Shown here in pieces: positions 1 through 64,000 of a stretch of 64,000 nucleotides of DNA. The position numbers and the translations under genes are program-made. This stretch comes from Mariprofundus ferrooxydans PV-1. Its GTDB lineage: Bacteria > Pseudomonadota > Zetaproteobacteria > Mariprofundales > Mariprofundaceae. The notes beneath the pieces are model-generated. The model was not told the origin of the DNA and ran no database searches. It saw only the letters and a list, made by a program, of their open reading frames with translations. The first letter of the stretch is position 1. Every line of letters starts with the position of its first letter. Where the stretch lies: assembly GCF_000153765.1 (NCBI RefSeq), contig NZ_DS022295.1:876887-940886 (forward strand), in the 5' to 3' direction.

Positions 1-335
1 CGCGCCTCAACCACCTCATCGAGATAGCAGATAGCGCCGATACGGGCCGCCGTGGTCAGAGGACCATCCAGCCAGCGCGTACCATTGGCATCGAGCAGAT
101 AACGACCAACCAGATCCGACGCAGTCATATCTTCGTTACAAGCCACAGTAATCAAAGGCTTGCCCAGCTTCCACGCCATATGCTCAACAAAACGGGATTT
201 ACCGCAGCCGGTCGGACCTTTTACCATAACCGGGAGACGCGCAGCATAGGCTGCCTCGTAGAGTTCCACTTCATCACCCTGCGGTTGATAGAATGGCTCT
301 GCGTGTACTTTGTACTGCTCTTTATCGGTCGTCAT
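1..335 (-). CDS. cbbQ: CbbQ, MoxR-type AAA+ ATPase for RuBisCO activation (3' end missing)
   Basis: This is the first 111 residues of a CbbQ/NorQ-type MoxR AAA+ ATPase; the rest lies outside the window. With CbbO, CbbQ forms an activase that pulls inhibitory sugar phosphates out of RuBisCO. Visible are Walker A, GPTGCGKS at residues 40-47, and Walker B, ICYLDE at about 102-107. The start at 335 follows a good ribosome site (GGAGGG). It lies downstream of cbbM on the same strand, but a strong terminator at 588-620 separates them, so it probably has its own promoter or depends on read-through. The family call is firm; the pairing with cbbO is expected but not visible. Confidence 0.9.
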
Positions 336-550
336 TGTATTCCCTCCGGAAAAGATATGTGCTTATGCTAATCGCTACATAAAAAAATGCATGTTTATAA
401 ACGCTTATATAATTCATCAGCCCCGCTTATAAAAATGCCAGGGTATCCATAGATATATTTAAAAACCTGTGCAGGTGACGTGATCGCGCCCTTCCGGATA
501 ATTCGCCATGAAAATGGTTCTTCGCTGATCAGCGGGAAGAAAGGCCCTGC

Positions 551-570
551 CCCCCGCTAGCAGTCTGCCG
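551..570 (+). repeat. Dispersed intergenic repeat, copy 1 (CCCCGCTAGCARTCTGCCG)
   Basis: This matches the consensus CCCCGCTAGCARTCTGCCG that recurs at 12440-12459 and, inverted, at 18941-18960, with a shortened copy at 41425-41438. All four copies lie between genes. It contains the palindrome GCTAGC. Function unknown. Confidence 0.65.
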
Positions 571-587
571 GAAACCCTCGATGAACT

Positions 588-620
588 AAAAAAGGCCCCC
601 ACCGAAGTGGAGGCCTTTTT
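588..620 (-). terminator. Intrinsic terminator of cbbM
   Basis: Read on the minus strand this is AAAGGCC plus CCAC, a TTCG tetraloop, GTGG plus GGCCTTT, ending in a run of T. It begins about 24 bases after the cbbM stop. The A and T runs flank both sides, so it could also stop transcription coming the other way. Confidence 0.88.
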
Positions 621-643
621 GTTGTCGCCTGTTTAGCCTGGAC

Positions 644-2056
644 TTACTTATGTACGCCCAGTTTGTCGCGCCAGCCTGGGTAGAGCTTGTCTGCATCACC
701 TGGGAAGGATTCAAATGCGCGGGCAAACTCACCGTGAGTCTTGGCGTATTCGATCGGATCTGTACCCGACTTCCAGCAGTCATAAGCCTGATCCAGCGAT
801 TTACCACCGGCAGCCGGGCTGTCGATGTGGCCGAAGGAGCCGCCGCCACAGGTATTGATGACGTTGCCGTGACCGAGGTTCTCAAAGAAGCCCGGCAGAC
901 GCAGTGCATTCATGCCACCTGAGATGATCGGAGCAGTCGGCTTCATGCCATACCACTTCTGGTTGAAGTAGTGACCCATGCACTCATCACGTTCCAGCAT
1001 ATATGCCAGCACGGTTTCCTTGCCATGACCTTCCATCTTGCCATAACCCATGGTACCTGTGTGGATACCGGAAGCACCCTGCAGACGGGCGAGCTTCATG
1101 TAGCACAGAGGATCCATACCCATAGGGGACTTGTAAGAAGTTACCGCACCGTGGCCGGCACGGTGGAAGTGCAGGAATGTATCAGGGAATGCACGACGTG
1201 CAGTCGTCACACCGGCAGGGCCGGTCACGAAGCCGTCGATCAGGAATGCAACATGCTTTTCGTTACCGTACTTGGCGAACTCGCTCAGGATATACTCACC
1301 ACGGGCAACACACTCGCCGTGGTAATCGGCGGTAGCATTGGCGGAGAACAGCTTGGCCTGACCCGTTTCCTGCTGGGCACGATCCATGGCTTCTGCAACC
1401 TTGGGAATAACTACCTTCATCGGGCAGAACGGCTGATTAGCCTGCGGCTCATCGTTCTTGATGAAGTCGCCACCCAGCCAGAAATCAAGACATGCCTTGG
1501 CAAACGGCTCAGGACGCAGACCCAGTTTTGGCTTGATGATGGTACCAGAGATGTAGCCGCCATCCACTTCAGGGCGACCCAGTACTTTCCACAAGTCGGC
1601 AATGCCTGCACTTGGACCGTCAAACTTTCTGATCATGCACTCAGGCACCATGAAGTCGAGCATACGCAGACCTTCATGATCGCCCATGCCCTGGTTATTA
1701 CCCAGTATCAGGGACCACATATGGGAAACATTGTAATGACCGTCGATCAGGTTCGGGTCGAACAGTTCAACAGGGTATGCGACCTTCATCAAACCGCCGC
1801 CTGTGACGCCTTCGTCACCAAATGCGGTCTCGTCGATGTCATAGACCAGTGCGTCAACACCACGAGTGAAATCATCGGTCGTGGATACCTCTACATTGGT
1901 ACCGGTTGAGGACTCAGCCGCAATGTGCGCAGCTACTTCCAGAAAACCATAGCCCTTGGCCGGAATTAGTTTATAAGCAACAAGCAGATGCTTGCCGCCT
2001 GCGATCAGGTCTGCTTCGTTCAGACTAAGATCGGCGTAACGATTCGATTGGTCCAT
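644..2056 (-). CDS. cbbM: Ribulose-1,5-bisphosphate carboxylase/oxygenase, form II
   Basis: This is the CO2-fixing enzyme of the Calvin cycle, form II (large subunit only, no small subunit gene nearby). At 470 residues it has the usual family length. Catalytic elements are visible: the lysine of [10 protein letters not shown] (K175), the carbamylated lysine and metal-binding acids in [10 protein letters not shown] (K200, D202, E203), and the loop 6 stretch [10 protein letters not shown]. The start at 2056 is followed by a typical form II N-terminus. It diverges from the LysR-type gene cbbR, its probable activator, and ends in a strong terminator. Form II enzymes have low CO2/O2 specificity, which fits a low-oxygen habitat. 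Confidence 0.98.
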
Positions 2057-2228
2057 TAGAATGTACCCTCCAAGTTTAGTTTGTTACAAGGAAGCTTCCG
2101 CCCCCCACCTTCGCGGTCAGGCATCATATGCCTTTCACCCGACGATGGGAAGTCTATAAATAGCTTTCATAATGTAAAATCAATGGTTATGATTTTTGAT
2201 ATAAATAAATCTTATGCGGGTGGTTTTT
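2057..2228. promoter_or_regulatory. Divergent cbbM/cbbR promoter region with AT-rich inverted repeat
   Basis: This 172-base gap separates the divergent cbbM and cbbR. The half nearer cbbR is AT-rich and contains the inverted repeat TCATAA (2167-2172) / TTATGA (2187-2192). CbbR proteins bind AT-rich dyads with T-N11-A cores in exactly this kind of shared promoter. The precise operator is not established from sequence alone. Confidence 0.5.
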
Positions 2229-3140
2229 ATGCACATCTCACTCAAACAATTCAAAATCATCGAAGCCGTAGTCGACTATAACAGCTACACTGAAGCCGCC
2301 AAAGCACTGTACATGACCCAGCCGGCGGTTTCCATGCAGATCAAACAGATAGAGGGACAGCTCGGCCTGCAACTGTTTGAACGCAGTGGCAAACAGATCA
2401 AAGCCACCGAGGCCGGGAAGGAGTTGTTACACTACGCCCGCAATATCCGTCAGCAAATGGAAGAGGCCAAAACCGTACTGGAAGAGCTCAAGGGGTTGAA
2501 ACGCGGCAAACTGCATCTGACCATGGCATCAACTGCCAGCTATTTTGCGCCGCGTTTACTCGCGGCATTTCACCATCAGTATCCCGGCGTCAAGGTCACA
2601 CTGGATGTCACCAATCGTTCCGGCCTGCTTGATGCACTGGACAATAATACGACCGATATGGCCATTATGGGACGTCCTCCGGAGGGTCATGCGTTGACAG
2701 GCATCCCCTTTCTCGACAACCCGCTGGTGGTTATTGCATGGCCGGAGCACCCGCTGGCTTGCAGCGACTCCATTCCCCTCTCGGACGTGGCGGATGAATC
2801 TTTTATCGTCCGGGAGGCGGCCTCAGGCACCCGTATGGCCACCGAACGCTATTTTTCCGAGCATCGCCTGAGCCTGACGCCGGGCATGGAGATGAACCGT
2901 TCCGAGGCCATCAAGCAGGCGGTCATGGCTGAACTGGGACTGGGCATTGTATCGCTGCACACCATTGAGATGGAGCTCACCCTGAAGCGGCTGGTTATAC
3001 TGAAGGTGGAGGATTTCCCCATCATGCGCCACTGGTATATCGTTCATCGCAACAACAAACGTTTTGCCGCTATCCAGAAGGTATTCAGGGATTTTGCCGT
3101 CAGTGAATCCCGCTCGCTACTGCAGTTTCCGGCCTATTGA
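2229..3140 (+). CDS. cbbR: LysR-family regulator CbbR
   Basis: This LysR-type regulator has an N-terminal winged helix-turn-helix (EAAKALYMTQPAVSMQIKQ at about residues 22-40) and a substrate-binding-like C-terminal domain. It is 303 residues from the chosen start, where the protein begins MHISLKQF as CbbR proteins usually do. An ATG 15 bases upstream (2214) is possible, but the GGGTGG purine stretch suits the later start. Its place divergent from cbbM is the classical arrangement for the RuBisCO activator, which senses Calvin-cycle intermediates or NADPH. The LysR family is certain and the CbbR role very likely from position. Confidence 0.92.
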   Translation: MHISLKQFKIIEAVVDYNSYTEAAKALYMTQPAVSMQIKQIEGQLGLQLFERSGKQIKATEAGKELLHYARNIRQQMEEAKTVLEELKGLKRGKLHLTMASTASYFAPRLLAAFHHQYPGVKVTLDVTNRSGLLDALDNNTTDMAIMGRPPEGHALTGIPFLDNPLVVIAWPEHPLACSDSIPLSDVADESFIVREAASGTRMATERYFSEHRLSLTPGMEMNRSEAIKQAVMAELGLGIVSLHTIEMELTLKRLVILKVEDFPIMRHWYIVHRNNKRFAAIQKVFRDFAVSESRSLLQFPAY

Positions 3141-3160
3141 GCGCCTGCCCCCCGACTGCT

Positions 3161-4813
3161 TTATGGCACCTCAACCTGCTGCGCATCCGGCAGTGGCTCA
3201 CTCACCGGGTGAACAGCCTCGGAAAAGTCACGCAGGGCGGCCTGCCCCTTGATCGCATGTTTAACCAGTCGTTCTATCGTTTTCATCAACTCAATCAGGG
3301 TTACCATTTGACGCCCGCTTAACTGGCCTGATGCACCGGCACGCAGCAACAGTGACTTGCTTGTTTCATAATGTCTTTCCAGCATCTGCCTGTCTGAAAT
3401 ATCGCTCTCGGTTACGACCTTCGCCTTGTCGGTGTTCAACACCCCGATCGCAAACTTGCGCATATCGGCCAGTGCCAACGCCAGTTCATCGGATACCTCT
3501 GCCTCCTGGCTCTGCTGCTGATCGACTTCAGCAGCCAGTTCAGCCATTTCGACAAAATAGCGTGTAGCCGCCAGTGCCTTAGGCAGAGCCTCGGCGATAT
3601 CTTCCGGCAGGTTGCCTCGTCGCAACTTGGATGTAAATTTACCCACTGCATTACTCAGATTATCCAGCACAAACCGGTCAGCGCTGATACGCGGGCTGAG
3701 GCTGCCCTCGGTATTGATCGCATCTTCTGCAACCTTGATACTGATTCGCTCAATCCGCTGCAGCTCGCGAACCAGCGCACCGTGCGCAAGCTCCGGTGTA
3801 TCAATCAGTGTATCATCAAGAAATTGGGGCCGGCTCTCATCCTCTTCAGCTGCACGAAAACGGGTTTTAAGAAAACTGACCAGATGGTTGGTAAATGGCA
3901 GCATCAACAGTACGCCCAGCAGATTGAAAATGGTATGGAACAGGGCCAGGGATGTGGCAGCACCGCCATCAATGATCCATTTATGCTGTAACTGACCAAC
4001 CAGAAACAGCAGCAATGGCAGAATAATCACTGCAACAACCGCTGTCGCGATATTGAAAATCACATGCGCTGCGGCCATACGTTTGGCATTCGGCGTAGCT
4101 CCGATCGCCGCCAGCACAGCCGTAGATGTTGTACCGACATTGGCGCCAATCACCATGCATGCAGCTGCCGGCAGTGCAATAACGCCGCTGGCGGCGGCCG
4201 TCAGTGTCATGGCAATCGAGGCACTGGAGGATTGCATCACCAGCGTCATCAGAAAGCCGACGCCGACAAATACAATCATACCAAGCAAGCCTCCCTCATC
4301 GAGCGCAGCCAGTGAAAATGCGCCTTCCAGACCGGAGAAACCCGCTTTCATCAGATCAATACCGAGAAAGAACAGACCGAAACCGGCGAGCACCTTGCCA
4401 ATCGCAGCGTAACGGCCCTGCTTCATCAGCATCGTCATCAACATGCCGATGCCGATAGCCGGCAGCGCAAATATTTTAATCTCGACATGAAAACCGATGA
4501 TGGCCACCAGCCAACCGGTCATCGTCGTTCCCAGATTGCTGCCATAGGTTACGCGCACGGCTTGCTTGAGTTTCATCAGGCCGGCATTAACAAAACCGAT
4601 AGAAGCCACTGTCACGGCACTGGATGACTGCACCAGAGAGGTAATCAGTGCACCGGCAACAATGCCGCGCAGAGGCGTACTGGTCGAACGACTGAGTATC
4701 AGCTGCAATGATTTTCCGGCAGACTGCTTAAGACCATCGGTCATTAACTGCATTCCCAGCAGAAACAGCCCGACACCACCCGCCAATCCGGTAAATATCT
4801 GCCAACTCAACAT
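3161..4813 (-). CDS. Na+/phosphate cotransporter family protein with PhoU-like tail (NptA/YjbB type)
   Basis: The N-terminal two thirds is a membrane domain with the duplicated signature of the Na/Pi family: LVQSSSAVTVASIGF in the first repeat and LVMQSSSASIAMTLTAA in the second, each followed by a glycine-rich helix. The last about 200 residues are helical and charged like PhoU. Such proteins move inorganic phosphate, in bacteria often outward. The start at 4813 (MLSWQIF) sits close behind GGAGG; an ATG at 4846 would add 11 residues. The stop faces that of cbbR only 20 bases away. It lies 67 bases downstream of the two unrecognised genes at 4881-6820 and may be co-transcribed with them. Confidence 0.9.
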   Translation of the reverse strand: MLSWQIFTGLAGGVGLFLLGMQLMTDGLKQSAGKSLQLILSRSTSTPLRGIVAGALITSLVQSSSAVTVASIGFVNAGLMKLKQAVRVTYGSNLGTTMTGWLVAIIGFHVEIKIFALPAIGIGMLMTMLMKQGRYAAIGKVLAGFGLFFLGIDLMKAGFSGLEGAFSLAALDEGGLLGMIVFVGVGFLMTLVMQSSSASIAMTLTAAASGVIALPAAACMVIGANVGTTSTAVLAAIGATPNAKRMAAAHVIFNIATAVVAVIILPLLLFLVGQLQHKWIIDGGAATSLALFHTIFNLLGVLLMLPFTNHLVSFLKTRFRAAEEDESRPQFLDDTLIDTPELAHGALVRELQRIERISIKVAEDAINTEGSLSPRISADRFVLDNLSNAVGKFTSKLRRGNLPEDIAEALPKALAATRYFVEMAELAAEVDQQQSQEAEVSDELALALADMRKFAIGVLNTDKAKVVTESDISDRQMLERHYETSKSLLLRAGASGQLSGRQMVTLIELMKTIERLVKHAIKGQAALRDFSEAVHPVSEPLPDAQQVEVP

Positions 4814-4880
4814 AGCCTCCACTTCATCGATCTCATACCGCCACACAGATGGTAGCGCCTGATCGGCACGAATGCACCGC

Positions 4881-6482
4881 TTATTCTTGTTGTGCTGCCA
4901 GCAGGCGAGGCGCCCAATAATGGATACTTTGATAGAGTTTTAGCAGCGCCATTAACAGAGCAACCCAACCGGTAAGCAGGCCCTGCCTCAACAAGCCGAC
5001 AAGGATATCGAGCAACTCGGCCAGACAACGGCAGGAGATGGCGAACATTGCTGAGCGTTTACGCAGCCGGCCTGCCATCGCGTTGGCAAGCTCTGAACTA
5101 TCCGAGTGATCGAGCAGCAGTCTGAAATCAAAGTCCCGGTCGTGAATCATCAGCGAAGCGATCGGAGCCTCTGTATGGCCCGGCGCATAAAAGCGCATAA
5201 CCGGTTGCGAGAAAAAACGGATGGATTCGTCCACTCCTCGAATGACCATCTGCATAGCCTCATAGGCGTTGATGATATAGTGATATGCCAGTCGTGCGAT
5301 ATTCCCCAGCCATGCCACAGCTCTGCCCGCCACCCTTTTAAGCATCGCTCTGAACCAGCGCCATGTACGCCGGATACCATCCCATATTCGGGAGCCGATC
5401 ACATGCAACTGATTCCACACCTGCTGCATCAGAGCAGGCTTATCTGTTATCTCCTCCTCCAGACGGGAAAACAGAATCGCACTCTCCGTACCCGCTTCTG
5501 CATCGGCAGCATCGGCATGCAGGCTGGAGAACAGGGCAGGGTAAGTTCTCTTCACCAGCTTGACAGCCTTCAGCTCAGCCTGAAAGCGCGTCATGCCACT
5601 GTCGATCCAGTACTGCGTCAGCGCATTTCGCAATCTGGTTTTCTTCAGATCCAGTGCCCTGACGTCAGATACAATCACCTCACCACCTGCATATCCATCC
5701 GGTGTGATATCGTAACCGAGCAGCCACAACTCAATCTTGGCCATTCCCAGAACAAACGGTTTGATGCTGACTTTATCTACATACAGATCCGGTGGCTTGC
5801 TGAGCGCCAGCATAGACACCAATGCATCCTGATCAAAAAGCAGCTCCAACGTTTCCGGACACAGCTCCGGCTTGAGTGTGCCATTGTTCACACCCAGTAA
5901 GCTACATACTCCGACAAATCCATTCAGTGCAGCTTCAAGGCAGGCTCTCTCCGAGATGACCGATAGATGATCCCTCGCCAGCCCGAGCGCAAACAGGCGC
6001 AAGCCGACTGCGCGTACCAGCGCCGGGCAAGCCACATCGCCCGCGAACCAACGTTCCATATCTAAAGGCTGCTCGAAGCTGACCAGCTCCTGCAGCGCAG
6101 CCCATGTCTGCTCCCCCACCCAGCCATCAACAACGAATGATGCAACGCTCAATCGGGCATCCTGCTGAAATGCCGTAATCGCAGACATCAGTTGTGGTCC
6201 CAACGCTGCCCGACCACTGTCCCGCTCAAGATAACCCAGTAAAAAAAGCCTGTTGCGTATGGTCCTTAAGCGGGACCTGGAGTACTCACTGGCAGATTCG
6301 GGTCTGGTCGCAGGTAAAGGCGTGATAATATGATCCCGACTCGCCTGATCCATGGCTTCGGCCAACAAACCGTACTGCTCCAGCACCGGTTTCGACAGCA
6401 GCGGCGGCATGCGCTTGCGACCTGCTGCTATCGATCGACGAAAACTCTCCGGCCCGGCGGCCAGATTCACCTGCCCAGTCAC
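4881..6482 (-). CDS. Unrecognised protein with a peptidoglycan-binding-like domain
   Basis: I do not recognise this 533-residue protein as a whole. Residues about 70-132 look like a peptidoglycan-binding domain of the PG_binding_1 type: a helix with RLFLLGYL, then ITAFQQD, then VDGWVGEQTWAAL, which matches the usual DGxxGxxTxxAL ending. No signal peptide is evident. The middle is mixed alpha/beta without a motif I know. The C-terminal 150 residues are rich in tryptophan, arginine and long hydrophobic helices (one near 495-520), suggesting membrane contact. Its start overlaps the stop of the small upstream gene by ATGA, so the two are translated together. A role at the cell envelope is plausible but inferred. 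Confidence 0.72.
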   Translation of the reverse strand: MTGQVNLAAGPESFRRSIAAGRKRMPPLLSKPVLEQYGLLAEAMDQASRDHIITPLPATRPESASEYSRSRLRTIRNRLFLLGYLERDSGRAALGPQLMSAITAFQQDARLSVASFVVDGWVGEQTWAALQELVSFEQPLDMERWFAGDVACPALVRAVGLRLFALGLARDHLSVISERACLEAALNGFVGVCSLLGVNNGTLKPELCPETLELLFDQDALVSMLALSKPPDLYVDKVSIKPFVLGMAKIELWLLGYDITPDGYAGGEVIVSDVRALDLKKTRLRNALTQYWIDSGMTRFQAELKAVKLVKRTYPALFSSLHADAADAEAGTESAILFSRLEEEITDKPALMQQVWNQLHVIGSRIWDGIRRTWRWFRAMLKRVAGRAVAWLGNIARLAYHYIINAYEAMQMVIRGVDESIRFFSQPVMRFYAPGHTEAPIASLMIHDRDFDFRLLLDHSDSSELANAMAGRLRKRSAMFAISCRCLAELLDILVGLLRQGLLTGWVALLMALLKLYQSIHYWAPRLLAAQQE

Positions 6483-6820
6483 TGTTTCGTGGTCAACCCT
6501 GCCATGCCGCCGAACAGGGACAGCAATCCATGACGTGTCTCAATACCCGCTTTCACCGCAGCGTCATGCACTCGCTGGATATGGTCGGGAAACGCCTTTT
6601 CAGGGATCAGGTTTACCGCGTCGCCATCACACATCATTTTGGTGACGGCCACCAGTTTAATCTTGCCGTTCGCCACTCCATGCTTCTTGATGTATGCCTC
6701 AAAATCGCCAAGCTGCCCTTCAGTGTTCACTTCAATGTCACCGACGTAAGTATGCACCTCCAGCGACGAGAGGTCCTCTAATGTATCATCCAGTTTCTTC
6801 AACGCGTCTTTCAGCGACAT
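6479..6820 (-). CDS. Small hypothetical protein co-translated with the PG-binding-like protein
   Basis: This 113-residue soluble protein begins with a short amphipathic helix (LKDALKKLDDTLEDLSS) followed by an alternating strand pattern and a helix rich in charged residues. It has no signal peptide and no known catalytic motif; one cysteine is present (MMCDGD). It has a strong ribosome site (GGAGGAG, spaced about 5) and overlaps the next gene by four bases. The tight coupling suggests the two products work together. I do not recognise the family. Confidence 0.75.
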   Translation of the reverse strand: MSLKDALKKLDDTLEDLSSLEVHTYVGDIEVNTEGQLGDFEAYIKKHGVANGKIKLVAVTKMMCDGDAVNLIPEKAFPDHIQRVHDAAVKAGIETRHGLLSLFGGMAGLTTKQ

Positions 6821-7047
6821 ATTCTCCTCCTGTCAGGTGCGGGCGCTCCGGCGACAGACCGGGTGGGCAAACCTCTGAAGCATTCCCTCCCTGAAATATT
6901 CACTCTGGTTGGTATAGCCGATGGCATCACCGATTGCAACGTGAGCCGGGCTTCGTACGACGGCTGCATCGACTCTTACCACTGCACGCCAAACAAAAAA
7001 CATCATGATGGTTTCCCGCTGGCCGGTTTTACTTCAGATTTGCCGCC

Positions 7048-7758
7048 ATGAAGCACGATGCCATTTACACAGAAGCGATTCACGATCAGGGGTTCACCTT
7101 TGACGACAAGGTTGTTTCGGTCTTTGCCGATATGATCAGCCGCTCTGTCCCCGGCTATGCGCAAACATTGCAGATGGTCGAGCTGCTGGCGCACCGCTAT
7201 GCACAGCAGGATTCAAACCTGTTCGATCTCGGCTGCTCGCTCGGTGCCGCCACCATGGCCTTAAGCCGGGGATCGGCCGGTCGTGCATGCCGTGTTATCG
7301 GCGTGGACAACTCCCCTGCCATGGTCAGCCGTTGTCGGCAGATGCTCTGCGACGAAGCTGTAGAGATTCGTTGTCAGGATATTCTCGATACCGAGATCGA
7401 TAATGCATCGGTAGTTGTGCTGAATTTCGTGCTGCAGTTTATTGATGTGCAACAGCGGCAGATACTGCTGGAGCATATTCACCGGGGACTGCGCCCCGGC
7501 GGCATCCTGATTCTGTCGGAAAAGATCGCCTTTACCGATGCGGAGGAGAACAAACGCCAGATCGAACTGCATGAGGCATTCAAGCGCGCCCACGGCTACT
7601 CCGAGCTGGAGGTCAGCCGCAAACGCACGGCACTGGAAAACGTGCTGATTCCGGAAACGCTGACCACACATCATCAGCGCCTGGGTGATGCCGGCTTTTC
7701 TGCTGCATCCACCTGGTTTCAGTGTTTCAACTTTGCCTCGATTATCGCCTGGAAATGA
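7048..7758 (+). CDS. cmoA: Carboxy-S-adenosyl-L-methionine synthase CmoA
   Basis: CmoA converts S-adenosylmethionine and prephenate to carboxy-SAM, the donor CmoB uses to make 5-oxyacetyluridine at the wobble base of tRNAs. The protein has 236 residues, close to the family norm, with the class I methyltransferase motif LFDLGCSLGAAT at about residues 55-66 and the VIGVDNSPAMV strand. Its stop overlaps the cmoB start by ATGA, the usual arrangement of the pair. The 227 bases upstream hold the divergent promoters for this gene and for the minus-strand operon that starts at 6820. Confidence 0.95.
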   Translation: MKHDAIYTEAIHDQGFTFDDKVVSVFADMISRSVPGYAQTLQMVELLAHRYAQQDSNLFDLGCSLGAATMALSRGSAGRACRVIGVDNSPAMVSRCRQMLCDEAVEIRCQDILDTEIDNASVVVLNFVLQFIDVQQRQILLEHIHRGLRPGGILILSEKIAFTDAEENKRQIELHEAFKRAHGYSELEVSRKRTALENVLIPETLTTHHQRLGDAGFSAASTWFQCFNFASIIAWK

Positions 7759-8753
7759 GTATGCACAAACAGATAGAACCATTCGACGGGTTAGCGCAGT
7801 GGCTGCCCGCATCACCGCTGCAACCCCATAGCGATGCCATAGAGGAGGTTGTTACCCGCGCCTTCGCGCAGGCGGCACAACATGGCGATTATCCGCGCTG
7901 GCAGCAGGCGCTGACAGCACTGCCGGCCGTGATCCCCTCTCTGGTGGCGCTTGATAGCGACAGCGTATGCATCGGCCGTGCCTCAGACTGCACCGATGCC
8001 GAGCATGCGCAGCTACTCACCGCCCTGCGCACCTTCCATCCGTGGCGCAAGGGTCCGTTCGATTTTTTCGGCATTCACATTGATACCGAGTGGCGCTCGG
8101 ACTGGAAATGGAATCGTCTGAAAGATGCCATTACTCCGCTGGACGGTCGTTGCGTACTCGATATCGGTTGCGGCTCGGGCTATCACTGCTGGCGCATACG
8201 CGGAGCCGGTGCCGCCTATGTGGCAGGCATTGACCCGACCATCCTGTTTCTGATGCAGTTTCGCGCCGCTCAGAACTATATCCGGGATAACGCCGTACAG
8301 TTCTGGCCGATCGGCATTGATGAGCTACCGCCTCAGATGGCCTGCTTCGATACGGTGTTCTCGATGGGCATCCTTTATCATCGTCGCTCGCCGCTCGATC
8401 ACCTGCTGCAACTTAAAGGACTGCTGCGAGGTGGTGGCGAGCTGGTACTGGAAACACTGGTGGTGGAGGGCGATGAACAGAGATGCCTGATACCTGCCGG
8501 CCGGTACGCCAAGATGCGCAATACGTGGTTTCTGCCATCGGTAGCGATGCTGAAAATATGGCTCGGCCGCAGCGGCTTTACCAACATCCGGCAGGTGGAT
8601 CTCAGCCCGACAACGACTAAAGAGCAGCGCTCCACCGACTGGATGCGTTTTGAATCACTGGCCGATTACCTCGACCCGACCGATCCGACCCGCACTGTTG
8701 AAGGCTACCCCGCCCCGCTGCGCGCGATTCTGACCGCAACCAGACAGGGCTAA
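7755..8753 (+). CDS. cmoB: tRNA U34 carboxymethyltransferase CmoB
   Basis: CmoB transfers the carboxymethyl group from carboxy-SAM to 5-hydroxyuridine-34 in tRNA. The 332-residue protein shows the characteristic RKGPFDFFGIHIDTEWRSDW stretch before the methyltransferase fold and the SAM-binding motif VLDIGCGSGYHCWR, then SMGILYHRRSPLDHL. The start at 7755 is chosen because it overlaps the cmoA stop (ATGA) and matches the family N-terminus. Confidence 0.96.
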   Translation: MSMHKQIEPFDGLAQWLPASPLQPHSDAIEEVVTRAFAQAAQHGDYPRWQQALTALPAVIPSLVALDSDSVCIGRASDCTDAEHAQLLTALRTFHPWRKGPFDFFGIHIDTEWRSDWKWNRLKDAITPLDGRCVLDIGCGSGYHCWRIRGAGAAYVAGIDPTILFLMQFRAAQNYIRDNAVQFWPIGIDELPPQMACFDTVFSMGILYHRRSPLDHLLQLKGLLRGGGELVLETLVVEGDEQRCLIPAGRYAKMRNTWFLPSVAMLKIWLGRSGFTNIRQVDLSPTTTKEQRSTDWMRFESLADYLDPTDPTRTVEGYPAPLRAILTATRQG

Positions 8754-8765
8754 AGATGCCTGAAC

Positions 8766-8784
8766 CGGGAGATACTGACTCCCG
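8766..8784. terminator. Hairpin between convergent cmoB and lipoprotein gene
   Basis: A six-base stem CGGGAG / CTCCCG with a seven-base loop follows the cmoB stop by 12 bases, between two convergent genes. There is no T run, so it is at best a weak terminator. Confidence 0.3.
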
Positions 8785-8802
8785 CCGGGAATCAGCCTGT
8801 TC

Positions 8803-9231
8803 TTAACCGGCCGCTCTGGCCTTAAATACGTGTCCGGCAATCGTCAGTTTGTCGTTTTCAATACCCTTGAATACCGTAATGACTTCGCTGATCGTGCCAT
8901 TTTCAAACACCAGCGTATAACCATAAATATAATAGTCGCCGCGATATCGGGGGTCCTTCTGCATGAAAGACTTACGCGCCTGCTTCAGGCTGCCGTAGCG
9001 CTCATGAAGAGCGGCAAGTGTATGTCGCCACCCGGTGCTGGAGTGATCCTTGAAAAACTCAGGACCATAGAGGGCGAGTACCGCATCCAGATTATTTGCC
9101 TTAAGCGCGTCGTGATATTGGCTAACAAGCTGATCTGCTTCCACCTGATTGGAGGCGTCATAGATGCTGCAACCGTTCACAAACAGAGGCAGTATAAAAA
9201 ACAGGGCAATAAACAGACGCTTCAAAGGCAT
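8803..9231 (-). CDS. Hypothetical small lipoprotein, NTF2/SnoaL-like
   Basis: This 142-residue protein begins with a lipoprotein signal peptide (KRLFIALFFILPLFVNGC, lipobox cysteine at about residue 21), so it should be anchored in a membrane facing the periplasm. The mature part (YHDALKANNLDAVLALYGPEF, then alternating strands) resembles the NTF2/SnoaL cone fold, usually used for small ligand or protein binding. The start at 9231 is preceded by GGAGG, though closely spaced; an upstream in-frame ATG at 9294 would spoil the signal peptide. No operon partner. Confidence 0.75.
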   Translation of the reverse strand: MPLKRLFIALFFILPLFVNGCSIYDASNQVEADQLVSQYHDALKANNLDAVLALYGPEFFKDHSSTGWRHTLAALHERYGSLKQARKSFMQKDPRYRGDYYIYGYTLVFENGTISEVITVFKGIENDKLTIAGHVFKARAAG

Positions 9232-9347
9232 ACCTCCGTGGAATCGATCAATAGTAAGCGGCACGGGCCCCGTGGCAACCGAATATCGCGTCATTCCCCT
9301 GCCCGTTTGACGACTACACCAGCCCGTGCGATGTCAAACCCGCACCA

Positions 9348-9995
9348 TCAACCTCTCAAAATGGCAGCCTGCATCGTACCTGCATCACGATAGTCCACCG
9401 GCACGGCCATCAGGCCGCTATCGCGTCTGAGTATTAGCGATGGAAACCCGGTAACGCCCATCTTACGGGCCAGCTCTGTTTCGGCAGTCAGTTGAAGCCG
9501 GGTTTCCGGCGCATTCAGGTCATGGCGGAACCGCTCACCATCCAGCCCCAGAGCAAGCGCACAATCGATCAATACCGCAGCATCGGACGGGTTACGGGCA
9601 TCGCGGTAATAGGCTTCGCCGATACGGCAGATCATCCCCTCCTCCGCTTGCACATCCTGCGCTCTGGCGGCAATGACAGCCCTGCAAGCAGGCCATGTGG
9701 AGCGTCTGGGCGTACACTGTTCCCAGAAATCATAGTTAAACAGTGTGCCGGGTACGACCTGCTCAATTCTACGCCAGTGTGCCCGTATGGTCTGCTGCAT
9801 CGCGTCGGGCATCGGGGTATCGCTGTCCGGAGCCAGACCCCCGAGCAGGTAACGTACAGGGATACTCCCCGGCAGGAGGCTGCGCAACGCTTTCCATGCC
9901 GGCTGGAAGGCCCAGCACCAGCTGCACATCGGATCGTGAATATAATAGAGGCACACGCCGCTCTGCTTATCCACCGGTTTGCCGTCATTGATCAT
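9348..9995 (-). CDS. DsbA-family thioredoxin-fold oxidoreductase (FrnE-like)
   Basis: This 215-residue protein has the CxxC active site in HDPMCSWCWAFQPAW near the N-terminus, a long helical insertion, and the cis-proline loop MGVTGFPSLIL near the C-terminus, the order of the DsbA/FrnE family. There is no signal peptide from the chosen start at 9995, so it is probably cytoplasmic like FrnE and 2-hydroxychromene isomerase relatives. An in-frame start further upstream adds a hydrophobic stretch, but that region is the divergent promoter of the next gene. The substrate is unknown. Confidence 0.85.
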   Translation of the reverse strand: MINDGKPVDKQSGVCLYYIHDPMCSWCWAFQPAWKALRSLLPGSIPVRYLLGGLAPDSDTPMPDAMQQTIRAHWRRIEQVVPGTLFNYDFWEQCTPRRSTWPACRAVIAARAQDVQAEEGMICRIGEAYYRDARNPSDAAVLIDCALALGLDGERFRHDLNAPETRLQLTAETELARKMGVTGFPSLILRRDSGLMAVPVDYRDAGTMQAAILRG

Positions 9996-10095
9996 GGGCT
10001 GATAGTAGCATCTATCAGGATAAAGCAAATCCATCGCGCCAACACTTGCGCCGATGATCAGCCACAATATGATGACATAATGGCTTATATGTGGC

Positions 10096-10560
10096 ATGTA
10101 TAAAAAACTGAAACTGAAAATTCCGCCACCGGTCGTGGCACTGATCTGTGCGCTGCTGATCTGGAAGTTAGCTGATGTAGCACCCATCCCGGCTATCGAT
10201 CAAGGCAGCCGCCGGACAATCGCGCTGATATTGTTCGCCATCGCCGCCTGCATCGATATTCAGGCGCTGTTCAGCTTTCGGGGTGCGCAGACGACGATCG
10301 ATCCGCGCTATCCGCATAAAACCACAGCCATGGTTGCAACCGGCATCTATCGCTTTACACGTAATCCGATGTATCTGAGCCTGGTATGCTTGCTTACGGC
10401 GCTGACTCTCTGGCTTAATGCCTGCCCCGGGCTGATTATCATTGCCGGATTTATTTTCTATATCAATTATTTCCAGATTGCAGCGGAAGAACAGGCTCTG
10501 GAGAGCCTGTTCGGCGATGACTACCTGAATTACAAAGCCCGCGTCAGGCGCTGGCTCTGA
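10096..10560 (+). CDS. Isoprenylcysteine carboxyl methyltransferase (ICMT/PEMT) family membrane protein
   Basis: This 154-residue integral membrane protein has about four membrane helices. The conserved family signature is GIYRFTRNPMYLS near residue 82, followed at the end by EEQALESLFGDDYLNYKARV, which together form the SAM-binding part of ICMT/PEMT-like enzymes. Bacteria lack the eukaryotic substrate, so the methyl acceptor is unknown (a lipid or small molecule is likely). It is divergent from the DsbA-like gene and followed by a terminator hairpin. Confidence 0.87.
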   Translation: MYKKLKLKIPPPVVALICALLIWKLADVAPIPAIDQGSRRTIALILFAIAACIDIQALFSFRGAQTTIDPRYPHKTTAMVATGIYRFTRNPMYLSLVCLLTALTLWLNACPGLIIIAGFIFYINYFQIAAEEQALESLFGDDYLNYKARVRRWL

Positions 10561-10598
10561 ACAGACTAGTTTAAAAATGCGTTGAAAAAACTGCTATT

Positions 10599-10624
10599 AC
10601 GGAGCCGGGCATGCCCGGCCCCGT
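10599..10624. terminator. Strong hairpin between convergent ICMT-like and cytochrome c genes
   Basis: An almost perfect stem ACGG, GCCGGGC / GCCCGGC, CCGT with a two-base loop, followed by TTTAAG. It sits between two convergent genes and could end both transcripts. The T run is short. Confidence 0.6.
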
Positions 10625-10652
10625 TTAAGTCAAGCCATGATCAAAAGCCGGA

Positions 10653-11018
10653 TTACTTCAATCCCTTCAGGAAAGCGAACACCTCATCGGCTTTGGCGCC
10701 ATCCACGTGCTGGGCCGGCATTTTTGTTTTCTTTCCGGCTGCTTTGGCGACACCTTTGGAATCCGACATCCACGCCTTTAATCTCGCTTCATCCCAGACG
10801 AAATCAGCATTCGCCAGATAAGTGCCATACTTGTAGTTTTCCAGCGAACCGGCCGGTCGACCCACGATTCCAAACAGGTTAGGCCCCATCTTGTTCTTGC
10901 CACCCTGCTCAAAGGTATGACATGCCTTACACTTGGCTTCCGCGCCAGCCGTTGCTTCGCTCACGGCAATGCCGCTAAACATCATGGCAGCTGCAGCTGC
11001 GAGTATCACTGTTTTCAT
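10653..11018 (-). CDS. Periplasmic class I cytochrome c
   Basis: This 121-residue protein has a cleavable signal peptide (about residues 1-24), one haem site CKACH (C30, C33, H34) and a likely axial methionine in KKTKMPAQ (M100). The fold motifs CHTFEQGGKNKMGPNLFGIVG and the C-terminal FAFLKGLK are those of small soluble mitochondrial-type cytochromes c. In a lithotroph it probably shuttles electrons in the periplasm, for example from an outer-membrane iron oxidase to the terminal oxidase; that role is inferred from the organism. It is transcribed alone, divergent from rsgA. The ribosome site GGAGGTTCC lies just before the start. Confidence 0.93.
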   Translation of the reverse strand: MKTVILAAAAAMMFSGIAVSEATAGAEAKCKACHTFEQGGKNKMGPNLFGIVGRPAGSLENYKYGTYLANADFVWDEARLKAWMSDSKGVAKAAGKKTKMPAQHVDGAKADEVFAFLKGLK

Positions 11019-11232
11019 TGGAACCTCCGTCTATCGTTTGGCCGACCGGTGAGCCGAGCCATATGCCCGTAATCATAATGCGGGTAGCTGAACTCAAGCT
11101 GAACGACACCACCGACACCGCCATGGCACCTATTATTTCCGGATACACCGGTTTTTTACCGATGTAGCTGCTTGTCTGGCCTCCACGGGGAACAGCTACT
11201 AGTGTTCATTCCACAGGGGTAATAAACAGAAG

Positions 11233-12333
11233 ATGGCATTAGATGAGCTTGGTTTAGACAGCTGGTTTGACAATCATGTGCGCGAGCTCTGCGGCCCGGA
11301 GCAGAGCATTGCCCGCGTGGTGGCCATCGATCGGGGCCGCTACCTGGTCCATGACGGAAACAACGAATTATCGGCCGAGCTGTTGGGCAAGTTTTTTTAT
11401 GCGGCTGAATCGGCGGCCAGATTCCCCTGTGTCGGCGACTGGGTCTGCCTGGAGCATCACGACTCCGAGCAATTTGCCAGCATCCACACCGTCCTGCCGA
11501 GAAAAACACTGCTCAAGCGGAAAACGGTCGGATATGACGAAGAGTTTCAGATGCTGGCATCCAATATTGATGTCGCGTTTATTGTCATGTCATGTCATTA
11601 CGATTTCCACGTCAGCAAGCTGGAACGATTCCTGGTCATGATTCACGAAGCCCATATCGAACCGGTGCTGCTGTTTACCAAGAGCGATCTGATTACCCCC
11701 GAAGCACTGCAACTGTTGATTGACGATATCCGGGCTGCTGGTATCGATATCAAAATTCTGGCCCTGAGCAACATTACCGGCGAAGGCGTGGAGCAGGTTC
11801 GCAGGCTCATAGAGCCGCGGAAAACCTACTGCATGCTCGGCTCATCCGGTGTCGGTAAAAGCTCGCTGATGAACCGGCTCATCGGCAGCGACATCTTTGA
11901 AACGCAGACCGTCAGCACCTCAGGTCAAGGGCGCCATACCACCGTTAGACGTCACCTGATTCTGCTTGATCACGGCGGCATGCTGATTGATATGCCCGGC
12001 ATGCGTGAGCTGGCCGTCGCCGAGGTCAGTGAAGGTATCGAGGGCAGCTTTGCAGATATTCTGGAGCTGGCAGCAACCTGTCGTTTCTCCGATTGCAGCC
12101 ACAACAACGAGCCGGACTGCGCCATACAGGCGGCACTGGCCGATGGGAAGCTCAATGCCGATCACTACAGGAATTATTTAAAGATCCAGAAGGAGTCGCG
12201 CCATCACAAAAAGCAGACTGCTTTTGTAGCCAAGCGCAAGAAGCCTAAAAATGCCAGCCGGATCGCCCCGTCCAAAACCAGTCAGCGGAAACAGAAGAAG
12301 AATATTTGCGTGGATGAACACAAGGAATCATAA
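11233..12333 (+). CDS. rsgA: Small-subunit ribosome biogenesis GTPase RsgA
   Basis: RsgA is a circularly permuted GTPase that helps final maturation of the 30S subunit. The 366-residue protein has an N-terminal OB domain (RYLVHDG, PCVGDWV), then G4 (TKSDL), G1 (GSSGVGKSSL at about 199-208) and G3 (DMPGM) in the permuted order, and a C-terminal zinc site (CRFSDCSHNNEPDC). The tail after residue 310 is very basic, suiting RNA contact. It is transcribed alone. Its start at 11233 has only a weak ribosome site. Confidence 0.95.
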   Translation: MALDELGLDSWFDNHVRELCGPEQSIARVVAIDRGRYLVHDGNNELSAELLGKFFYAAESAARFPCVGDWVCLEHHDSEQFASIHTVLPRKTLLKRKTVGYDEEFQMLASNIDVAFIVMSCHYDFHVSKLERFLVMIHEAHIEPVLLFTKSDLITPEALQLLIDDIRAAGIDIKILALSNITGEGVEQVRRLIEPRKTYCMLGSSGVGKSSLMNRLIGSDIFETQTVSTSGQGRHTTVRRHLILLDHGGMLIDMPGMRELAVAEVSEGIEGSFADILELAATCRFSDCSHNNEPDCAIQAALADGKLNADHYRNYLKIQKESRHHKKQTAFVAKRKKPKNASRIAPSKTSQRKQKKNICVDEHKES

Positions 12334-12439
12334 GCGCCCTCCCCACCATCGACATAGAGCGTTCATTCATAGCGCTTAAGGTCATCAATCAGGATAACTC
12401 CGGGTTTTACGACCAAGCCGATTTCTGCAGGGGTATTGA

Positions 12440-12459
12440 CCCCCGCTAGCAATCTGCCG
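12440..12459 (+). repeat. Dispersed intergenic repeat, copy 2
   Basis: This copy reads CCCCCGCTAGCAATCTGCCG. It follows a small hairpin GGGGT / ACCCC (12430-12443) and lies between the convergent rsgA and purA genes. See copies at 551-570 and 18941-18960. Confidence 0.65.
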
Positions 12460-12507
12460 AACCCCGCATCTGTAAAGCCGGAATAAGCGGTGGAGCTGCG
12501 GCGAGCA

Positions 12508-13797
12508 TTACAGGTGGATGATGTGCTTACGATCAGGGCCGGTAGAGAGCATTGTCACCGGGCAGTCGCACACTTCCTCAATACGCTTGAGCAACGCTCT
12601 GGCATTGGCCGGCAGCTGATCCATTGACGTAGCGCCAAAGGTGTTTTCCGACCAGCCGGGGAGCGTCTCATAAACCGGTTTAACGGCTCCCAGCTGCTTG
12701 CAGCAGGCAGGTACCGATTCCAGACGTTGACCGTCGAGTTCATATGCCACACACAGTTTGACCTCTTCGAGGCCGTCGAGCACATCCATCTTGGTGATCG
12801 CCAGCCCGGTCACACCGTTGATGCGTACAGCATGCTGTACAACAACGCCGTCAAACCAGCCGGTACGGCGCGGGCGACCCGTGGTCGAACCGAATTCGTT
12901 GCCCTTCTCCGCCATATGCTTGCCGGAAGGACAATCCATACCCTCTGCATTGTACAGCTCGGTCGGAAACGGACCTGCGCCAACACGGGTTGTATAGGCC
13001 TTGCAGATGCCGAGCACGGCATCCACCTGACCGGGACCGACACCGAGACCCGCCAGTGCTGCACCGGCAACGGTATTCGAGGAGGTGACAAACGGGTAAG
13101 TGCCGTGATCCACATCCAGCATCGAGCCCTGCGCGCCTTCGTAAAGAATACTGTCACCGGCCTTGATACGACGTTGCAGTATCAACGGCACATCGGCTGC
13201 CAGCGGCAGCAAACGTTCACGGGCCAGATCCAGCATCTCATCCACTTCCGCACGGGAGACAGGTGCAGCCTTCAGATATTCGACCAGCATGAAATTAACA
13301 TATTCAAGGTTGGCATCAATGCGCTCATCCAGATCGTCCGAAGTCAGATCCACCAGGCGGATACCACGACGGGCAGTCTTGTCTTCATAACAGGGACCGA
13401 TGCCCTTGCCGGTCGTGCCGATTTTGCCTTTACCTTTGGCCACTTCACGCGCGGCATCAAGGCTACGATGATACGGCAGGATCAACTGACAGCGCTCGGC
13501 AATCTTCAGCCGCTCGGGAACGGGAATGCCCGCTGCCAGCAGCATATCCATCTCTTCCACCAAACGCTTCGGATCCACGACCGTCCCGTTGCCGATCAGG
13601 CAGAGCGTATCCTCATGCAGGATACCGGACGGGATATGATTCAATACGGTCTTTTTGTCACCGAGCACCAGCGTATGGCCGGCATTCGGCCCGCCCTGAA
13701 AGCGCGCCACCACATCGACATCCGGTGCGAGCAGATCAACGATCTTGCCCTTGCCTTCATCGCCCCACTGGATTCCGATTGCTATAGTATTTGTCAT
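12508..13797 (-). CDS. purA: Adenylosuccinate synthetase
   Basis: PurA joins IMP and aspartate using GTP in the first committed step to AMP. The 429-residue protein begins with NTIAIGIQWGDEGKGKIVD, the P-loop-like hallmark, and has GPNAGHT and the GTTGKGIGP stretch. The frame stays open for 15 more codons upstream, into a repeat element at 13826-13858, but the family N-terminus fixes the start at 13797. It is the last gene of serA-hisZ-purA; the repeat between hisZ and purA may affect how much message reaches it. Confidence 0.97.
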   Translation of the reverse strand: MTNTIAIGIQWGDEGKGKIVDLLAPDVDVVARFQGGPNAGHTLVLGDKKTVLNHIPSGILHEDTLCLIGNGTVVDPKRLVEEMDMLLAAGIPVPERLKIAERCQLILPYHRSLDAAREVAKGKGKIGTTGKGIGPCYEDKTARRGIRLVDLTSDDLDERIDANLEYVNFMLVEYLKAAPVSRAEVDEMLDLARERLLPLAADVPLILQRRIKAGDSILYEGAQGSMLDVDHGTYPFVTSSNTVAGAALAGLGVGPGQVDAVLGICKAYTTRVGAGPFPTELYNAEGMDCPSGKHMAEKGNEFGSTTGRPRRTGWFDGVVVQHAVRINGVTGLAITKMDVLDGLEEVKLCVAYELDGQRLESVPACCKQLGAVKPVYETLPGWSENTFGATSMDQLPANARALLKRIEEVCDCPVTMLSTGPDRKHIIHL

Positions 13798-13825
13798 ATT
13801 AATCCCCAAACGTTTAAACCACGAA

Positions 13826-13858
13826 GAAGCAAGCAACGGCACTCCCGTTGCACGATAG
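13826..13858. repeat. REP-like hairpin element, copy A (between hisZ and purA)
   Basis: The element has flanks AAGCAAG and CGATAG around a seven-base stem GCAACGG / CCGTTGC. Copies B (18960-18991) and C (19099-19129) keep the flanks but change both arms of the stem together, which suggests that the hairpin itself is selected or copied. Further out, ACCACGAAG (about 13818-13826) and CTCTGTGGT (about 13890-13898) form outer arms, so the whole intergenic space could be one inserted element. Confidence 0.6.
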
Positions 13859-13910
13859 AAAACCGGCTGTTCTGGGTTTCCTTTGCGTCCTCTGTGGTGA
13901 ATATTCTACC

Positions 13911-14867
13911 TTAAACTGCGTCCAGCCATGCCCACAAGTCGCATGAAAAACCGGTGGCCGGCATATCGCGTCCATGCGCCGCCATCATCGCATCATAGCG
14001 ACCGCCGTGCAGTAGCGCATGTGCAACACCTTCAGCATAACCGGCAAACAGGATGCCGCTATGATAGAGGAAGCGCGGCATCACGCCGGCATCGGCGTAA
14101 ACATGTACATCCCCTTCCATGCGCTCGCCCACTTCTGCAACCAGCACCAGTAACTCATCCGCCGCACGCTCAAAATCGGCACCGAATGCCTGTCTGTTCG
14201 CCTCGATCCAGTTCCGGTCGGCCATGCCGCCCGTTAACTCCAGCAGTGCCTTGCGCACAGGCTCGCTCAGCGTCTCTTCCCGCATCGCATGCTTCAGATC
14301 ATCGGGCGAACGCCGGTTGACCAGCGCCGTCCATTTGTCCAGTGGCATGGAGCTGCCTGCAACCAGCGCTTTTAACAGGCCGATATGGCCAACCTGCAAC
14401 ACCGGATTGGTGAAGCCTGCAGCCAGCATGCTGCGCGCGGCCAGATGCATCACTTCGGCATCCCCGTGCGCCCCGGCTATGCCCAGACACTCAATGCCGG
14501 TCTGCCACTGTTGACGAGAGCCGCCGCGCAGCTCCGGACGCGCCATCATGATCGTACCGGAATAACTAAGTTTAAGCACCTTTTCGCTGAGCAACCGCGT
14601 GGCGGCAATGCGTGCAATTTGCGGCGTCATATCCGAGCGCAATGCCAGAAGCCCGGCACCTGCCGGATCGGTAAATACAACGGTCTGATCGGCCAGAAAA
14701 CGACCTGCGCCGGATTTTAACGCATCCGGACGCTCCACAATCGGCGGAATCACCTCTTCATAATCGGCTTCGGCAAACAGATCCAGCAGGCGTCTCTGCA
14801 GCTCACGCAACTCACGCGCTCGCGCACCAAAAGCGTCATCCAGACCAATAATCGGGCGTGCAGTCAT
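13911..14867 (-). CDS. hisZ: ATP phosphoribosyltransferase regulatory subunit HisZ
   Basis: HisZ is a catalytically inactive relative of histidyl-tRNA synthetase that partners the short form of HisG at the entry to histidine synthesis. The 318-residue protein shows the class II core: PIVERPDALKSGAG, the FTDPAGAGLLALRSDMTPQIAR motif 2 region, and a late GGRYDAM motif, without the anticodon-binding domain. It implies a short-form HisG elsewhere in the genome. Its ATG shares one base with the serA stop (TGATG), so it is translationally coupled. Confidence 0.93.
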   Translation of the reverse strand: MTARPIIGLDDAFGARARELRELQRRLLDLFAEADYEEVIPPIVERPDALKSGAGRFLADQTVVFTDPAGAGLLALRSDMTPQIARIAATRLLSEKVLKLSYSGTIMMARPELRGGSRQQWQTGIECLGIAGAHGDAEVMHLAARSMLAAGFTNPVLQVGHIGLLKALVAGSSMPLDKWTALVNRRSPDDLKHAMREETLSEPVRKALLELTGGMADRNWIEANRQAFGADFERAADELLVLVAEVGERMEGDVHVYADAGVMPRFLYHSGILFAGYAEGVAHALLHGGRYDAMMAAHGRDMPATGFSCDLWAWLDAV

Positions 14868-16456
14868 CAGATATCCCCCAGACCGGCAAATCGAACCATC
14901 AGTACATTCGGCAATTTGGCAAGCTCAGCCAGTACCGTTTCATCCGGCGCCGTATCTACCTGAATCAGGGCCACTGCATTGCTGGTATCCTCGCGACGCC
15001 CCAGCCGGAAATCACCGATGTTGATATTGGCCGCTGCCAGAATTGCACCAATTGCAGCAATGACGCCCGGCCTGTCCTCATTCTGCAGGAAGATCAGATT
15101 ACCGGCCGGCGCAACCTCGACATCACAGGTATCAAAACTGACCAGACGCGCCCGCTTCTCATCGAACAGCGTACCGGAAACGCAGCGCATTCCCTCATCA
15201 CCTTCCACCTGCAAACGGATCAGTGTAGCAAAATTGTCAGCATTTTCACGGGCGGACTCCACCAGTTCGATACCGCGCTCGCGCGCCAGCATACCGGCAT
15301 TGACCGCATTAACCTCTTCCATGCTCTGCGACAACAAGCCCTGCAGCATGGCATTGATCAGCGGCTTGCGATTGATCGATGCGGCATGCCCTTCCAGATG
15401 CACGGTCATGCGTGAATAGCCCGGTCGCATGGTCTGACCGAGGAAACTGCCCATACGCTCAGCCAGCAGCAGATACGGAGCCAGCAGGCGCTGCTCCTCA
15501 ACCGACAGCGACGGCACATTAACCGCATTGGTCACCACGCCGGTAAGCAGGTAGGCGCTCATCTGCTCGGCAATCTGTACCGCTACATTCTCCTGCGCCT
15601 CATCGGTTGATGCGCCGATATGCGGTGTAAAACTGACATTATCCAGCTCGAACAGCGGATTTTCCCGCGCCGGCTCCTGCTCATACACATCCAGTGCCGC
15701 TGCCCTCAAATGGCCGGACTTGCAGGCATCATAAAGCGCTTTCTCATCGATAATACCGCCACGGGCACAGTTCACCACGATCGAACCGGGTGTCATGGCA
15801 GCCAGAATATCGGCATCAATCAGGTTACGCGTGGCAGGCAACAACGGCACGTGAATAGTCAGCACATCCACAAGTGCGGCAAGCTCCGCCACGGTCGCCA
15901 CCTTGGTCACGCCCATCGCTGCCGCTCGCTCATCGGAGATAAACGGATCGTAAACGTGGACTGACATATGCAAACCCTTCAACCGGTCACAGACAATCGC
16001 GCCGATATTGCCGGCGCCGATGACGCCCGCCTTCTTGCCGGTCAGCTCCATACCCATGAATCGGTTCTTTTCCCAGAGCCCTGCCCGTGTCGAGGCGGAG
16101 GCCTGAGGAATCATGCGGGCTGCAGCCACAATATGCGCCACCGCCAGTTCGGCCGTGGTGATCGTGTTACCGAACGGCGTATTCATTACCACCGTGCCGC
16201 GACGTGAACAGGTTTCGACATCGACATTATCCACACCGATGCCGGCCCGACCGATCACCTTGACCCGTTTGGCTGCATCCAGCAGCGGCCCTTTCAGCGT
16301 GGTCGATGAGCGTACGGCAATACCGTCGTAATCAGCAGCAATGGCCAGCTTCTCCTCATCGGACAATCCGGGCCGGTAATCCACCTCAATGCCGTGTGCC
16401 TTGAACACCTCAATGGCGCGCCCACTCATCTTATCTGCAATCCAAACCTTGGGCAT
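14867..16456 (-). CDS. serA: D-3-phosphoglycerate dehydrogenase
   Basis: SerA oxidises 3-phosphoglycerate, also the direct product of RuBisCO, in the first step to serine. The 529-residue protein is the long form: split substrate-binding domain, NAD-binding fold (GVIGAGNIGAIVCDRL near 148-163), an allosteric substrate-binding domain (about 320-450) and a C-terminal ACT domain (about 455-529), which usually gives feedback control by serine. The ATG at 16456 is preceded by AAGGGGGG; a GTG one codon earlier is less likely. It heads the serA-hisZ-purA operon, behind a leader with strong inverted repeats at 16567-16643. Confidence 0.97.
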   Translation of the reverse strand: MPKVWIADKMSGRAIEVFKAHGIEVDYRPGLSDEEKLAIAADYDGIAVRSSTTLKGPLLDAAKRVKVIGRAGIGVDNVDVETCSRRGTVVMNTPFGNTITTAELAVAHIVAAARMIPQASASTRAGLWEKNRFMGMELTGKKAGVIGAGNIGAIVCDRLKGLHMSVHVYDPFISDERAAAMGVTKVATVAELAALVDVLTIHVPLLPATRNLIDADILAAMTPGSIVVNCARGGIIDEKALYDACKSGHLRAAALDVYEQEPARENPLFELDNVSFTPHIGASTDEAQENVAVQIAEQMSAYLLTGVVTNAVNVPSLSVEEQRLLAPYLLLAERMGSFLGQTMRPGYSRMTVHLEGHAASINRKPLINAMLQGLLSQSMEEVNAVNAGMLARERGIELVESARENADNFATLIRLQVEGDEGMRCVSGTLFDEKRARLVSFDTCDVEVAPAGNLIFLQNEDRPGVIAAIGAILAAANINIGDFRLGRREDTSNAVALIQVDTAPDETVLAELAKLPNVLMVRFAGLGDI

Positions 16457-16937
16457 CACACCCCCCTTAACCAGAAAATATCAAACGCGGCTGAAACCGG
16501 AGACAGCCGGGCAACAAACCAGATACAGACTTGCCAGACTTGCACAGACGGATCTGCATTTGCACATAAAATCAGGCAGGCATTGGAAAAACAACTGGCC
16601 TGCACATTCTGCACCAGAGACAAAGGCGACACGCCTGATTTTAACAACAATGGCGGGAAAGTGCGACGTACGATGACGGATCATCGGGTGTGCCTGCGCA
16701 ACATGACACGTTCAGGAGCTGCAGTGGAGCCGGGAGAGAGCAGGAACTGTTTAATCAAAAAGCGACTCCGAAAAAGAATTTGCACGCCTCTGCCGGAGTG
16801 CGTGGGCACTCTATAGGTGGTCTGCGATGGGTCAATGTTCAATAAACCGACCACACTGTTATGATGTTCGTCAATCTGTCAGCTGTCGTTGTTGATTTTC
16901 TCATGCACTCTTTGCATCAGATTGATAGTCTGGCGCC
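16457..16937. other. serA-rnd divergent intergenic region
   Basis: These 481 bases between divergent genes hold no convincing protein gene. They must contain the serA and rnd promoters. The stretch at 16567-16643 is strongly self-complementary and is listed separately. A second structured stretch near 16765-16800 has competing stems (ACTCCG / CGGAGT and CACGC / GCGTG). I recognise no known riboswitch or small RNA. Confidence 0.5.
16567..16643 (-). promoter_or_regulatory. Self-complementary leader upstream of serA
   Basis: TAAAATCAGGC (16567-16577) pairs perfectly with GCCTGATTTTA (16633-16643) over 11 bases. Between them lie two further stems that share bases with the outer one: GCAGGC (16576-16581) / GCCTGC (16598-16603), and AGGCG (16624-16628) / CGCCT (16632-16636). 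The arms cannot all pair at once, so two alternative folds exist, as in a regulatory leader. It begins about 110 bases before the serA start. Strand is inferred from position. Confidence 0.5.
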
Positions 16938-18134
16938 ATGTCAACTACTCCTATTGAATTTATCAACACACCGGATCAACTCCGGCAAGCGGCAGCAACC
17001 ATGGCGGAATGTCAGGTACTGTGCGTGGATACCGAATTTCATCGTGAATCCACCTTTTATCCGGAATTTGCACTACTGCAGATCTATGGCAACGGACAAT
17101 GCTGGGTCATCGACCCGATCACGATCAAGGATCTGGCACCTGTCTGGGATATTATGCTCAATCCGGCCATTCTGAAGGTCTTCCATGCTGCCCGTCAGGA
17201 TATTGAAATCATCTTCAACGAAGCAGGCGGCCTGCCGCTGCCGCTGTTTGATACCCAAGTCGCCGCAGCCCTGCTCGGCTATGGCCAGCAGGTCGGCTTC
17301 GGCAATCTGGTTCAGCGCATCACCAAAAAGCTGTTGCCCAAGGGTGAATCCTTTACCGACTGGAAAGCGCGTCCGTTAACAAAAAAACAGATGGCCTATG
17401 CGGCTGACGATGTCATATGGCTGATGCCGGTATTCCAACATCTGAAAGAGCGACTGGAGGCGGCAAAACGTACGCAGTGGCTGCAGGAGGAGCAGCAGAC
17501 GCTCTGCTCGCCCGAGACCTATCAGCCGAACGATGCGGATGCCTTCTGGCGCGTTAAAGGCTTTAACCGTCTCAAGGGCCGGCATCTGGCGGTATTGCAG
17601 GAGATGGCGGCATGGCGGGAACGCAGCGCCCAGCAGAGGGATATCCCACGGCGGCGCATGATCGCCGACGAGCCGTTACTGGAGCTGGCACGCAGGGATC
17701 TGCTGGACATTGAAACCATGCAGCGTATCCGGGGCATCAATGCCGGTTTTATCAAACGCTTCGGTGATGAAATCATCGCCTGCTGGCAGCGTGGTATGGA
17801 GAGGACTGAAGAATCATGGCCATCGATGGAGGCGCGCAGAAGTAATACGCACGGCACCGATCTGCGTCTGGAGATGCTTGATACGCTGGTTCGCCTGAAG
17901 GCTGAAGAGGGTGAGATATCAGGCACCATTCTGGCCAGCAAATCGGACCTCTCCGCCCTGGCCTCCTGGGGTTACCGCTGCAAGGGGGAGCCCCCCGAGG
18001 TTGCCTGCCTGCATGGCTGGCGTTATGAGCTGGTCGGTCATGATCTGATCCGTTTGCTGCGCGGAGAAATCTGCCTGCACCTGAACAGTCAGACAGGGAT
18101 GCCTGAAATCTCCCCCTATGAGCAGGCGCAGTGA
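16938..18134 (+). CDS. rnd: Ribonuclease D
   Basis: RNase D is a 3'-5' exoribonuclease that trims the 3' ends of tRNA and other small RNAs. The 398-residue protein carries the DEDD exonuclease domain: VDTEFHRESTF (Exo I, D31 and E33), FHAARQDIEII (Exo II), and YAADDVIWLMPVF (Exo III), then one or two HRDC helical domains (RHLAVLQEMAAWRE, about 215-290). Its stop overlaps the next gene by four bases (GTGA). Confidence 0.95.
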   Translation: MSTTPIEFINTPDQLRQAAATMAECQVLCVDTEFHRESTFYPEFALLQIYGNGQCWVIDPITIKDLAPVWDIMLNPAILKVFHAARQDIEIIFNEAGGLPLPLFDTQVAAALLGYGQQVGFGNLVQRITKKLLPKGESFTDWKARPLTKKQMAYAADDVIWLMPVFQHLKERLEAAKRTQWLQEEQQTLCSPETYQPNDADAFWRVKGFNRLKGRHLAVLQEMAAWRERSAQQRDIPRRRMIADEPLLELARRDLLDIETMQRIRGINAGFIKRFGDEIIACWQRGMERTEESWPSMEARRSNTHGTDLRLEMLDTLVRLKAEEGEISGTILASKSDLSALASWGYRCKGEPPEVACLHGWRYELVGHDLIRLLRGEICLHLNSQTGMPEISPYEQAQ

Positions 18135-18763
18135 TCCGCTGCTACTCCGTTGATGCCCTGTCGGTCTCCGGCGACAAGGCCTGGCGTTTGCAGGATGACG
18201 AGAGCTGGCGTCCGTGCACCTATGGCGAAGCGTTGCAACCCCACGATGCCCGCATCACCGATAATGCAAAAGCTGAATACTGGGTAGGCCGGCGCCTGAA
18301 AAAAGACAAACAGGGCATGCTGATGCCTCAGCAAAAGGCCGGCAGATTCGATTTCCTGATGCGCGGCATCTTTGCCCATGCGGTTATCCATCACCTGCAG
18401 GAAACACCGCTGCCTGAGCGTAGCGACATGGAAGCATGCATCGCAGCCCAGACTCCGGGCACACCGTGGCTGCTCTATCTGGATCCGGATGCACGCTTCC
18501 GCTCTCTCGATAGCGAGCATGAACCTATCATCGGTAATCTTGATATTGCCGTGCGGGGTGAAATTGCCTCCAGCCCCGACTATGTCGGCCCGCAGGCCGT
18601 CACCAATGAGGTGCTGATGGACAATACGTGGCGCCAGTTCCTCGGCGGCTGGCTGGATCATCTGAAATCATCGAATATGAATGTCTTTGTACCGGATATT
18701 GAAAAGCTCAAGGAAGAGTCCGACTATCTCGACGCCATCCATCACTGGCAGCACGAGCACTAG
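18131..18763 (+). CDS. Hypothetical protein co-translated with rnd
   Basis: I do not recognise this 210-residue protein. It starts with GTG overlapping the rnd stop, so the two are made together. It is acidic, without signal peptide or membrane segments, and rich in tryptophan near its ends (KAWRLQDDESWRPC; IHHWQHEH). A basic patch (YWVGRRLKKDKQG) lies near residue 55. The coupling to rnd suggests an RNA-related role, but nothing in the sequence shows it. Confidence 0.75.
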   Translation: MIRCYSVDALSVSGDKAWRLQDDESWRPCTYGEALQPHDARITDNAKAEYWVGRRLKKDKQGMLMPQQKAGRFDFLMRGIFAHAVIHHLQETPLPERSDMEACIAAQTPGTPWLLYLDPDARFRSLDSEHEPIIGNLDIAVRGEIASSPDYVGPQAVTNEVLMDNTWRQFLGGWLDHLKSSNMNVFVPDIEKLKEESDYLDAIHHWQHEH

Positions 18764-18816
18764 TAAACACTTACGTCAAATAATTATCCTTGCGTGACAG
18801 ATATTTGTTCATTCTT

Positions 18817-18844
18817 GTGCGTACAAGAACGAACCAAGAAAACG
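18817..18844. repeat. Long hairpin GTTC-TTCTTGT / ACAAGAA-GAAC
   Basis: Stem of seven perfect bases (TTCTTGT / ACAAGAA) extended past one mismatch by four more (GTTC / GAAC), with a four-base loop GCGT. It lies 54 bases after the stop of the gene ending at 18763 and may act as its terminator or protect the message end, although no T run follows. Confidence 0.55.
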
Positions 18845-18890
18845 CCCCGAAAAGCAGCCTGCCCTATACGGGTTCCCGATCCTGCATACT

Positions 18891-18929
18891 CAAAATCGGC
18901 CACGGCTCCGCCACTCTTATCCGATTTTG
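18891..18929. repeat. Inverted repeat CAAAATCGG / CCGATTTTG
   Basis: Nine-base perfect arms separated by 21 bases that can form their own small stem (GGC / GCC). It directly precedes dispersed repeat copy 3. Confidence 0.55.
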
Positions 18930-18940
18930 AATATTGGTCT

Positions 18941-18960
18941 CGGCAGACTGCTAGCGGGGA
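18941..18960 (-). repeat. Dispersed intergenic repeat, copy 3
   Basis: On the minus strand it reads TCCCCGCTAGCAGTCTGCCG, differing from copy 1 only in the first base. It abuts REP-like hairpin B, which suggests that the two repeats can belong to one larger element. Confidence 0.65.
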
Positions 18961-18991
18961 AAGCAAGCGGCACTGTCCTGCCGCGCGATAG
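18960..18991. repeat. REP-like hairpin element, copy B
   Basis: AAGCAAG, stem GCGGCA / TGCCGC with loop CTGTCC, then GCGATAG. Same layout as copies A (13826-13858) and C (19099-19129). Confidence 0.65.
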
Positions 18992-19042
18992 TTGAAAAGT
19001 GATTGCTTTGGATTCCCCCTTATAGATTTGCCGAATAGAGTT

Positions 19043-19086
19043 ATTCACTACAGGAAATAGCTGCGGATGCAGCGGCTGTAGTGAAT
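19043..19086. repeat. Long two-part hairpin ATTCACTACAG / CTGTAGTGAAT
   Basis: The outer arms pair perfectly over 11 bases (19043-19053 with 19076-19086), and an inner stem GCTGC / GCAGC (19060-19064 with 19069-19073) closes a four-base loop. The structure is strong enough to fold as RNA or as extruded DNA. Confidence 0.65.
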
Positions 19087-19098
19087 GGCTCGTATGAG

Positions 19099-19129
19099 GA
19101 GCAAGCGGCGTTACCCCGCCGCGCGATAG
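19099..19129. repeat. REP-like hairpin element, copy C
   Basis: AGCAAG, stem GCGGCG / CGCCGC with loop TTACCC, then GCGATAG. Compared with copy B, the closing pair of the stem has changed on both sides (A-T to G-C), so pairing is kept. Confidence 0.65.
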
Positions 19130-19148
19130 GCTATAAGTTGGACGCTGT

Positions 19149-19381
19149 GATTCGGCACATCCATGTGTCTCACCCTTGCGGGCGAGCTTTTAGCTCGTCC
19201 AAATCAGCTCTCCTGCAGATTTGTCTTTCACCCCTTTTTTTGATTCAAGCCTCATGGCTTTCACCCTCCGGGCGAGCTAGAGCTCGTCCAAACGGCTCCT
19301 GCCTTTTTGTGATTCAGCACATCCATGTGCCTCACCCTGCGGGCAAGCTAAAGCTCGTCCAAACGGCTCCTGCCTTTTTGT
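19149..19381. repeat. Three imperfect tandem repeats of about 70-93 bases
   Basis: Units start with GATTC at 19149, 19242 and 19311. Each contains a short palindrome around CATG (for example GCACAT / ATGTGC in unit 3), then CACCC, GGGCGAGC or a variant, a hairpin built from AGCTCG, and TCCAAA; each ends in a T-rich stretch. Units 2 and 3 share their last 37 bases almost exactly. The pattern suits tandem terminator-like or protein-binding units. It is not a CRISPR: the units adjoin with no unique spacers. Confidence 0.65.
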
Positions 19382-19508
19382 GCCGCAAAAGAAAGGGGGA
19401 TGCTCTGCTTTAGCAGAGTAGTATGTAGCTTTAAATGCATCTATCGCTTACCGGGGATCAAGAAGCACCCGCATATCGGCGGCTTAAACCGATCATGCAT
19501 TGCGATAC

Positions 19509-19889
19509 TCATGTTTGAAGCCAGCCTATGGCTGCATTGGCATCTTCAAAATATTTCACTTCACCGGCAATAAACCACGAACCCATTTTGGCGGCATACG
19601 ATTGCCATTTTTTATTGCCGAAAATAGCGATCCTGTCGAATTCACTGCCATGCTTCAGACCGAGCCTGAAATCATCCCATGCCGCCCGGAGCTCCCACCC
19701 TTCCAGCTCTGATCCGTCGATAAAGACTTTTACCTTCGGATCTGTAACGCCCTCCAGTGCCGAATCAATCATCGGATTGATTTTTTCATAATCCTCATGC
19801 GTCAGTTTCCCTACAGCTTTCAGCGACAGAAAAAAATCACCGCCCACTCTTTCGATGCCAATGAAAAGGCCATGTCGGGTAATACTCAT
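19509..19889 (-). CDS. SpoIIAA-like STAS-family protein
   Basis: This 126-residue protein begins ITRHGLFIGIERVGGDFFL and contains VKVFIDGSELEGWELRAAW and FDRIAIFGNKKWQ, the pattern of the SpoIIAA-like family (a STAS-type fold also seen in lipid or small-molecule carriers). The C-terminal WFIAGEVKYFEDANAAIGWL is typical. The cellular role of this family is poorly known; membrane or stress association is often suggested. It is transcribed alone towards the repeat island. Confidence 0.85.
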   Translation of the reverse strand: MSITRHGLFIGIERVGGDFFLSLKAVGKLTHEDYEKINPMIDSALEGVTDPKVKVFIDGSELEGWELRAAWDDFRLGLKHGSEFDRIAIFGNKKWQSYAAKMGSWFIAGEVKYFEDANAAIGWLQT

Positions 19890-20017
19890 ACATCTCTCCT
19901 TGCTCGATTTTCAACTCCCATCGCCGCAGAGATTATAGACCAGTCAAAACCGAATCGCAGTGACTGTTTGGCAGTTATAATTTTTGCACTTGTTTCGACC
20001 GGCTGCATAATGGCCGG

Positions 20018-20809
20018 ATGAAAATTATCACCGCAAATCTCAACGGTATTCGATCGGCTACCCGTAAAGGCTTCTGGGAGTGGTTCGCCGCACAGGATGC
20101 CGACATCCTCTGCCTGCAGGAGTTGAAGGCACACATACATCAGCTGCCACCGGAATCACTGCTTAAGGATTATCACCGCCACTATCACTTTGCGCAAAAA
20201 CCCGGCTACTCCGGTGTCGCGCTATATAGCCGCAAGCAACCGGATACGGTGCATGTCGGCCTGGGCTCAATCGATCCTGCTACCGACTGGTCGCGCTTTG
20301 ATGCAGAGGGCCGTTTTGTCATGACCGATTTCGGCACCCTCTCCGTCATTTCCGCCTACTTCCCATCCGGCTCCGGTACGCCGGAGCGTCAGGCTGGCAA
20401 GATGGTATTTCTCGAGCAGTTTCTGCCGCTGATCACACGACTGAAGGATCAGGGGCGCGAACTGATCATCTGCGGTGATATCAATATCGCGCACCGGAAC
20501 ATCGATTTGAAGAACTGGCGCGGTAATCGTAAGAATTCCGGTTTTCTGCCGGAAGAGCGTGCCTGGTTTGATCAGTGTCTGAACGCCGGCTTCGTTGACC
20601 TGTTTCGCCAGCTATATCCTGAACGGGAACAATACAGCTGGTGGTCCAACCGTGGTCAGGCACGCGCCAACAATGTTGGCTGGCGTATCGATTATCATCT
20701 GTGCACGCAAAAAACAGCGGCAACAGCCTGCGAAGTGAGCGTATTCACCGATGCATGGTTCTCGGACCATGCGCCCGTTACAGCCAACTTCAACGATTTG
20801 AGCACCTGA
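20018..20809 (+). CDS. xth: Exodeoxyribonuclease III
   Basis: This is an AP endonuclease / 3'-5' exonuclease for base excision repair. The 263-residue protein has all metal and catalytic motifs of the family in order: TANLNGIRSA (N7), LQELKAH (E34), GYSGVALYSR, CGDINIAHRNID (D and N near 151-153), and FSDHAPVTANF with the final D-H pair. The start at 20018 matches the family N-terminus. It is transcribed alone. Confidence 0.96.
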   Translation: MKIITANLNGIRSATRKGFWEWFAAQDADILCLQELKAHIHQLPPESLLKDYHRHYHFAQKPGYSGVALYSRKQPDTVHVGLGSIDPATDWSRFDAEGRFVMTDFGTLSVISAYFPSGSGTPERQAGKMVFLEQFLPLITRLKDQGRELIICGDINIAHRNIDLKNWRGNRKNSGFLPEERAWFDQCLNAGFVDLFRQLYPEREQYSWWSNRGQARANNVGWRIDYHLCTQKTAATACEVSVFTDAWFSDHAPVTANFNDLST

Positions 20810-20834
20810 ACATGGGGCTTCATCTTTACCGCCC

Positions 20835-20875
20835 AATATAAATATTGCCATCTCAATTAGTATATTCTAATATAC
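20835..20875 (+). promoter_or_regulatory. Paired AT-rich palindromes before the sulfur-transfer fusion gene
   Basis: Two palindromes lie in the 115-base gap: AATAT-AA-ATATT (20835-20846) and GTATATT-CT-AATATAC (20860-20875), with centres 27 bases apart. They precede the fusion gene start by about 50-90 bases, where an operator would sit. The second resembles the AT-rich dyads bound by ArsR-family persulfide or sulfide sensors; that likeness is a suggestion only. Confidence 0.5.
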
Positions 20876-20924
20876 GTTTCACAGGCCGTTATGTAGTCCA
20901 AAACGGCATTTAAATGGAGATACA

Positions 20925-23429
20925 ATGAAAATCATTATAGTCGGTGGCGTCGCCGGCGGAGCCACTGCAGCTGCACGCATCAGGCGCAACGATGAAACAG
21001 CAGAAATCCTCATGATTGAACGCGGTCAATATATCAGCTTCGCCAACTGCGGCCTGCCCTACCATATTTCCGGCATGATCGAAGAGCGTGAGCAGTTGCT
21101 GGTCACCTCGGAGCCGGCATTCACAGAGCGTTATCGGGTTGATGTACGCAGCCATACTGAAGCCATCGCTATTGACCGGAAAAACAAGGTTGTGCGGTTA
21201 CGGAACGTGACCAGCGGTGATGAATACGATGAATCCTATGACAAACTGCTGCTCTCTCCGGGGGCTGAGCCGGTACGTCCGAAGCTGCCCGGTATAGACT
21301 CCCCGCGTGTCTTCGGACTGCGCAACATCGCCGATATGGATCGTATCATGACGCACCTGGCGCAGCACAATCCGCGCCGCGCCGTTGTCATCGGTGGCGG
21401 TTTTATCGGCATTGAAGTGGCGGAAAATCTGCATGAAAAAGCTGTTTTCACTACCATCGTGGAGGGATGCGACCAGATACTGACCCCGCTCGACTATGAG
21501 ATGGCCGCCATCGTTCATTCCCACATGCGTGACAAGAACATTGAGCTCTATCTGGAAGACAAGGTAGAACAGTTTGAAGACAAGGATAGTCATACCGTGG
21601 TTTACCTGAGCAGCGGACGCCGTCTGCAAGCGGATCTGGTGGTACTGGCCATCGGCGTGCGTCCGGAAACCACGCTGGCCCGCGCAGCCGGTATCGATCT
21701 GGGCTCTACTGGCGGCATACGGGTCAACAGCCATCTGCAGACCTCCGACCCGGATATTTATGCAGTCGGCGACGCTATCGAAGTAACCCAGACCATCAGT
21801 GGTCAACAGGTACTGATTCCACTGGCAGGCCCGGCTAACCGTCAGGGACGCATGGCTGCCGATAACATGGTGTTCGGCAACAGCAAAACCTATCGCGGTA
21901 CACAGGGCACATCGATACTCAAGGCTTTCGATCTGGCTGCCGCCACTACCGGCCTGAATGAGAAGCAACTGGTTGCTGCCGACATTCCGTTCTTAAGCTG
22001 CATCACACACAGCGGCTCGCATGCCAGTTACTATCCGGGTGCCAAACAGATCAGCCTTAAACTGCTGTTCACCGATAAAGGGGAGATTCTCGGCGCTCAG
22101 GCTGTCGGTGCTGATGGTGCCGATAAACGTATTGATGTGATTGCCACAGCCATTCACGGCAAACTCAATGTCGAGGACCTGACCGAGCTGGAGCTGGCCT
22201 ATGCGCCGCCCTACGGCTCGGCCAAGGATCCGGTCAATATTGCCGGCTATGTGGCCACCAATGTGCTCAATAAATCGCACGAGTTGATTGAGTGGAAAGA
22301 GCTGCGTGCTGCTCTGGAGACCAAAGAATCCGATATGCAGCTGATTGATGTACGCACGGCTGAAGAGTTCGGTTTCGGCTCGATCCCGACCGCACGCAAT
22401 ATCGATGTCAATCAGCTCAGGGAACATCTGGATGAACTGGATGTGAACAAACCGGTCGTCCTCTTCTGCCAGATCGGCCTGCGCGGTTATCTGGCCTATA
22501 GAATACTCACACAGCATGGCTTTACTCAGGTGAGAAACCTCTCCGGCGGTTACAAGAGCTATGCCTGGGCTGTCGATAAACAGGCCAATCCGGATATTTT
22601 CGACTACGAAGATATCAAACGACGCGATCCGGAAGAGATTGAGGCTGAACGCAGCGGCAGCTGTGCTGTCAGTGCTGCCCTGATCGCCTCCGGCAGCACG
22701 GGTGAGTTGCATACACTCAGCGCCGTCGGTCTGCAGTGCCCCGGGCCGATCATGAAAACCTATAAAGCCATGCAGGCACTGGATGACGGAGAGCTGCTTG
22801 AAGTCACCGCTTCCGATCCCGCTTTTGGTCGCGATATCCGCGCATGGGCCAAAAAAACCGGTAACGATGTCTTATCGGTCAAAGCCGAGAAAGGGCTGGT
22901 AACAGTCCTGCTGCGTAAGGTGGCGGCTGTAGCTGCTCCGGCAGCAGCAGAGAGCCTCGACAAGTTGACGCTGGTTGTCTTCTCCGATGACCTCGACAAG
23001 GTGATGGCCAGCATGATCATTGCCAACGGCGCGCTCTCCATGGGTAAACCGGTCAGTCTGTTCTTTACCTTCTGGGGACTGGATGTCATCCGCCGGGTAG
23101 ATGCACCGCATTTGAACAAACCGATGATGGATCGCATGTTCAGCACCATGTTGCCTTCTGATGCGGATCACCTCAATACGATTTCAAAAATGGATATGCA
23201 CGGACTCGGTGCCAAAATGATTCGCAAGGTGATGCACGACAAGGGTGTGGAAACGCCGGGCCACCTGCTGCAGAGTTTGGTCGATGGCGGCGCACAACTG
23301 ATCGCCTGCCAGATGTCGATGGATGTGATGGGCATTCAGGCCGAAGAGTTGATCGACGGCGTGGAAATCGGTGGTGTAGCAGCATTCCTGGGCGAAGCAG
23401 GCGAATCGGGAACTACACTGTTCATCTGA
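20925..23429 (+). CDS. CoA-disulfide-reductase-like / rhodanese / TusA / DsrE fusion protein
   Basis: This 834-residue protein joins four sulfur-handling modules: a flavin-dependent CoA-disulfide or persulfide reductase (1-450; IIVGGVAGGATAAARIRR, redox cysteine C42 in FANCGLPYH, second nucleotide fold VVIGGGFIGIE); a rhodanese domain (455-555; active C515 in VVLFCQIGLRG); a TusA/SirA domain (595-665; C605 in QCPGPIMK); and a DsrE/DsrE2-like domain (680-834; C795 in IACQMSMDVMG). All four expected cysteines are present, so sulfane sulfur could pass from one module to the next. The likely role is cytoplasmic persulfide handling. Palindromes upstream suggest sulfur-responsive control. An epsilon-like ATP-synthase gene follows. 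Confidence 0.94.
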   Translation: MKIIIVGGVAGGATAAARIRRNDETAEILMIERGQYISFANCGLPYHISGMIEEREQLLVTSEPAFTERYRVDVRSHTEAIAIDRKNKVVRLRNVTSGDEYDESYDKLLLSPGAEPVRPKLPGIDSPRVFGLRNIADMDRIMTHLAQHNPRRAVVIGGGFIGIEVAENLHEKAVFTTIVEGCDQILTPLDYEMAAIVHSHMRDKNIELYLEDKVEQFEDKDSHTVVYLSSGRRLQADLVVLAIGVRPETTLARAAGIDLGSTGGIRVNSHLQTSDPDIYAVGDAIEVTQTISGQQVLIPLAGPANRQGRMAADNMVFGNSKTYRGTQGTSILKAFDLAAATTGLNEKQLVAADIPFLSCITHSGSHASYYPGAKQISLKLLFTDKGEILGAQAVGADGADKRIDVIATAIHGKLNVEDLTELELAYAPPYGSAKDPVNIAGYVATNVLNKSHELIEWKELRAALETKESDMQLIDVRTAEEFGFGSIPTARNIDVNQLREHLDELDVNKPVVLFCQIGLRGYLAYRILTQHGFTQVRNLSGGYKSYAWAVDKQANPDIFDYEDIKRRDPEEIEAERSGSCAVSAALIASGSTGELHTLSAVGLQCPGPIMKTYKAMQALDDGELLEVTASDPAFGRDIRAWAKKTGNDVLSVKAEKGLVTVLLRKVAAVAAPAAAESLDKLTLVVFSDDLDKVMASMIIANGALSMGKPVSLFFTFWGLDVIRRVDAPHLNKPMMDRMFSTMLPSDADHLNTISKMDMHGLGAKMIRKVMHDKGVETPGHLLQSLVDGGAQLIACQMSMDVMGIQAEELIDGVEIGGVAAFLGEAGESGTTLFI

Positions 23430-23515
23430 GCCATTGCAACGCACGACGCAATCAAGGGATGGATCATGGACGACGCATATATCTCAGTAAAAACCATGCT
23501 CATACGACGTAAACC

Positions 23516-23971
23516 ATGAGTACACTCGATAACGGAAATATTGTTAACAGACACATGATGCATGTGCTTGTCGCAACTGCCGAGGAAGAGGTCTATCGGG
23601 GCGATGCGCTGAGGGTGGTCGCACCCGGCACTGCCGGTTCACTCGCCATTCTCCCCAATCATGCGCCGTTGCTGGCAACCATACGGGCCGGCGTTTTACG
23701 CATTGATTGTTGCCATGAAAAGCAGGAGCAGCGGTGTCTGCATGTCGTCGTTATCGGCGGATTTTTGGAGGTACATGCCAATAACGTCACAATATTGGCC
23801 GATGCTATCGAGCGAGCCCATGATATTGATGAGGCACGCGCCCAAAAAGCACTACATCAGGCACAAAGTGAGGCGCAAACTACGGGCCATACCGAGCGCA
23901 CCATGCTGGCACTGGAAGTCAGTCTTGCCCGCTTGCAGGTTGTACGTCAAAGGTTGGGCGGTAACAGGTAA
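23516..23971 (+). CDS. Stand-alone F-type ATP synthase epsilon-subunit-like protein
   Basis: The protein matches AtpC: EEEVYRGDALRVVAPGTAGSL, then AILPNHAPLLATIRAGVLRI, then GGFLEVHANNVTILADAIERA and two C-terminal helices (residues about 100-150). AtpC normally ends the atp operon after atpD, but no other ATP-synthase gene is near here. It could be an extra copy or the epsilon-like subunit of a second ATPase. The upstream start gives 151 residues; an internal ATG pair at 23555/23558 would give a more usual N-terminus. Neither has a good ribosome site. Confidence 0.82.
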   Translation: MSTLDNGNIVNRHMMHVLVATAEEEVYRGDALRVVAPGTAGSLAILPNHAPLLATIRAGVLRIDCCHEKQEQRCLHVVVIGGFLEVHANNVTILADAIERAHDIDEARAQKALHQAQSEAQTTGHTERTMLALEVSLARLQVVRQRLGGNR

Positions 23972-24021
23972 AGAGCGTTTAACGCCTTCACCTAACAGAG
24001 TCTACGGACAAACGATATGAC

Positions 24022-24312
24022 CTAATTCGTCGTTGTCGCCCGATAATCCGGTCTGGCCAGAATTTCCACGTAGAATGAATCCAGCTGCTGCGCTTCGGCC
24101 GCATCAATGCATTTGCCGATGTCCGCCACGTGAACCACCTTCGCCTCTTCAGCCGTAGGACCGAATTTGCAGTCGAAGCTCCAGAATGCAGCGCCTTCCG
24201 GCAGCTCTCTGCGTCTCTCCCGCTTCAGGTACTTTTTAACATCGGACCTGACAGCATCAATCAGTCTGGCGGGCTTGATTTTCGGATGGCTTAACTGAAA
24301 TGTTTTTTTCAC
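24022..24312 (-). CDS. DUF6172-type small conserved protein
   Basis: This 96-residue basic protein begins with KKTFQLSHPKIKPARLIDAV, followed by KKYLKRERRRELP, FWSFDCKFG and a C-terminal SFYVEILARP. I recall this pattern as a conserved small family (DUF6172) of unknown role; it has no signal peptide or membrane segment. It is transcribed alone, convergent with the epsilon-like gene. Confidence 0.8.
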   Translation of the reverse strand: MKKTFQLSHPKIKPARLIDAVRSDVKKYLKRERRRELPEGAAFWSFDCKFGPTAEEAKVVHVADIGKCIDAAEAQQLDSFYVEILARPDYRATTTN

Positions 24313-24418
24313 GAGTCCTCACAACGGGTTGATCTATACTCCCAAGCCTGAGTCAGGCAGCCCCGCAGCGCAATCAACGATCGAAAAGCTTCCCCTTCGC
24401 CGGGAGCAAAACAATCGG

Positions 24419-25402
24419 CTAATGCAAACCGGAGCGTGCTGCATTCGCCCTTGCCCGTATCACCTCATCCCGAGTCTGCAGGTATAACACGCTCTGCTTA
24501 TCCCGCTCTATCGCCTGGTCTGCCAGCGCCATAGCTGCATCCAGATCGCCCTGTTCCATTCGAATTTGGGCAAGATTATTCAGCGGTTCGGCAGCAAGTG
24601 GGTCAGCTTTGCTTGCCTTGATAAAAGCTTCGGCTGCCCCCTTGAGATCAGCCAGAGCATAACGGCTGTTACCGACACCCATCCATGCAGCAAGACTTCT
24701 TGGCCAGCGTCTGGTTGCCGCCACATAGGCAAGCAGCGCCTCTCTTTTCCGGCTATGCTCCAGTACTGTCACCGCGCGAAAATATGCGTTCTCTGTGACC
24801 GCGACCGGCAACTCGCCTGCACGATGGGCCACCATCGCCCAGGAGCCGGCACGCTTCCAGGTACGCTCAAATGTGCTCAAGGCAAGCTGATAGTCCGGAG
24901 TTTCACCGGAGTGCAGCCTTATGCTCCCCTTTGCAAGATCAAAACCGGTAACCACCGCATAATGCCATTGCGGTGCAACACTCAAACCAAGATTCTGCAG
25001 CACAACCACAGGATGACCCGCTTCTACCGCTCGCAGGATACTGCCCAGCTGTGGAATCAGCGGGTAGGCTACATATCCGTATCGGCGTGGCAGCGCCAGC
25101 ATCTCAACCTGCAGGCTCCCTTCCCTGCCGGGAACAAACAGTCCGGAGCGTAACAGATCCGGCGAAAGTGACGCTCCGGCATGGTTGAGAGCCATAGCAA
25201 GAGATGCCGGGCCGCACTGGTGATCCTGTTGCGGAAAAAACGGCACCCCTTCGACATGGGCTGACTCGCTTATATCCATGGGCTTTGTCTGCATCAGGCT
25301 GGCAGTTTGCATGGCTGCACAGCCGCCAGAGAGCAGAACAACAAGAGAGAGGGCTGCCGAGATGCAGCCCTCTCTCCATCTGTTAACGGGCAGGATGAAC
25401 AA
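24419..25402 (-). CDS. PA2778-type lipoprotein: C39-like cysteine peptidase with TPR repeats
   Basis: The 327-residue protein has a lipoprotein signal (LSLVVLLSGGC, cysteine near residue 28), then a C39-like papain-fold domain (catalytic Cys in QDHQCGPASLAMAL, His in WHYAVVTGFD, residues about 60-185) and TPR repeats to the end (for example GAAEAFIKASKADPLAAEPLNNLAQ). It is an exported, probably outer-membrane-anchored, cysteine peptidase of unknown substrate. Its start overlaps the upstream gene end by 20 bases, and the pairing with a PA2779-type gene is conserved in Pseudomonas and relatives. Confidence 0.87.
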   Translation of the reverse strand: MFILPVNRWREGCISAALSLVVLLSGGCAAMQTASLMQTKPMDISESAHVEGVPFFPQQDHQCGPASLAMALNHAGASLSPDLLRSGLFVPGREGSLQVEMLALPRRYGYVAYPLIPQLGSILRAVEAGHPVVVLQNLGLSVAPQWHYAVVTGFDLAKGSIRLHSGETPDYQLALSTFERTWKRAGSWAMVAHRAGELPVAVTENAYFRAVTVLEHSRKREALLAYVAATRRWPRSLAAWMGVGNSRYALADLKGAAEAFIKASKADPLAAEPLNNLAQIRMEQGDLDAAMALADQAIERDKQSVLYLQTRDEVIRARANAARSGLH

Positions 25403-25787
25403 ACGGAAAGACGTCGGTAAATCCGAGGATATCGGTAATCAGCAACACTACAAACAGAAAAACAGCCGCACCGATCAGCGTGCCTACGAAGCCACCGGCG
25501 GGTAATGCATCGATCTTCCCTGCCAGCATCTCTACCTCATCATTGTTGAGGCTGGCAACACGCAGCTTCGCTTCATCGGGTGAAACCCCCTGCTGTTGCA
25601 GCTCTTGCTGCACTTCGGCTCGATTGAGAAAAGCGATTACCGTATCACGCTGCCGGTCTGTCTGCTGCTTCTCCAGAATCTGTTCCGTGGAGACCATTGC
25701 AGCATGCGCATACGGCAACTGAATACTCATAACCATCATGAGCGTAGCCATCAACGAGACCATGACATTATTCAGACATCTTTTCAT
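25383..25787 (-). CDS. PA2779-family small exported protein
   Basis: This 134-residue protein has a signal peptide (about 1-32, ending PYAHA), a helical middle with RAEVQQELQQQGVSPDEAKLRVASLNNDEV, a glycine turn and a C-terminal membrane helix (FVGTLIGAAVFLFVVLLITDI). The start at 25787 is preceded by TAAAGGAGAA; the frame is open further upstream but that part is not protein-like. It is the known partner of the PA2778-type peptidase downstream, with which it overlaps. The function of the pair is unknown. Confidence 0.88.
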   Translation of the reverse strand: MKRCLNNVMVSLMATLMMVMSIQLPYAHAAMVSTEQILEKQQTDRQRDTVIAFLNRAEVQQELQQQGVSPDEAKLRVASLNNDEVEMLAGKIDALPAGGFVGTLIGAAVFLFVVLLITDILGFTDVFPFVHPAR

Positions 25788-25960
25788 ACATTCTCCTTTA
25801 TTCAGGCCGGCTATCACTAACGCCGGGCCTGAAGATCGTGATGATAAAGAGCCTGCCTCGCCATTCATGTGATGCAGCCTACAACGGGATGATGAGGCAC
25901 AGCGAAAATCGTCAACCCTGTTTCCGGGGCAAGGCAATGATACATGTGCGCTGACGCTGA

Positions 25961-27082
25961 TTATGCAGCAGCTTCCGCTGCCGCTGTTCTTACACAATTT
26001 TTTCCGGCACGCTTGGCTTCATAGACAGCCAGATCAGCACATTTTATCAATGCTTCATAATCGGCCATATCCACACTGCGTGCACTCAGACCAATGCTGA
26101 CGCTCCCATGCCAGGCCCCGTCACCTGTTGGCACACTCAGTTCAGACACTTTTTTTCGCACCGACTCTGCAATAGAGAGGCCTGCATCCCGATCTGTATC
26201 CGGACAGATAATAAAGAACTCATCACCCCCCAGACGGCAGACAATATCACCACTTCGCGCCGCTTTCTGGAGTGTATTTGCCAACTCGCACAGTACCAGA
26301 TCACCGGCATCGTGGCCGTAGGTATCATTCACCACTTTAAAATGGTCGGCATCAACCATCATGCAGGCCAGCGGCTTGTCCGACTGCAGTGATTCATCCC
26401 ACAGGGCAGCCAGGGTGCGCATGGCATGCCGCCGGTTGGGCAGGCCGGTCAGCACATCCGAAAGTGATAGTTTTTCAAGCTGCAGATTGGCTTCAGACAG
26501 GGCGCGGGTGCGCTCGGCAACCCGTGCTTCAAGCGACTGATTCAGTTGAACCAGCTGCTTGTTTCGGGCTGAAACCTGACGAAACAGACCGTTGAGTGCG
26601 GCAAGCAACGGCTCGGTCGCACTGTCACTCTTGCGCTCCTCCGCCCTGTAGGCATCGGCAGGCGTTAAACCGGATGCAACAGCCTTCATCTGGCGCGCCA
26701 TATTCTGATCTGCGCCGAGGATATGGTAGGCAAGCCAGTGGGTCAGAAACTCCATCAGGTAAGAGCTTGTATCAGGGCTGTCGGCAGAGATACCATCATG
26801 CATTGAGGTTACTTCATGCAGGAAGTCGAGGTGCTCTTTACGGTGGAAATCCTGATGACGTTGATCCAGCCCCACCTCCTGCATCAACTCTTCTTCACAT
26901 TGAAAATGGTAATGTGCATAGGCAGCAAGCTCCTGGTATATCTCCTCGATATAATCCAGCGCGATATCGTTGCCGGCCAGGTGCTCTCCCAGCCTGTTAA
27001 TCAGATCCACCAGATGCATATGCTGCTGATCCACATCAGCCACGCCGGTAATAAAATTACTGTCCCACTGAAATGCTACCAT
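25961..27082 (-). CDS. Hemerythrin-GGDEF diguanylate cyclase
   Basis: This 373-residue protein has an N-terminal hemerythrin domain (1-135) with the diiron ligands in order: H in DVDQQHMHL, HxxxE in HYHFQCEEEL, HxxxH in HRKEH, and HxxxxD in HILGADQ. A coiled coil (about 165-205) leads to a GGDEF domain with an intact GGDEF site (about 284-288) and an RSGD inhibitory site five residues before it. It probably makes cyclic-di-GMP in response to oxygen or redox state. The ATG at 27082 gives the normal hemerythrin N-terminus; one six codons earlier is possible. It lies about 170 bases upstream of the PA2779/PA2778 pair. Confidence 0.94.
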   Translation of the reverse strand: MVAFQWDSNFITGVADVDQQHMHLVDLINRLGEHLAGNDIALDYIEEIYQELAAYAHYHFQCEEELMQEVGLDQRHQDFHRKEHLDFLHEVTSMHDGISADSPDTSSYLMEFLTHWLAYHILGADQNMARQMKAVASGLTPADAYRAEERKSDSATEPLLAALNGLFRQVSARNKQLVQLNQSLEARVAERTRALSEANLQLEKLSLSDVLTGLPNRRHAMRTLAALWDESLQSDKPLACMMVDADHFKVVNDTYGHDAGDLVLCELANTLQKAARSGDIVCRLGGDEFFIICPDTDRDAGLSIAESVRKKVSELSVPTGDGAWHGSVSIGLSARSVDMADYEALIKCADLAVYEAKRAGKNCVRTAAAEAAA

Positions 27083-27288
27083 TACGCCCCCCCCGGTCAC
27101 GATTCAGCCATGGCTTATATATAGCAAGGTTGCTACGCTCTTGCCAAAATGAGCTGCAAAAAATACCCGGCCTGATCGCGTGAACGGTCTTCGCCTCATT
27201 TATCGCGGTACCTGAACAGGCATTACATATGCTACCGTACACCGATAAATCGCAGTTGTGAATTTATATACCGCCGGGCAACGGCGCG

Positions 27289-28086
27289 TTAACAGGTGCC
27301 AATCAGATCCCGTGAGTAAAAATCATCATACCATGCATCGGTAAAGTAGAGACCGTGAGCCGGTGCGGTCGCTGCACCCAGCTGGCGGTCGCGACTGGCC
27401 AGCAGGGCAGCGAAATCATCCGGACTACGCTTGCCTGCCCCCACTTCAACCAGATTACCCACCAGGTTGCGCACCATATGATAGAGAAAAGCATCGGCAG
27501 ACACATGAATATGGATACAGTGGCCATGCTGCACGATTTCCAGTGAGCGGATATGCTTCTCCGCATGCGCCGCCTGACAGCCTGCAGCGCGCAACGCGCT
27601 GAAGTCATGACGGCCCAGACAATGCACGGCCGCCCCCTGCATCGCCTCAATATTCAGACTTCTGGGCATCCACCAGTGACGCCAACGCTGCAGGGCCGAG
27701 GCGGTATTACGGTTCCATATCTGATAACGGTATGACCTGCCCCGACAGGCAAAACGGGCATGAAAATCGGCTGCCACAGCCCGTACGCCGACCACCCGTA
27801 TCTCATCGGGCAAATGGCTGTTACAACCATGCAGATAAGCCCGCGGTGAGCGCTGCCAGCGGGCTGCAGAGACATCCGCATGTACCAGCAGTGCTTCGGC
27901 ATGCACACCGGCATCCGTACGCCCTGCCGCCACCACCGTAAGCGGCTCGCCCTCAACAGCCTGCAACGCATCCTGCAGGCAGGCCTGAACCGAGGTCGCA
28001 TTCTCCTGTTGTTGCCAGCCGTGAAACGGACGCCCGTCGAACTCCAGTGCCAGTGCAATACGCTGATGATCCATACCTGTGCTCAT
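27289..28086 (-). CDS. truA: tRNA pseudouridine(38-40) synthase TruA
   Basis: TruA makes pseudouridine at positions 38-40 of the anticodon arm. The 265-residue protein has the catalytic aspartate in AGRTDAGVHAE (about residue 58), the FHARFACRGRSYRY stretch and the C-terminal FLYHMVRNLVG. The start at 28086 overlaps the stop of the EcfT-like gene (ATGA); an in-frame ATG at 28074 is also possible. In many proteobacteria truA follows fimV directly; here the EcfT-like gene stands between them. Confidence 0.96.
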   Translation of the reverse strand: MSTGMDHQRIALALEFDGRPFHGWQQQENATSVQACLQDALQAVEGEPLTVVAAGRTDAGVHAEALLVHADVSAARWQRSPRAYLHGCNSHLPDEIRVVGVRAVAADFHARFACRGRSYRYQIWNRNTASALQRWRHWWMPRSLNIEAMQGAAVHCLGRHDFSALRAAGCQAAHAEKHIRSLEIVQHGHCIHIHVSADAFLYHMVRNLVGNLVEVGAGKRSPDDFAALLASRDRQLGAATAPAHGLYFTDAWYDDFYSRDLIGTC

Positions 28087-28790
28087 ATCCATGCCAGCAT
28101 CATGCAGGTTAATCCGATGATGCCAAGCAGCAGACTGGAGAGCCGTGCAGGCATACCTGTATATCTGTATGCTGAATGCAATTCCACCTGCGCCGGCCAG
28201 CGCAGCCACAAGGTCCGGGAGACAGGTGTGGCTGTGGCAAGCGCCTGAGCACAAGCACTGAGCAGCACTTGCGGCAGCATGCGCCAGTGCCGGCGCAAAC
28301 CGTACTGTCGCTGAATCAAGCGTAGACGAAAACCGACCTGCTGCTGCATGGGTCGAATCATCCAGACAAAAGGCAGCATCCGCTTACCGATCATAGGAAC
28401 AGCAACTATGACGTGCATCCACTCAGCCTGAGAGAGCATACGAAACATCAGCATGGCAGCCGTAAACATCGCCGCCAGCCGCGCACTGAGAAGCAGACCC
28501 AGATGCAACCCCTCCTCAGTCACCGGAATACCTGTACCGGGAAGCAGCAACTGACCGGGAGAAAACAGCGCGTGCAATATCAGGATCGGGACAATAAACC
28601 AGACCAGCAATTTCGACAGGCGCAACATGGTCAACCAGTTGGATTCAATAAAACGGATAAGGAGTGCTGCCAATGCGGCCAGAAACAGGCTCAACAGGAT
28701 ACTCCGGCTGCCGATTGCCATACCAATCAAACCGCTGCCCGCCAGAAAGCGGGCCATCGGGTGACACTCAAACAGAAATGCGGCGTTCAT
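28083..28790 (-). CDS. EcfT/CbiQ-like transmembrane protein (solitary)
   Basis: This 235-residue protein has about five membrane helices and resembles the T-component of energy-coupling-factor transporters (CbiQ/EcfT family): an N-terminal RFLAGSGLIGM helix, LLLSARLAAMFTAAMLMFRM, and an arginine-rich coupling stretch (IRPMQQQVGFRLRLIQRQYGLRRHWRM) where the family has its A-R-S/G motifs. Neither an ATPase nor a substrate-binding S-component gene is adjacent. Coupled to truA by ATGA. The family assignment is moderately sure and the function open. Confidence 0.75.
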   Translation of the reverse strand: MNAAFLFECHPMARFLAGSGLIGMAIGSRSILLSLFLAALAALLIRFIESNWLTMLRLSKLLVWFIVPILILHALFSPGQLLLPGTGIPVTEEGLHLGLLLSARLAAMFTAAMLMFRMLSQAEWMHVIVAVPMIGKRMLPFVWMIRPMQQQVGFRLRLIQRQYGLRRHWRMLPQVLLSACAQALATATPVSRTLWLRWPAQVELHSAYRYTGMPARLSSLLLGIIGLTCMMLAWI

Positions 28791-28878
28791 TCAGGTATAC
28801 AACAACAGACGACAGCAAGGTAGTTCATCCGGGGTGGCACCAACGCTGCTGTGCAGGAAGGAGCCAGCAAGCCGGAAA

Positions 28879-31800
28879 TCAACTCTTGTTTTCGTCTTTA
28901 TCCGGCTTGGTGAATTCATCCAGCAGATGACCGAGCACCTGGGTTGCCCCTTCATCAGAGATATTATCGTCATCTTCTCTCCGGGCCTTGTCGATGCCAT
29001 CGATACCCTGAGAATCAGTGCTCTCATCCATGTTGAACGATGCATCATCATCGGCAAATGCGCCCAGCAGGACATCCAGCTCCTGGGTTGCACCATGATC
29101 GATATCAAATGCATCCATCTCATCATCTTGCCGATCTGCCTCGCCGGACTCGAAGAAGGAGGCGTCAAGCTCATCAGAAGCCTGGCTGCTCTCATCATCA
29201 TTATCGGCAAATGCACCCAGCAGAGAGTCCAGCTCCTGCGTCGCACCATGGTCGATATCCGCAGCCGAACCGGAGAGTGAACGCTCTTTCGCAGGCACGT
29301 CAAACACCGATTTGCCGAGCTCGCCAGCATCATCAAAGTTGATGAAATCATCATCGTTATCGAACTCACCGAGCAACTGATCCAGGCGCGTAGTTGCACT
29401 TGCATCATCGTTACTGCTGTCGGCCACATCCGCTTCGGAATCAGCGACTACCGGACTCTTTTCTGCTGGTTTAGCTGCTTCAGTATCATGGCTTTCAAAG
29501 TTGATCGGCTCTTCATCATCATCGCCATAAAATTCGCCGAAGAGTTGATCCAGGCGCATGGTTGCACCCATATCGGCATCGGTCGAGGCGACTTCGCCGG
29601 TCTGCTGCATCGAATCCGCCTGCGTTGCCGATGTCTCAGGCTGTGAAGGAGAATCCTGCTTATCTGTCGCTTCGACTGAGCGCTCTTCGGAAAACTCCTG
29701 CAACAGATTATCCAGCTCCTGGGTGGCGCCAGCTTCCTGATCACCCACCTGATCAACCGTTGCGGCATGATCGGCAGAAGTATCCTTCTGGTCGGTATCA
29801 GCAGATTCTTCTTCGTTATCAAACGCATCATCAAACAACCAGTCCAGCTCCCCGGCCGCCTGGTCATTCTGCTGCTCAGGCTGCGGAGCTTCTTCGTCCT
29901 TCTTCTTCTCGTTAACGAAGTCGGTCAGTTTAAAATTCAGTTCATCGAGGTCTTCTTCATCAATCTGCAGGGTGTCGCCACTGCCCACAGCTTCCCCGAT
30001 AACGGGTTCTTCGTCTGCCACCAGGGGGGCCTTCTCATCCACGTCCCCGCCAAGCTCGGTAACCGAGGCCCTGAATCGGGCCAGATCAGTCGGTGCCAGC
30101 GCCATTGTAGCAACGGCAATGGTTTCATCGAAGCCCTTGGCATCACTCTTATTCAACAGGATTTCAGCTTTCTTGATATGGGCCTGGACATTATCCGGCT
30201 GCAGGCGCAGCGCCATCTCCAGCTGCTGTAGTGCCTCTTCATACATACCGTAACGTATGTACACATCGGCTTCCGATACATAATCAATCTCAGGGTCCAG
30301 TGCCGCGGCTGTGGAGTCAAAAGGTTCGAGTTCAGCTGTAGCAGTATCACTCAATGCATCAACAAGGTTATCCGTCCCCTGATGATCACTGTCGACACTC
30401 TCTTCGATCTCGGAAACTTCACTTTCGATAGTCTCAGCCAGTGCATCTGAGGCTGACGGAACAGCGGCTTCGGCAGGCTCAACCGGTGCAGACTCAACCG
30501 GTGCAGCCTTGGCAGGCGCAACAGGTGCGGTGACCGGTTGTTCAATATCCAGATTAACAGATGCGCCCGGATGAGCCGGCTCCCTGCGTAGCAGGATAAC
30601 CACAACAGCAATCAGCACCAGTACAAGGGCGGTCAACAGCCAGACAATCCAGTCAGCAGTAGCCGCGACCTGCCCGACAGATGTTTGTTGGCGACGCTCC
30701 TTCTCCTGCTGATCCTGCAGGCGGGCAATCAGGATTTCCAGCTTATCAATACGCGCTTTGGATGATTCAATGGCCAGCGTATCGATTTTGTCCTGTAGCG
30801 CTTTCATCGTTTGGCTATTTTGGCCCAGCTGCTCCTGCAACTGCTCATTTTTTTGCTGCATACTGGCCAGCAACTTATTGGTCTCGGCCAGAACTGCGTT
30901 GTTTGCTGCGCTCTGAGCAGCTTGCTCTGAAGGCGCTGTAGCCTGACCTTCGCCTGATGGCGAGATCGCGCTCACAGTCGGCTCAGCTGGCGCTGCTGCA
31001 GACTTGCTCTCTGCCACTGTCATCTGAGTTGTAGCCGGCGCATGCACCGCTTCCACATCAGCCTGTCTACCGACACTGACGCGAGGGGCGTAACGGCTAC
31101 GCTGCGCTTCAGCCACAGCCGCATAATGCGGCTGCTCGGTCAGTTTTTTCCACGCCTGCTGATGCTGGCGCATGATCTGCAAGGCTTCCTGCTTCGAGTG
31201 AACTTCCACTTCAGCCGCACTCGGCACTTTTAATACGCTGCCGGCCTTGAGCAGATTCATATTCTGCTTGTCAAAGCTGTCCCGATTCTTGTCAAACAGG
31301 GCAACCATCGTCTGGTTCAGACTGTAGCGATGATCAACACGCAAGCGTCTGGCTATCGTGGAAAGGCTGTCTCCTCGCACAATCGGCCCATACTTATCGG
31401 TTCTGGCCCAGTTATCATCCTGAGCAGCAGCTACAGGCGCCTTCGTCGGTGCAACAACCTGACCGGATGTGTTTGTAACAGGGGTTGTAGCTGCGTCGTT
31501 AGCGCTGTCGGAAACGGCTTTAACGGTAGGTTGCGGTTTTTTGCTGGCAGCCGCCTGCATAGCTTTACCTGCATCCAGAAATACCGGGTATTTACGGAAA
31601 TAGGAGACACGACCTGTGCGTATTTTCAGCACCAGATTGAAATAAGGGGTTGAGATAGTTGTGCGGGATGAGAGTTGGACACGCGCACCGCGCTTGTCAC
31701 TGACCAGATCGGCACGAATTGCGCTCAACACCGGATCACGGTAAACCTCAAAAATCCTGTAATCGCCCTTATCTGCGATCTGGACAAAAACCTGGGAAAT

Positions 31801-31968
31801 CAGCTCATCAGAATCCAGTGTAAGTGGCACTTCCGCATAAAACGGCTCGCCAATATGACTGGCCACCTCTATCTTTCCGAGAGATGCTGCGCAGGCGCTG
31901 TCTGCAATCAGCAGCGACAGCATACCCAGACAAGCAGTAAACACGGCACGCTTCAGCCTATCTCTCAT
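28879..31968 (-). CDS. fimV: FimV-like inner-membrane protein with repeated acidic C-terminal motif
   Basis: FimV proteins organise type IV pili, twitching and polar assembly. The 1029 residues show a signal peptide (1-27), the FimV N-terminal domain (28-135), a LysM domain (about 192-250) for peptidoglycan, a coiled coil (362-428), a membrane helix (439-460), a TPR unit (560-610), then a very acidic tail. The tail contains six copies of GATxxLDxLLxEF-like motifs at 747, 801, 857, 908, 959 and 1007, spaced 48-56 residues. I do not see the usual FimV C-terminal helical motif in its canonical form. The order leuB-asd-fimV-truA is the gammaproteobacterial one. Confidence 0.92.
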   Translation of the reverse strand: MRDRLKRAVFTACLGMLSLLIADSACAASLGKIEVASHIGEPFYAEVPLTLDSDELISQVFVQIADKGDYRIFEVYRDPVLSAIRADLVSDKRGARVQLSSRTTISTPYFNLVLKIRTGRVSYFRKYPVFLDAGKAMQAAASKKPQPTVKAVSDSANDAATTPVTNTSGQVVAPTKAPVAAAQDDNWARTDKYGPIVRGDSLSTIARRLRVDHRYSLNQTMVALFDKNRDSFDKQNMNLLKAGSVLKVPSAAEVEVHSKQEALQIMRQHQQAWKKLTEQPHYAAVAEAQRSRYAPRVSVGRQADVEAVHAPATTQMTVAESKSAAAPAEPTVSAISPSGEGQATAPSEQAAQSAANNAVLAETNKLLASMQQKNEQLQEQLGQNSQTMKALQDKIDTLAIESSKARIDKLEILIARLQDQQEKERRQQTSVGQVAATADWIVWLLTALVLVLIAVVVILLRREPAHPGASVNLDIEQPVTAPVAPAKAAPVESAPVEPAEAAVPSASDALAETIESEVSEIEESVDSDHQGTDNLVDALSDTATAELEPFDSTAAALDPEIDYVSEADVYIRYGMYEEALQQLEMALRLQPDNVQAHIKKAEILLNKSDAKGFDETIAVATMALAPTDLARFRASVTELGGDVDEKAPLVADEEPVIGEAVGSGDTLQIDEEDLDELNFKLTDFVNEKKKDEEAPQPEQQNDQAAGELDWLFDDAFDNEEESADTDQKDTSADHAATVDQVGDQEAGATQELDNLLQEFSEERSVEATDKQDSPSQPETSATQADSMQQTGEVASTDADMGATMRLDQLFGEFYGDDDEEPINFESHDTEAAKPAEKSPVVADSEADVADSSNDDASATTRLDQLLGEFDNDDDFINFDDAGELGKSVFDVPAKERSLSGSAADIDHGATQELDSLLGAFADNDDESSQASDELDASFFESGEADRQDDEMDAFDIDHGATQELDVLLGAFADDDASFNMDESTDSQGIDGIDKARREDDDNISDEGATQVLGHLLDEFTKPDKDENKS

Positions 31969-32012
31969 GAAAACCCTCCATCATCCATGCTGCGCAGCAT
32001 AAGTGAATATTT

Positions 32013-33047
32013 TCAGGAAATCAAAATTTCCGCTATCTGCACAGCATTTAGCGCAGCCCCTTTACGTATATTGTCGGCAACCACCCACAGGTGCAGCGAA
32101 TTCGGACAGGAGAGATCGTTACGGATACGCCCCACCCAGACAGGGTCGCTGCCCGCTGCTTCACTTGGCATAGGGTAATCTTCTGTGGACGGATCATCCA
32201 CTACGCAGACCCCTTCTGCCTCGGACAAGAGTGAACGTGCCCTCTCAGCATCAAGCGGAGCGCTGAAGGTAATATTCACCGATTCAGAATGACCGTAGAA
32301 GACAGGTACGCGCACGGTTGTTGCCGTTACGGCAATATCCGCCCCCATAATCTTGACCGTTTCATTGATCATCTTGCGCTCTTCTTTGGTATAGCCGTCA
32401 TCCATGAACAGATCGATATGCGGAATCACATTGAACGCGATTCGGGATGAGAACACTTCCACTGTCGCATCCTGAGAGCTGAGCAGTTGCCCGGTTTGCT
32501 TGGCCAGCTCATTGATCGCACGAGCGCCTGCGCCGGATACAGCCTGATAGGTGGAAACGACCACACGTTGAATCGGCACGGCATCATGCAACGGCTTGAG
32601 TGCAACAACCATCTGAATGGTCGAACAATTCGGGTTGGCAATAATACGATTGTGCCTGGCCATCTCGAGAGCTTCCGGATTCACTTCCGGAACCACCAGC
32701 GCAACCTCCGGATCCATACGCCATGCACTGGAGTTATCCACCACATAGCAACCGGCCTCGGCAAAGCGCGGGGCATGCCTGAGCGATGTATCACCACCGG
32801 CTGAGAAGAGTGCGATATCCACACCGCTCGGGTCAAACTGCTCCAGATCCTGAACAATGTATTCGCTACCCTTAAAGGTGACTGCAGAACCGGCACTGCG
32901 ACTGGAAGCCAGCGGAATCAATGTGGCGACAGGAAAGTCGCGCTCGGCCAGAATTTCGAGCATGGTTTGCCCGACAGCGCCGGTTGCACCAACAACGGCA
33001 ACAACATAACCCTCTTTTTTCTCGGGCAAAAATCTCTCATTCATCAT
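32013..33047 (-). CDS. asd: Aspartate-semialdehyde dehydrogenase
   Basis: Asd reduces aspartyl phosphate on the path to lysine, methionine, threonine and diaminopimelate. The 344-residue protein has the NADP-binding [18 protein letters not shown], the catalytic cysteine in [12 protein letters not shown], and the later [16 protein letters not shown] with the catalytic histidine. Its start overlaps the leuB stop (ATGA). It lies 44 bases upstream of fimV. Confidence 0.97.
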
Positions 33048-34126
33048 GCCAGCGCCTCCAGCGCACTACAAACTGCATCACCCATGGCCGAACAACTGAC
33101 TGCCTGCTCACCGGCATAAGCCAGATCCGTCGTACGTATACCGGCATCCAGCGTATGTTCCACAGCCTGCTCCACCTTTTCGGCCAGATCGATTCTGTTC
33201 AGTGAAAAACGCAGCATCATGGCCACAGAGAGAATCGTCGCCAGCGGATTGGCCATATCCTTGCCTGCAATATCGGGTGCGGAACCGTGAATCGGTTCAT
33301 ACATGGCAAACTGCTCACCAATAGAGGCAGACGGCAGCATGCCGATCGAGCCGGTCAGCATCGATGCCTCATCGGAGAGTATATCACCAAACAGATTACC
33401 GGTGACAATCACATCAAACTGTTTCGGATTACGGATTAACTGCATCGCGGCGTTATCAACATACATGTGTGAGAGTTCCACATCGGAAAATTCCGCCTGA
33501 TGCAGCTCAATAACCACACTGCGCCAGAGCTCGGAGACCTCCAGCACATTGGCTTTTTCGACGCTGCATACCTTGTTGGAGCGCAGACGGGCAGCCTCGA
33601 ATGCCTTGCGAGCAATCCGGCGCACCTCGCTCTCGCGGTAGGCCATCGTGTTATAACCACGACGCTCGCCGTCCACCGTTTCAATTCCGCGCGGCTGACC
33701 GAAATAGATGCCGGAAACCAGCTCACGCACCACCAGAATATCAACACCATCGATCACATCCGGTTTCAGCGTGGACGCATCAAGCAACTGCGAGTGCACC
33801 TTGGTCGGACGATAGTTGGCAAACAGACCGAGATCGGCACGGATGCCCAGCAGCCCCGCTTCCGGACGCAGTGGCTTGTCCAGCGCTTCCCACTGTGGCC
33901 CGCCGACAGCGCCAAGCAACACGGCATCAGATGCATGCACGAGCTCACGCGTCGCTTTCGGATACGGGTCGCCCGACGCATCAAAGCCTGCTCCGCCGAT
34001 TCCGGCCTCCTTCCATGTTGCGTCCAGATCAAAGCGCTTGTTTAACACCTCAAGCACCTTGACGGCTTCGCGCACAATTTCAGGCCCGATGCCATCACCT
34101 GGTAATACCGCAATACTGACAGCCAT
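33044..34126 (-). CDS. leuB: 3-isopropylmalate dehydrogenase
   Basis: LeuB catalyses the oxidative decarboxylation step of leucine synthesis. The 360-residue protein has [13 protein letters not shown] at the start, the [11 protein letters not shown] loop, the substrate arginines in [14 protein letters not shown], and the metal/NAD site [15 protein letters not shown] and [18 protein letters not shown]. It begins two bases after the nrdR stop and overlaps asd. Confidence 0.97.
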
Positions 34127-34128
34127 AA

Positions 34129-34587
34129 CTACTCCTTCTTGCCGACAGCAGCCCTGACCGCTGTCAAAAAATCATCCACATCCTTGAACTCACGATAGAC
34201 CGAGGCAAAACGCACATAGGCCACGCCATCGAGATCGCGCAACTGCTCCATGACAAATTCACCGAGCTTATCCGCTGCAATTTCGGCCACGCCCGTTTCC
34301 TGCACGGCACGCACCACTGCATTTAAACCATGTTCTAAACTTGCTACTGAAACAGGCCGTTTTTCCAGCGCTTTTTGCATGCCTGAACGAATCTTTTCCA
34401 GATCAAAGGACTGACGTGTACCGTCCTTTTTTACCACCAGCGGCAGTCTCAGTTCGGCCCGCTCATAAGTTGAAAAGCGCTTGCCGCAGCCTTCGCATTC
34501 GCGCCGGCGACGCACAGCCGTCCCCTCTTCGACCACGCGGGAGTCAACCACGCGCGTATCGTCATTGGTGCAAAAGGGACAGTACAT
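34129..34587 (-). CDS. nrdR: Transcriptional repressor NrdR
   Basis: NrdR represses ribonucleotide reductase genes in response to bound ATP/dATP. The 152-residue protein has the N-terminal zinc ribbon (C3, C6, C31, C34) and an ATP-cone domain ([20 protein letters not shown] onward). It lies 12 bases downstream of glyA, a common placing since glyA feeds one-carbon units to nucleotide synthesis. Confidence 0.96.
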
Positions 34588-34599
34588 CGAAAGCCCTTA

Positions 34600-35859
34600 T
34601 CAGCTTTCGTAGATCGGAAAACGGTCCGTCAGTTCACGCACTTCAGCGGCAACAGCCTGATGCACCGAGGCATCTTCCGGTGCTTTCAACACATTAAGAA
34701 TCATCTCACCAATCTGCCTGGATTCTGCTTCCATCATTCCGCGTGAAGTGATCACCGACGCGCCGATACGCACGCCGGAAGTCACAAACGGTGATTCAGG
34801 ATCAAACGGAATCGTATTCTTGTTGACGGTAATGCCTGCCGCTTCCAGAGCCTCTTCAGCTTGCTTGCCGGTGATGCCCTGCGGGCGCACATCAACACGG
34901 AACATATGGCAATCGGTACCGCCGGATACAATTCTCAGTCCGCCGGCCGCCAACGTTTCCGCCAGAGCCCGTGCATTGACAACCACCTGTTTCTGATCCG
35001 CCTTGAACTGATCGCCCAGAGCCTCGCCAAAGGCAACAGCCTTGGCTGCAATCACATGCATCAGCGGACCGCCCTGAATGCCGGGGAAGATGCGCGAGTT
35101 GATCTTCTTGGCCAGCTCATCATCGTCGGTGAGAATCATGCCGCCACGCGGTCCGCGCAACGTTTTGTGAGTGGTCGTGGTGATCACATGCGCGTGGCCA
35201 ACCGGCGACGGATAGGAACCGGCAGCGATCAGGCCCGCATAGTGCGCCATATCCACCATCAGCAGAGCACCGACAGAATCGGCAATCTTGCGCATGCGAG
35301 CAAAATCGATCGGACGTTCATAGGCGGAAGCACCGCCGATAATCAGCTTCGGCCGCTGAATTTCAGCCTGCTTCTGCATCACATCATAATCGATCTGTTC
35401 ATTATCCTTGCGTACACCGTAAGCCACAACCTCATACAAGCGACCGGAAAAATTCACTGGTGAGCCGTGCGTCAAATGACCGCCGTGCGCCAGGTCCATT
35501 CCCATGATCGTGTCACCGGTCTTCAGTGTAGCCATAAACACAGCCATATTGGCCTGTGAACCGGAATGCGGCTGGACATTGGCATGCTTCACGCCGAAGA
35601 GCTCACATGCGCGCTCCTGCGCCAGGCGCTCCACCTTGTCCACATGCTCACAACCACCGTAATAACGGCGTCCGGGATAACCCTCGGCATACTTGTTTGT
35701 CATCACCGATCCCTGAGCCTGCATCACGGCTTTGGATACGATATTTTCACTGGCAATCAGCTCCAGCGTATGCTGTTGACGGCCCAGCTCGGCATCAATC
35801 GCCTCAGCTACGACAGTATCACTCAATGGTGCATTAAAAAATTGACTGCGATCGGACAT
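34600..35859 (-). CDS. glyA: Serine hydroxymethyltransferase
   Basis: GlyA converts serine and tetrahydrofolate to glycine and methylene-tetrahydrofolate. The 419-residue protein has [20 protein letters not shown], the [13 protein letters not shown]-like stretch ([13 protein letters not shown]), and the PLP lysine in [14 protein letters not shown]. The ribosome site TCAGGAGAAT precedes the start. It heads glyA-nrdR-leuB-asd-fimV on the minus strand, 139 bases after hflX. Confidence 0.97.
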
Positions 35860-35998
35860 GGATTCTCCTGAAAAAACGATAAAAAAACGGGAATGGATAG
35901 CTTTTTCAATCCCACTCTATACTCCGCCGGCCTTTACCGGTCATCGGAGGTGCGCATTATGTCGAAAGCAGATGCCCGCGTCATCCATGATCTGCCAT

Positions 35999-37300
35999 TT
36001 AGTTCAAAAAGTGTACATCACTCTCTATGTTAAAGCGGGATGCATCGGCAGGCCCCATACGTACAACCAGATCAAGTACATCATCATCGGCCCGGCTCGA
36101 CAGAATAGAACCATGCGCATGACAGTAGGCCAGAGAGCGTCCATCACTGATCGCCAGCCGCAAATGCAGCTCATGCATATCCCGCTGCAGCCAGGAGCCG
36201 AGCAAATCAGTCAGCTCATCCAACCCTTCACCGGTCAGTGCCGATATGGCCAGTCTTGATGTCGTGATGCCCTCGCCATGGAACGAGGCAAGCTCCGGCA
36301 CACGGTCTTTTTTGTTCAGAATCTCAACCACCTGTGGCGCCCCATCACCCACCACACCGAGCTGTTGTAATGTGTCATGTACTACTTTGGCATGTTCCGC
36401 CTGCATCGGATCGGATGCATCCCGAACATGCAGTATCAGATCAGCCTCTATCACCTCTTCCAGTGTCGCCCGGAAAGCATCCACCAGCTCATGCGGCAAC
36501 TCCTGCACAAAACCCACGGTATCAGAGAGCATCAGACGCAGTCCCCCCGGCAGCTCCAGCAAACGCAGCGTCGGATCAAGCGTGGCAAACAACTGATTCG
36601 CCACAAAAACATCGGAGGTGGTCAGCCGGTTAAACAGCGTCGATTTACCTGCATTGGTATAGCCGACCAGCGCCACGGTCGGAATATCCTTGCGCTGCCT
36701 GCCCGATCGCTGCGTGGCGCGCATACGCTTCACTTTCGCCAGGTCCCGTTCCAGTGCGCCGATACTGTTGCGGATCATGCGCCGATCCAGTTCGATCTGG
36801 CGCTCGCCCGGACCGCCCATAAAACCGAAGCCACCACGCTGCCGCTCCAGATGCGTCCAGCTGCGCACCAGTCGTCCCAGTTGATAGTTCAGGCTGGCTA
36901 ACTCCACCTGCAGCACACCTTCACGAGTGCGGGCACGCGCCGCGAATATCTCCAGAATCAAGCCGGTCCGATCGACCACCTTGGCATTCCATGCCGTTTC
37001 CAGATTACGCTGCTGCACAGGTGACAACGGGTGGTCAACAAACACCACATCCGCCTCAAGTATCTCGACCTGCCGCGCAATCTCCTCGACCTGCCCCTGA
37101 CCCAGCAGGGTCGCAGCGGCGGCTTTACGCACAGAGAGCCGCTGTGAGGCGACAATCTCACAGGCTGCCGCACCTACCAGCAGGTCGAACTCTTCCGCGC
37201 GGGCCTTCCACAACTGTTCACCAAGCCTGCGACTGACCAGCTCCGGATGCACGCTGATCACCCGATCCGGCTCTTCCGCCAGCTCCCATTCGCCACTCAT
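35999..37300 (-). CDS. hflX: Ribosome-associated GTPase HflX
   Basis: HflX splits stalled ribosomes under stress. The 433-residue protein has an N-terminal nucleotide-binding domain (ADVVFVDHPLSPVQQRNLE), a helical linker with RLVRSWTHLERQRGGFGFMGGPGE, and the GTPase domain (G1 GYTNAGKSTLFN, G3 DTVGFVQELP, G4 NKKD). It follows miaA after a 67-base gap. In many proteobacteria hfq stands between the two; here there is no room for it. Confidence 0.96.
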   Translation of the reverse strand: MSGEWELAEEPDRVISVHPELVSRRLGEQLWKARAEEFDLLVGAAACEIVASQRLSVRKAAAATLLGQGQVEEIARQVEILEADVVFVDHPLSPVQQRNLETAWNAKVVDRTGLILEIFAARARTREGVLQVELASLNYQLGRLVRSWTHLERQRGGFGFMGGPGERQIELDRRMIRNSIGALERDLAKVKRMRATQRSGRQRKDIPTVALVGYTNAGKSTLFNRLTTSDVFVANQLFATLDPTLRLLELPGGLRLMLSDTVGFVQELPHELVDAFRATLEEVIEADLILHVRDASDPMQAEHAKVVHDTLQQLGVVGDGAPQVVEILNKKDRVPELASFHGEGITTSRLAISALTGEGLDELTDLLGSWLQRDMHELHLRLAISDGRSLAYCHAHGSILSSRADDDVLDLVVRMGPADASRFNIESDVHFLN

Positions 37301-37367
37301 TGCGCCGCCCTGCTTCTGTTTGTGCTCTCAACATCCATACTTGTCACCATCCGATTGCCCGCATCCA

Positions 37368-38279
37368 TCACGACTGCAACGCCTGCCGCAACAGCGGCGC
37401 CATCGATGCCGCATCGGCATGCACGGCCGTTGCCGTCTGATGGGAAAACCATGTTACCTGTCGCTTGGCATAACGACGCGTGGCAGTAATCCCCTGTTGC
37501 ACCGCTTCTTCCAGCGAGCAGTCGCCCTGAAGGTGGTTAAGCAGCTGGCGATAACCAACCGCCCGCATGGCCGGGTGCGTATCAGGCAACTCCAGCGATG
37601 CCAACCAGCGAACTTCATCCAGCCAACCCATATCCATCATGCTCTGAAAGCGATCGCCAATGCGCTGGCGCAAACGCTCACGTTCCACATCCAGCACAAA
37701 GACCGGGCAAGCAACCGACTCCACGCCGGAGGGTCGTTGCTGCCAGACGCTCAGCGGAGTTCCGGTACTCTCGTTAACACACAGTGCACGCATGATGCGC
37801 TGGCTGTCACCCGGTTTGAGTACAGCGGCAATGGCCGGATCCTTGTGCAGCAGCAACTGGTACAGTACCGCCGTTCCCGCTTCCCGCTGCAGTGATTCGA
37901 AGCGGGCGCGCACCAGCGGATCTTCCGGCGGAATATCCGCGAAACCTTCCAGTAACGCACGCAGGTATAATCCGGTCCCACCGACTATCAGCGGCGTTTT
38001 ACCCGTCGCGTTCTGCTCACGGATGCAGTCTGCCGTTTCCCGAGCCCAGCGGGCGGCCGAATAGTGATCGGGCAGATCGCAGCAGTTGAGCATGGCGTGC
38101 GGCACCATGGCCATCTCGGCCGCAGTCGGTTTGGCTGTACCGATATCCAGACCGCGATAGACCTGCATGGAGTCACAGGAGATAATCATGCAGTCATGCT
38201 CTGCAGCCAGCGATAGTGCCAGCGCCGATTTACCCGTGCCGGTTGCGCCCATCAGGGCGACGGCATGCAAACCACTCAT
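37368..38279 (-). CDS. miaA: tRNA dimethylallyltransferase
   Basis: MiaA adds the isopentenyl group to adenosine-37 of tRNAs reading codons that start with U. The 303-residue protein has the P-loop GATGTGKSAL, the CDSMQVYRGLDIGTAKP stretch, and LIVGGTGLYLRALLEG. Its start overlaps the stop of the Kef-type antiporter gene (ATGA). Confidence 0.97.
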   Translation of the reverse strand: MSGLHAVALMGATGTGKSALALSLAAEHDCMIISCDSMQVYRGLDIGTAKPTAAEMAMVPHAMLNCCDLPDHYSAARWARETADCIREQNATGKTPLIVGGTGLYLRALLEGFADIPPEDPLVRARFESLQREAGTAVLYQLLLHKDPAIAAVLKPGDSQRIMRALCVNESTGTPLSVWQQRPSGVESVACPVFVLDVERERLRQRIGDRFQSMMDMGWLDEVRWLASLELPDTHPAMRAVGYRQLLNHLQGDCSLEEAVQQGITATRRYAKRQVTWFSHQTATAVHADAASMAPLLRQALQS

Positions 38280-39541
38280 GACTGACGCGGCCCGTCGCTG
38301 TTTATTTCCCGCTGTCGCCCCATCTCCCTCTCCAGTTGCGCCTGCAACAGCATCTCGCGCATCGTTTCCTCCTGGCCCGCATCCTCCATGATTCGTGTCT
38401 CATTATGCAGCAACAGCCGTACGGCCAGCATCCACAACGGACTGAACATCAGACTCATGGCAATCACGGCCATCGCCATCTGATGTCCTTCCGAGTCCAA
38501 CAGCCCCAGTCCCAGTCCCATCGAGGCGAGCAGAAAGGAGAACTCACCAATCTGGCTAAGCAGACCACCGGTCAACAGGGCCATGGCCCATGTTTCGCCC
38601 AGCATACGCAGAATCACGGCATTGATACCGGAGTTAACGATAAACACCACCAGCGTCATCATCACCAAAAGACCGAGATGGTCACCGACAAAATCCAGGC
38701 TGACCAGCATACCGACCGACATAAAAAAGATAGCAACAAACACGACATAAAGCGAGCGAAGATGCTCCTCAACCCATTCGGATTGTTCGGATGCATGCAG
38801 GATCATGCCGGCCAGAAAAGCGCCGAATGGCGCCGACAGGCCGATCTCGGCGGTCAGCGCGGCACCGGAAAAACAGAGCAGCAGGCCGAGCATGATCTTC
38901 TTGTCCAGCGACTGCTTCAATGCCACCGGAAAGCGCAGCTTGGGTCTGCGCATCAGCCAGACCACCAGCGCCAGCAACAGCACGCCACCGGTCACCTGAA
39001 TACCGACATGCATCGGGTTAAACTGCTCTTCCCCGCCGACTATACCGAGCACAATCATCATCGGCACAATCGCCATATCCTGCACCAGCAGAATACCCAG
39101 CGCATTCTGGCCGAAGGGCATCTCCAGCTCATCGGCATCCTTGAGCAGGGTCAGCACCACAGCAGTGGAGCTCATACTGATCAGAAATCCGAACAACAGC
39201 CCGGCCTTCCACGACCAGCCGAACAGCCATGCCACCGCCATGCAGACGCCCACACTGAGCATAATCTGGGCAAGCGTGCCAAGTACGGCTATGCGCCAGC
39301 CGGCAATCAGCCGCGGCAGTGATACCTCCATTCCGACAAAGAAGAGCAACATGATCACACCCAGCTCGCCCATATGGGTCAGCAATGTGCGGTCGCTGAT
39401 CAGCCCGAAGCCGGAAGGACCGGCAATAATACCGGTGATGATATAGGCCACGGCAGCCGGAATACGTAACGAGCGCAGCACAAAAGCAAACAACAGCGCG
39501 CAACCGATCACGGCGACCAGGGCCAGCAGCACCGAGTTCAT
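38276..39541 (-). CDS. Kef-type (CPA2) cation:proton antiporter without RCK domain
   Basis: This 421-residue membrane protein has about 12 helices of the CPA2 fold: LRIPAAVAYIITGIIAGPSGFG near the start, then GVIMLLFFVGMEVSL, SMSSTAVVLTLLKDADEL and GLSAPFGAFLAGMILHAS. It lacks the TrkA-N/RCK nucleotide-sensing domain that KefB and KefC carry; the C-terminus is a short charged helix (LLQAQLEREMGRQR). It probably exchanges K+ or Na+ for protons. The frame opens 31 codons earlier inside mutL, but the ATG at 39541 gives the family N-terminus. Confidence 0.9.
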   Translation of the reverse strand: MNSVLLALVAVIGCALLFAFVLRSLRIPAAVAYIITGIIAGPSGFGLISDRTLLTHMGELGVIMLLFFVGMEVSLPRLIAGWRIAVLGTLAQIMLSVGVCMAVAWLFGWSWKAGLLFGFLISMSSTAVVLTLLKDADELEMPFGQNALGILLVQDMAIVPMMIVLGIVGGEEQFNPMHVGIQVTGGVLLLALVVWLMRRPKLRFPVALKQSLDKKIMLGLLLCFSGAALTAEIGLSAPFGAFLAGMILHASEQSEWVEEHLRSLYVVFVAIFFMSVGMLVSLDFVGDHLGLLVMMTLVVFIVNSGINAVILRMLGETWAMALLTGGLLSQIGEFSFLLASMGLGLGLLDSEGHQMAMAVIAMSLMFSPLWMLAVRLLLHNETRIMEDAGQEETMREMLLQAQLEREMGRQREINSDGPRQS

Positions 39542-39551
39542 ACCCAAACCA

Positions 39552-41360
39552 TCAATCCTGCCTGCCGAACAGACGGTCCAGCTCATTGAGCGAGAGCCGC
39601 ACATAGGTCGGTCGTCCGTGGTTACACTGGGCAATATTGGGTGTGCGCTCCATCTCTCTCAGCAGCGACAGCTGCTCCTCATGCGAGAGCCGGCGGCCGG
39701 ACTTGATCGAGCCCTTGCAGGCACGATTACCCAGCCAGCGCTCCAGTACCCGCGCTCCGCCACTACTGCCTGCCTCATGATCGACACCGATCAGTCTGCA
39801 ACTCTCGACGAGTTCGGTTACCATCTCTACCAGCGCCTCGCCCCCCAGCATGGCCGGCACCGAACGAATCAGAAACGATTGATCACCCGCCGCCTCAATA
39901 TCCACGCCAAAATGGTGCAGGGCAACGGCATGGTCATGCAGCCAGGCAGCAGCCTCGCCGTCCAGCGTCAGCGCCTCAGGCGTCAGCAGCATCTGTGTGG
40001 CGATATCGCCACCGGCCAACTGCGCCTTCAGTTTTTCATAGGTCATCCGCTCATGCGCTGCATGCTGATCAATCAGCACCACACCGCTATCGGTCTGGGC
40101 GAGAATATAACAGCGGTGAATCTGGGCCAGCGGATACCCCAGATCGAGCCGTGCTGTTGCATCATAAACCTGCCCGGACTCACGCACCTCAGGCGGAGAA
40201 AACAACATGCGCGTCATTTCCGCAGGCATCCGCTGCTGACCTGTTGCCCGATAGTCGCCGGAAGAAAAACGCGGCATACCGCCGCCATCCTGTCCGCCGT
40301 TAAAAGCGGGCAGACCCGTTGAGCGTTGCATGGCCTGCAGGGCAGGCTCTCCTGTCGTAGATGACACCGAATGACCCATGCGCTCAATACCGGCACGTAC
40401 ACAGGCCACAATGCCTGCACGCACGGTTTGCGGCGATTTGAAGCGGACCTCGCGCTTGGCAGGATGCACATTCACATCGACATCGGCCGGATCGATCTCC
40501 AGCCGCACCACAGCCACCGGATAGCGGTCGTGGAACATGACATCCCGGTAGCCGGCTCGCAATGCGGCAATCAGCTGTTTGTCGCGGATCACCCGGCCAT
40601 TGACCAGAAACATCATGCGGGTTGAATCGCGATGATGAAAGGTCGGCAGCCCCAGCCAGGCGCTAATCTGCATCCCCTCATGTTCGATACGCTGTTCGAC
40701 ACTGTTATCGGCAAAGCCCTGCCCCATCACCGCCTGCACCCGCGCCTGCTCATCCTGCAGGGCAAACTCAAAGCGCGTGCGTGCGTCCAGCTCCAGTCGC
40801 ATGGCAACACCCGGATTGGCCAGTGCCAGCTCACGGAACGTATCAACAATGGCTGATTCTTCGGTCTTATCGGTGCGCATGAAATGCAATCGGGCCGGGG
40901 TATTGAGGAACAGGTCCAGCACTTCAATGCGCGTGCCCTTGCGCGGAGCGGCAGGCTTCACCACCGTTTCCCCACCGCCGTCCACACGCACCTCAACCCC
41001 CTCGCCATCGCTTGCAGTCTGCATGCGGAAGCGGGATACCGAGGCGATTGATGGCAGCGCCTCACCACGAAAACCATGGCTGGCGATCCGGTGCAGATCT
41101 TCCGATGATGCGATCTTGCTGGTGGCATGGCGCTGCAGGGAGAGTTCGGCATCGGCCGCACTCATGCCGTAGCCGTTATCATCCACCTCAATGCGCTTCT
41201 TGCCGGCACCGGCAATACGCACGACAACGCGCGTGGCACCGGCATCGATACTGTTTTCGATCAGCTCTTTCATGGCCGATGCCGGCCGCTCGACCACTTC
41301 ACCGGCGGCAATCTGGTTCGCCACCTGTGGCGAGAGTATGTGAATCAGTGGATCAGACAT
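39552..41360 (-). CDS. mutL: DNA mismatch repair protein MutL with endonuclease motif
   Basis: MutL couples mismatch recognition to strand incision. The 602-residue protein has the GHKL ATPase motifs (AAGEVVERPASAMKELIENS, DAGATRV, DDNGYGM, ATSKI, GFRGEALPSI). The C-terminal half contains DQHAAHERMTYE (about 427-438), which fits the DQHA(X)2E(X)4E endonuclease signature, so this MutL probably nicks DNA itself and MutH is not needed. The start at 41360 (MSDPLIHIL) has a weak ribosome site; an adjacent ATG at 41363 is equally possible. Ten bases separate it from the antiporter gene. Confidence 0.96.
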   Translation of the reverse strand: MSDPLIHILSPQVANQIAAGEVVERPASAMKELIENSIDAGATRVVVRIAGAGKKRIEVDDNGYGMSAADAELSLQRHATSKIASSEDLHRIASHGFRGEALPSIASVSRFRMQTASDGEGVEVRVDGGGETVVKPAAPRKGTRIEVLDLFLNTPARLHFMRTDKTEESAIVDTFRELALANPGVAMRLELDARTRFEFALQDEQARVQAVMGQGFADNSVEQRIEHEGMQISAWLGLPTFHHRDSTRMMFLVNGRVIRDKQLIAALRAGYRDVMFHDRYPVAVVRLEIDPADVDVNVHPAKREVRFKSPQTVRAGIVACVRAGIERMGHSVSSTTGEPALQAMQRSTGLPAFNGGQDGGGMPRFSSGDYRATGQQRMPAEMTRMLFSPPEVRESGQVYDATARLDLGYPLAQIHRCYILAQTDSGVVLIDQHAAHERMTYEKLKAQLAGGDIATQMLLTPEALTLDGEAAAWLHDHAVALHHFGVDIEAAGDQSFLIRSVPAMLGGEALVEMVTELVESCRLIGVDHEAGSSGGARVLERWLGNRACKGSIKSGRRLSHEEQLSLLREMERTPNIAQCNHGRPTYVRLSLNELDRLFGRQD

Positions 41361-41424
41361 CATTTCGGGCCAAAAACTGCGGCACATCACGCTCCGGGTT
41401 CAGAATGGCCCCAAGCCTGCGCAG

Positions 41425-41438
41425 ATTGACCCCGCTAG
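41425..41438 (+). repeat. Dispersed intergenic repeat, partial copy 4
   Basis: ATTGACCCCGCTAG matches the left half of copy 2 at 12440 and the bases just before it (ATTGACCCCCGCTAG), then diverges. It lies in the 193-base gap between the GFA gene and mutL. Confidence 0.4.
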
Positions 41439-41553
41439 TCCACATTCACGGCATGCGGATTTATCAGTGACTGAGTAGCCGCCGGAGAACTGCGCTGGAG
41501 ATGGTGCCAAACCTTTGTCCCCGTCCGCCTCTTGAATAACGCCCGCAACGTTG

Positions 41554-41991
41554 TCAGCTGCCGGTATTTAGATGCACCAAGTCTATGAGTTCGGTCAGGG
41601 TTGGCATGGAATCATATTGTGCGAGTTCTTTAGGGATCAGTTTATCCCACGATGCTTTCGAGCCGACACATATATGGGCAATGATCTCCAGCGGTTCGGA
41701 ATCATCCAGTGCACCGGCCGGCACCCAGACGTAGGGCCGATCCCTGAACCGGTTGGGAACAACCGCACCGCACACCGAACAGAAGTCGGAACGAAAACCT
41801 GACTCTTTCACGTAGGAAGAGATATTTTTCTGCCCGCTTAACCAGGAAAAGTTACCTTTGGCTACAATCATACCGGTATTGGAGGCGCTACCGCCCTGTT
41901 TGCGGCAGATTGAGCAGTGGCACTGATAGAGTCCGGGCAGGCTGCCTGTAACTTCAAAAACTATCGCCCCGCAAATACATTCACCACGCAT
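41554..41991 (-). CDS. GFA-family zinc protein
   Basis: This 145-residue protein belongs to the GFA (glutathione-dependent formaldehyde-activating enzyme-like) family. It carries the zinc-binding cysteines: CICGAIVFEV at the start, CHCSICRKQGG at about 24-34, and CSVCGAVVPNRF at about 71-82. Most members have no proven catalytic role, so formaldehyde metabolism should not be assumed. It is transcribed alone. Confidence 0.9.
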   Translation of the reverse strand: MRGECICGAIVFEVTGSLPGLYQCHCSICRKQGGSASNTGMIVAKGNFSWLSGQKNISSYVKESGFRSDFCSVCGAVVPNRFRDRPYVWVPAGALDDSEPLEIIAHICVGSKASWDKLIPKELAQYDSMPTLTELIDLVHLNTGS

Positions 41992-42260
41992 CCCTGTCCT
42001 CCTCTGCCCTCTATCATGCGGCCAGTATAGCAGGTCTTCAATATTGCTCTAAATCCTCTAAATCATGAGAAACGACAAATTTACCACTGAGCAGTGTTGC
42101 ACTGTAAATACCCCCTTCCTTTCATCCGGGGATTAGTTCGGCTATTCTCCAACAGTCATGAAAAAGGACTCTTGCCGGGAAAACTGCGCAACAACAGCTG
42201 CCGAGCAGTGCAGTAATACGGGTCTGTTGCCTTTTTACCGCCAACTGAGGACACACAAGC

Positions 42261-44939
42261 ATGGATAAGACGAACGAACCACTGCGCATACTGATGCTTG
42301 AGGATCTCCCATCCGATGCGGAGCTGGCAGAGAATATGTTACGCAACACCGGCATGGCATGCACCACGCTACGGGTCGATAACCGTGCGGACTTTGAGCA
42401 GGCGCTCGATGCCTTCAAGCCCGATGTTGTTCTCACCGACTACAGCCTGCCGACCTATAGCGGCCGTGAAGCGCTGAAATATGTGCGCAGCACACAGCCT
42501 CAGACTCCCGTGATTATCGTGACCGGGGCGGTGGGCGATGAAGCAGCCGTGGAACTACTCAAGCTTGGGGCAAGGGACTATGTGCTCAAGAGCGGACTGG
42601 TTCGACTTGCACCCGCGATCGAACATGCGTTATCCGAGGAGAAAGCCATCCGCAGTCGCAAGCAGACCGAACAGGTCATCCGCGATGAACAGCATTTTTC
42701 CGACATGCTGATTCGTAGCATGCCGGGTGTCTTCTTTCTGCTGGATCAGCAAGGCAGCCTTATACGGTGGAACCGGAACCTGATGGAGTTGAGTGGCCGC
42801 ACTGCAGAAGAGATGGCTTCAGCCAGCGCACTGGATTTCACCCATGAAGAGGACAAGCCGCTGATCGTCAGCAAGATCAGAGAAGCTTTAGAAACAGGTC
42901 ATGCCTCGGTCGAGGCACGTTTGCTCTTGAAGGAAGGTGTTCGACTTTATGATTTTAACGGTTTCCGGATCGAAACCCCGCACGGGCCGAGTATTATTGG
43001 CATTGGCACCGACATCACCGAACGCAAGCAGACCGAGAAAGAGCTTCTGAAAGAGAAAAGACAGGCCCAACAATATTTTGATATTGCCGAAGTCATGATG
43101 GTTGTGCTTGATACAAAGGGACATATCACGCTTATCAACAAGAAAGGCTGCCAGACTCTGGGCTATACAGAACAGGAGATGATTGGCCGGAACTGGTTCG
43201 AGTTGTGTATCCGCGAAGATATGCGGCAAGAGGTTCAGGATGTATTCCATCAGATCATGGCCGGAAATATCGAAGTTGTTGAATATCATGAAAACGTAGT
43301 CCTTACCAAAAGCGGCACGGAGCGCACTATTGCGTTTCACAATGCGCCTGTTATCGACGAAGGCGTACCCACAGGCATCATCTCTTCAGGCGAGGACATT
43401 ACCGAACGCAAACAGAGCGAGAAGTCGCTCAAAACGTCCAGGGATCTGCTCCAGTCCGTCGTGGAAACCGCTCCGGTCCGCATCTTCTGGAAGGATAAAG
43501 AGCTGTGCTATCTGGGCTGCAACAATCGTTTCGCTCAGGATGCCGGTCTCTCCTCTCCGGACGAATTAACAGGTAAAACAGATTTCGACATGGGCTGGAA
43601 GGATCAGGCCGAGTTATACCGTGCCGCAGACCACGCCGTGATGGAGTCGGGCAAACCCCAATTGGGTTTTGAAGAGCCGCAGACCACGCCGGATGGCAAC
43701 ACGATCTGGCTGCGCACCTCCAAGGTACCTCTGCGAGATGCGGACAATGAGGTCATCGGCATTCTTGGGCTCTACGAGGACATCACCGATGAGAAACGGG
43801 CGCAGGATTCGCTGCGCCGTCTTAACCGGGCACTGCTATCGCTTTCGGCATGCAACCGGGCTCTGGTGCATGCCGAAAGCGAAGAGCAATTGTGGCAGCA
43901 GGTGTGCCGGGCCATTGTCGAGCAAGGTCAATATCTGCTGGCATGGGTTGGCTATATGCAGCAGGACGAGGTCAGGAGCGTCAAACCGATGGCCTCCTAT
44001 GCGGTCAAGCCCGGCTATGTCGAAAGCATTCAGGTGAGTTGGGCGGATGTGCCGGAAGGCCGGGGGCCGATTGGCACTGCACTGCGTAGTGGCAAAGCAC
44101 AGTATGCTCAGAACATTGCACATGATGCGACCATGCATCCATGGTGTAAGAAAGCACTGGCCTACGGATATCAGGCCAGTATCGCACTGCCCCTGTTCGA
44201 CAGGGGCCAAGTCTTCGGCGTCCTGACCATCTATGCTGCAGAAGCCGACGCCTTCAATGTCGATGAGATCGCCTTGCTGGAGGAGATCGCCGGGGACCTT
44301 GGTTTTGGCATCAACGCCCAGCGCACTCAGGTTGCACACGAACAACACACAAGACTGCTCCATGAGAGTCTGGAACAATCTATCCAGGCCATTGCTGATA
44401 CCGTAGCCGCCCGCGACCCCTACACTTCCGGCCATCAGCGGCGCGTTGCCGAACTGGCAACGGCCATCGCCGGTGAGATGGGCTTGACGAAAGATCAAAC
44501 CCAAGGCATCCATCTTGCGGCCTCCATTCACGATCTGGGAAAAATCCAGATTCCGGCAGAAATCCTTGCCAAGCCGGGCAAACTCACCGAACTGGAGTAC
44601 CAATTCATCAAACAGCACCCACAATCCGGATACGACATTCTGAAAGATGTGATATTCCCATGGCCGATCGCCGACATCATTCTCCAGCATCACGAAAAAC
44701 TGGATGGCTCGGGTTACCCGCACGGACTAAAAGGCGATGCCATCCTGCTTGAGGCACGCATCCTCTGTGTGGCCGATGTGGTCGAGGCCATTTCATCGCA
44801 TCGTCCCTTCCGTCCGAGTCTCGGGTTGGAAGCGGCACTGGCGGAGATCAACGACAAACGCGGCACGCTGTTCGACCCCGCAGCGGTGGATGCCTGCACC
44901 CGTCTGTTTCGCGAACATGATTACAAAATGCCAAATTAA
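42261..44939 (+). CDS. REC-PAS-PAS-PAS-GAF-HD-GYP cyclic-di-GMP phosphodiesterase
   Basis: The 892-residue protein begins with a receiver domain (1-125; acidic E14/D15, phospho-acceptor D60 in VVLTDYSLP, K110), followed by three PAS domains (about 145-265, 275-395, 400-520), a GAF domain (about 540-690) and a C-terminal HD-GYP domain. The HD pair is in ASIHDLGKIQ (about 757) and the GYP loop in HHEKLDGSGYPHGL (about 810-823), so it should be an active phosphodiesterase that lowers cyclic-di-GMP. No membrane segment, so it acts in the cytoplasm. A hemerythrin gene follows after 12 bases, which suggests joint oxygen-linked control. Confidence 0.95.
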   Translation: MDKTNEPLRILMLEDLPSDAELAENMLRNTGMACTTLRVDNRADFEQALDAFKPDVVLTDYSLPTYSGREALKYVRSTQPQTPVIIVTGAVGDEAAVELLKLGARDYVLKSGLVRLAPAIEHALSEEKAIRSRKQTEQVIRDEQHFSDMLIRSMPGVFFLLDQQGSLIRWNRNLMELSGRTAEEMASASALDFTHEEDKPLIVSKIREALETGHASVEARLLLKEGVRLYDFNGFRIETPHGPSIIGIGTDITERKQTEKELLKEKRQAQQYFDIAEVMMVVLDTKGHITLINKKGCQTLGYTEQEMIGRNWFELCIREDMRQEVQDVFHQIMAGNIEVVEYHENVVLTKSGTERTIAFHNAPVIDEGVPTGIISSGEDITERKQSEKSLKTSRDLLQSVVETAPVRIFWKDKELCYLGCNNRFAQDAGLSSPDELTGKTDFDMGWKDQAELYRAADHAVMESGKPQLGFEEPQTTPDGNTIWLRTSKVPLRDADNEVIGILGLYEDITDEKRAQDSLRRLNRALLSLSACNRALVHAESEEQLWQQVCRAIVEQGQYLLAWVGYMQQDEVRSVKPMASYAVKPGYVESIQVSWADVPEGRGPIGTALRSGKAQYAQNIAHDATMHPWCKKALAYGYQASIALPLFDRGQVFGVLTIYAAEADAFNVDEIALLEEIAGDLGFGINAQRTQVAHEQHTRLLHESLEQSIQAIADTVAARDPYTSGHQRRVAELATAIAGEMGLTKDQTQGIHLAASIHDLGKIQIPAEILAKPGKLTELEYQFIKQHPQSGYDILKDVIFPWPIADIILQHHEKLDGSGYPHGLKGDAILLEARILCVADVVEAISSHRPFRPSLGLEAALAEINDKRGTLFDPAAVDACTRLFREHDYKMPN

Positions 44940-44951
44940 AGGAGGTGGACT

Positions 44952-45383
44952 ATGCAAGACCAGGTATGGCAACTGGAGTGGAATGACAAACTGAGCGTCG
45001 GCATTGACGACATCGATGTCGAACACCGGCATTTCATCGAACTGATCAACGGTCTGAACCGGGCCATTCTCGACCGCATGGATATAAGCGAGATAAGACG
45101 TCGCATGCAGCTGATCCTGGACGACGCGGCACAGCATTTCGCTCACGAGGAAGCCCTTTTTGCTGCATGGCACTATCCCGATGCCGATGAGCATGCCAAA
45201 TATCATCGTCAGGCAACTGCGGCATTCCAGGAGATTATGGCCAGACTTTCAGACAAACACACGGAATCCGAATGGATAGAGGCCGGACTGAAAGTGAAAC
45301 AGCTTCTGGTGGAGCATCTGATCACGGAAGATATGAAGTATCGTGATTATTTCAAAGCCCATAAGCAGGCAGCAGCGTCATGA
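44952..45383 (+). CDS. Bacteriohemerythrin
   Basis: This 143-residue single-domain hemerythrin has all diiron ligands: H in DIDVEHRHF, HxxxE in HFAHEEALF, HxxxH in HAKYHRQ and HxxxxD in HLITEDMKY. It binds oxygen reversibly and may store, deliver or sense it. It has an excellent ribosome site (AAAGGAGGTGG) 12 bases after the HD-GYP gene, so the two are surely one transcript. Confidence 0.95.
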   Translation: MQDQVWQLEWNDKLSVGIDDIDVEHRHFIELINGLNRAILDRMDISEIRRRMQLILDDAAQHFAHEEALFAAWHYPDADEHAKYHRQATAAFQEIMARLSDKHTESEWIEAGLKVKQLLVEHLITEDMKYRDYFKAHKQAAAS

Positions 45384-45483
45384 GAACTCTTGGCCGGATA
45401 CGCCAACGAAGCAGACAGATGCAATACCGAAACAGTTTTTCAGCCCCTTGGTTTCCGTATGCTCCGGAACCACACGCACTACA

Positions 45484-45501
45484 GAAGGTGAAGTGACCTT
45501 C
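45484..45501 (+). promoter_or_regulatory. Palindrome GAAGGT / ACCTTC before cytosine deaminase
   Basis: Six-base arms with a six-base gap, centred about 41 bases before the cytosine deaminase start. A related palindrome AAGGTGACCTT lies before the next gene (46007-46017). The two could be binding sites for one regulator, or chance. Confidence 0.25.
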
Positions 45502-45533
45502 AACCTTACTTTGCATCTAACATGGAGAGAAAC

Positions 45534-45971
45534 ATGGACAAATTTCTGCGAGCGGCAATCGATGAGGCACGACAGGGCATGGCCGAGGGCGGCATCCCGA
45601 TCGGTTCGGTACTGGTTATCGACGGCGAAATCGTCGGGCGCGGCCATAACAGGCGCGTGCAACAGGGCAGCGCCGTGCTGCACGCCGAGATGGATTGTCT
45701 GGAACAGGCGGGACGCTTAACCGCCGCCGATTACCGCCGCGCCACACTTTATTCCACGCTTTCCCCGTGTGATATGTGCAGCGGTGCTGTACTGCTCTAC
45801 GGCATCCCCCGTGTTGTCGTCGGCGAAAACAGCACCTTCCAGGGGCCGGAAGGTTACGTGCGCTCGCGCGGTGTGGAGGTGGTTGTCGTCGATGACGCCG
45901 AATGCCGCGAGCTGATGGCACAATTCATCGCCGCCAACCACGCACTATGGAACGAGGATATCGGTGAATAG
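45534..45971 (+). CDS. Fungal-type cytosine deaminase (FCY1-like)
   Basis: This is a zinc-dependent deaminase of the CDA fold and closely resembles yeast cytosine deaminase: GGIPIGSVL, GRGHNRRVQQGSAVLHAE (zinc histidine and catalytic glutamate), TLSPCDMCSGAVLLYGIPR (two zinc cysteines), VVGENSTFQGPEG and the matching end NEDIGE. It should convert cytosine to uracil for pyrimidine salvage; isocytosine or related bases are alternatives. The 145-residue reading from 45534 is preferred because GGAGAG lies just upstream; an ATG at 45522 would include that site. It interrupts a cyclic-di-GMP cluster and has no salvage gene beside it. Confidence 0.92.
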   Translation: MDKFLRAAIDEARQGMAEGGIPIGSVLVIDGEIVGRGHNRRVQQGSAVLHAEMDCLEQAGRLTAADYRRATLYSTLSPCDMCSGAVLLYGIPRVVVGENSTFQGPEGYVRSRGVEVVVVDDAECRELMAQFIAANHALWNEDIGE

Positions 45972-46006
45972 CCCATTGATCTATAAGTGGAGCGCATCTG
46001 AAGAGC

Positions 46007-46017
46007 AAGGTGACCTT
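46007..46017 (+). promoter_or_regulatory. Palindrome AAGGTGACCTT before GGDEF gene
   Basis: An 11-base palindrome 35 bases before the GGDEF start, inside the 80-base gap after cytosine deaminase. See the related site at 45484-45501. Confidence 0.25.
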
Positions 46018-46051
46018 TGCCTTAAAAGTTCCGTTCAACAGGAGGAATTCC

Positions 46052-47404
46052 ATGGTTCGTCTGACGCGTAAAGTATTTACCGATCTAGCCATCTGGATGA
46101 CAGGCCTCGGCCTTGTTATGGGGCTGGTTTTTCCATTTTTTGTAGTGATGATGGGTCTGCCGGCAGATGCTGTGCTGACCCCCTCGTTTTTTGCGGCGAC
46201 GATGGCCGCAGGCTTCATTGTTGGCGGGGCCAACATCTGGCTGGCCCGCACCATCGTCGGCAGCAGACTGCACATGCTGGCTGACCGGATGAGATTCGTT
46301 GAAACCAATCTGAGAGAGATGTCCCAGACCGGGGATATGAATAAATGCACGCCTGAAGCCTGTTTCATTACGGTAGATTCAGAGGACGAGATAGGCGAAA
46401 GCGGAAAGGCCTTCAATTACCTTGTCGAGGCCCTGGCTGCCTCGCATAAGAGTGATGCCGATGTCCGCGCCTTCAGCGCGATGCTGGCAAGTCAACTGGA
46501 TCTGGACCTGCTGGTGGAGGAAGCCCTTCAGCAGCTGCTGCAGCATACCGATGCGAATGCCGGCGCTATATTGATCGCAACAGAAGGTCAGATGAAAACA
46601 GTCGCATCCCAGGGGATTCGCTCTGCTGACGCCCTGACAGACAGCGACCACATCCGGCGAGCCCTGCAAAGCCAGAAACGTATGAGTGTGATGCTGCCCG
46701 AGGACGTAGCTGTTGAAGGCGTGCTGACGGATTTTCGTCCGCGCGAGGTGATTGTAGATCCGGTGCTCTACAAGGGCGTTCCGCTCGGCGTCATCATTCT
46801 GGCCAGTGCTGTCGGATTTACTGACAAAGTCAGGTCAAGCCTGGACCTGTTCGGCCAGGGCATGGCGCTTGCGATGAATAACGCCCTTACGCACGACAGA
46901 CTGCAAAAGCTCGCAGCCCTTGACCCTTTGACCGCTATCTACAACCGTCGTTTTGGACTGGCGAGACTCAATGAGGAGTTCAGCCGTGCGGTCAGAACGA
47001 CCGGGCACCTCGGTGTGATGATGTTCGATATCGATCATTTCAAGAAGGTAAACGATACCTATGGCCACCTGGTGGGAGACCGGGTTCTCATTCAAGTCAC
47101 GAAAACAGCGCGTGCGGCCCTTCGCGAGGGCGACATCCTGATGCGCTACGGCGGCGAGGAGTTTCTGGTTATCCTCCCCGTCGCTTCAAAGGAGAACTCC
47201 CGCGATATCGGAGAGCGGATGCGTCATATGGTGGAGGAAACGTCGGTAACAGACGGTGATCAGGTCATCCACGTCACCATCAGTATAGGGGTCACCTCTT
47301 ACCCTGAGCTCGAAGTGGCAGGTGAACAGGATCTGGTCAAGTGCGCCGATGAAGCCCTCTATTTGGCCAAAGAATCAGGACGCAACAAGGTTATTGTAAA
47401 ATAA
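46052..47404 (+). CDS. Membrane-bound GAF-GGDEF diguanylate cyclase
   Basis: The 450-residue protein has two N-terminal membrane helices (about 9-34 and 42-66), a linker resembling HAMP, a GAF-like domain (about 130-275) and a GGDEF domain with active site GGEEF (367-371) and an upstream REGD inhibitory site, so it should make cyclic-di-GMP and be inhibited by it. The start at 46052 follows AGGAGG; the frame is open 14 codons further, which I reject. It directly precedes the GGDEF-EAL gene on the same strand. Confidence 0.94.
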   Translation: MVRLTRKVFTDLAIWMTGLGLVMGLVFPFFVVMMGLPADAVLTPSFFAATMAAGFIVGGANIWLARTIVGSRLHMLADRMRFVETNLREMSQTGDMNKCTPEACFITVDSEDEIGESGKAFNYLVEALAASHKSDADVRAFSAMLASQLDLDLLVEEALQQLLQHTDANAGAILIATEGQMKTVASQGIRSADALTDSDHIRRALQSQKRMSVMLPEDVAVEGVLTDFRPREVIVDPVLYKGVPLGVIILASAVGFTDKVRSSLDLFGQGMALAMNNALTHDRLQKLAALDPLTAIYNRRFGLARLNEEFSRAVRTTGHLGVMMFDIDHFKKVNDTYGHLVGDRVLIQVTKTARAALREGDILMRYGGEEFLVILPVASKENSRDIGERMRHMVEETSVTDGDQVIHVTISIGVTSYPELEVAGEQDLVKCADEALYLAKESGRNKVIVK

Positions 47405-47601
47405 TCACCGTTAACAGAAACACAAAATTCTCTACAGACTATATCTTTTTGGTCAAATCAGTACCTGACAGGTAGTCATGCGCACGAGGCCCGGTTAGAA
47501 TATAAACAGGGTATTTGGACTGCTCGCGTTGAAGAATGCCGGGGTTGCCGCTATCATATTAATATCGGTATACTTTTTCAGGTTCAGAAGAGGCACTGTT
47601 A

Positions 47602-49158
47602 ATGAATCGAGGTGGCAAAATAACAGCACGCAGACCTGTCAACCTCTGGCTGATTGCAATAAAGGTAATAGCAATCTCTGTGATTGCAGAGATTGCTATC
47701 ATGCTGTTCTTTCTCTACATCCCTCATCCGAATCTCGGTAATATTGGTATGGCGATCACAGATGGCCTGCTGCTTGGACTGCTAATTCTGCCGACGTTCT
47801 ATTACCTTTTGATTCAACCTGTGCGCAGGCAGACTATCATTGAACAGGAAGATCGCCTGTTGCTGCATGACAATCTCACAGGGCTGCCCTGCGGCCCCCT
47901 CTTTCACGAGGTAATCAATCATGAGATACACGAAGCGATCCGCGATTTAAGTCGTATCAGCCTCATTGTGATCGACCCTCAGGGCATTTCCGATATTAAT
48001 CAGGAGATGGGCTTTCAGGTTGGTGACGATGTACTGGTTCATATCGCCAAGGCAATACAGGGTGTATGCAGGGATTCTGATATGATCGCCTCTCTGAATG
48101 AAAGTTCAGTGGCCCGCCTGAACGGAGATCGCTTTGCCATACTGGCTGCCCATACCGACATGGCAGGCAGCAAGGTTGTAGAAAAGAAGATTCGTCAGGC
48201 AGCAGATACTCCTTTTGAGGTTGGTGGCGTTACGATCAATATTATCAGCACCACCGGTATTGCGATTTATCCTGATCATGCAGATAACGCTGAGGAACTT
48301 CTCCGATGTGCGAATGCGGCACTCGAAACAGCCAAGCAGGAGCAACTATCATCGGTCACTTACAAAGAGGCGAGAAGCTCTGCCGCATCACGGCGCATTG
48401 AGATCTCTTCGCGCATCAGGCAAGCCATTGCCTCAAACCGGTTCACACTATTTTATCAGCCCAAGGTCAGTCTGGAGACAAACAGGGTCTGTGCTGTTGA
48501 GGCACTGATTCGCTGGTTGGGTGAAGATGGCTTATCGCCTGCCGAGTTTATTCCCATTGCCGAATCACAGGGATTAATCGGCAAAATCACGACATGGGTG
48601 ATCAAAGAGGCTGTGGAACAGTGCAAACTATGGGAATCTGATGGCATTAAAATCAATATTGCCGTCAATATCTCGGCCAGAGACCTCCATGATTCCCAGC
48701 TGATCGAGTTATTTGTGGACACATGTCGTGAGCACAAACTGGATCCATCATCTATTACGATCGAGGTAACGGAAAGTTCGGTAATGGCACATCCTGAACT
48801 GGCCATCGAACGGCTACAGGTATTACGTGATGCCGGATTCCGGATCTCACTCGATGATTTTGGTACCGGTTATTCATCGCTCTCATACCTGAAAAACATT
48901 CCGGCCCATGAATTAAAACTGGATCAGAGTTTTGTGGCCAATATATGCAGTGACAGCAGAGACGAACGCCTGGCTCGTGGTGTGATTGACCTGGCCCATG
49001 ACCTGAAGCTATCCATCGTTGCCGAAGGCGTGGAGACAGAGGATGTGATGCTCATGTTAAAAGAGATGAACTGCGAAATAGTGCAGGGTTACTTCTACAG
49101 CCGACCACTGGATGCAGCCTCATTCAAGACGTGGTACAAACAGAGGCATAACGATTAG
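47602..49158 (+). CDS. Membrane GGDEF(degenerate)-EAL cyclic-di-GMP phosphodiesterase
   Basis: The 518-residue protein has two membrane helices (about 15-37 and 50-70), a GGDEF domain in which the active site is NGDRF instead of GGDEF, so it is probably inactive as a cyclase, and an intact EAL domain: EALIRWL (about 299), NISARDLHD, EVTESSVM, DDFGTGYSSLSYL, LKLDQSF and VAEGVETED. It should hydrolyse cyclic-di-GMP. It begins 197 bases after the GGDEF gene; the gap includes the short palindrome TACCTG-A-CAGGTA (47462-47474). Confidence 0.94.
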   Translation: MNRGGKITARRPVNLWLIAIKVIAISVIAEIAIMLFFLYIPHPNLGNIGMAITDGLLLGLLILPTFYYLLIQPVRRQTIIEQEDRLLLHDNLTGLPCGPLFHEVINHEIHEAIRDLSRISLIVIDPQGISDINQEMGFQVGDDVLVHIAKAIQGVCRDSDMIASLNESSVARLNGDRFAILAAHTDMAGSKVVEKKIRQAADTPFEVGGVTINIISTTGIAIYPDHADNAEELLRCANAALETAKQEQLSSVTYKEARSSAASRRIEISSRIRQAIASNRFTLFYQPKVSLETNRVCAVEALIRWLGEDGLSPAEFIPIAESQGLIGKITTWVIKEAVEQCKLWESDGIKINIAVNISARDLHDSQLIELFVDTCREHKLDPSSITIEVTESSVMAHPELAIERLQVLRDAGFRISLDDFGTGYSSLSYLKNIPAHELKLDQSFVANICSDSRDERLARGVIDLAHDLKLSIVAEGVETEDVMLMLKEMNCEIVQGYFYSRPLDAASFKTWYKQRHND

Positions 49159-49224
49159 GGAGAGAGCTCGTTTTGCGCACCTTCTCCCCTGCCCGCCCGT
49201 TTGACCGGAATGATTATAGGCCCC

Positions 49225-50019
49225 CTAGCAGGCAGTCAGCCCACGCGTGCGGAACTGGGTGATGACACGTTTAACCAGCTCAACCGATGGGGCTCGAACA
49301 TCTTTCAAATGGTAGGGAAACCCCAGCTCTTCCCATTTATGCTCACCCATCTTGTGGAATGGCAGCACCTCCACCCGCTCAACGCCATCGAGCGTCAACA
49401 CGAAGTCGGCCAGAGCCTCGACGTCATCGAAGTCATCGGTGTAACCCGGCACCAGTACATAACGAATCCACATCTTCTTGCCCATATCGGAGAGGCGCCG
49501 GGCAAAATCAAGCGTCGGCTGCAGCGGTTGTGAGGTCAGCGCCAGATATTTATCCGGATCAATATGCTTGATATCAAGCAGTACCAGATCGATATCGTCG
49601 AACCATTCATCCTCCAGATGAGCGGCCAGAAAACCCTGCGTATCGAGCGCTGTGTGCAGATGATAATCATGTTTGGCCAGATAAAAGACCTCACGGACAA
49701 AATCCGCCTGCATCAACGGCTCACCACCGCTGATCGTCAGGCCGCCGGCAAAGCGCAGAAAGGCTGCGAATTCGGCGATCTCTTCGAGCACGTGATCGAC
49801 GGTTCTCAACGTACCGTTATGCATCTTGATCGTATCCGGATTATGGCAATAGAGACAACGGAACTGGCAGCCTGAGACAAACAACACAAAACGCATGCCC
49901 GGCCCGTCCACAGCGCTACCCATTTCGCTGGAGTGCACAAAGCCGCAAAGTCTGCCCCGCTCATCGATACAGGCAGGTGCTATCACCCCCGGCGGTTTAC
50001 CCTCGCTATTCTCTGTCAT
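49225..50019 (-). CDS. pflA: Pyruvate formate-lyase activating enzyme
   Basis: PflA is a radical-SAM enzyme that installs the glycyl radical on PflB under anaerobic conditions. The 264-residue protein has the CxxxCxxC iron-sulfur motif CQFRCLYC (about 51-58) and GGLTISGGEPLMQ for SAM binding. It lies 57 bases downstream of pflB, the usual partner. Confidence 0.96.
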   Translation of the reverse strand: MTENSEGKPPGVIAPACIDERGRLCGFVHSSEMGSAVDGPGMRFVLFVSGCQFRCLYCHNPDTIKMHNGTLRTVDHVLEEIAEFAAFLRFAGGLTISGGEPLMQADFVREVFYLAKHDYHLHTALDTQGFLAAHLEDEWFDDIDLVLLDIKHIDPDKYLALTSQPLQPTLDFARRLSDMGKKMWIRYVLVPGYTDDFDDVEALADFVLTLDGVERVEVLPFHKMGEHKWEELGFPYHLKDVRAPSVELVKRVITQFRTRGLTAC

Positions 50020-50076
50020 TAATCAGCAGGTCCTGTGGATGGCCGCCCTGCCATAACGACAAGGCAGCACGCAGTA

Positions 50077-52326
50077 TCAAAAATGGAGGTGGAAGGTACG
50101 GTTGATCACGTCGAGCTGCTGCTCACGGGTCAGTTTGATGAAGTTCACCGCATAACCCGAAACGCGCAGCGTCAGCTGCGGATAGTTCTCCGGGTGCTCC
50201 ATCGCATCAAGCAGCGTATCCCGATTGAGTACATTCACATTCACGTGAAAGCCGCTGGCATTGCAGAAGACATCAACACAGTTGCTCAGATTATTCACCT
50301 GATCTGCCAATGTGTGCCCCAACGCGCTTTCGGTACAGGTTGCCGTCCATGAAATACCGTCGAGTGCCGCATGGTAAGGCAGCTTGGCGACCGATGCTCC
50401 GGAGGCGATAAAACCTTTTGTATCGCGTCCGTTCATCGCATTGGCTCCGGGCGCAAACGGCTCACCTGCACGACGGCCATCCGGCGTATTGCCGGTCTTC
50501 TTGCCGTAAACGACATTGGAGGTGATCGTTAGCACGGACTGGGTAGGAGTGCTGTCGCGATAGGTCTTGTGTTTACGAATCTTCTCCATAAATGTTTCGA
50601 CCAGCCATACTGCAATCTGATCCACGCGGTCATCGTTGTTACCATACGCCGGATATGCGCCTTCAATGGCAAAGTCGGTAGCGATGCCCTGCTCATTCCG
50701 CAGCACACGTACCTTGGCGTATTTGATCGCAGAGAGCGAGTCAGCAGCAACCGACAGGCCGGCTATACCACATGCCATCGTGCGCAGCACATCGCGATCG
50801 TGCAGCGCCATCTCAATACGCTCGTAATGATATTTATCGTGCATGAAATGGATGGCATTGAGTGCCTTGATATAGGTCGTGGCCAACCACTCCATCATCT
50901 GCTCAAGCTTCGTCACAACCTCGTCATAATCGAGGTATTCAGCGGTAATGGGCTCAAAACCGTCGACAATCTTCACGCCGGTTTTTTCGTCCACGCCACC
51001 ATTGATCGCATAGAGCATGGTTTTGGCCAGATTGCAGCGTGCACCGAAAAACTGCATCTGCTTGCCAATACGCATGGCCGAAACACAGCAGGCAATGGCA
51101 TAATCATCACCCCAGTGCTCGCGCATCAGATCATCCGACTCATACTGGATGGCGCTGGTTTCAATTGAGATACGTGAACAGAACTCCTTGAATCCTCTGG
51201 GCATCGCATTCGACCAGAGTACCGTCAGATTGGGCTCAGGCGCCGGGCCGAGATTGTACAGTGAGTGCAGGAAGCGGAAGCTGCTTCTGGTTACCAGCGT
51301 ACGCCCGTCTTCACCCATGCCGCCGATGGCTTCAGTCACCCAGGCAGGATCACCCGAGAAGAGCAGATCATATTCCGGCGTACGCAGAAAGCGCACGATA
51401 CGCAGCTTCATCACCAGATCATCAATCAATTCCTGTGCTGCAGACTCATCCAGCAGACCCGCATCAATATCGCGCTGGATATAGATATCCAAAAATGTGG
51501 AGATGCGACCGATCGACATGGCTGCGCCATTCTGCTCCTTGATTGCAGCCAGATAACCGAAGTAGGTCCATTGCACGGCCTCTTGCGCCGTCGCCGCAGG
51601 ACGGCTGATATCGAAGCCGTAGGCGGCTGCCATCTGCTTGAGCTCATCGAGTGCCCTGATCTGCTCGGAGAGCTCTTCGCGGGTACGCAGGATCTCTTCG
51701 CTGAATACCACGTTGTCCAGCTCGGTTTTTTCACGTTTCTTATCGGTAATCAGGAAGTCGACACCGTAGAGTGCCACGCGACGATAATCACCGACAATGC
51801 GGCCACGACCATAGGCATCGGGCAGGCCGGTGATAATACCGGAGCGACGGCAAGCCAGGATATCCGGACTGTATACGTCAAACACACCCTGATTGTGATC
51901 CTTGCGGTAGAGTTGGTAGGCCTGTTTAACGACCGGATCAAGCTCAAAACCGTAAGCTTGCAGACCGGCTTCAACCATACGCAGGCCGCCGTTCGGAACA
52001 ATCGCGCGCTTAAGCGGTGCATCGGTCTGTAAACCGACAATCAGTTCAAGCTGTCTGTTAATATAACCCGGTTCATGCGCGGTAATCGAAGAGCCGATAT
52101 CGCTGGATACATCCAGCACACCCTTGATACGCTCCTGCTCGATCAGTTTTGATATCTCCACCCACAGCTCTTTGGTGCGCGTAGTGGCGGCAGCGAGAAA
52201 ACCGTCACCGCCTGTGTAGGGAGAATAATTTTGCTGAATAAAATCCCGGACATCAATGCGATCTTGCCATTGAGTACCTTTAAAGTTCAACCATGGTTGC
52301 AGTTCTGTGTGTTCAGGAGAAGTCAT
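50077..52326 (-). CDS. pflB: Formate C-acetyltransferase (pyruvate formate-lyase)
   Basis: PflB cleaves pyruvate with CoA to acetyl-CoA and formate by a glycyl-radical mechanism that oxygen destroys. The 749-residue protein has the usual length, the adjacent catalytic cysteines in [13 protein letters not shown], and the C-terminal radical glycine in [11 protein letters not shown]. With pflA it gives this autotroph a route for pyruvate without oxygen. It has its own leader of 173 bases after deaD. Confidence 0.97.
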
Positions 52327-52410
52327 GACATATCCTCATTGACTGTCAGATACAACCAACTCCATAAGTGTTGCCGGTGCAGCATTACAAAGCAGCTGTA
52401 ATCCAGTAAA

Positions 52411-52433
52411 GGGAGCCCGGCGGGCGAGCTCCC
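52411..52433 (-). terminator. Possible terminator of deaD
   Basis: A hairpin GGGAGC / GCTCCC with a GC-rich loop lies 67 bases after the deaD stop and before pflB. On the minus strand it is followed by TTTACTGG, a weak T tract. Confidence 0.4.
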
Positions 52434-52499
52434 TGTATTGCTTGTGACATTATTATTATTCTTTCGCTCACACTATACTACTTTATCTGAGAGAACCTA

Positions 52500-54386
52500 T
52501 TACTTTTTTTTGCGCACCGGCTTTCTGGAACCGCCGTCCGTACGCTTATGAGGTCCTGCATGTCCGCCGGCACGTTTGCCACCCGCCGGACCACGTTTAG
52601 CGCCTCTGTCGGCATCGCCGGGACGGAACTGCTTGCGTTTGACCGGTCGTTTAAAACCTGCACCGCCTGTCTCTTCCAGGGAAGCATTAAGCTGCTGACC
52701 ACAGACATAAAGTTGCTTGAGCTGCTGAAAAATAGCGCTGGGCATCCCTTCAGGCAGATCAACGGTACTATAGGTATCCGCAATATGAATCTGGCCGATA
52801 AATTCCGATTCCAGACCGACTTCATTGGCAATCGCACCAACGATATTGCGCGCCTCGGCACCATGGTTACTGCCTACTTCCAGACGGTAACGATCCTTGC
52901 CGCGCTCCGGCGCTCCGATTTCACGACGCGGTTTCTCGCGACGCGGTTTATCATCAGCGGCGGTGAAATCCTCAACGCGTTCACTGCGCAGGTTGCGCAT
53001 GCTGCGGCGCTTGTCTTCCGGCTCTTCAAAACGGGCCGGACGCGCCTCGCGCTGAGGCCGGGTACCCGGTACATCCTTGATCAGCAACGGCTTGTCGCCC
53101 TGTGCCAGAAAGGCCAGCGCTGCAGCTATCTCCTGAGCCGGCACATTATGCTCCTGCTCATACTGCTCGACGATACCGGCAAACAGCTCCAGACCATCGG
53201 CTGCCAGCGTATCACTGATGCGCTGCTTGAAGTCGGCAATACGCAGGTTGTTGATATCCTCGGTGGTCGGCATCTCCAGCTGCTCAACGCGCTGGTTGGT
53301 GGCCTTCTCAATCGAGTAGAGCATGCGCTTTTCGCGCGGCGCCACAAACAGGATCGCATCGCCCTTGCGGCCTGCACGGCCGGTACGACCGATACGATGG
53401 ACATAGGATTCGGTATCATGCGGGATATCGTAGTTGATCACATGTGAAATGCGCTCCACATCCAGCCCGCGTGCCGCCACATCGGTGGCCACGACAATAT
53501 CAATCTTGCCGCTCTTCAGTCGGTTGACGATCTGTTCTCGCTGCGACTGTTTAACATCGCCATTCAGCGCTGATGCGGCATAACCGCGCGCTTCCAGGCG
53601 CTCTGCCACTTCATCGGTTGCCGTTTTGGTGCGCACAAAGATGATCATGCCGTCAAACGGTTCAAATTCGAGAATGCGAGTCAGTGCATCAATCTTATTA
53701 CGGCCGCTAACCATCCAGAAACGCTGACGAATGGTAGGCGCTGTCGTGGTTTTATCCTTGATTGTCACATGCTGCGGATTTTTCAGATGCGATTGCGCGA
53801 TCTTGCGGATTACCGCAGGCATGGTTGCCGAGAACAGGGCAATCTGACGCTGCTCAGGCAGCTGCTCGAGCACCCATTTCACATCATCAATAAAACCCAT
53901 GCGCAACATTTCGTCGGCTTCGTCCAGAACCAGGGTCTTCAACCCGGACAGGTTCAATGTCTTGCGGCGGATATGATCCATCACACGCCCGGGTGTGCCG
54001 ACCACGACATGCGCGCCTCTTTTAAGCTGGCGCAACTGGATGTCGTAGGACTGACCGCCGTAAATCGGCAGCACATGGAATCCCTTGATATGGTGGGCAT
54101 ATTGCTGGAATGCCTCGGCCACCTGAATCGCCAGCTCACGCGTCGGCGCCAGCACCAGCACCTGCGGATCACGCTGATCGATATCGATCATGGACAGCAA
54201 CGGCAGCGCGAAGGCTGCGGTCTTGCCCGTTCCCGTCTGCGCCTGGCCGAGTACGTCGCGACCCTCCAGCAGCAGCGGAATGGTTGCCGCCTGAATCGGC
54301 GTAGCGTTTTCATAGCCCTGGTCTTTAATTGATTTGAGAACCGGCTCGGATAAGCCCAGCTCATTAAACAGTACATCTGTCGTCAT
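52500..54386 (-). CDS. deaD: DEAD-box RNA helicase (DeaD/CsdA type)
   Basis: The 628-residue protein has the full helicase core: Q motif (YENATPIQAATIPL), AQTGTGKT, PTRELA, VLDEADEML, SAT, RGLDVERI and HRIGRTGRAGR, then a DbpA-type RNA-binding domain (YRLEVGSNHGAEARNIVGAI onward, about 490-560) and a basic tail (KRTDGGSRKPVRKKK). It unwinds structured RNA in ribosome assembly and cold adaptation. The start at 54386 (MTTDVLF) matches the family; the frame is open 22 codons upstream. Confidence 0.95.
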   Translation of the reverse strand: MTTDVLFNELGLSEPVLKSIKDQGYENATPIQAATIPLLLEGRDVLGQAQTGTGKTAAFALPLLSMIDIDQRDPQVLVLAPTRELAIQVAEAFQQYAHHIKGFHVLPIYGGQSYDIQLRQLKRGAHVVVGTPGRVMDHIRRKTLNLSGLKTLVLDEADEMLRMGFIDDVKWVLEQLPEQRQIALFSATMPAVIRKIAQSHLKNPQHVTIKDKTTTAPTIRQRFWMVSGRNKIDALTRILEFEPFDGMIIFVRTKTATDEVAERLEARGYAASALNGDVKQSQREQIVNRLKSGKIDIVVATDVAARGLDVERISHVINYDIPHDTESYVHRIGRTGRAGRKGDAILFVAPREKRMLYSIEKATNQRVEQLEMPTTEDINNLRIADFKQRISDTLAADGLELFAGIVEQYEQEHNVPAQEIAAALAFLAQGDKPLLIKDVPGTRPQREARPARFEEPEDKRRSMRNLRSERVEDFTAADDKPRREKPRREIGAPERGKDRYRLEVGSNHGAEARNIVGAIANEVGLESEFIGQIHIADTYSTVDLPEGMPSAIFQQLKQLYVCGQQLNASLEETGGAGFKRPVKRKQFRPGDADRGAKRGPAGGKRAGGHAGPHKRTDGGSRKPVRKKK

Positions 54387-54549
54387 TACACACCTGTTCA
54401 ACAGGGTGTTTGATGAACCCTGTTTACCTAAAGATAAAGGGCCACACGCCATGTGCAGCCCCCTCTGGCGGCGCAGTATAACTCAAACCATGGCAAAAGG
54501 CACGAAACACAATCATGCCGGGCGGGAGTGTCACAACCATAACCGAAGC

Positions 54550-55917
54550 TCACACGATTCTGTAACAGGGCCTGTAGCTCTCGGCGCTCATCTTCATCCG
54601 CCCCTGGGCTACAAATGCCGTCAACAGCGCATCAACCGGCTCCATAATCTCAGCATCACCATGGATCTCAAAATCGCCATACTCTTCTATAGCACGGATA
54701 CCTTCGTCTTTCACATTGCCTGCCACCAGAGCCGAAAACACACGACGCAGGTTTGCGGCCAACAGCCAGGGCTGCTGGTTTTTATGCAGGGCCAGATTCC
54801 GTACATTCTCATGCACAGGCGCAAACGGCTGCTGGAAGGCGTGCGCAATGGTTAGCGACCAGTTAAAATAATAGGCATCGCCCAGTTGTTTACGATGCTC
54901 TTTCACCTGCTTCACGCCCGCCCGCATCCTTTGCGCCACCAGCACCGGGTCATTAATGATCACCTGATATTTCTGTTGCGCCTCAACACCCAGTGTTTTG
55001 CCGATAAAGTCGTCAATCTGGGCAAAATAGGCTCTGGCTGATTCCGGACCTGTCATTACAAGGGGAAACGGCATCTCACTGTTATCCGGATGCAGCAGAA
55101 TACCCAGCAGATACAATATCTCTTCGGCTGTACCGACGCCGCCGGCAAAGACCACAACACCGTGCCCGGCACGCACGAAGGCCTCCAGCCGTTTTTCGAT
55201 GTCGGGAAAAATCGTCAGGTTATTCACAATCGGATTGGGCGCCTCGGCCGCAATAATACCGGGCTCGGTAATGCCGAGGTAGAGGCCGTTATGATTACGC
55301 TGTTTGGCATGGCCGATCGTGGCCCCTTTCATCGGCCCCTTCATCGCGCCCGGTCCGCAGCCGGTACAGATATCCAGCCCGCGCAGGCCCATTTCATAGC
55401 CAACCTGCTTACTGTAATCATATTCATTTCGGCTGATTGCATGGCCGCCCCAGCACACCACCATTCGGGGCTCCCGAATCAGATCGAGCACCTTGGCATT
55501 ACGCAGGATGTAAAACACCGCATTGGTAATGCCGCCGGAGCTCTCCAGATCTATATTCGGGTTGTGATTGATTTCATCATGGGTAAACACAATATCCCTG
55601 AGTACCGAAAACAGATGTTCGTGAATACCCCTGATCATCTGCCCGTCGACAAACGCGCCGGCAGGCGCATTGAGCAACTCCAGCTTGATACCGCGCTCCA
55701 CCTGACGCACATGAATCTCGAAATCCCTGTAACGCTCCAGCAGCAGCCGACCGTCATCCAGATCCGCATCACAATTAAGCACCGCCAGTGAGCAGCTGCG
55801 AAATAACTGGTACAAGCCGCCCGAGCTGTTATTCAGTAACTGGACGACCTCCAGCTTGGAGAGTACCTCCAAACGGCCATACGGCTCAATAATCGTATCC
55901 ATCACTTCATAGCGCAT
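54550..55917 (-). CDS. ppnN: Nucleotide 5'-monophosphate nucleosidase PpnN (YgdH type)
   Basis: PpnN cleaves purine and pyrimidine monophosphates to base and ribose 5-phosphate and is controlled by (p)ppGpp in E. coli. The 455-residue protein has the N-terminal PpnN domain (SKLEVVQLLNNSSGGLYQLFR) and the LOG-fold motifs CTGCGPGAMKGPMKGA and VVFAGGVGTAEEILYLLG. The start at 55917 follows GAGGAAAGG; 35 further open codons upstream are not family-like. Confidence 0.93.
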   Translation of the reverse strand: MRYEVMDTIIEPYGRLEVLSKLEVVQLLNNSSGGLYQLFRSCSLAVLNCDADLDDGRLLLERYRDFEIHVRQVERGIKLELLNAPAGAFVDGQMIRGIHEHLFSVLRDIVFTHDEINHNPNIDLESSGGITNAVFYILRNAKVLDLIREPRMVVCWGGHAISRNEYDYSKQVGYEMGLRGLDICTGCGPGAMKGPMKGATIGHAKQRNHNGLYLGITEPGIIAAEAPNPIVNNLTIFPDIEKRLEAFVRAGHGVVVFAGGVGTAEEILYLLGILLHPDNSEMPFPLVMTGPESARAYFAQIDDFIGKTLGVEAQQKYQVIINDPVLVAQRMRAGVKQVKEHRKQLGDAYYFNWSLTIAHAFQQPFAPVHENVRNLALHKNQQPWLLAANLRRVFSALVAGNVKDEGIRAIEEYGDFEIHGDAEIMEPVDALLTAFVAQGRMKMSAESYRPCYRIV

Positions 55918-56142
55918 ACGCCTTTCCTCACTGATCCACTGCCATTCGCTCACCGCACAGGGGCAAAACATCGCTGACATCCGTACCACCCTGACAGCAG
56001 AACAACACGGGCGCCAGATCAACTCACCTGCAGACTGATTGTCCCTCGTGACAACCGCATGACATAACCATAGACCCTGCTGTAGTTATCCGGATAGTTC
56101 GTCGCATGCGAATGATAAGGCAGAGCATTGAATCCTGAAAAC

Positions 56143-56325
56143 ATGAGTGCCCAGGCGCTGAGGCTGTTCAACACCCTCTCTGCCGACGTACAGAGAGAAG
56201 CATTAACGCTGGCCGAATCGTTGCCGGAAGATGAAGCTGTCTACGTAGCGGCACTGCGCAGCATGCCGACAAACAAACGCCGGCAGTTCCTCTTCTCCCT
56301 GAGCAAAAAGAAATGGGGTTTATAG
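56143..56325 (+). CDS. Small hypothetical protein
   Basis: A possible 60-residue helical protein (ALRLFNTLSADVQREALTLA, then a basic end LFSLSKKKWGL). It is the only plus-strand candidate between two minus-strand genes. A TTG five codons upstream (56128) could also start it. The charge pattern is protein-like but there is no strong ribosome site and no family I know. Confidence 0.45.
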   Translation: MSAQALRLFNTLSADVQREALTLAESLPEDEAVYVAALRSMPTNKRRQFLFSLSKKKWGL

Positions 56326-56358
56326 AGAGATAACCGGCTTCATCCCCTCATCAATGGC

Positions 56359-58662
56359 CTATAAAGGCTTATCATACTTCCCGTCGGCCAGCAGTATATG
56401 TATCACCCCTCCCAACTCCATGACCATATTGGTTTTACCGATCACCCGTACCCGGGCCTGTTGCCCCATTGGCAACGGATCATTCAATTTGTCATAGCCG
56501 GACACTAAAATGGCAGGCACGCGGTTATCCATCTCCCAAATGGCCTCCATCAGCTTGACGCCACTCATCTTCGGCATAACGATATCGGTCAGCACCAATG
56601 CAATACGATCTTTCTCCCGGCAATAGCATTGCAATGCCTCTTCGCCATTACGGGCCGTCAATACCCTATAGTTCATACTCTCCAGCACATATGCGTTGGT
56701 CTCCAGCAGCTCTTCCTGATCATCCACCAGCAGGATAAGCTCTCCATTCCCGCACACATCCGACAGCACCGCCGCCTCATCTTCTCCCTGACCTGATACC
56801 GGGACCGCCATTAACGGCAGATAAACATGAAACGTAGAACCCGCCCCCTGCTCACTCTCCACCTCAAAAACACCCCCGTGCCGCTGCACCGACCCGTAGA
56901 CCATCGACAATCCCAGGCCGGTTCCCTCTCCAGCACTTTTGGTGGTGAAAAATGGCTCGATAATTTTATCCAGATTTGACCGACTGATACCACAACCGTT
57001 ATCTTCAATTGAGAAATGAGCCAGCTGCCTGGTTTGCAAATTCGGGTGCTTGGACAGCCATACTTCATCGGCCGTAACTGACTCCAGCGAACAGACCAGC
57101 TTTGGTTCTGCAACCCTGCTTACGGCATGGCAGGCATTATTGATCAGGTTAATAAACAACTGTTGCAGTTGTGTTGCATCGGCATTGACTACCAACTCCT
57201 CCGTACACACCTGAAAATCGTAAACAATATTGTCCGGAATCAGGCTGTCGGCCAACTTGCTGCCGCTTTGCAAAACATCCCTGAGTGACACCGGCTGCAT
57301 CCGTACAACATCCTTGCGTGCATAGGTCAGCAATTGCTGCACCATATTCGCAGCCTTGCCACTGAGTTGTTGAATATTGCTCAATCGATCCTGCAGAGCC
57401 ACAGGATCTTCCACATACCGTGATGCCAGGAAGAGATTGCCGTCGATCGCAGCGAGCATATTGTTAAAGTCATGGGCGATACCGCCAACCAGCGTACCAA
57501 GCGATTCCATCTTCTGCGCCTGCCTGAACTGATCTTCCAGTTTGCGGTATTCGGTCATATCGCTTTGCATGGCAACGTAATGAGTAATCTCACCAGATTC
57601 GCCCGTAATCGGCGAAATAGCTATTCGAGCCGGATAGAAGGAGCCGTCCTTTTTGCGGTCGATCAGCAGACCGTTCCACATCCTGCCGCTACTGATGGTA
57701 CTCCACAGCTGCTCGTAAAACTTCGGATCCTGTGCATCGCTTTTGAGCAGACGCGGATTATTGCCGATCAGCTCTGCCACCGAATATCCAGTAATATCGG
57801 TAAATGCCGGATTCACATATTCGATGGTGCCATTCATATCGGTAATCATCACGCCTTCGCCATTAGCCTCTACCGCCTGCGATAATTTTCTCAATTCACC
57901 CTCATAACGATTGCGCTCGCAGATATAAGAGAGGTAAAAAAAGTAGAGGATAAAACCGTACGCGGCCAGACGGAGCAGATGCCACTCCCACCATACTGCG
58001 TCCCATAGCACCGAGAATTCAAACAATAACCCCGAAAGACCGAACAACAGGCAGTGGTTGGCAAGTACCGGGGCAAACCGAAATGTATTGCTGGTCGCCA
58101 CGCGCATAAAATGGATCGCAGCAACAATAAAACCGACGCCTCCGGTCACATTAAGAAACCGGGCAATATCGCTAAAGTCTACGCTATCCTTCATAGCCGG
58201 TAGCGCTTGCGGTAGCGACAGGGTAAATATTGCAATAGCAGCCGCCCCGCAAAACACAACCAGCGGCAACCGGATGGTAACAGCTATATTGCTAAAGCGC
58301 GCTGGAAGCCAGACCAGTGCAAAGAGCAGACCGCCGACAAAGTTTGACAGGCTATGAAACCAGATAAATTGACGTCCGGGGTAGAGGCCGGCATGAAACA
58401 GGTCAAGCGTCCCCATGCCTACCAACGCACAAGCCACCCATATATATTCGGGCAAGCTCCGGGATAGCACTGGTGATTTCAGCAGCAAATATGCAACAAC
58501 CAGGGCAACAAAACCGCCGACACCCTCAATCAGCGAGTGAAACGGAACCTGCTCCCAGCGCCAGTCAGGGTTCAGACGGGAGATGAGAAACCCGGACAGG
58601 GCGATAACGACCGTCCAGCCGATCAGTCGGCGCAACAGGGATGTCGCTGGCTTGCTCAGCAA
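56359..58662 (-). CDS. Membrane PAS hybrid sensor histidine kinase
   Basis: The 767-residue protein has an N-terminal membrane sensor of about eight helices (1-245, MASE3-like arrangement), a PAS domain (about 255-375), a histidine kinase core (phosphorylated H in [16 protein letters not shown] at about 395-410; N box [10 protein letters not shown] boxes DNGCGIS and [13 protein letters not shown]), and a C-terminal receiver domain ([10 protein letters not shown]; phospho-acceptor D in [13 protein letters not shown]). No DNA-binding partner is adjacent, so its output is unknown. Its 485-base upstream region may contain a structured element (58847-58906). Confidence 0.93.
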
Positions 58663-59147
58663 ACCCTTTCCCCTGACTTCTCTTGTTGGCCCGTTTGTAT
58701 CATCAGAATTCAGCTAGCACATTTACTGCCACTTCAGAGCCGCCCCGATTACAGCTGGATAAGCCCTGTTTTATCCCAATCAGAGTGGCCAACTGATTAT
58801 TATTTAATCACACACGCACTAACAAGTATGCAACAATACCTACACTCCTCTTGCCTGCGATGCAGGACGGAGCATATCCCCATCCGATCAACCTGCCTGC
58901 AAGAGGTCAGGTCAGCACCTTCACGGTCTGGCGCCGGGCCGGGCATCAATCAATAAGACTCCGATTACATACATGCTCACGGCATAATATTACCTGGCGG
59001 TGAATGACGCAGGTTCGAACCCTGTTATCAATTGCATTTTTCATTTCAAAGGCCAGGCACACGAGATGGTCGTCAGCAGGAGCCGGATAACGATGGACAC
59101 GCGACAGCTTGTCCAGCTGGTAAATGCAATCGAATCTTCCATAATAG
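58663..59147. other. Intergenic region upstream of the hybrid kinase
   Basis: No gene is convincing in these 485 bases. They hold the kinase promoter, a foldable three-way junction (58847-58906) and, at 59009-59025, 17 bases that look like the T arm of a tRNA without the rest of a tRNA. Confidence 0.5.
58847..58906 (-). ncRNA. Candidate structured RNA or leader (three-way junction)
   Basis: CCTCTTGC (58847-58854) pairs with GCAAGAGG (58899-58906) over eight bases. Inside lie two more stems: CCTGC-GAT-GCAGG (58854-58866) and CGGA / TCCG (58868-58871 with 58883-58886). One base is shared by the first two. The fold resembles a three-way junction of about 60 bases, 185-245 bases before the hybrid kinase start. 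No known class recognised; strand assigned by position. Confidence 0.35.
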
Positions 59148-59630
59148 TCAGTTTAGCGTTTCCGCTGTTAAATCGCCCGGCATGGCCTCCACTTTCAGCC
59201 GCCGGATACCGTGTGTCGCCCATTCATGGAGGTACCACTCGGTCAGGTCTGTAATTTTTTCGATTCTCTCGACTTGCGGCAGCGCCTCAAAGCCTGCTTC
59301 TCCCAGTTCATTGATAAGGTCGCGCGCGGCAAGCCGGTCTGCCAACTCTTCCCAGAAAGCCTCTTCCACATACTCATCAATACATTGAAGATAATCGGCT
59401 TCGAACGCCTTTGTCTCAAAGTATTCATCCACTTTTCCATCATATTCGACCAGAGCGGTCATTTTCGCCTTGTACGCGGCAGCCAGCAGCTTGCGCAGCA
59501 CATGCCTGTGCGCCTGCACATCCGCATCATTGCGCTCATCGCCCTCGAGATGGCCGTGTTTGACCCATTCCCCTATACAGGCCAGTCGCAATAACAGTGC
59601 CAGCTCCTCTGTTGTCAGACTGATCTCCAT
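59148..59630 (-). CDS. Hypothetical acidic protein
   Basis: This 160-residue protein is helical and strongly acidic (ISLTTEELALLLRLACIGEW at the start, then DEYVEEAFWEELADRLAARD). It has no signal peptide or membrane helix. The start at 59630 is clear from GGAGGAGG upstream. I do not recognise a domain with certainty. It is transcribed alone, divergent from rlmN. Confidence 0.8.
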   Translation of the reverse strand: MEISLTTEELALLLRLACIGEWVKHGHLEGDERNDADVQAHRHVLRKLLAAAYKAKMTALVEYDGKVDEYFETKAFEADYLQCIDEYVEEAFWEELADRLAARDLINELGEAGFEALPQVERIEKITDLTEWYLHEWATHGIRRLKVEAMPGDLTAETLN

Positions 59631-59799
59631 CACCCCCTCCTCCGTAGCACTCCACATCGTATATGCTTAGATCACAGTTTACGCACTGCCGTCGCGATTT
59701 CCATCATCACAATCACATGGACAACGCTACCAGTCATCCTCCGGGCGACCGGTTGCCCCTCCGCTTGCCGGATGCATATGCCCTGTCACAATACCGCGC

Positions 59800-60894
59800 A
59801 TGACACAGACAAGAAAAACCGCCACAGCAGATCTTGCCCAGCTCAGCGCGCTCAATCTCAGCGATCTGCAAGGATTGATGGAAGCATGGATGCAACCGAA
59901 ATTCCGCGCCAAACAGGTGCTCGACTGGTGTAACAAGGGCATATTGAACCCGGCACTGATGAAAAACATACCGGATGCGCTGCGTGATCGCCTCCTCACA
60001 TCGCTGATGTGCGAACCGCTGCGTCTGATTCGGCGGGAATGCTCGACTGATGGCACGCGCAAATATGTATTTGCCCTCAACCGTCCGCGTCTGGCAGGCA
60101 AGATGATCGAGGCTGTCTTTATTCCCGAGGAAAAACGCGGAACCGTCTGCATCTCATCACAGGTCGGCTGCGTGCTGGATTGCCCCTTCTGTCATACCGG
60201 CACACAAGGGTTTGAAGGCAACCTCAGCGCCGGCGAAATTGTCGCCCAGGTACTGGCGATCAAGGCCGACCTGCGCCATGAGCCGATGACAGATGATCTG
60301 CACAACGATGTTACTCATATTGTCTACATGGGTATGGGCGAGCCACTGGCCAATGAAGAGGGAGTCCATGGCAGTCTGGCCATATTGATGGATGAGGATG
60401 GCTTGAAGCTTTCACGCCGCCGCATCACGGTCTCCACCTCCGGCCTGACACCGCAGATCGAGCGACTGGGTGCGGTCCACCCGGTCAATCTGGCCATCTC
60501 GCTGCATTCGGCCATCGATGAGAAACGCGATCTGCTGGTGCCGATTAATCGTAAACACCCACTGGCACAGTTGCGCGAGTGTCTGGATGCCTACCCGCTG
60601 GCGACGCAGCGTCATATCACACTGGAATATGTACTGCTCGATGGCGTCAATGATCAGGCCGAGGATCTGGCTGCACTGGCTCGCTTTGTGAACCCTGAAC
60701 GGGAGTGGGTTAACCTGATCCAGTTCAACCCCTATCCCGGCACTTCATACCGGGGAACAGCAAAGGAGAGCATGAATCAATTTGCGCAACACTTGATTTC
60801 AAAAGGTATTCGTGCCACGGTAAGGCGCTCGCGCGGACAGGATATCATGGCCGCATGCGGACAACTCAAGGCAGACACAAAAGGGGTTTCATGA
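59800..60894 (+). CDS. rlmN: Dual-specificity RNA methyltransferase RlmN
   Basis: RlmN is a radical-SAM enzyme that methylates C2 of A2503 in 23S rRNA and A37 in some tRNAs. The 364-residue protein has the CxxxCxxC cluster site in QVGCVLDCPFCHTG (about 119-132), MGMGEPLAN for SAM, and the two catalytic cysteines expected near residues 118 and 350 (the latter in MAACGQL). Its stop overlaps the mtnP start (ATGA). Confidence 0.97.
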   Translation: MTQTRKTATADLAQLSALNLSDLQGLMEAWMQPKFRAKQVLDWCNKGILNPALMKNIPDALRDRLLTSLMCEPLRLIRRECSTDGTRKYVFALNRPRLAGKMIEAVFIPEEKRGTVCISSQVGCVLDCPFCHTGTQGFEGNLSAGEIVAQVLAIKADLRHEPMTDDLHNDVTHIVYMGMGEPLANEEGVHGSLAILMDEDGLKLSRRRITVSTSGLTPQIERLGAVHPVNLAISLHSAIDEKRDLLVPINRKHPLAQLRECLDAYPLATQRHITLEYVLLDGVNDQAEDLAALARFVNPEREWVNLIQFNPYPGTSYRGTAKESMNQFAQHLISKGIRATVRRSRGQDIMAACGQLKADTKGVS

Positions 60895-61763
60895 GTCAGC
60901 TCACCCATCAACGTACCGGCATTATCGGCGGCAGCGGCCTCTACAATATTGCCGGTGTCGAAATCATCGACACCCTGACGATCGACACCCCCTACGGAGC
61001 GCCCTCGGATGAGCTGGTGCTGGCCCGCATCGGAGATCAGGAAGTAGTCTTCCTACCCAGACATGGGCGCAACCACAGCATCCCGCCGCACAAAATAAAC
61101 TATCGTGCCAATGTCTATGCCATGAAACTGGCCGGTGTAAATCGCATCATTTCAATTTCCGCTGTCGGTTCGCTGCGCAAACATATTCACCCCGGCGAGT
61201 TCGTGCTGGTCGATCAGTTTGTTGATCGCACTCACAGCCGGGAAAACACCTTCTTCGACGGGCCGATCGTCGCGCATGTTTCAATCGCAGACCCGGTATG
61301 TAATCAACTGAGAAGCGCTCTGGAACAGGCTTGTCTGGCATCGGGCATCACCACCCATAACGGTGGCCGCTATCTGGTGATGCAGGGACCACAGTTCTCC
61401 TCCCGCGCCGAATCCGAGCTCTATCGCAGCTGGGGCATGGATGTCATCGGCATGACCAATATGCCCGAAGCCAAACTCGCCCGTGAGGCGGAAATTTGCT
61501 ATGCAACGGTAGCCATGTGCACCGATTACGACTGCTGGCACGGACAGGAAGAGGACGTTTCTGTACAGTCAATTCTTGAGGTTATGCAGGCCAATGTCGC
61601 CAATACTCAGCGTATGCTGCAGGCATTCTTCGCCAGCGGGCATGACGCCGCATGCAGCAGCGGCTGCCGTCAGGCGCTTGAGCAGGGTATTTTCGCCGAC
61701 CTTAAAACAGCCGATGACAGTGCCATCCTTCCTGTCCATGCACTGGTAGAACGGCTGCTGTGA
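60891..61763 (+). CDS. mtnP: S-methyl-5'-thioadenosine phosphorylase
   Basis: MtnP splits methylthioadenosine, the by-product of polyamine synthesis, into adenine and methylthioribose phosphate. The 290-residue protein has GIIGGSGLYNIAGVE at the start, RHGRNHSIPPHKINYRANV for phosphate, and GRYLVMQGPQFSSRAES for the ribose. The start at 60891 overlaps the rlmN stop; the frame is open 12 codons upstream. It sits within the rlmN-pilF-rodZ order. Confidence 0.95.
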   Translation: MSQLTHQRTGIIGGSGLYNIAGVEIIDTLTIDTPYGAPSDELVLARIGDQEVVFLPRHGRNHSIPPHKINYRANVYAMKLAGVNRIISISAVGSLRKHIHPGEFVLVDQFVDRTHSRENTFFDGPIVAHVSIADPVCNQLRSALEQACLASGITTHNGGRYLVMQGPQFSSRAESELYRSWGMDVIGMTNMPEAKLAREAEICYATVAMCTDYDCWHGQEEDVSVQSILEVMQANVANTQRMLQAFFASGHDAACSSGCRQALEQGIFADLKTADDSAILPVHALVERLL

Positions 61764-62539
61764 TTATTATGCGATCGCGCCCTCCCCTTCTGCTGGCCAT
61801 TGCCATCCTGCTGACCCTGTCAGCCTGCGCCACGAACAACAGCAAAGAGGTTGAACGTCAGCACAAGCTGGCCAGCCTGCACTATCAGATTGGCGTGGAT
61901 GCGCTGGGCAAAAACATGCTACCCAAAGCATTCGAGGAGCTGATGGAGTCAGATAGCATGGTTCCCGATCAGCCGGCGGTACTCGATGCACTGGGCTACG
62001 CCTGGCTATTACGCGGCGACCTGAAAAAATCCGAGACCTTCTATCTCAGAGCGTTGCGTAACGGTGCAGGCGCGGCGACACAGAACAATTACGCCAACCT
62101 GCTCAACCGTATGCAGCGATATCCGGAAGCCGAAAAAGCAGCCCGCGCATCCCTGAATGATCCCCGTTATCCCAATCAGGATCTCGCCTTCATCAACCTC
62201 GGCAATGCCCTGTCAGGACAGAAAAAATATACCGCCGCTATTCAAGCTTTTCAGCAGGCACGTACGTTCAATCCCGACAATACACTGGCCGCACTCAGGC
62301 TGGCTGACACCTATGCCCTCTCAGGAAAACCGTTACAGGCACAGGCTCTCTACGAAAACATTATCAGCTCACAACCGCAAAACCGTGCTGCTGTAGAGGG
62401 ACTGGTCAGGGTACTTATCCAGCAACATCGACCCAACGCTGCACGTAATGCACTCAGCGCCTTTAGCCGGGTGACATCATCCGACACTGATCGTGCCTGG
62501 GCAATCAGCACCATGGAGAAGGCGGGGCAGCAGCCATGA
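61760..62539 (+). CDS. pilF: Type IV pilus biogenesis lipoprotein PilF/PilW
   Basis: PilF (PilW) is the outer-membrane pilotin that helps the PilQ secretin assemble. The protein has a lipoprotein signal (LLLAIAILLTLSAC, cysteine near residue 24), then about six TPR repeats (for example VLDALGYAWLLRGDLKKSE and LAFINLGNALSGQKKYTAA). The GTG at 61760 overlaps the mtnP stop (GTGA), like other junctions here; an ATG at 61769 is an equally good start. The rodZ start overlaps its stop. Confidence 0.9.
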   Translation: MIIMRSRPPLLLAIAILLTLSACATNNSKEVERQHKLASLHYQIGVDALGKNMLPKAFEELMESDSMVPDQPAVLDALGYAWLLRGDLKKSETFYLRALRNGAGAATQNNYANLLNRMQRYPEAEKAARASLNDPRYPNQDLAFINLGNALSGQKKYTAAIQAFQQARTFNPDNTLAALRLADTYALSGKPLQAQALYENIISSQPQNRAAVEGLVRVLIQQHRPNAARNALSAFSRVTSSDTDRAWAISTMEKAGQQP

Positions 62540-63543
62540 GTCATCAGCCTGCCGACGAAATGACTGACGAGCACAATGAGGCAGATCAGGTGACGCAGCC
62601 TGCCGGCAACCCCGATGTGCGACAGACATTACTCACGGATATCGGCAATAAACTTACCGCAGCGCGTCTGGCACTGCAGGAGGGACTGGACGAACCGGCC
62701 CGAAAACTGAAGTTGCGCCGCAAACATCTGGAAGCACTTGAGTCCGGCAATTGGGACTCGATGCCGGACGATGTGTATGCCATGGGCTTTCTGCGGCAGT
62801 ACAGTGCCTATCTCCGACTGGATCTGACCGATGAGGTTGAACGGCTGAAAAACAGCGCCTACACACTCACACGCCCGCTTACTTTCCCGGATCCGCCGGT
62901 AGCCCCGTCACGGCAATGGGCCTGGATCGCATCCGCCCTGTTCATCATTCTGCTGATCGCATTCAATGTCCTCTATCAGCAGGCGCCGGAAAACCACTCG
63001 CCGGCTGTCGTGACGATGAGTGCACCGAACACAGCCGAAGCCCCTGTTGTCGAAAGCTCACCTCCGGCTCAGACGACCGCACCGATCTCGCCCCCTGCAG
63101 AACCTGCCTCAAAGCCTGATGACAAGACTCCGGGCGAAACCGTCGGCATCGTCACAGAACAGACGACGCAGACTGCTCCGACCGTCGCCACAACCCGGAG
63201 TACAACGCAGGCCATCCCGAAACCGGCAAGAAAAACCGTTACGCCACAGCCACCGACAACCCACACCTATCGTTTCGAAGCTGTCGGTTCCTCGGTCTGG
63301 ATCCAGATATCCATGCCGAACCCTGCCGGCGACGGCAAGGGTCGACTAATCAAGGAAGCGCTATTGCAGCAGGGGCATCACATCAGCCTGAAACAGCCGG
63401 TTGATGCACTATGGATCACCTGCGGCAACGCCCCGTCCCTGCGCATCCTGGTAGATGGCAAGTTGCTGGCTGATACCGGCAGCCTGGGCGCAGGCAAAAA
63501 AGTATTGCGGGATCAGCGCATCAGCAGTAACCGGGGCCAGTAG
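62536..63543 (+). CDS. rodZ: Cytoskeletal/shape protein RodZ
   Basis: RodZ links MreB filaments to the membrane to keep rod shape. The 335-residue protein has a cytoplasmic helix-turn-helix domain (LTAARLALQEGLDEPARKLK and LRRKHLEALESGNWDSMPDD, about 35-105), one membrane helix (WIASALFIILLIAFNVLY, about 130-147), a long proline/threonine-rich periplasmic linker and a C-terminal beta domain (YRFEAVGSSVWIQISM onward) of the DUF4115 type. The ATGA overlap fixes the start. Confidence 0.94.
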   Translation: MSHQPADEMTDEHNEADQVTQPAGNPDVRQTLLTDIGNKLTAARLALQEGLDEPARKLKLRRKHLEALESGNWDSMPDDVYAMGFLRQYSAYLRLDLTDEVERLKNSAYTLTRPLTFPDPPVAPSRQWAWIASALFIILLIAFNVLYQQAPENHSPAVVTMSAPNTAEAPVVESSPPAQTTAPISPPAEPASKPDDKTPGETVGIVTEQTTQTAPTVATTRSTTQAIPKPARKTVTPQPPTTHTYRFEAVGSSVWIQISMPNPAGDGKGRLIKEALLQQGHHISLKQPVDALWITCGNAPSLRILVDGKLLADTGSLGAGKKVLRDQRISSNRGQ

Positions 63544-63582
63544 TAGCCCCACTGTACAGCCGCAGGCTCAGGCTTGCAATTT

Positions 63583-63665
63583 CACAGCAACCTCTGCATA
63601 TTGCTGTGCCTTGAAATCAACACTGTTTCAAGCCGTGTCGCCGCATCAGATGAACGGGCATCTGA
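63583..63665 (+). promoter_or_regulatory. Three consecutive hairpins between rodZ and pcm
   Basis: CACAGCAA / TTGCTGTG (63583-63608), TTGAAA / TTTCAA (63611-63631) and TCAGATG / CATCTGA (63646-63665) follow one another closely. They may end the rodZ transcript or form a leader for pcm; none is followed by a clean T run. Confidence 0.4.
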
Positions 63666-63722
63666 CGGCCGTTGCATGCACGACGTTTTTGCAGAATCAC
63701 CTTTGGAGAGGGAGCCATTCAC

Positions 63723-64000
63723 ATGACTGTTACCGACTTTCAATTTGCGCGTAAAAACATGGTGGATCAACAGATTCGCTGCTGCAAGGTGCTGGATGCC
63801 TCAACACTGGATCTGGTTGAATCCATGCCCAGAGAAAATTTCGTACCCGAGCATGTCAAGAGCCTGGCCTATATGGAAGGGCATGTGCCCCTGCCCTGCA
63901 ACCAGGAGATGCTCAGCCCGCTTCAGGAAGCAACGATTATCTCACACCTGGCTCTGACAGGCAGTGAACGTGTGCTGGAAATCGGCACCGGCACCGGTTT
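63723..64000 (+). CDS. pcm: Protein-L-isoaspartate O-methyltransferase-like protein (3' end missing)
   Basis: The first 92 residues are visible. KNMVDQQIRCCKVLDASTLD, MPRENFVPEHVKSLAYMEG and LSPLQEATIISHLALTGSERVLEIGTGTG match the Pcm family, which repairs isoaspartyl residues in aged proteins; the last stretch is the SAM-binding motif. The start follows GGAGAGGGAG. In several proteobacteria a related pcm-like gene precedes tolC; what follows here is outside the window. Confidence 0.92.
   Translation, partial: MTVTDFQFARKNMVDQQIRCCKVLDASTLDLVESMPRENFVPEHVKSLAYMEGHVPLPCNQEMLSPLQEATIISHLALTGSERVLEIGTGTG

Follow-up and report, generated by a model that had tools for sequence, protein, structure and literature searches.

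What is the hairpin-rich, non-coding island at 18764-19508 of the window (the whole 64,000-nucleotide stretch of DNA that was analysed), and how did it come to lie between two convergent transcription units? The island is flanked by a plus-strand operon of RNase D and an orphan gene and by a convergent SpoIIAA-like gene, in a genome of 2.99 Mb. The orphan gene has relatives of 71-78% identity in Mariprofundus erugo and in a Zetaproteobacteria MAG. With the M. erugo genome (G002) also among the congeners, the bacterium is of Mariprofundus type. The island holds no convincing gene: its open reading frames are short, with overlaps between several frames. Folding of the whole island gives z = -5.8 on the plus strand and -5.0 on the minus strand, with 0 of 20 shuffles equally stable, and sub-regions give z = -3.3 and -4.2. 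The repeat density is thus above chance, as the first-pass annotation had proposed, and the hairpins and tandem units it described are present, at slightly corrected coordinates. The features of the locus are as follows.

Ends at 18763, plus strand: orphan gene of 210 aa, left neighbour of the island and last in the RNase D operon.
18796..19511, plus strand: whole MITE copy, left-truncated and right-decayed, placed by end-to-end alignment with the intact element L037:4968-5603.
18804..18837, plus strand: H1, first hairpin of the A module (arms 18804-18818/18823-18837; repeat search); its stem sequence varies among copies and its pairing is kept.
18805..18962, plus strand: A module, ~158 bp, the most widely shared part (155.5 bits with covariance model R1, which was built from the window copy among others).
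18886-18899/18921-18934: arms of the third hairpin (repeat search).
18967..18984, plus strand: short GCGGCA...TGCCGC hairpin, first copy, inside the repeat 18962-19000.
19005..19099, plus strand: B module, with a long stem at 19038-19091 and an inner hairpin at 19060-19073 (repeat search, module comparison).
19105..19122, plus strand: short GCGGCG...CGCCGC hairpin, second copy, inside the repeat 19100-19138.
19146..19382, minus strand: three tandem T units of ~72 bp each, with two hairpins per unit on the minus strand and loops mostly with GGA.
19383..19466, plus strand: D segment adjoining the right end, with a hairpin CTCTGC-TTTA-GCAGAG at 19403-19418.
19485..19511, plus strand: putative decayed right terminal inverted repeat (TIR), which faces TTCCCGCTAATGCGCGATGAACC of L037 in the global alignment.
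19509-19889, minus strand: SpoIIAA-like gene, convergent right neighbour of the island.

Two of the stems differ in detail from their first description. The large stem and its inner stem, given earlier as an 11-base perfect stem at 19043-19086, are real, but the arms are 16 nt long and 88% complementary, at 19038-19053 and 19076-19091, and enclose the inner hairpin GCTGC-GGAT-GCAGC. The hairpin described as a 7+4 stem at 18817-18844 also exists, although its true position is that of H1. Two REP-like hairpins had been reported; they are a single 39-nt motif in two copies, 77% identical, and the GCGGCA...TGCCGC hairpin also stands alone elsewhere in the window's genome (G000: L035, L036). Read in reverse, the B module is similar to the A module's 3' half. 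A tandem-array scan (TRF) of the island found no array above threshold, so the T units have diverged from one another.

Copies of the island were sought elsewhere, as had been suggested, and were found: 26 partial matches lie in its own genome, and a search of 40 relatives gave matches in 20 of 22 congeners and two weak ones outside the genus. Most matches to other copies end at island position ~698-703, and comparison of the island with plasmids and phages gave no match. The tandem T unit alone also has matches in other genera of the family. The covariance model places the A module in 49 of 74 Mariprofundaceae genomes, with 18 copies in the genome of the window. Modules A, B, T and D recur elsewhere in differing combinations and orientations, and T units and arrays are also found outside TIR-bounded elements. 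Examples of T-unit arrays without terminal repeats lie between adjacent genes at L133:2151-2385, directly before an apparent ribosome-binding site, and at L034:4679-4900. Within the window, a weak match to the A-module model at 12438-12543 on the minus strand (18.5 bits, E 0.0018) is possibly an older remnant.

The flanks of many A copies open with GGTTCATCGCG...CGGGA and close with the reverse complement of this sequence, and runs of T or A often adjoin them. The TIR consensus is 23 bp long, GGTTCATCGCGNANTNNCGGGAA, and the same pattern read backwards as a control gave 0 hits in 25 genomes. A systematic scan recovered non-coding elements bounded by 23-bp TIRs, most of them 127-680 bp long, with a final set of 25; more than 20 further copies in the genus have the same ends paired with short A/T-run direct repeats. 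Exact 8-bp target duplications flank 11 of the 25 TIR-paired elements and are absent in 14, the count rising to 18 when one mismatch is allowed; matches in homopolymer runs are the less informative among these, and elements within one genome share ancestry, though their insertion sites differ. None of the 25 is identical at 9 or 10 bp, and the 8-mers are 93% A/T. An empty site is also available. In G015 a 518-bp element interrupts a T-tract that follows GAGGGCTGATATAGCCCTC, and T7A stands at either end of it; the orthologous terminator of G001, 81% identical over 300 bp, is uninterrupted. The family therefore has what defines a MITE, namely TIRs around a non-coding interior, target duplications, many copies and an empty site.

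The same ends are carried by insertion sequences (IS) of the ISL3 type, whose transposase family (PF01610) was searched for in 74 genomes of the family. At the starts of contigs C24 and C28 of G015 the C-terminus of PF01610 runs into the right TIR, contigs C3 and C25 start with the matching left end, and the flanking 8-mers pair as TCTTTTTT and AAAATTTT. The same IS stands at 10 contig ends of G082, a member of another genus, where two end pairs share TTTTTTAT and AAAAAATA. Assemblies break inside this IS, which in Mariprofundaceae is known from contig ends; plasmid ISL3 transposases are 87.5% identical to it over the 40-residue C-terminus, and an intact ISL3 IS from a Serratia plasmid has the same TIR as the MITEs and a ATATTTTC duplication. 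In G015, G082 and the Serratia plasmid alike, the ISL3 IS equals the MITE in TIR and in length of the target duplication. The IS ends occur in two versions, one with a GATTAGC core and the other with GAAGTCC, and the two are combined, one of each, in 11 of the 25 MITEs. Since the same ends and 8-bp repeats are found on ISL3 IS, the island is assigned to the non-autonomous ISL3-type MITEs, and on sequence grounds it was probably moved in trans by an ISL3 transposase. The PF01610 search of the window's genome found no transposase, so mobilisation was either in the past or from outside, and present-day activity in that genome is unlikely.

Two larger units with such ends were encountered. The locus L207 was considered as an autonomous partner and set aside, since what it carries is an rsgA-like gene together with a broken DDE transposase of IS1182-like appearance, not the ISL3 enzyme. 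Its 2.8-kb stretch (L207:1643-4473, on G012:C28) lies between one pair of MITE terminal repeats flanked by TAAAAAA and, with its RsgA-like GTPase gene, is possibly a MITE-bounded cargo unit. On a plasmid of Acinetobacter wuhouensis (L319:2470-5126), a unit that includes a CmlA/FloR-type efflux gene lies between related terminal repeats of the ISL3 type, and A-runs flank it at either end.

The window copy has no intact TIR at up to 4 mismatches and no target duplication of its own, so its identity rests on homology. In a global alignment, the part of the window between ~18796 and the SpoIIAA-like gene is matched over almost its full length with the 636-bp element L037 of the congener G016, whose 23-bp TIRs (GGTTCATCGCG...CGGGAA) are near-perfect, with 1 and 0 mismatches, and lie between A-runs. 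Relative to L037, the window copy misses the left end and has a decayed right end, and it has three T units against one, the two extra units being its sole large insertion. The island is thus, with high confidence, a decayed copy of a non-autonomous ISL3-type MITE. Because a single TIR pair in L037 encloses every module in the order seen here, the island is a single element and not a stack; of the earlier suggestion of nested non-autonomous mobile elements, mobility without autonomy is retained and the nesting is replaced by one composite MITE. That several independent elements were nested or stacked at this spot would accord with the varied module combinations and the free-standing T arrays, but the arrangement of L037, which comes from another species and bears on the recent history of the window copy, makes this unlikely.

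At the same gene junction in M. erugo the island is absent, a comparison that the first-pass annotation had called for. There the orphan gene is followed by xthA with less than 80 bp between them, and the relatives L011 and L062 have similarly short spacing after the orphan gene. The SpoIIAA-like gene (19509-19889) is likewise missing at this junction in relatives and was gained at the place of the MITE. Insertion here may therefore have been more complex than that of one MITE.

Insertions of the family show a common setting. Of 22 insertions, 18 have a stable hairpin directly beside the A/T run, in the manner of an intrinsic terminator, as compared with 16 of 116 control T-runs, defined as other T-runs of at least 6 in the same loci (Fisher p = 6e-10). 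With a looser hairpin cut-off, a first version gave 17 of 24 insertions, against 32 of 126 for T-runs and 72 of 300 for random positions. The element prefers the T-tracts of intrinsic terminators. In the titles and abstracts returned by a non-exhaustive literature search on ISL3 and other insertion sequences with terminators, AT-rich targets and MITEs, terminator targeting by ISL3 is not evidently described, and Zetaproteobacteria were not found joined with miniature inverted repeats. A large IS survey includes the statement that ISL3 elements lie preferentially between co-oriented genes (PMC9208149). Terminators as transposon landing sites provide a clear, testable case of safe-site targeting.

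In the proposed mechanism, an ISL3-family transposase from a full IS elsewhere would bind the 23-bp terminal repeats, mobilise the MITE and join it into an 8-bp A/T target, duplicating the 8 bases. The preferred target would be the T-tract of an intrinsic terminator, where the terminated gene would still be followed by a hairpin and T-run after insertion, so that little harm would be done. The window copy would later have had its left end deleted up to the neighbouring gene, its right end mutated and an inner unit triplicated.

Further copies were met in the window and in M. erugo. At 516-588 of the window, a 73-bp remnant with both terminal repeats lies within a terminator's A-run; in G015 (L124) the orthologous terminator holds a 514-bp copy, G009 has a matching end at that place, and the site looks like a hotspot. 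In M. erugo, ~318-bp MITEs are arrayed head-to-tail at L020:4386-5996 and L023:5168-6517 with 6-8 A/T bases between copies, as if a duplicated target had been reused by repeated insertion or recombination. The 324-bp tandem arrays of M. erugo were considered as integron or attC-like arrays; they are head-to-tail MITE copies, not gene cassettes.

Other readings of the island start from its hairpins or its reading frames. The hairpin richness would suit repeats of the REP/REPIN type, which a RAYT (Y1 tyrosine) transposase spreads by working on hairpins in single strands, and a RAYT gene lies ~80 bp from the L037 copy and another ~1.4 kb from a copy in the window's genome. The link looked promising at these two loci but is not general, as a copy occurs within ~1.5 kb at only 1 of 30 RAYT loci sampled. 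In addition, G011 and G008 have MITE copies and no Y1 match, and TIRs with 8-bp target duplications do not point to a Y1 enzyme, so that spread by RAYT is highly improbable. One RAYT-type Y1 transposase (L028:6516-7475) is joined with a DnaA C-terminal helix-turn-helix domain in a single protein. A decayed gene or pseudogene region is a reading with next to no probability; parts of the island are covered by short open reading frames and one frame runs open through the tandem units, but homologues found by DNA searches are mostly intergenic and in both orientations, and what is preserved is paired stems, not a reading frame.

The conservation of stems raises the question of whether the island, or its T array, is a functional structured RNA, for example a minus-strand RNA that binds CsrA/RsmA. 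In the A module, 93% of cells are paired and 11 of 18 pairs have changes on both sides, values above all shuffles and slid controls, although the alignment tested also served to derive the structure, which favours the result. Departures from pairing number 11 G-U against 11 A-C (manual count), so no transcribed strand is indicated, and the pairing is explained at least as well at the level of DNA, for example by hairpin-templated correction or single-stranded intermediates. The GGA loops of the T units resemble CsrA sites and are mostly kept on changing stems, and a weak Rfam match to PrrB_RsmZ occurs at L126 (31 bits against a cut-off of 44, E 0.0016). Against this, by crude open reading frames, 17 arrays have the GGA strand in the sense direction of the upstream gene and 25 have it antisense, and G-U against A-C counts in the T units are 1 to 9 and 1 to 2, which do not favour the GGA strand (the regular expression double-counts some units). 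The Rfam search gave no match within the island, the match at L126 is the best for CsrB/RsmZ-type RNAs and falls short of the cut-off, and promoter-like sites are at chance level. A source of structured RNA, as first proposed, is thus countered by strand-symmetric wobble counts and the absence of a sense bias; a CsrA-type RNA is unsupported by orientation and wobble counts, and a functional RNA of any such kind is very improbable. A related idea, which we regard as a long shot, is that the T units form a structured repeat of their own, present across the genus, and that their GGA-loop hairpins would bind CsrA or a similar protein once transcribed, ISL3-type MITEs having captured the units and spread them beside terminators. 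If true, MITE-borne T units would make numerous small RNA sponges or sites in 3' UTRs. The modular interior with its kept stems also poses the question of why a non-coding parasite would preserve structure.

An ISL3-type MITE at this locus is known in kind; what is unusual is the modular interior, the terminator preference and the tandem arrays. One mobile system accounts for much of the intergenic repeat content around the locus in Mariprofundus and its family, and its exact element ends can now be used by annotators. The ISL3 IS of Serratia marcescens pE28_001 (L318) shares with the MITE family a 23-bp TIR opening with GGTTCATCGCG and an 8-bp A/T-rich duplication, whereas the island is without a transposase gene and its interior consists of unrelated hairpin modules. 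REP/BIME and RAYT-linked repeats are likewise abundant extragenic palindromes, but RAYT linkage is not general here. Pneumococcal BOX elements are mosaic intergenic repeats in which modules at the ends enclose middle units that vary in number. The likeness to BOX is one of description, a mosaic with variable middle units, and the Mariprofundus family has true TIRs and target duplications. The nearest analogue among those described in the sources consulted is MITEAba12 of Acinetobacter, which is short and non-coding, has TIRs in common with a full IS and is flanked by AT-rich target duplications (PMC6382973). Its published account gives a length of 111-114 bp, the TIRs of ISAba12 and 9-bp duplications, with no sequence trend in the targets (PMC6382973). 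Compared with MITEAba12 as characterised there, the Mariprofundus family is mostly 127-680 bp long, modular, flanked by 8-bp duplications and directed to terminators.
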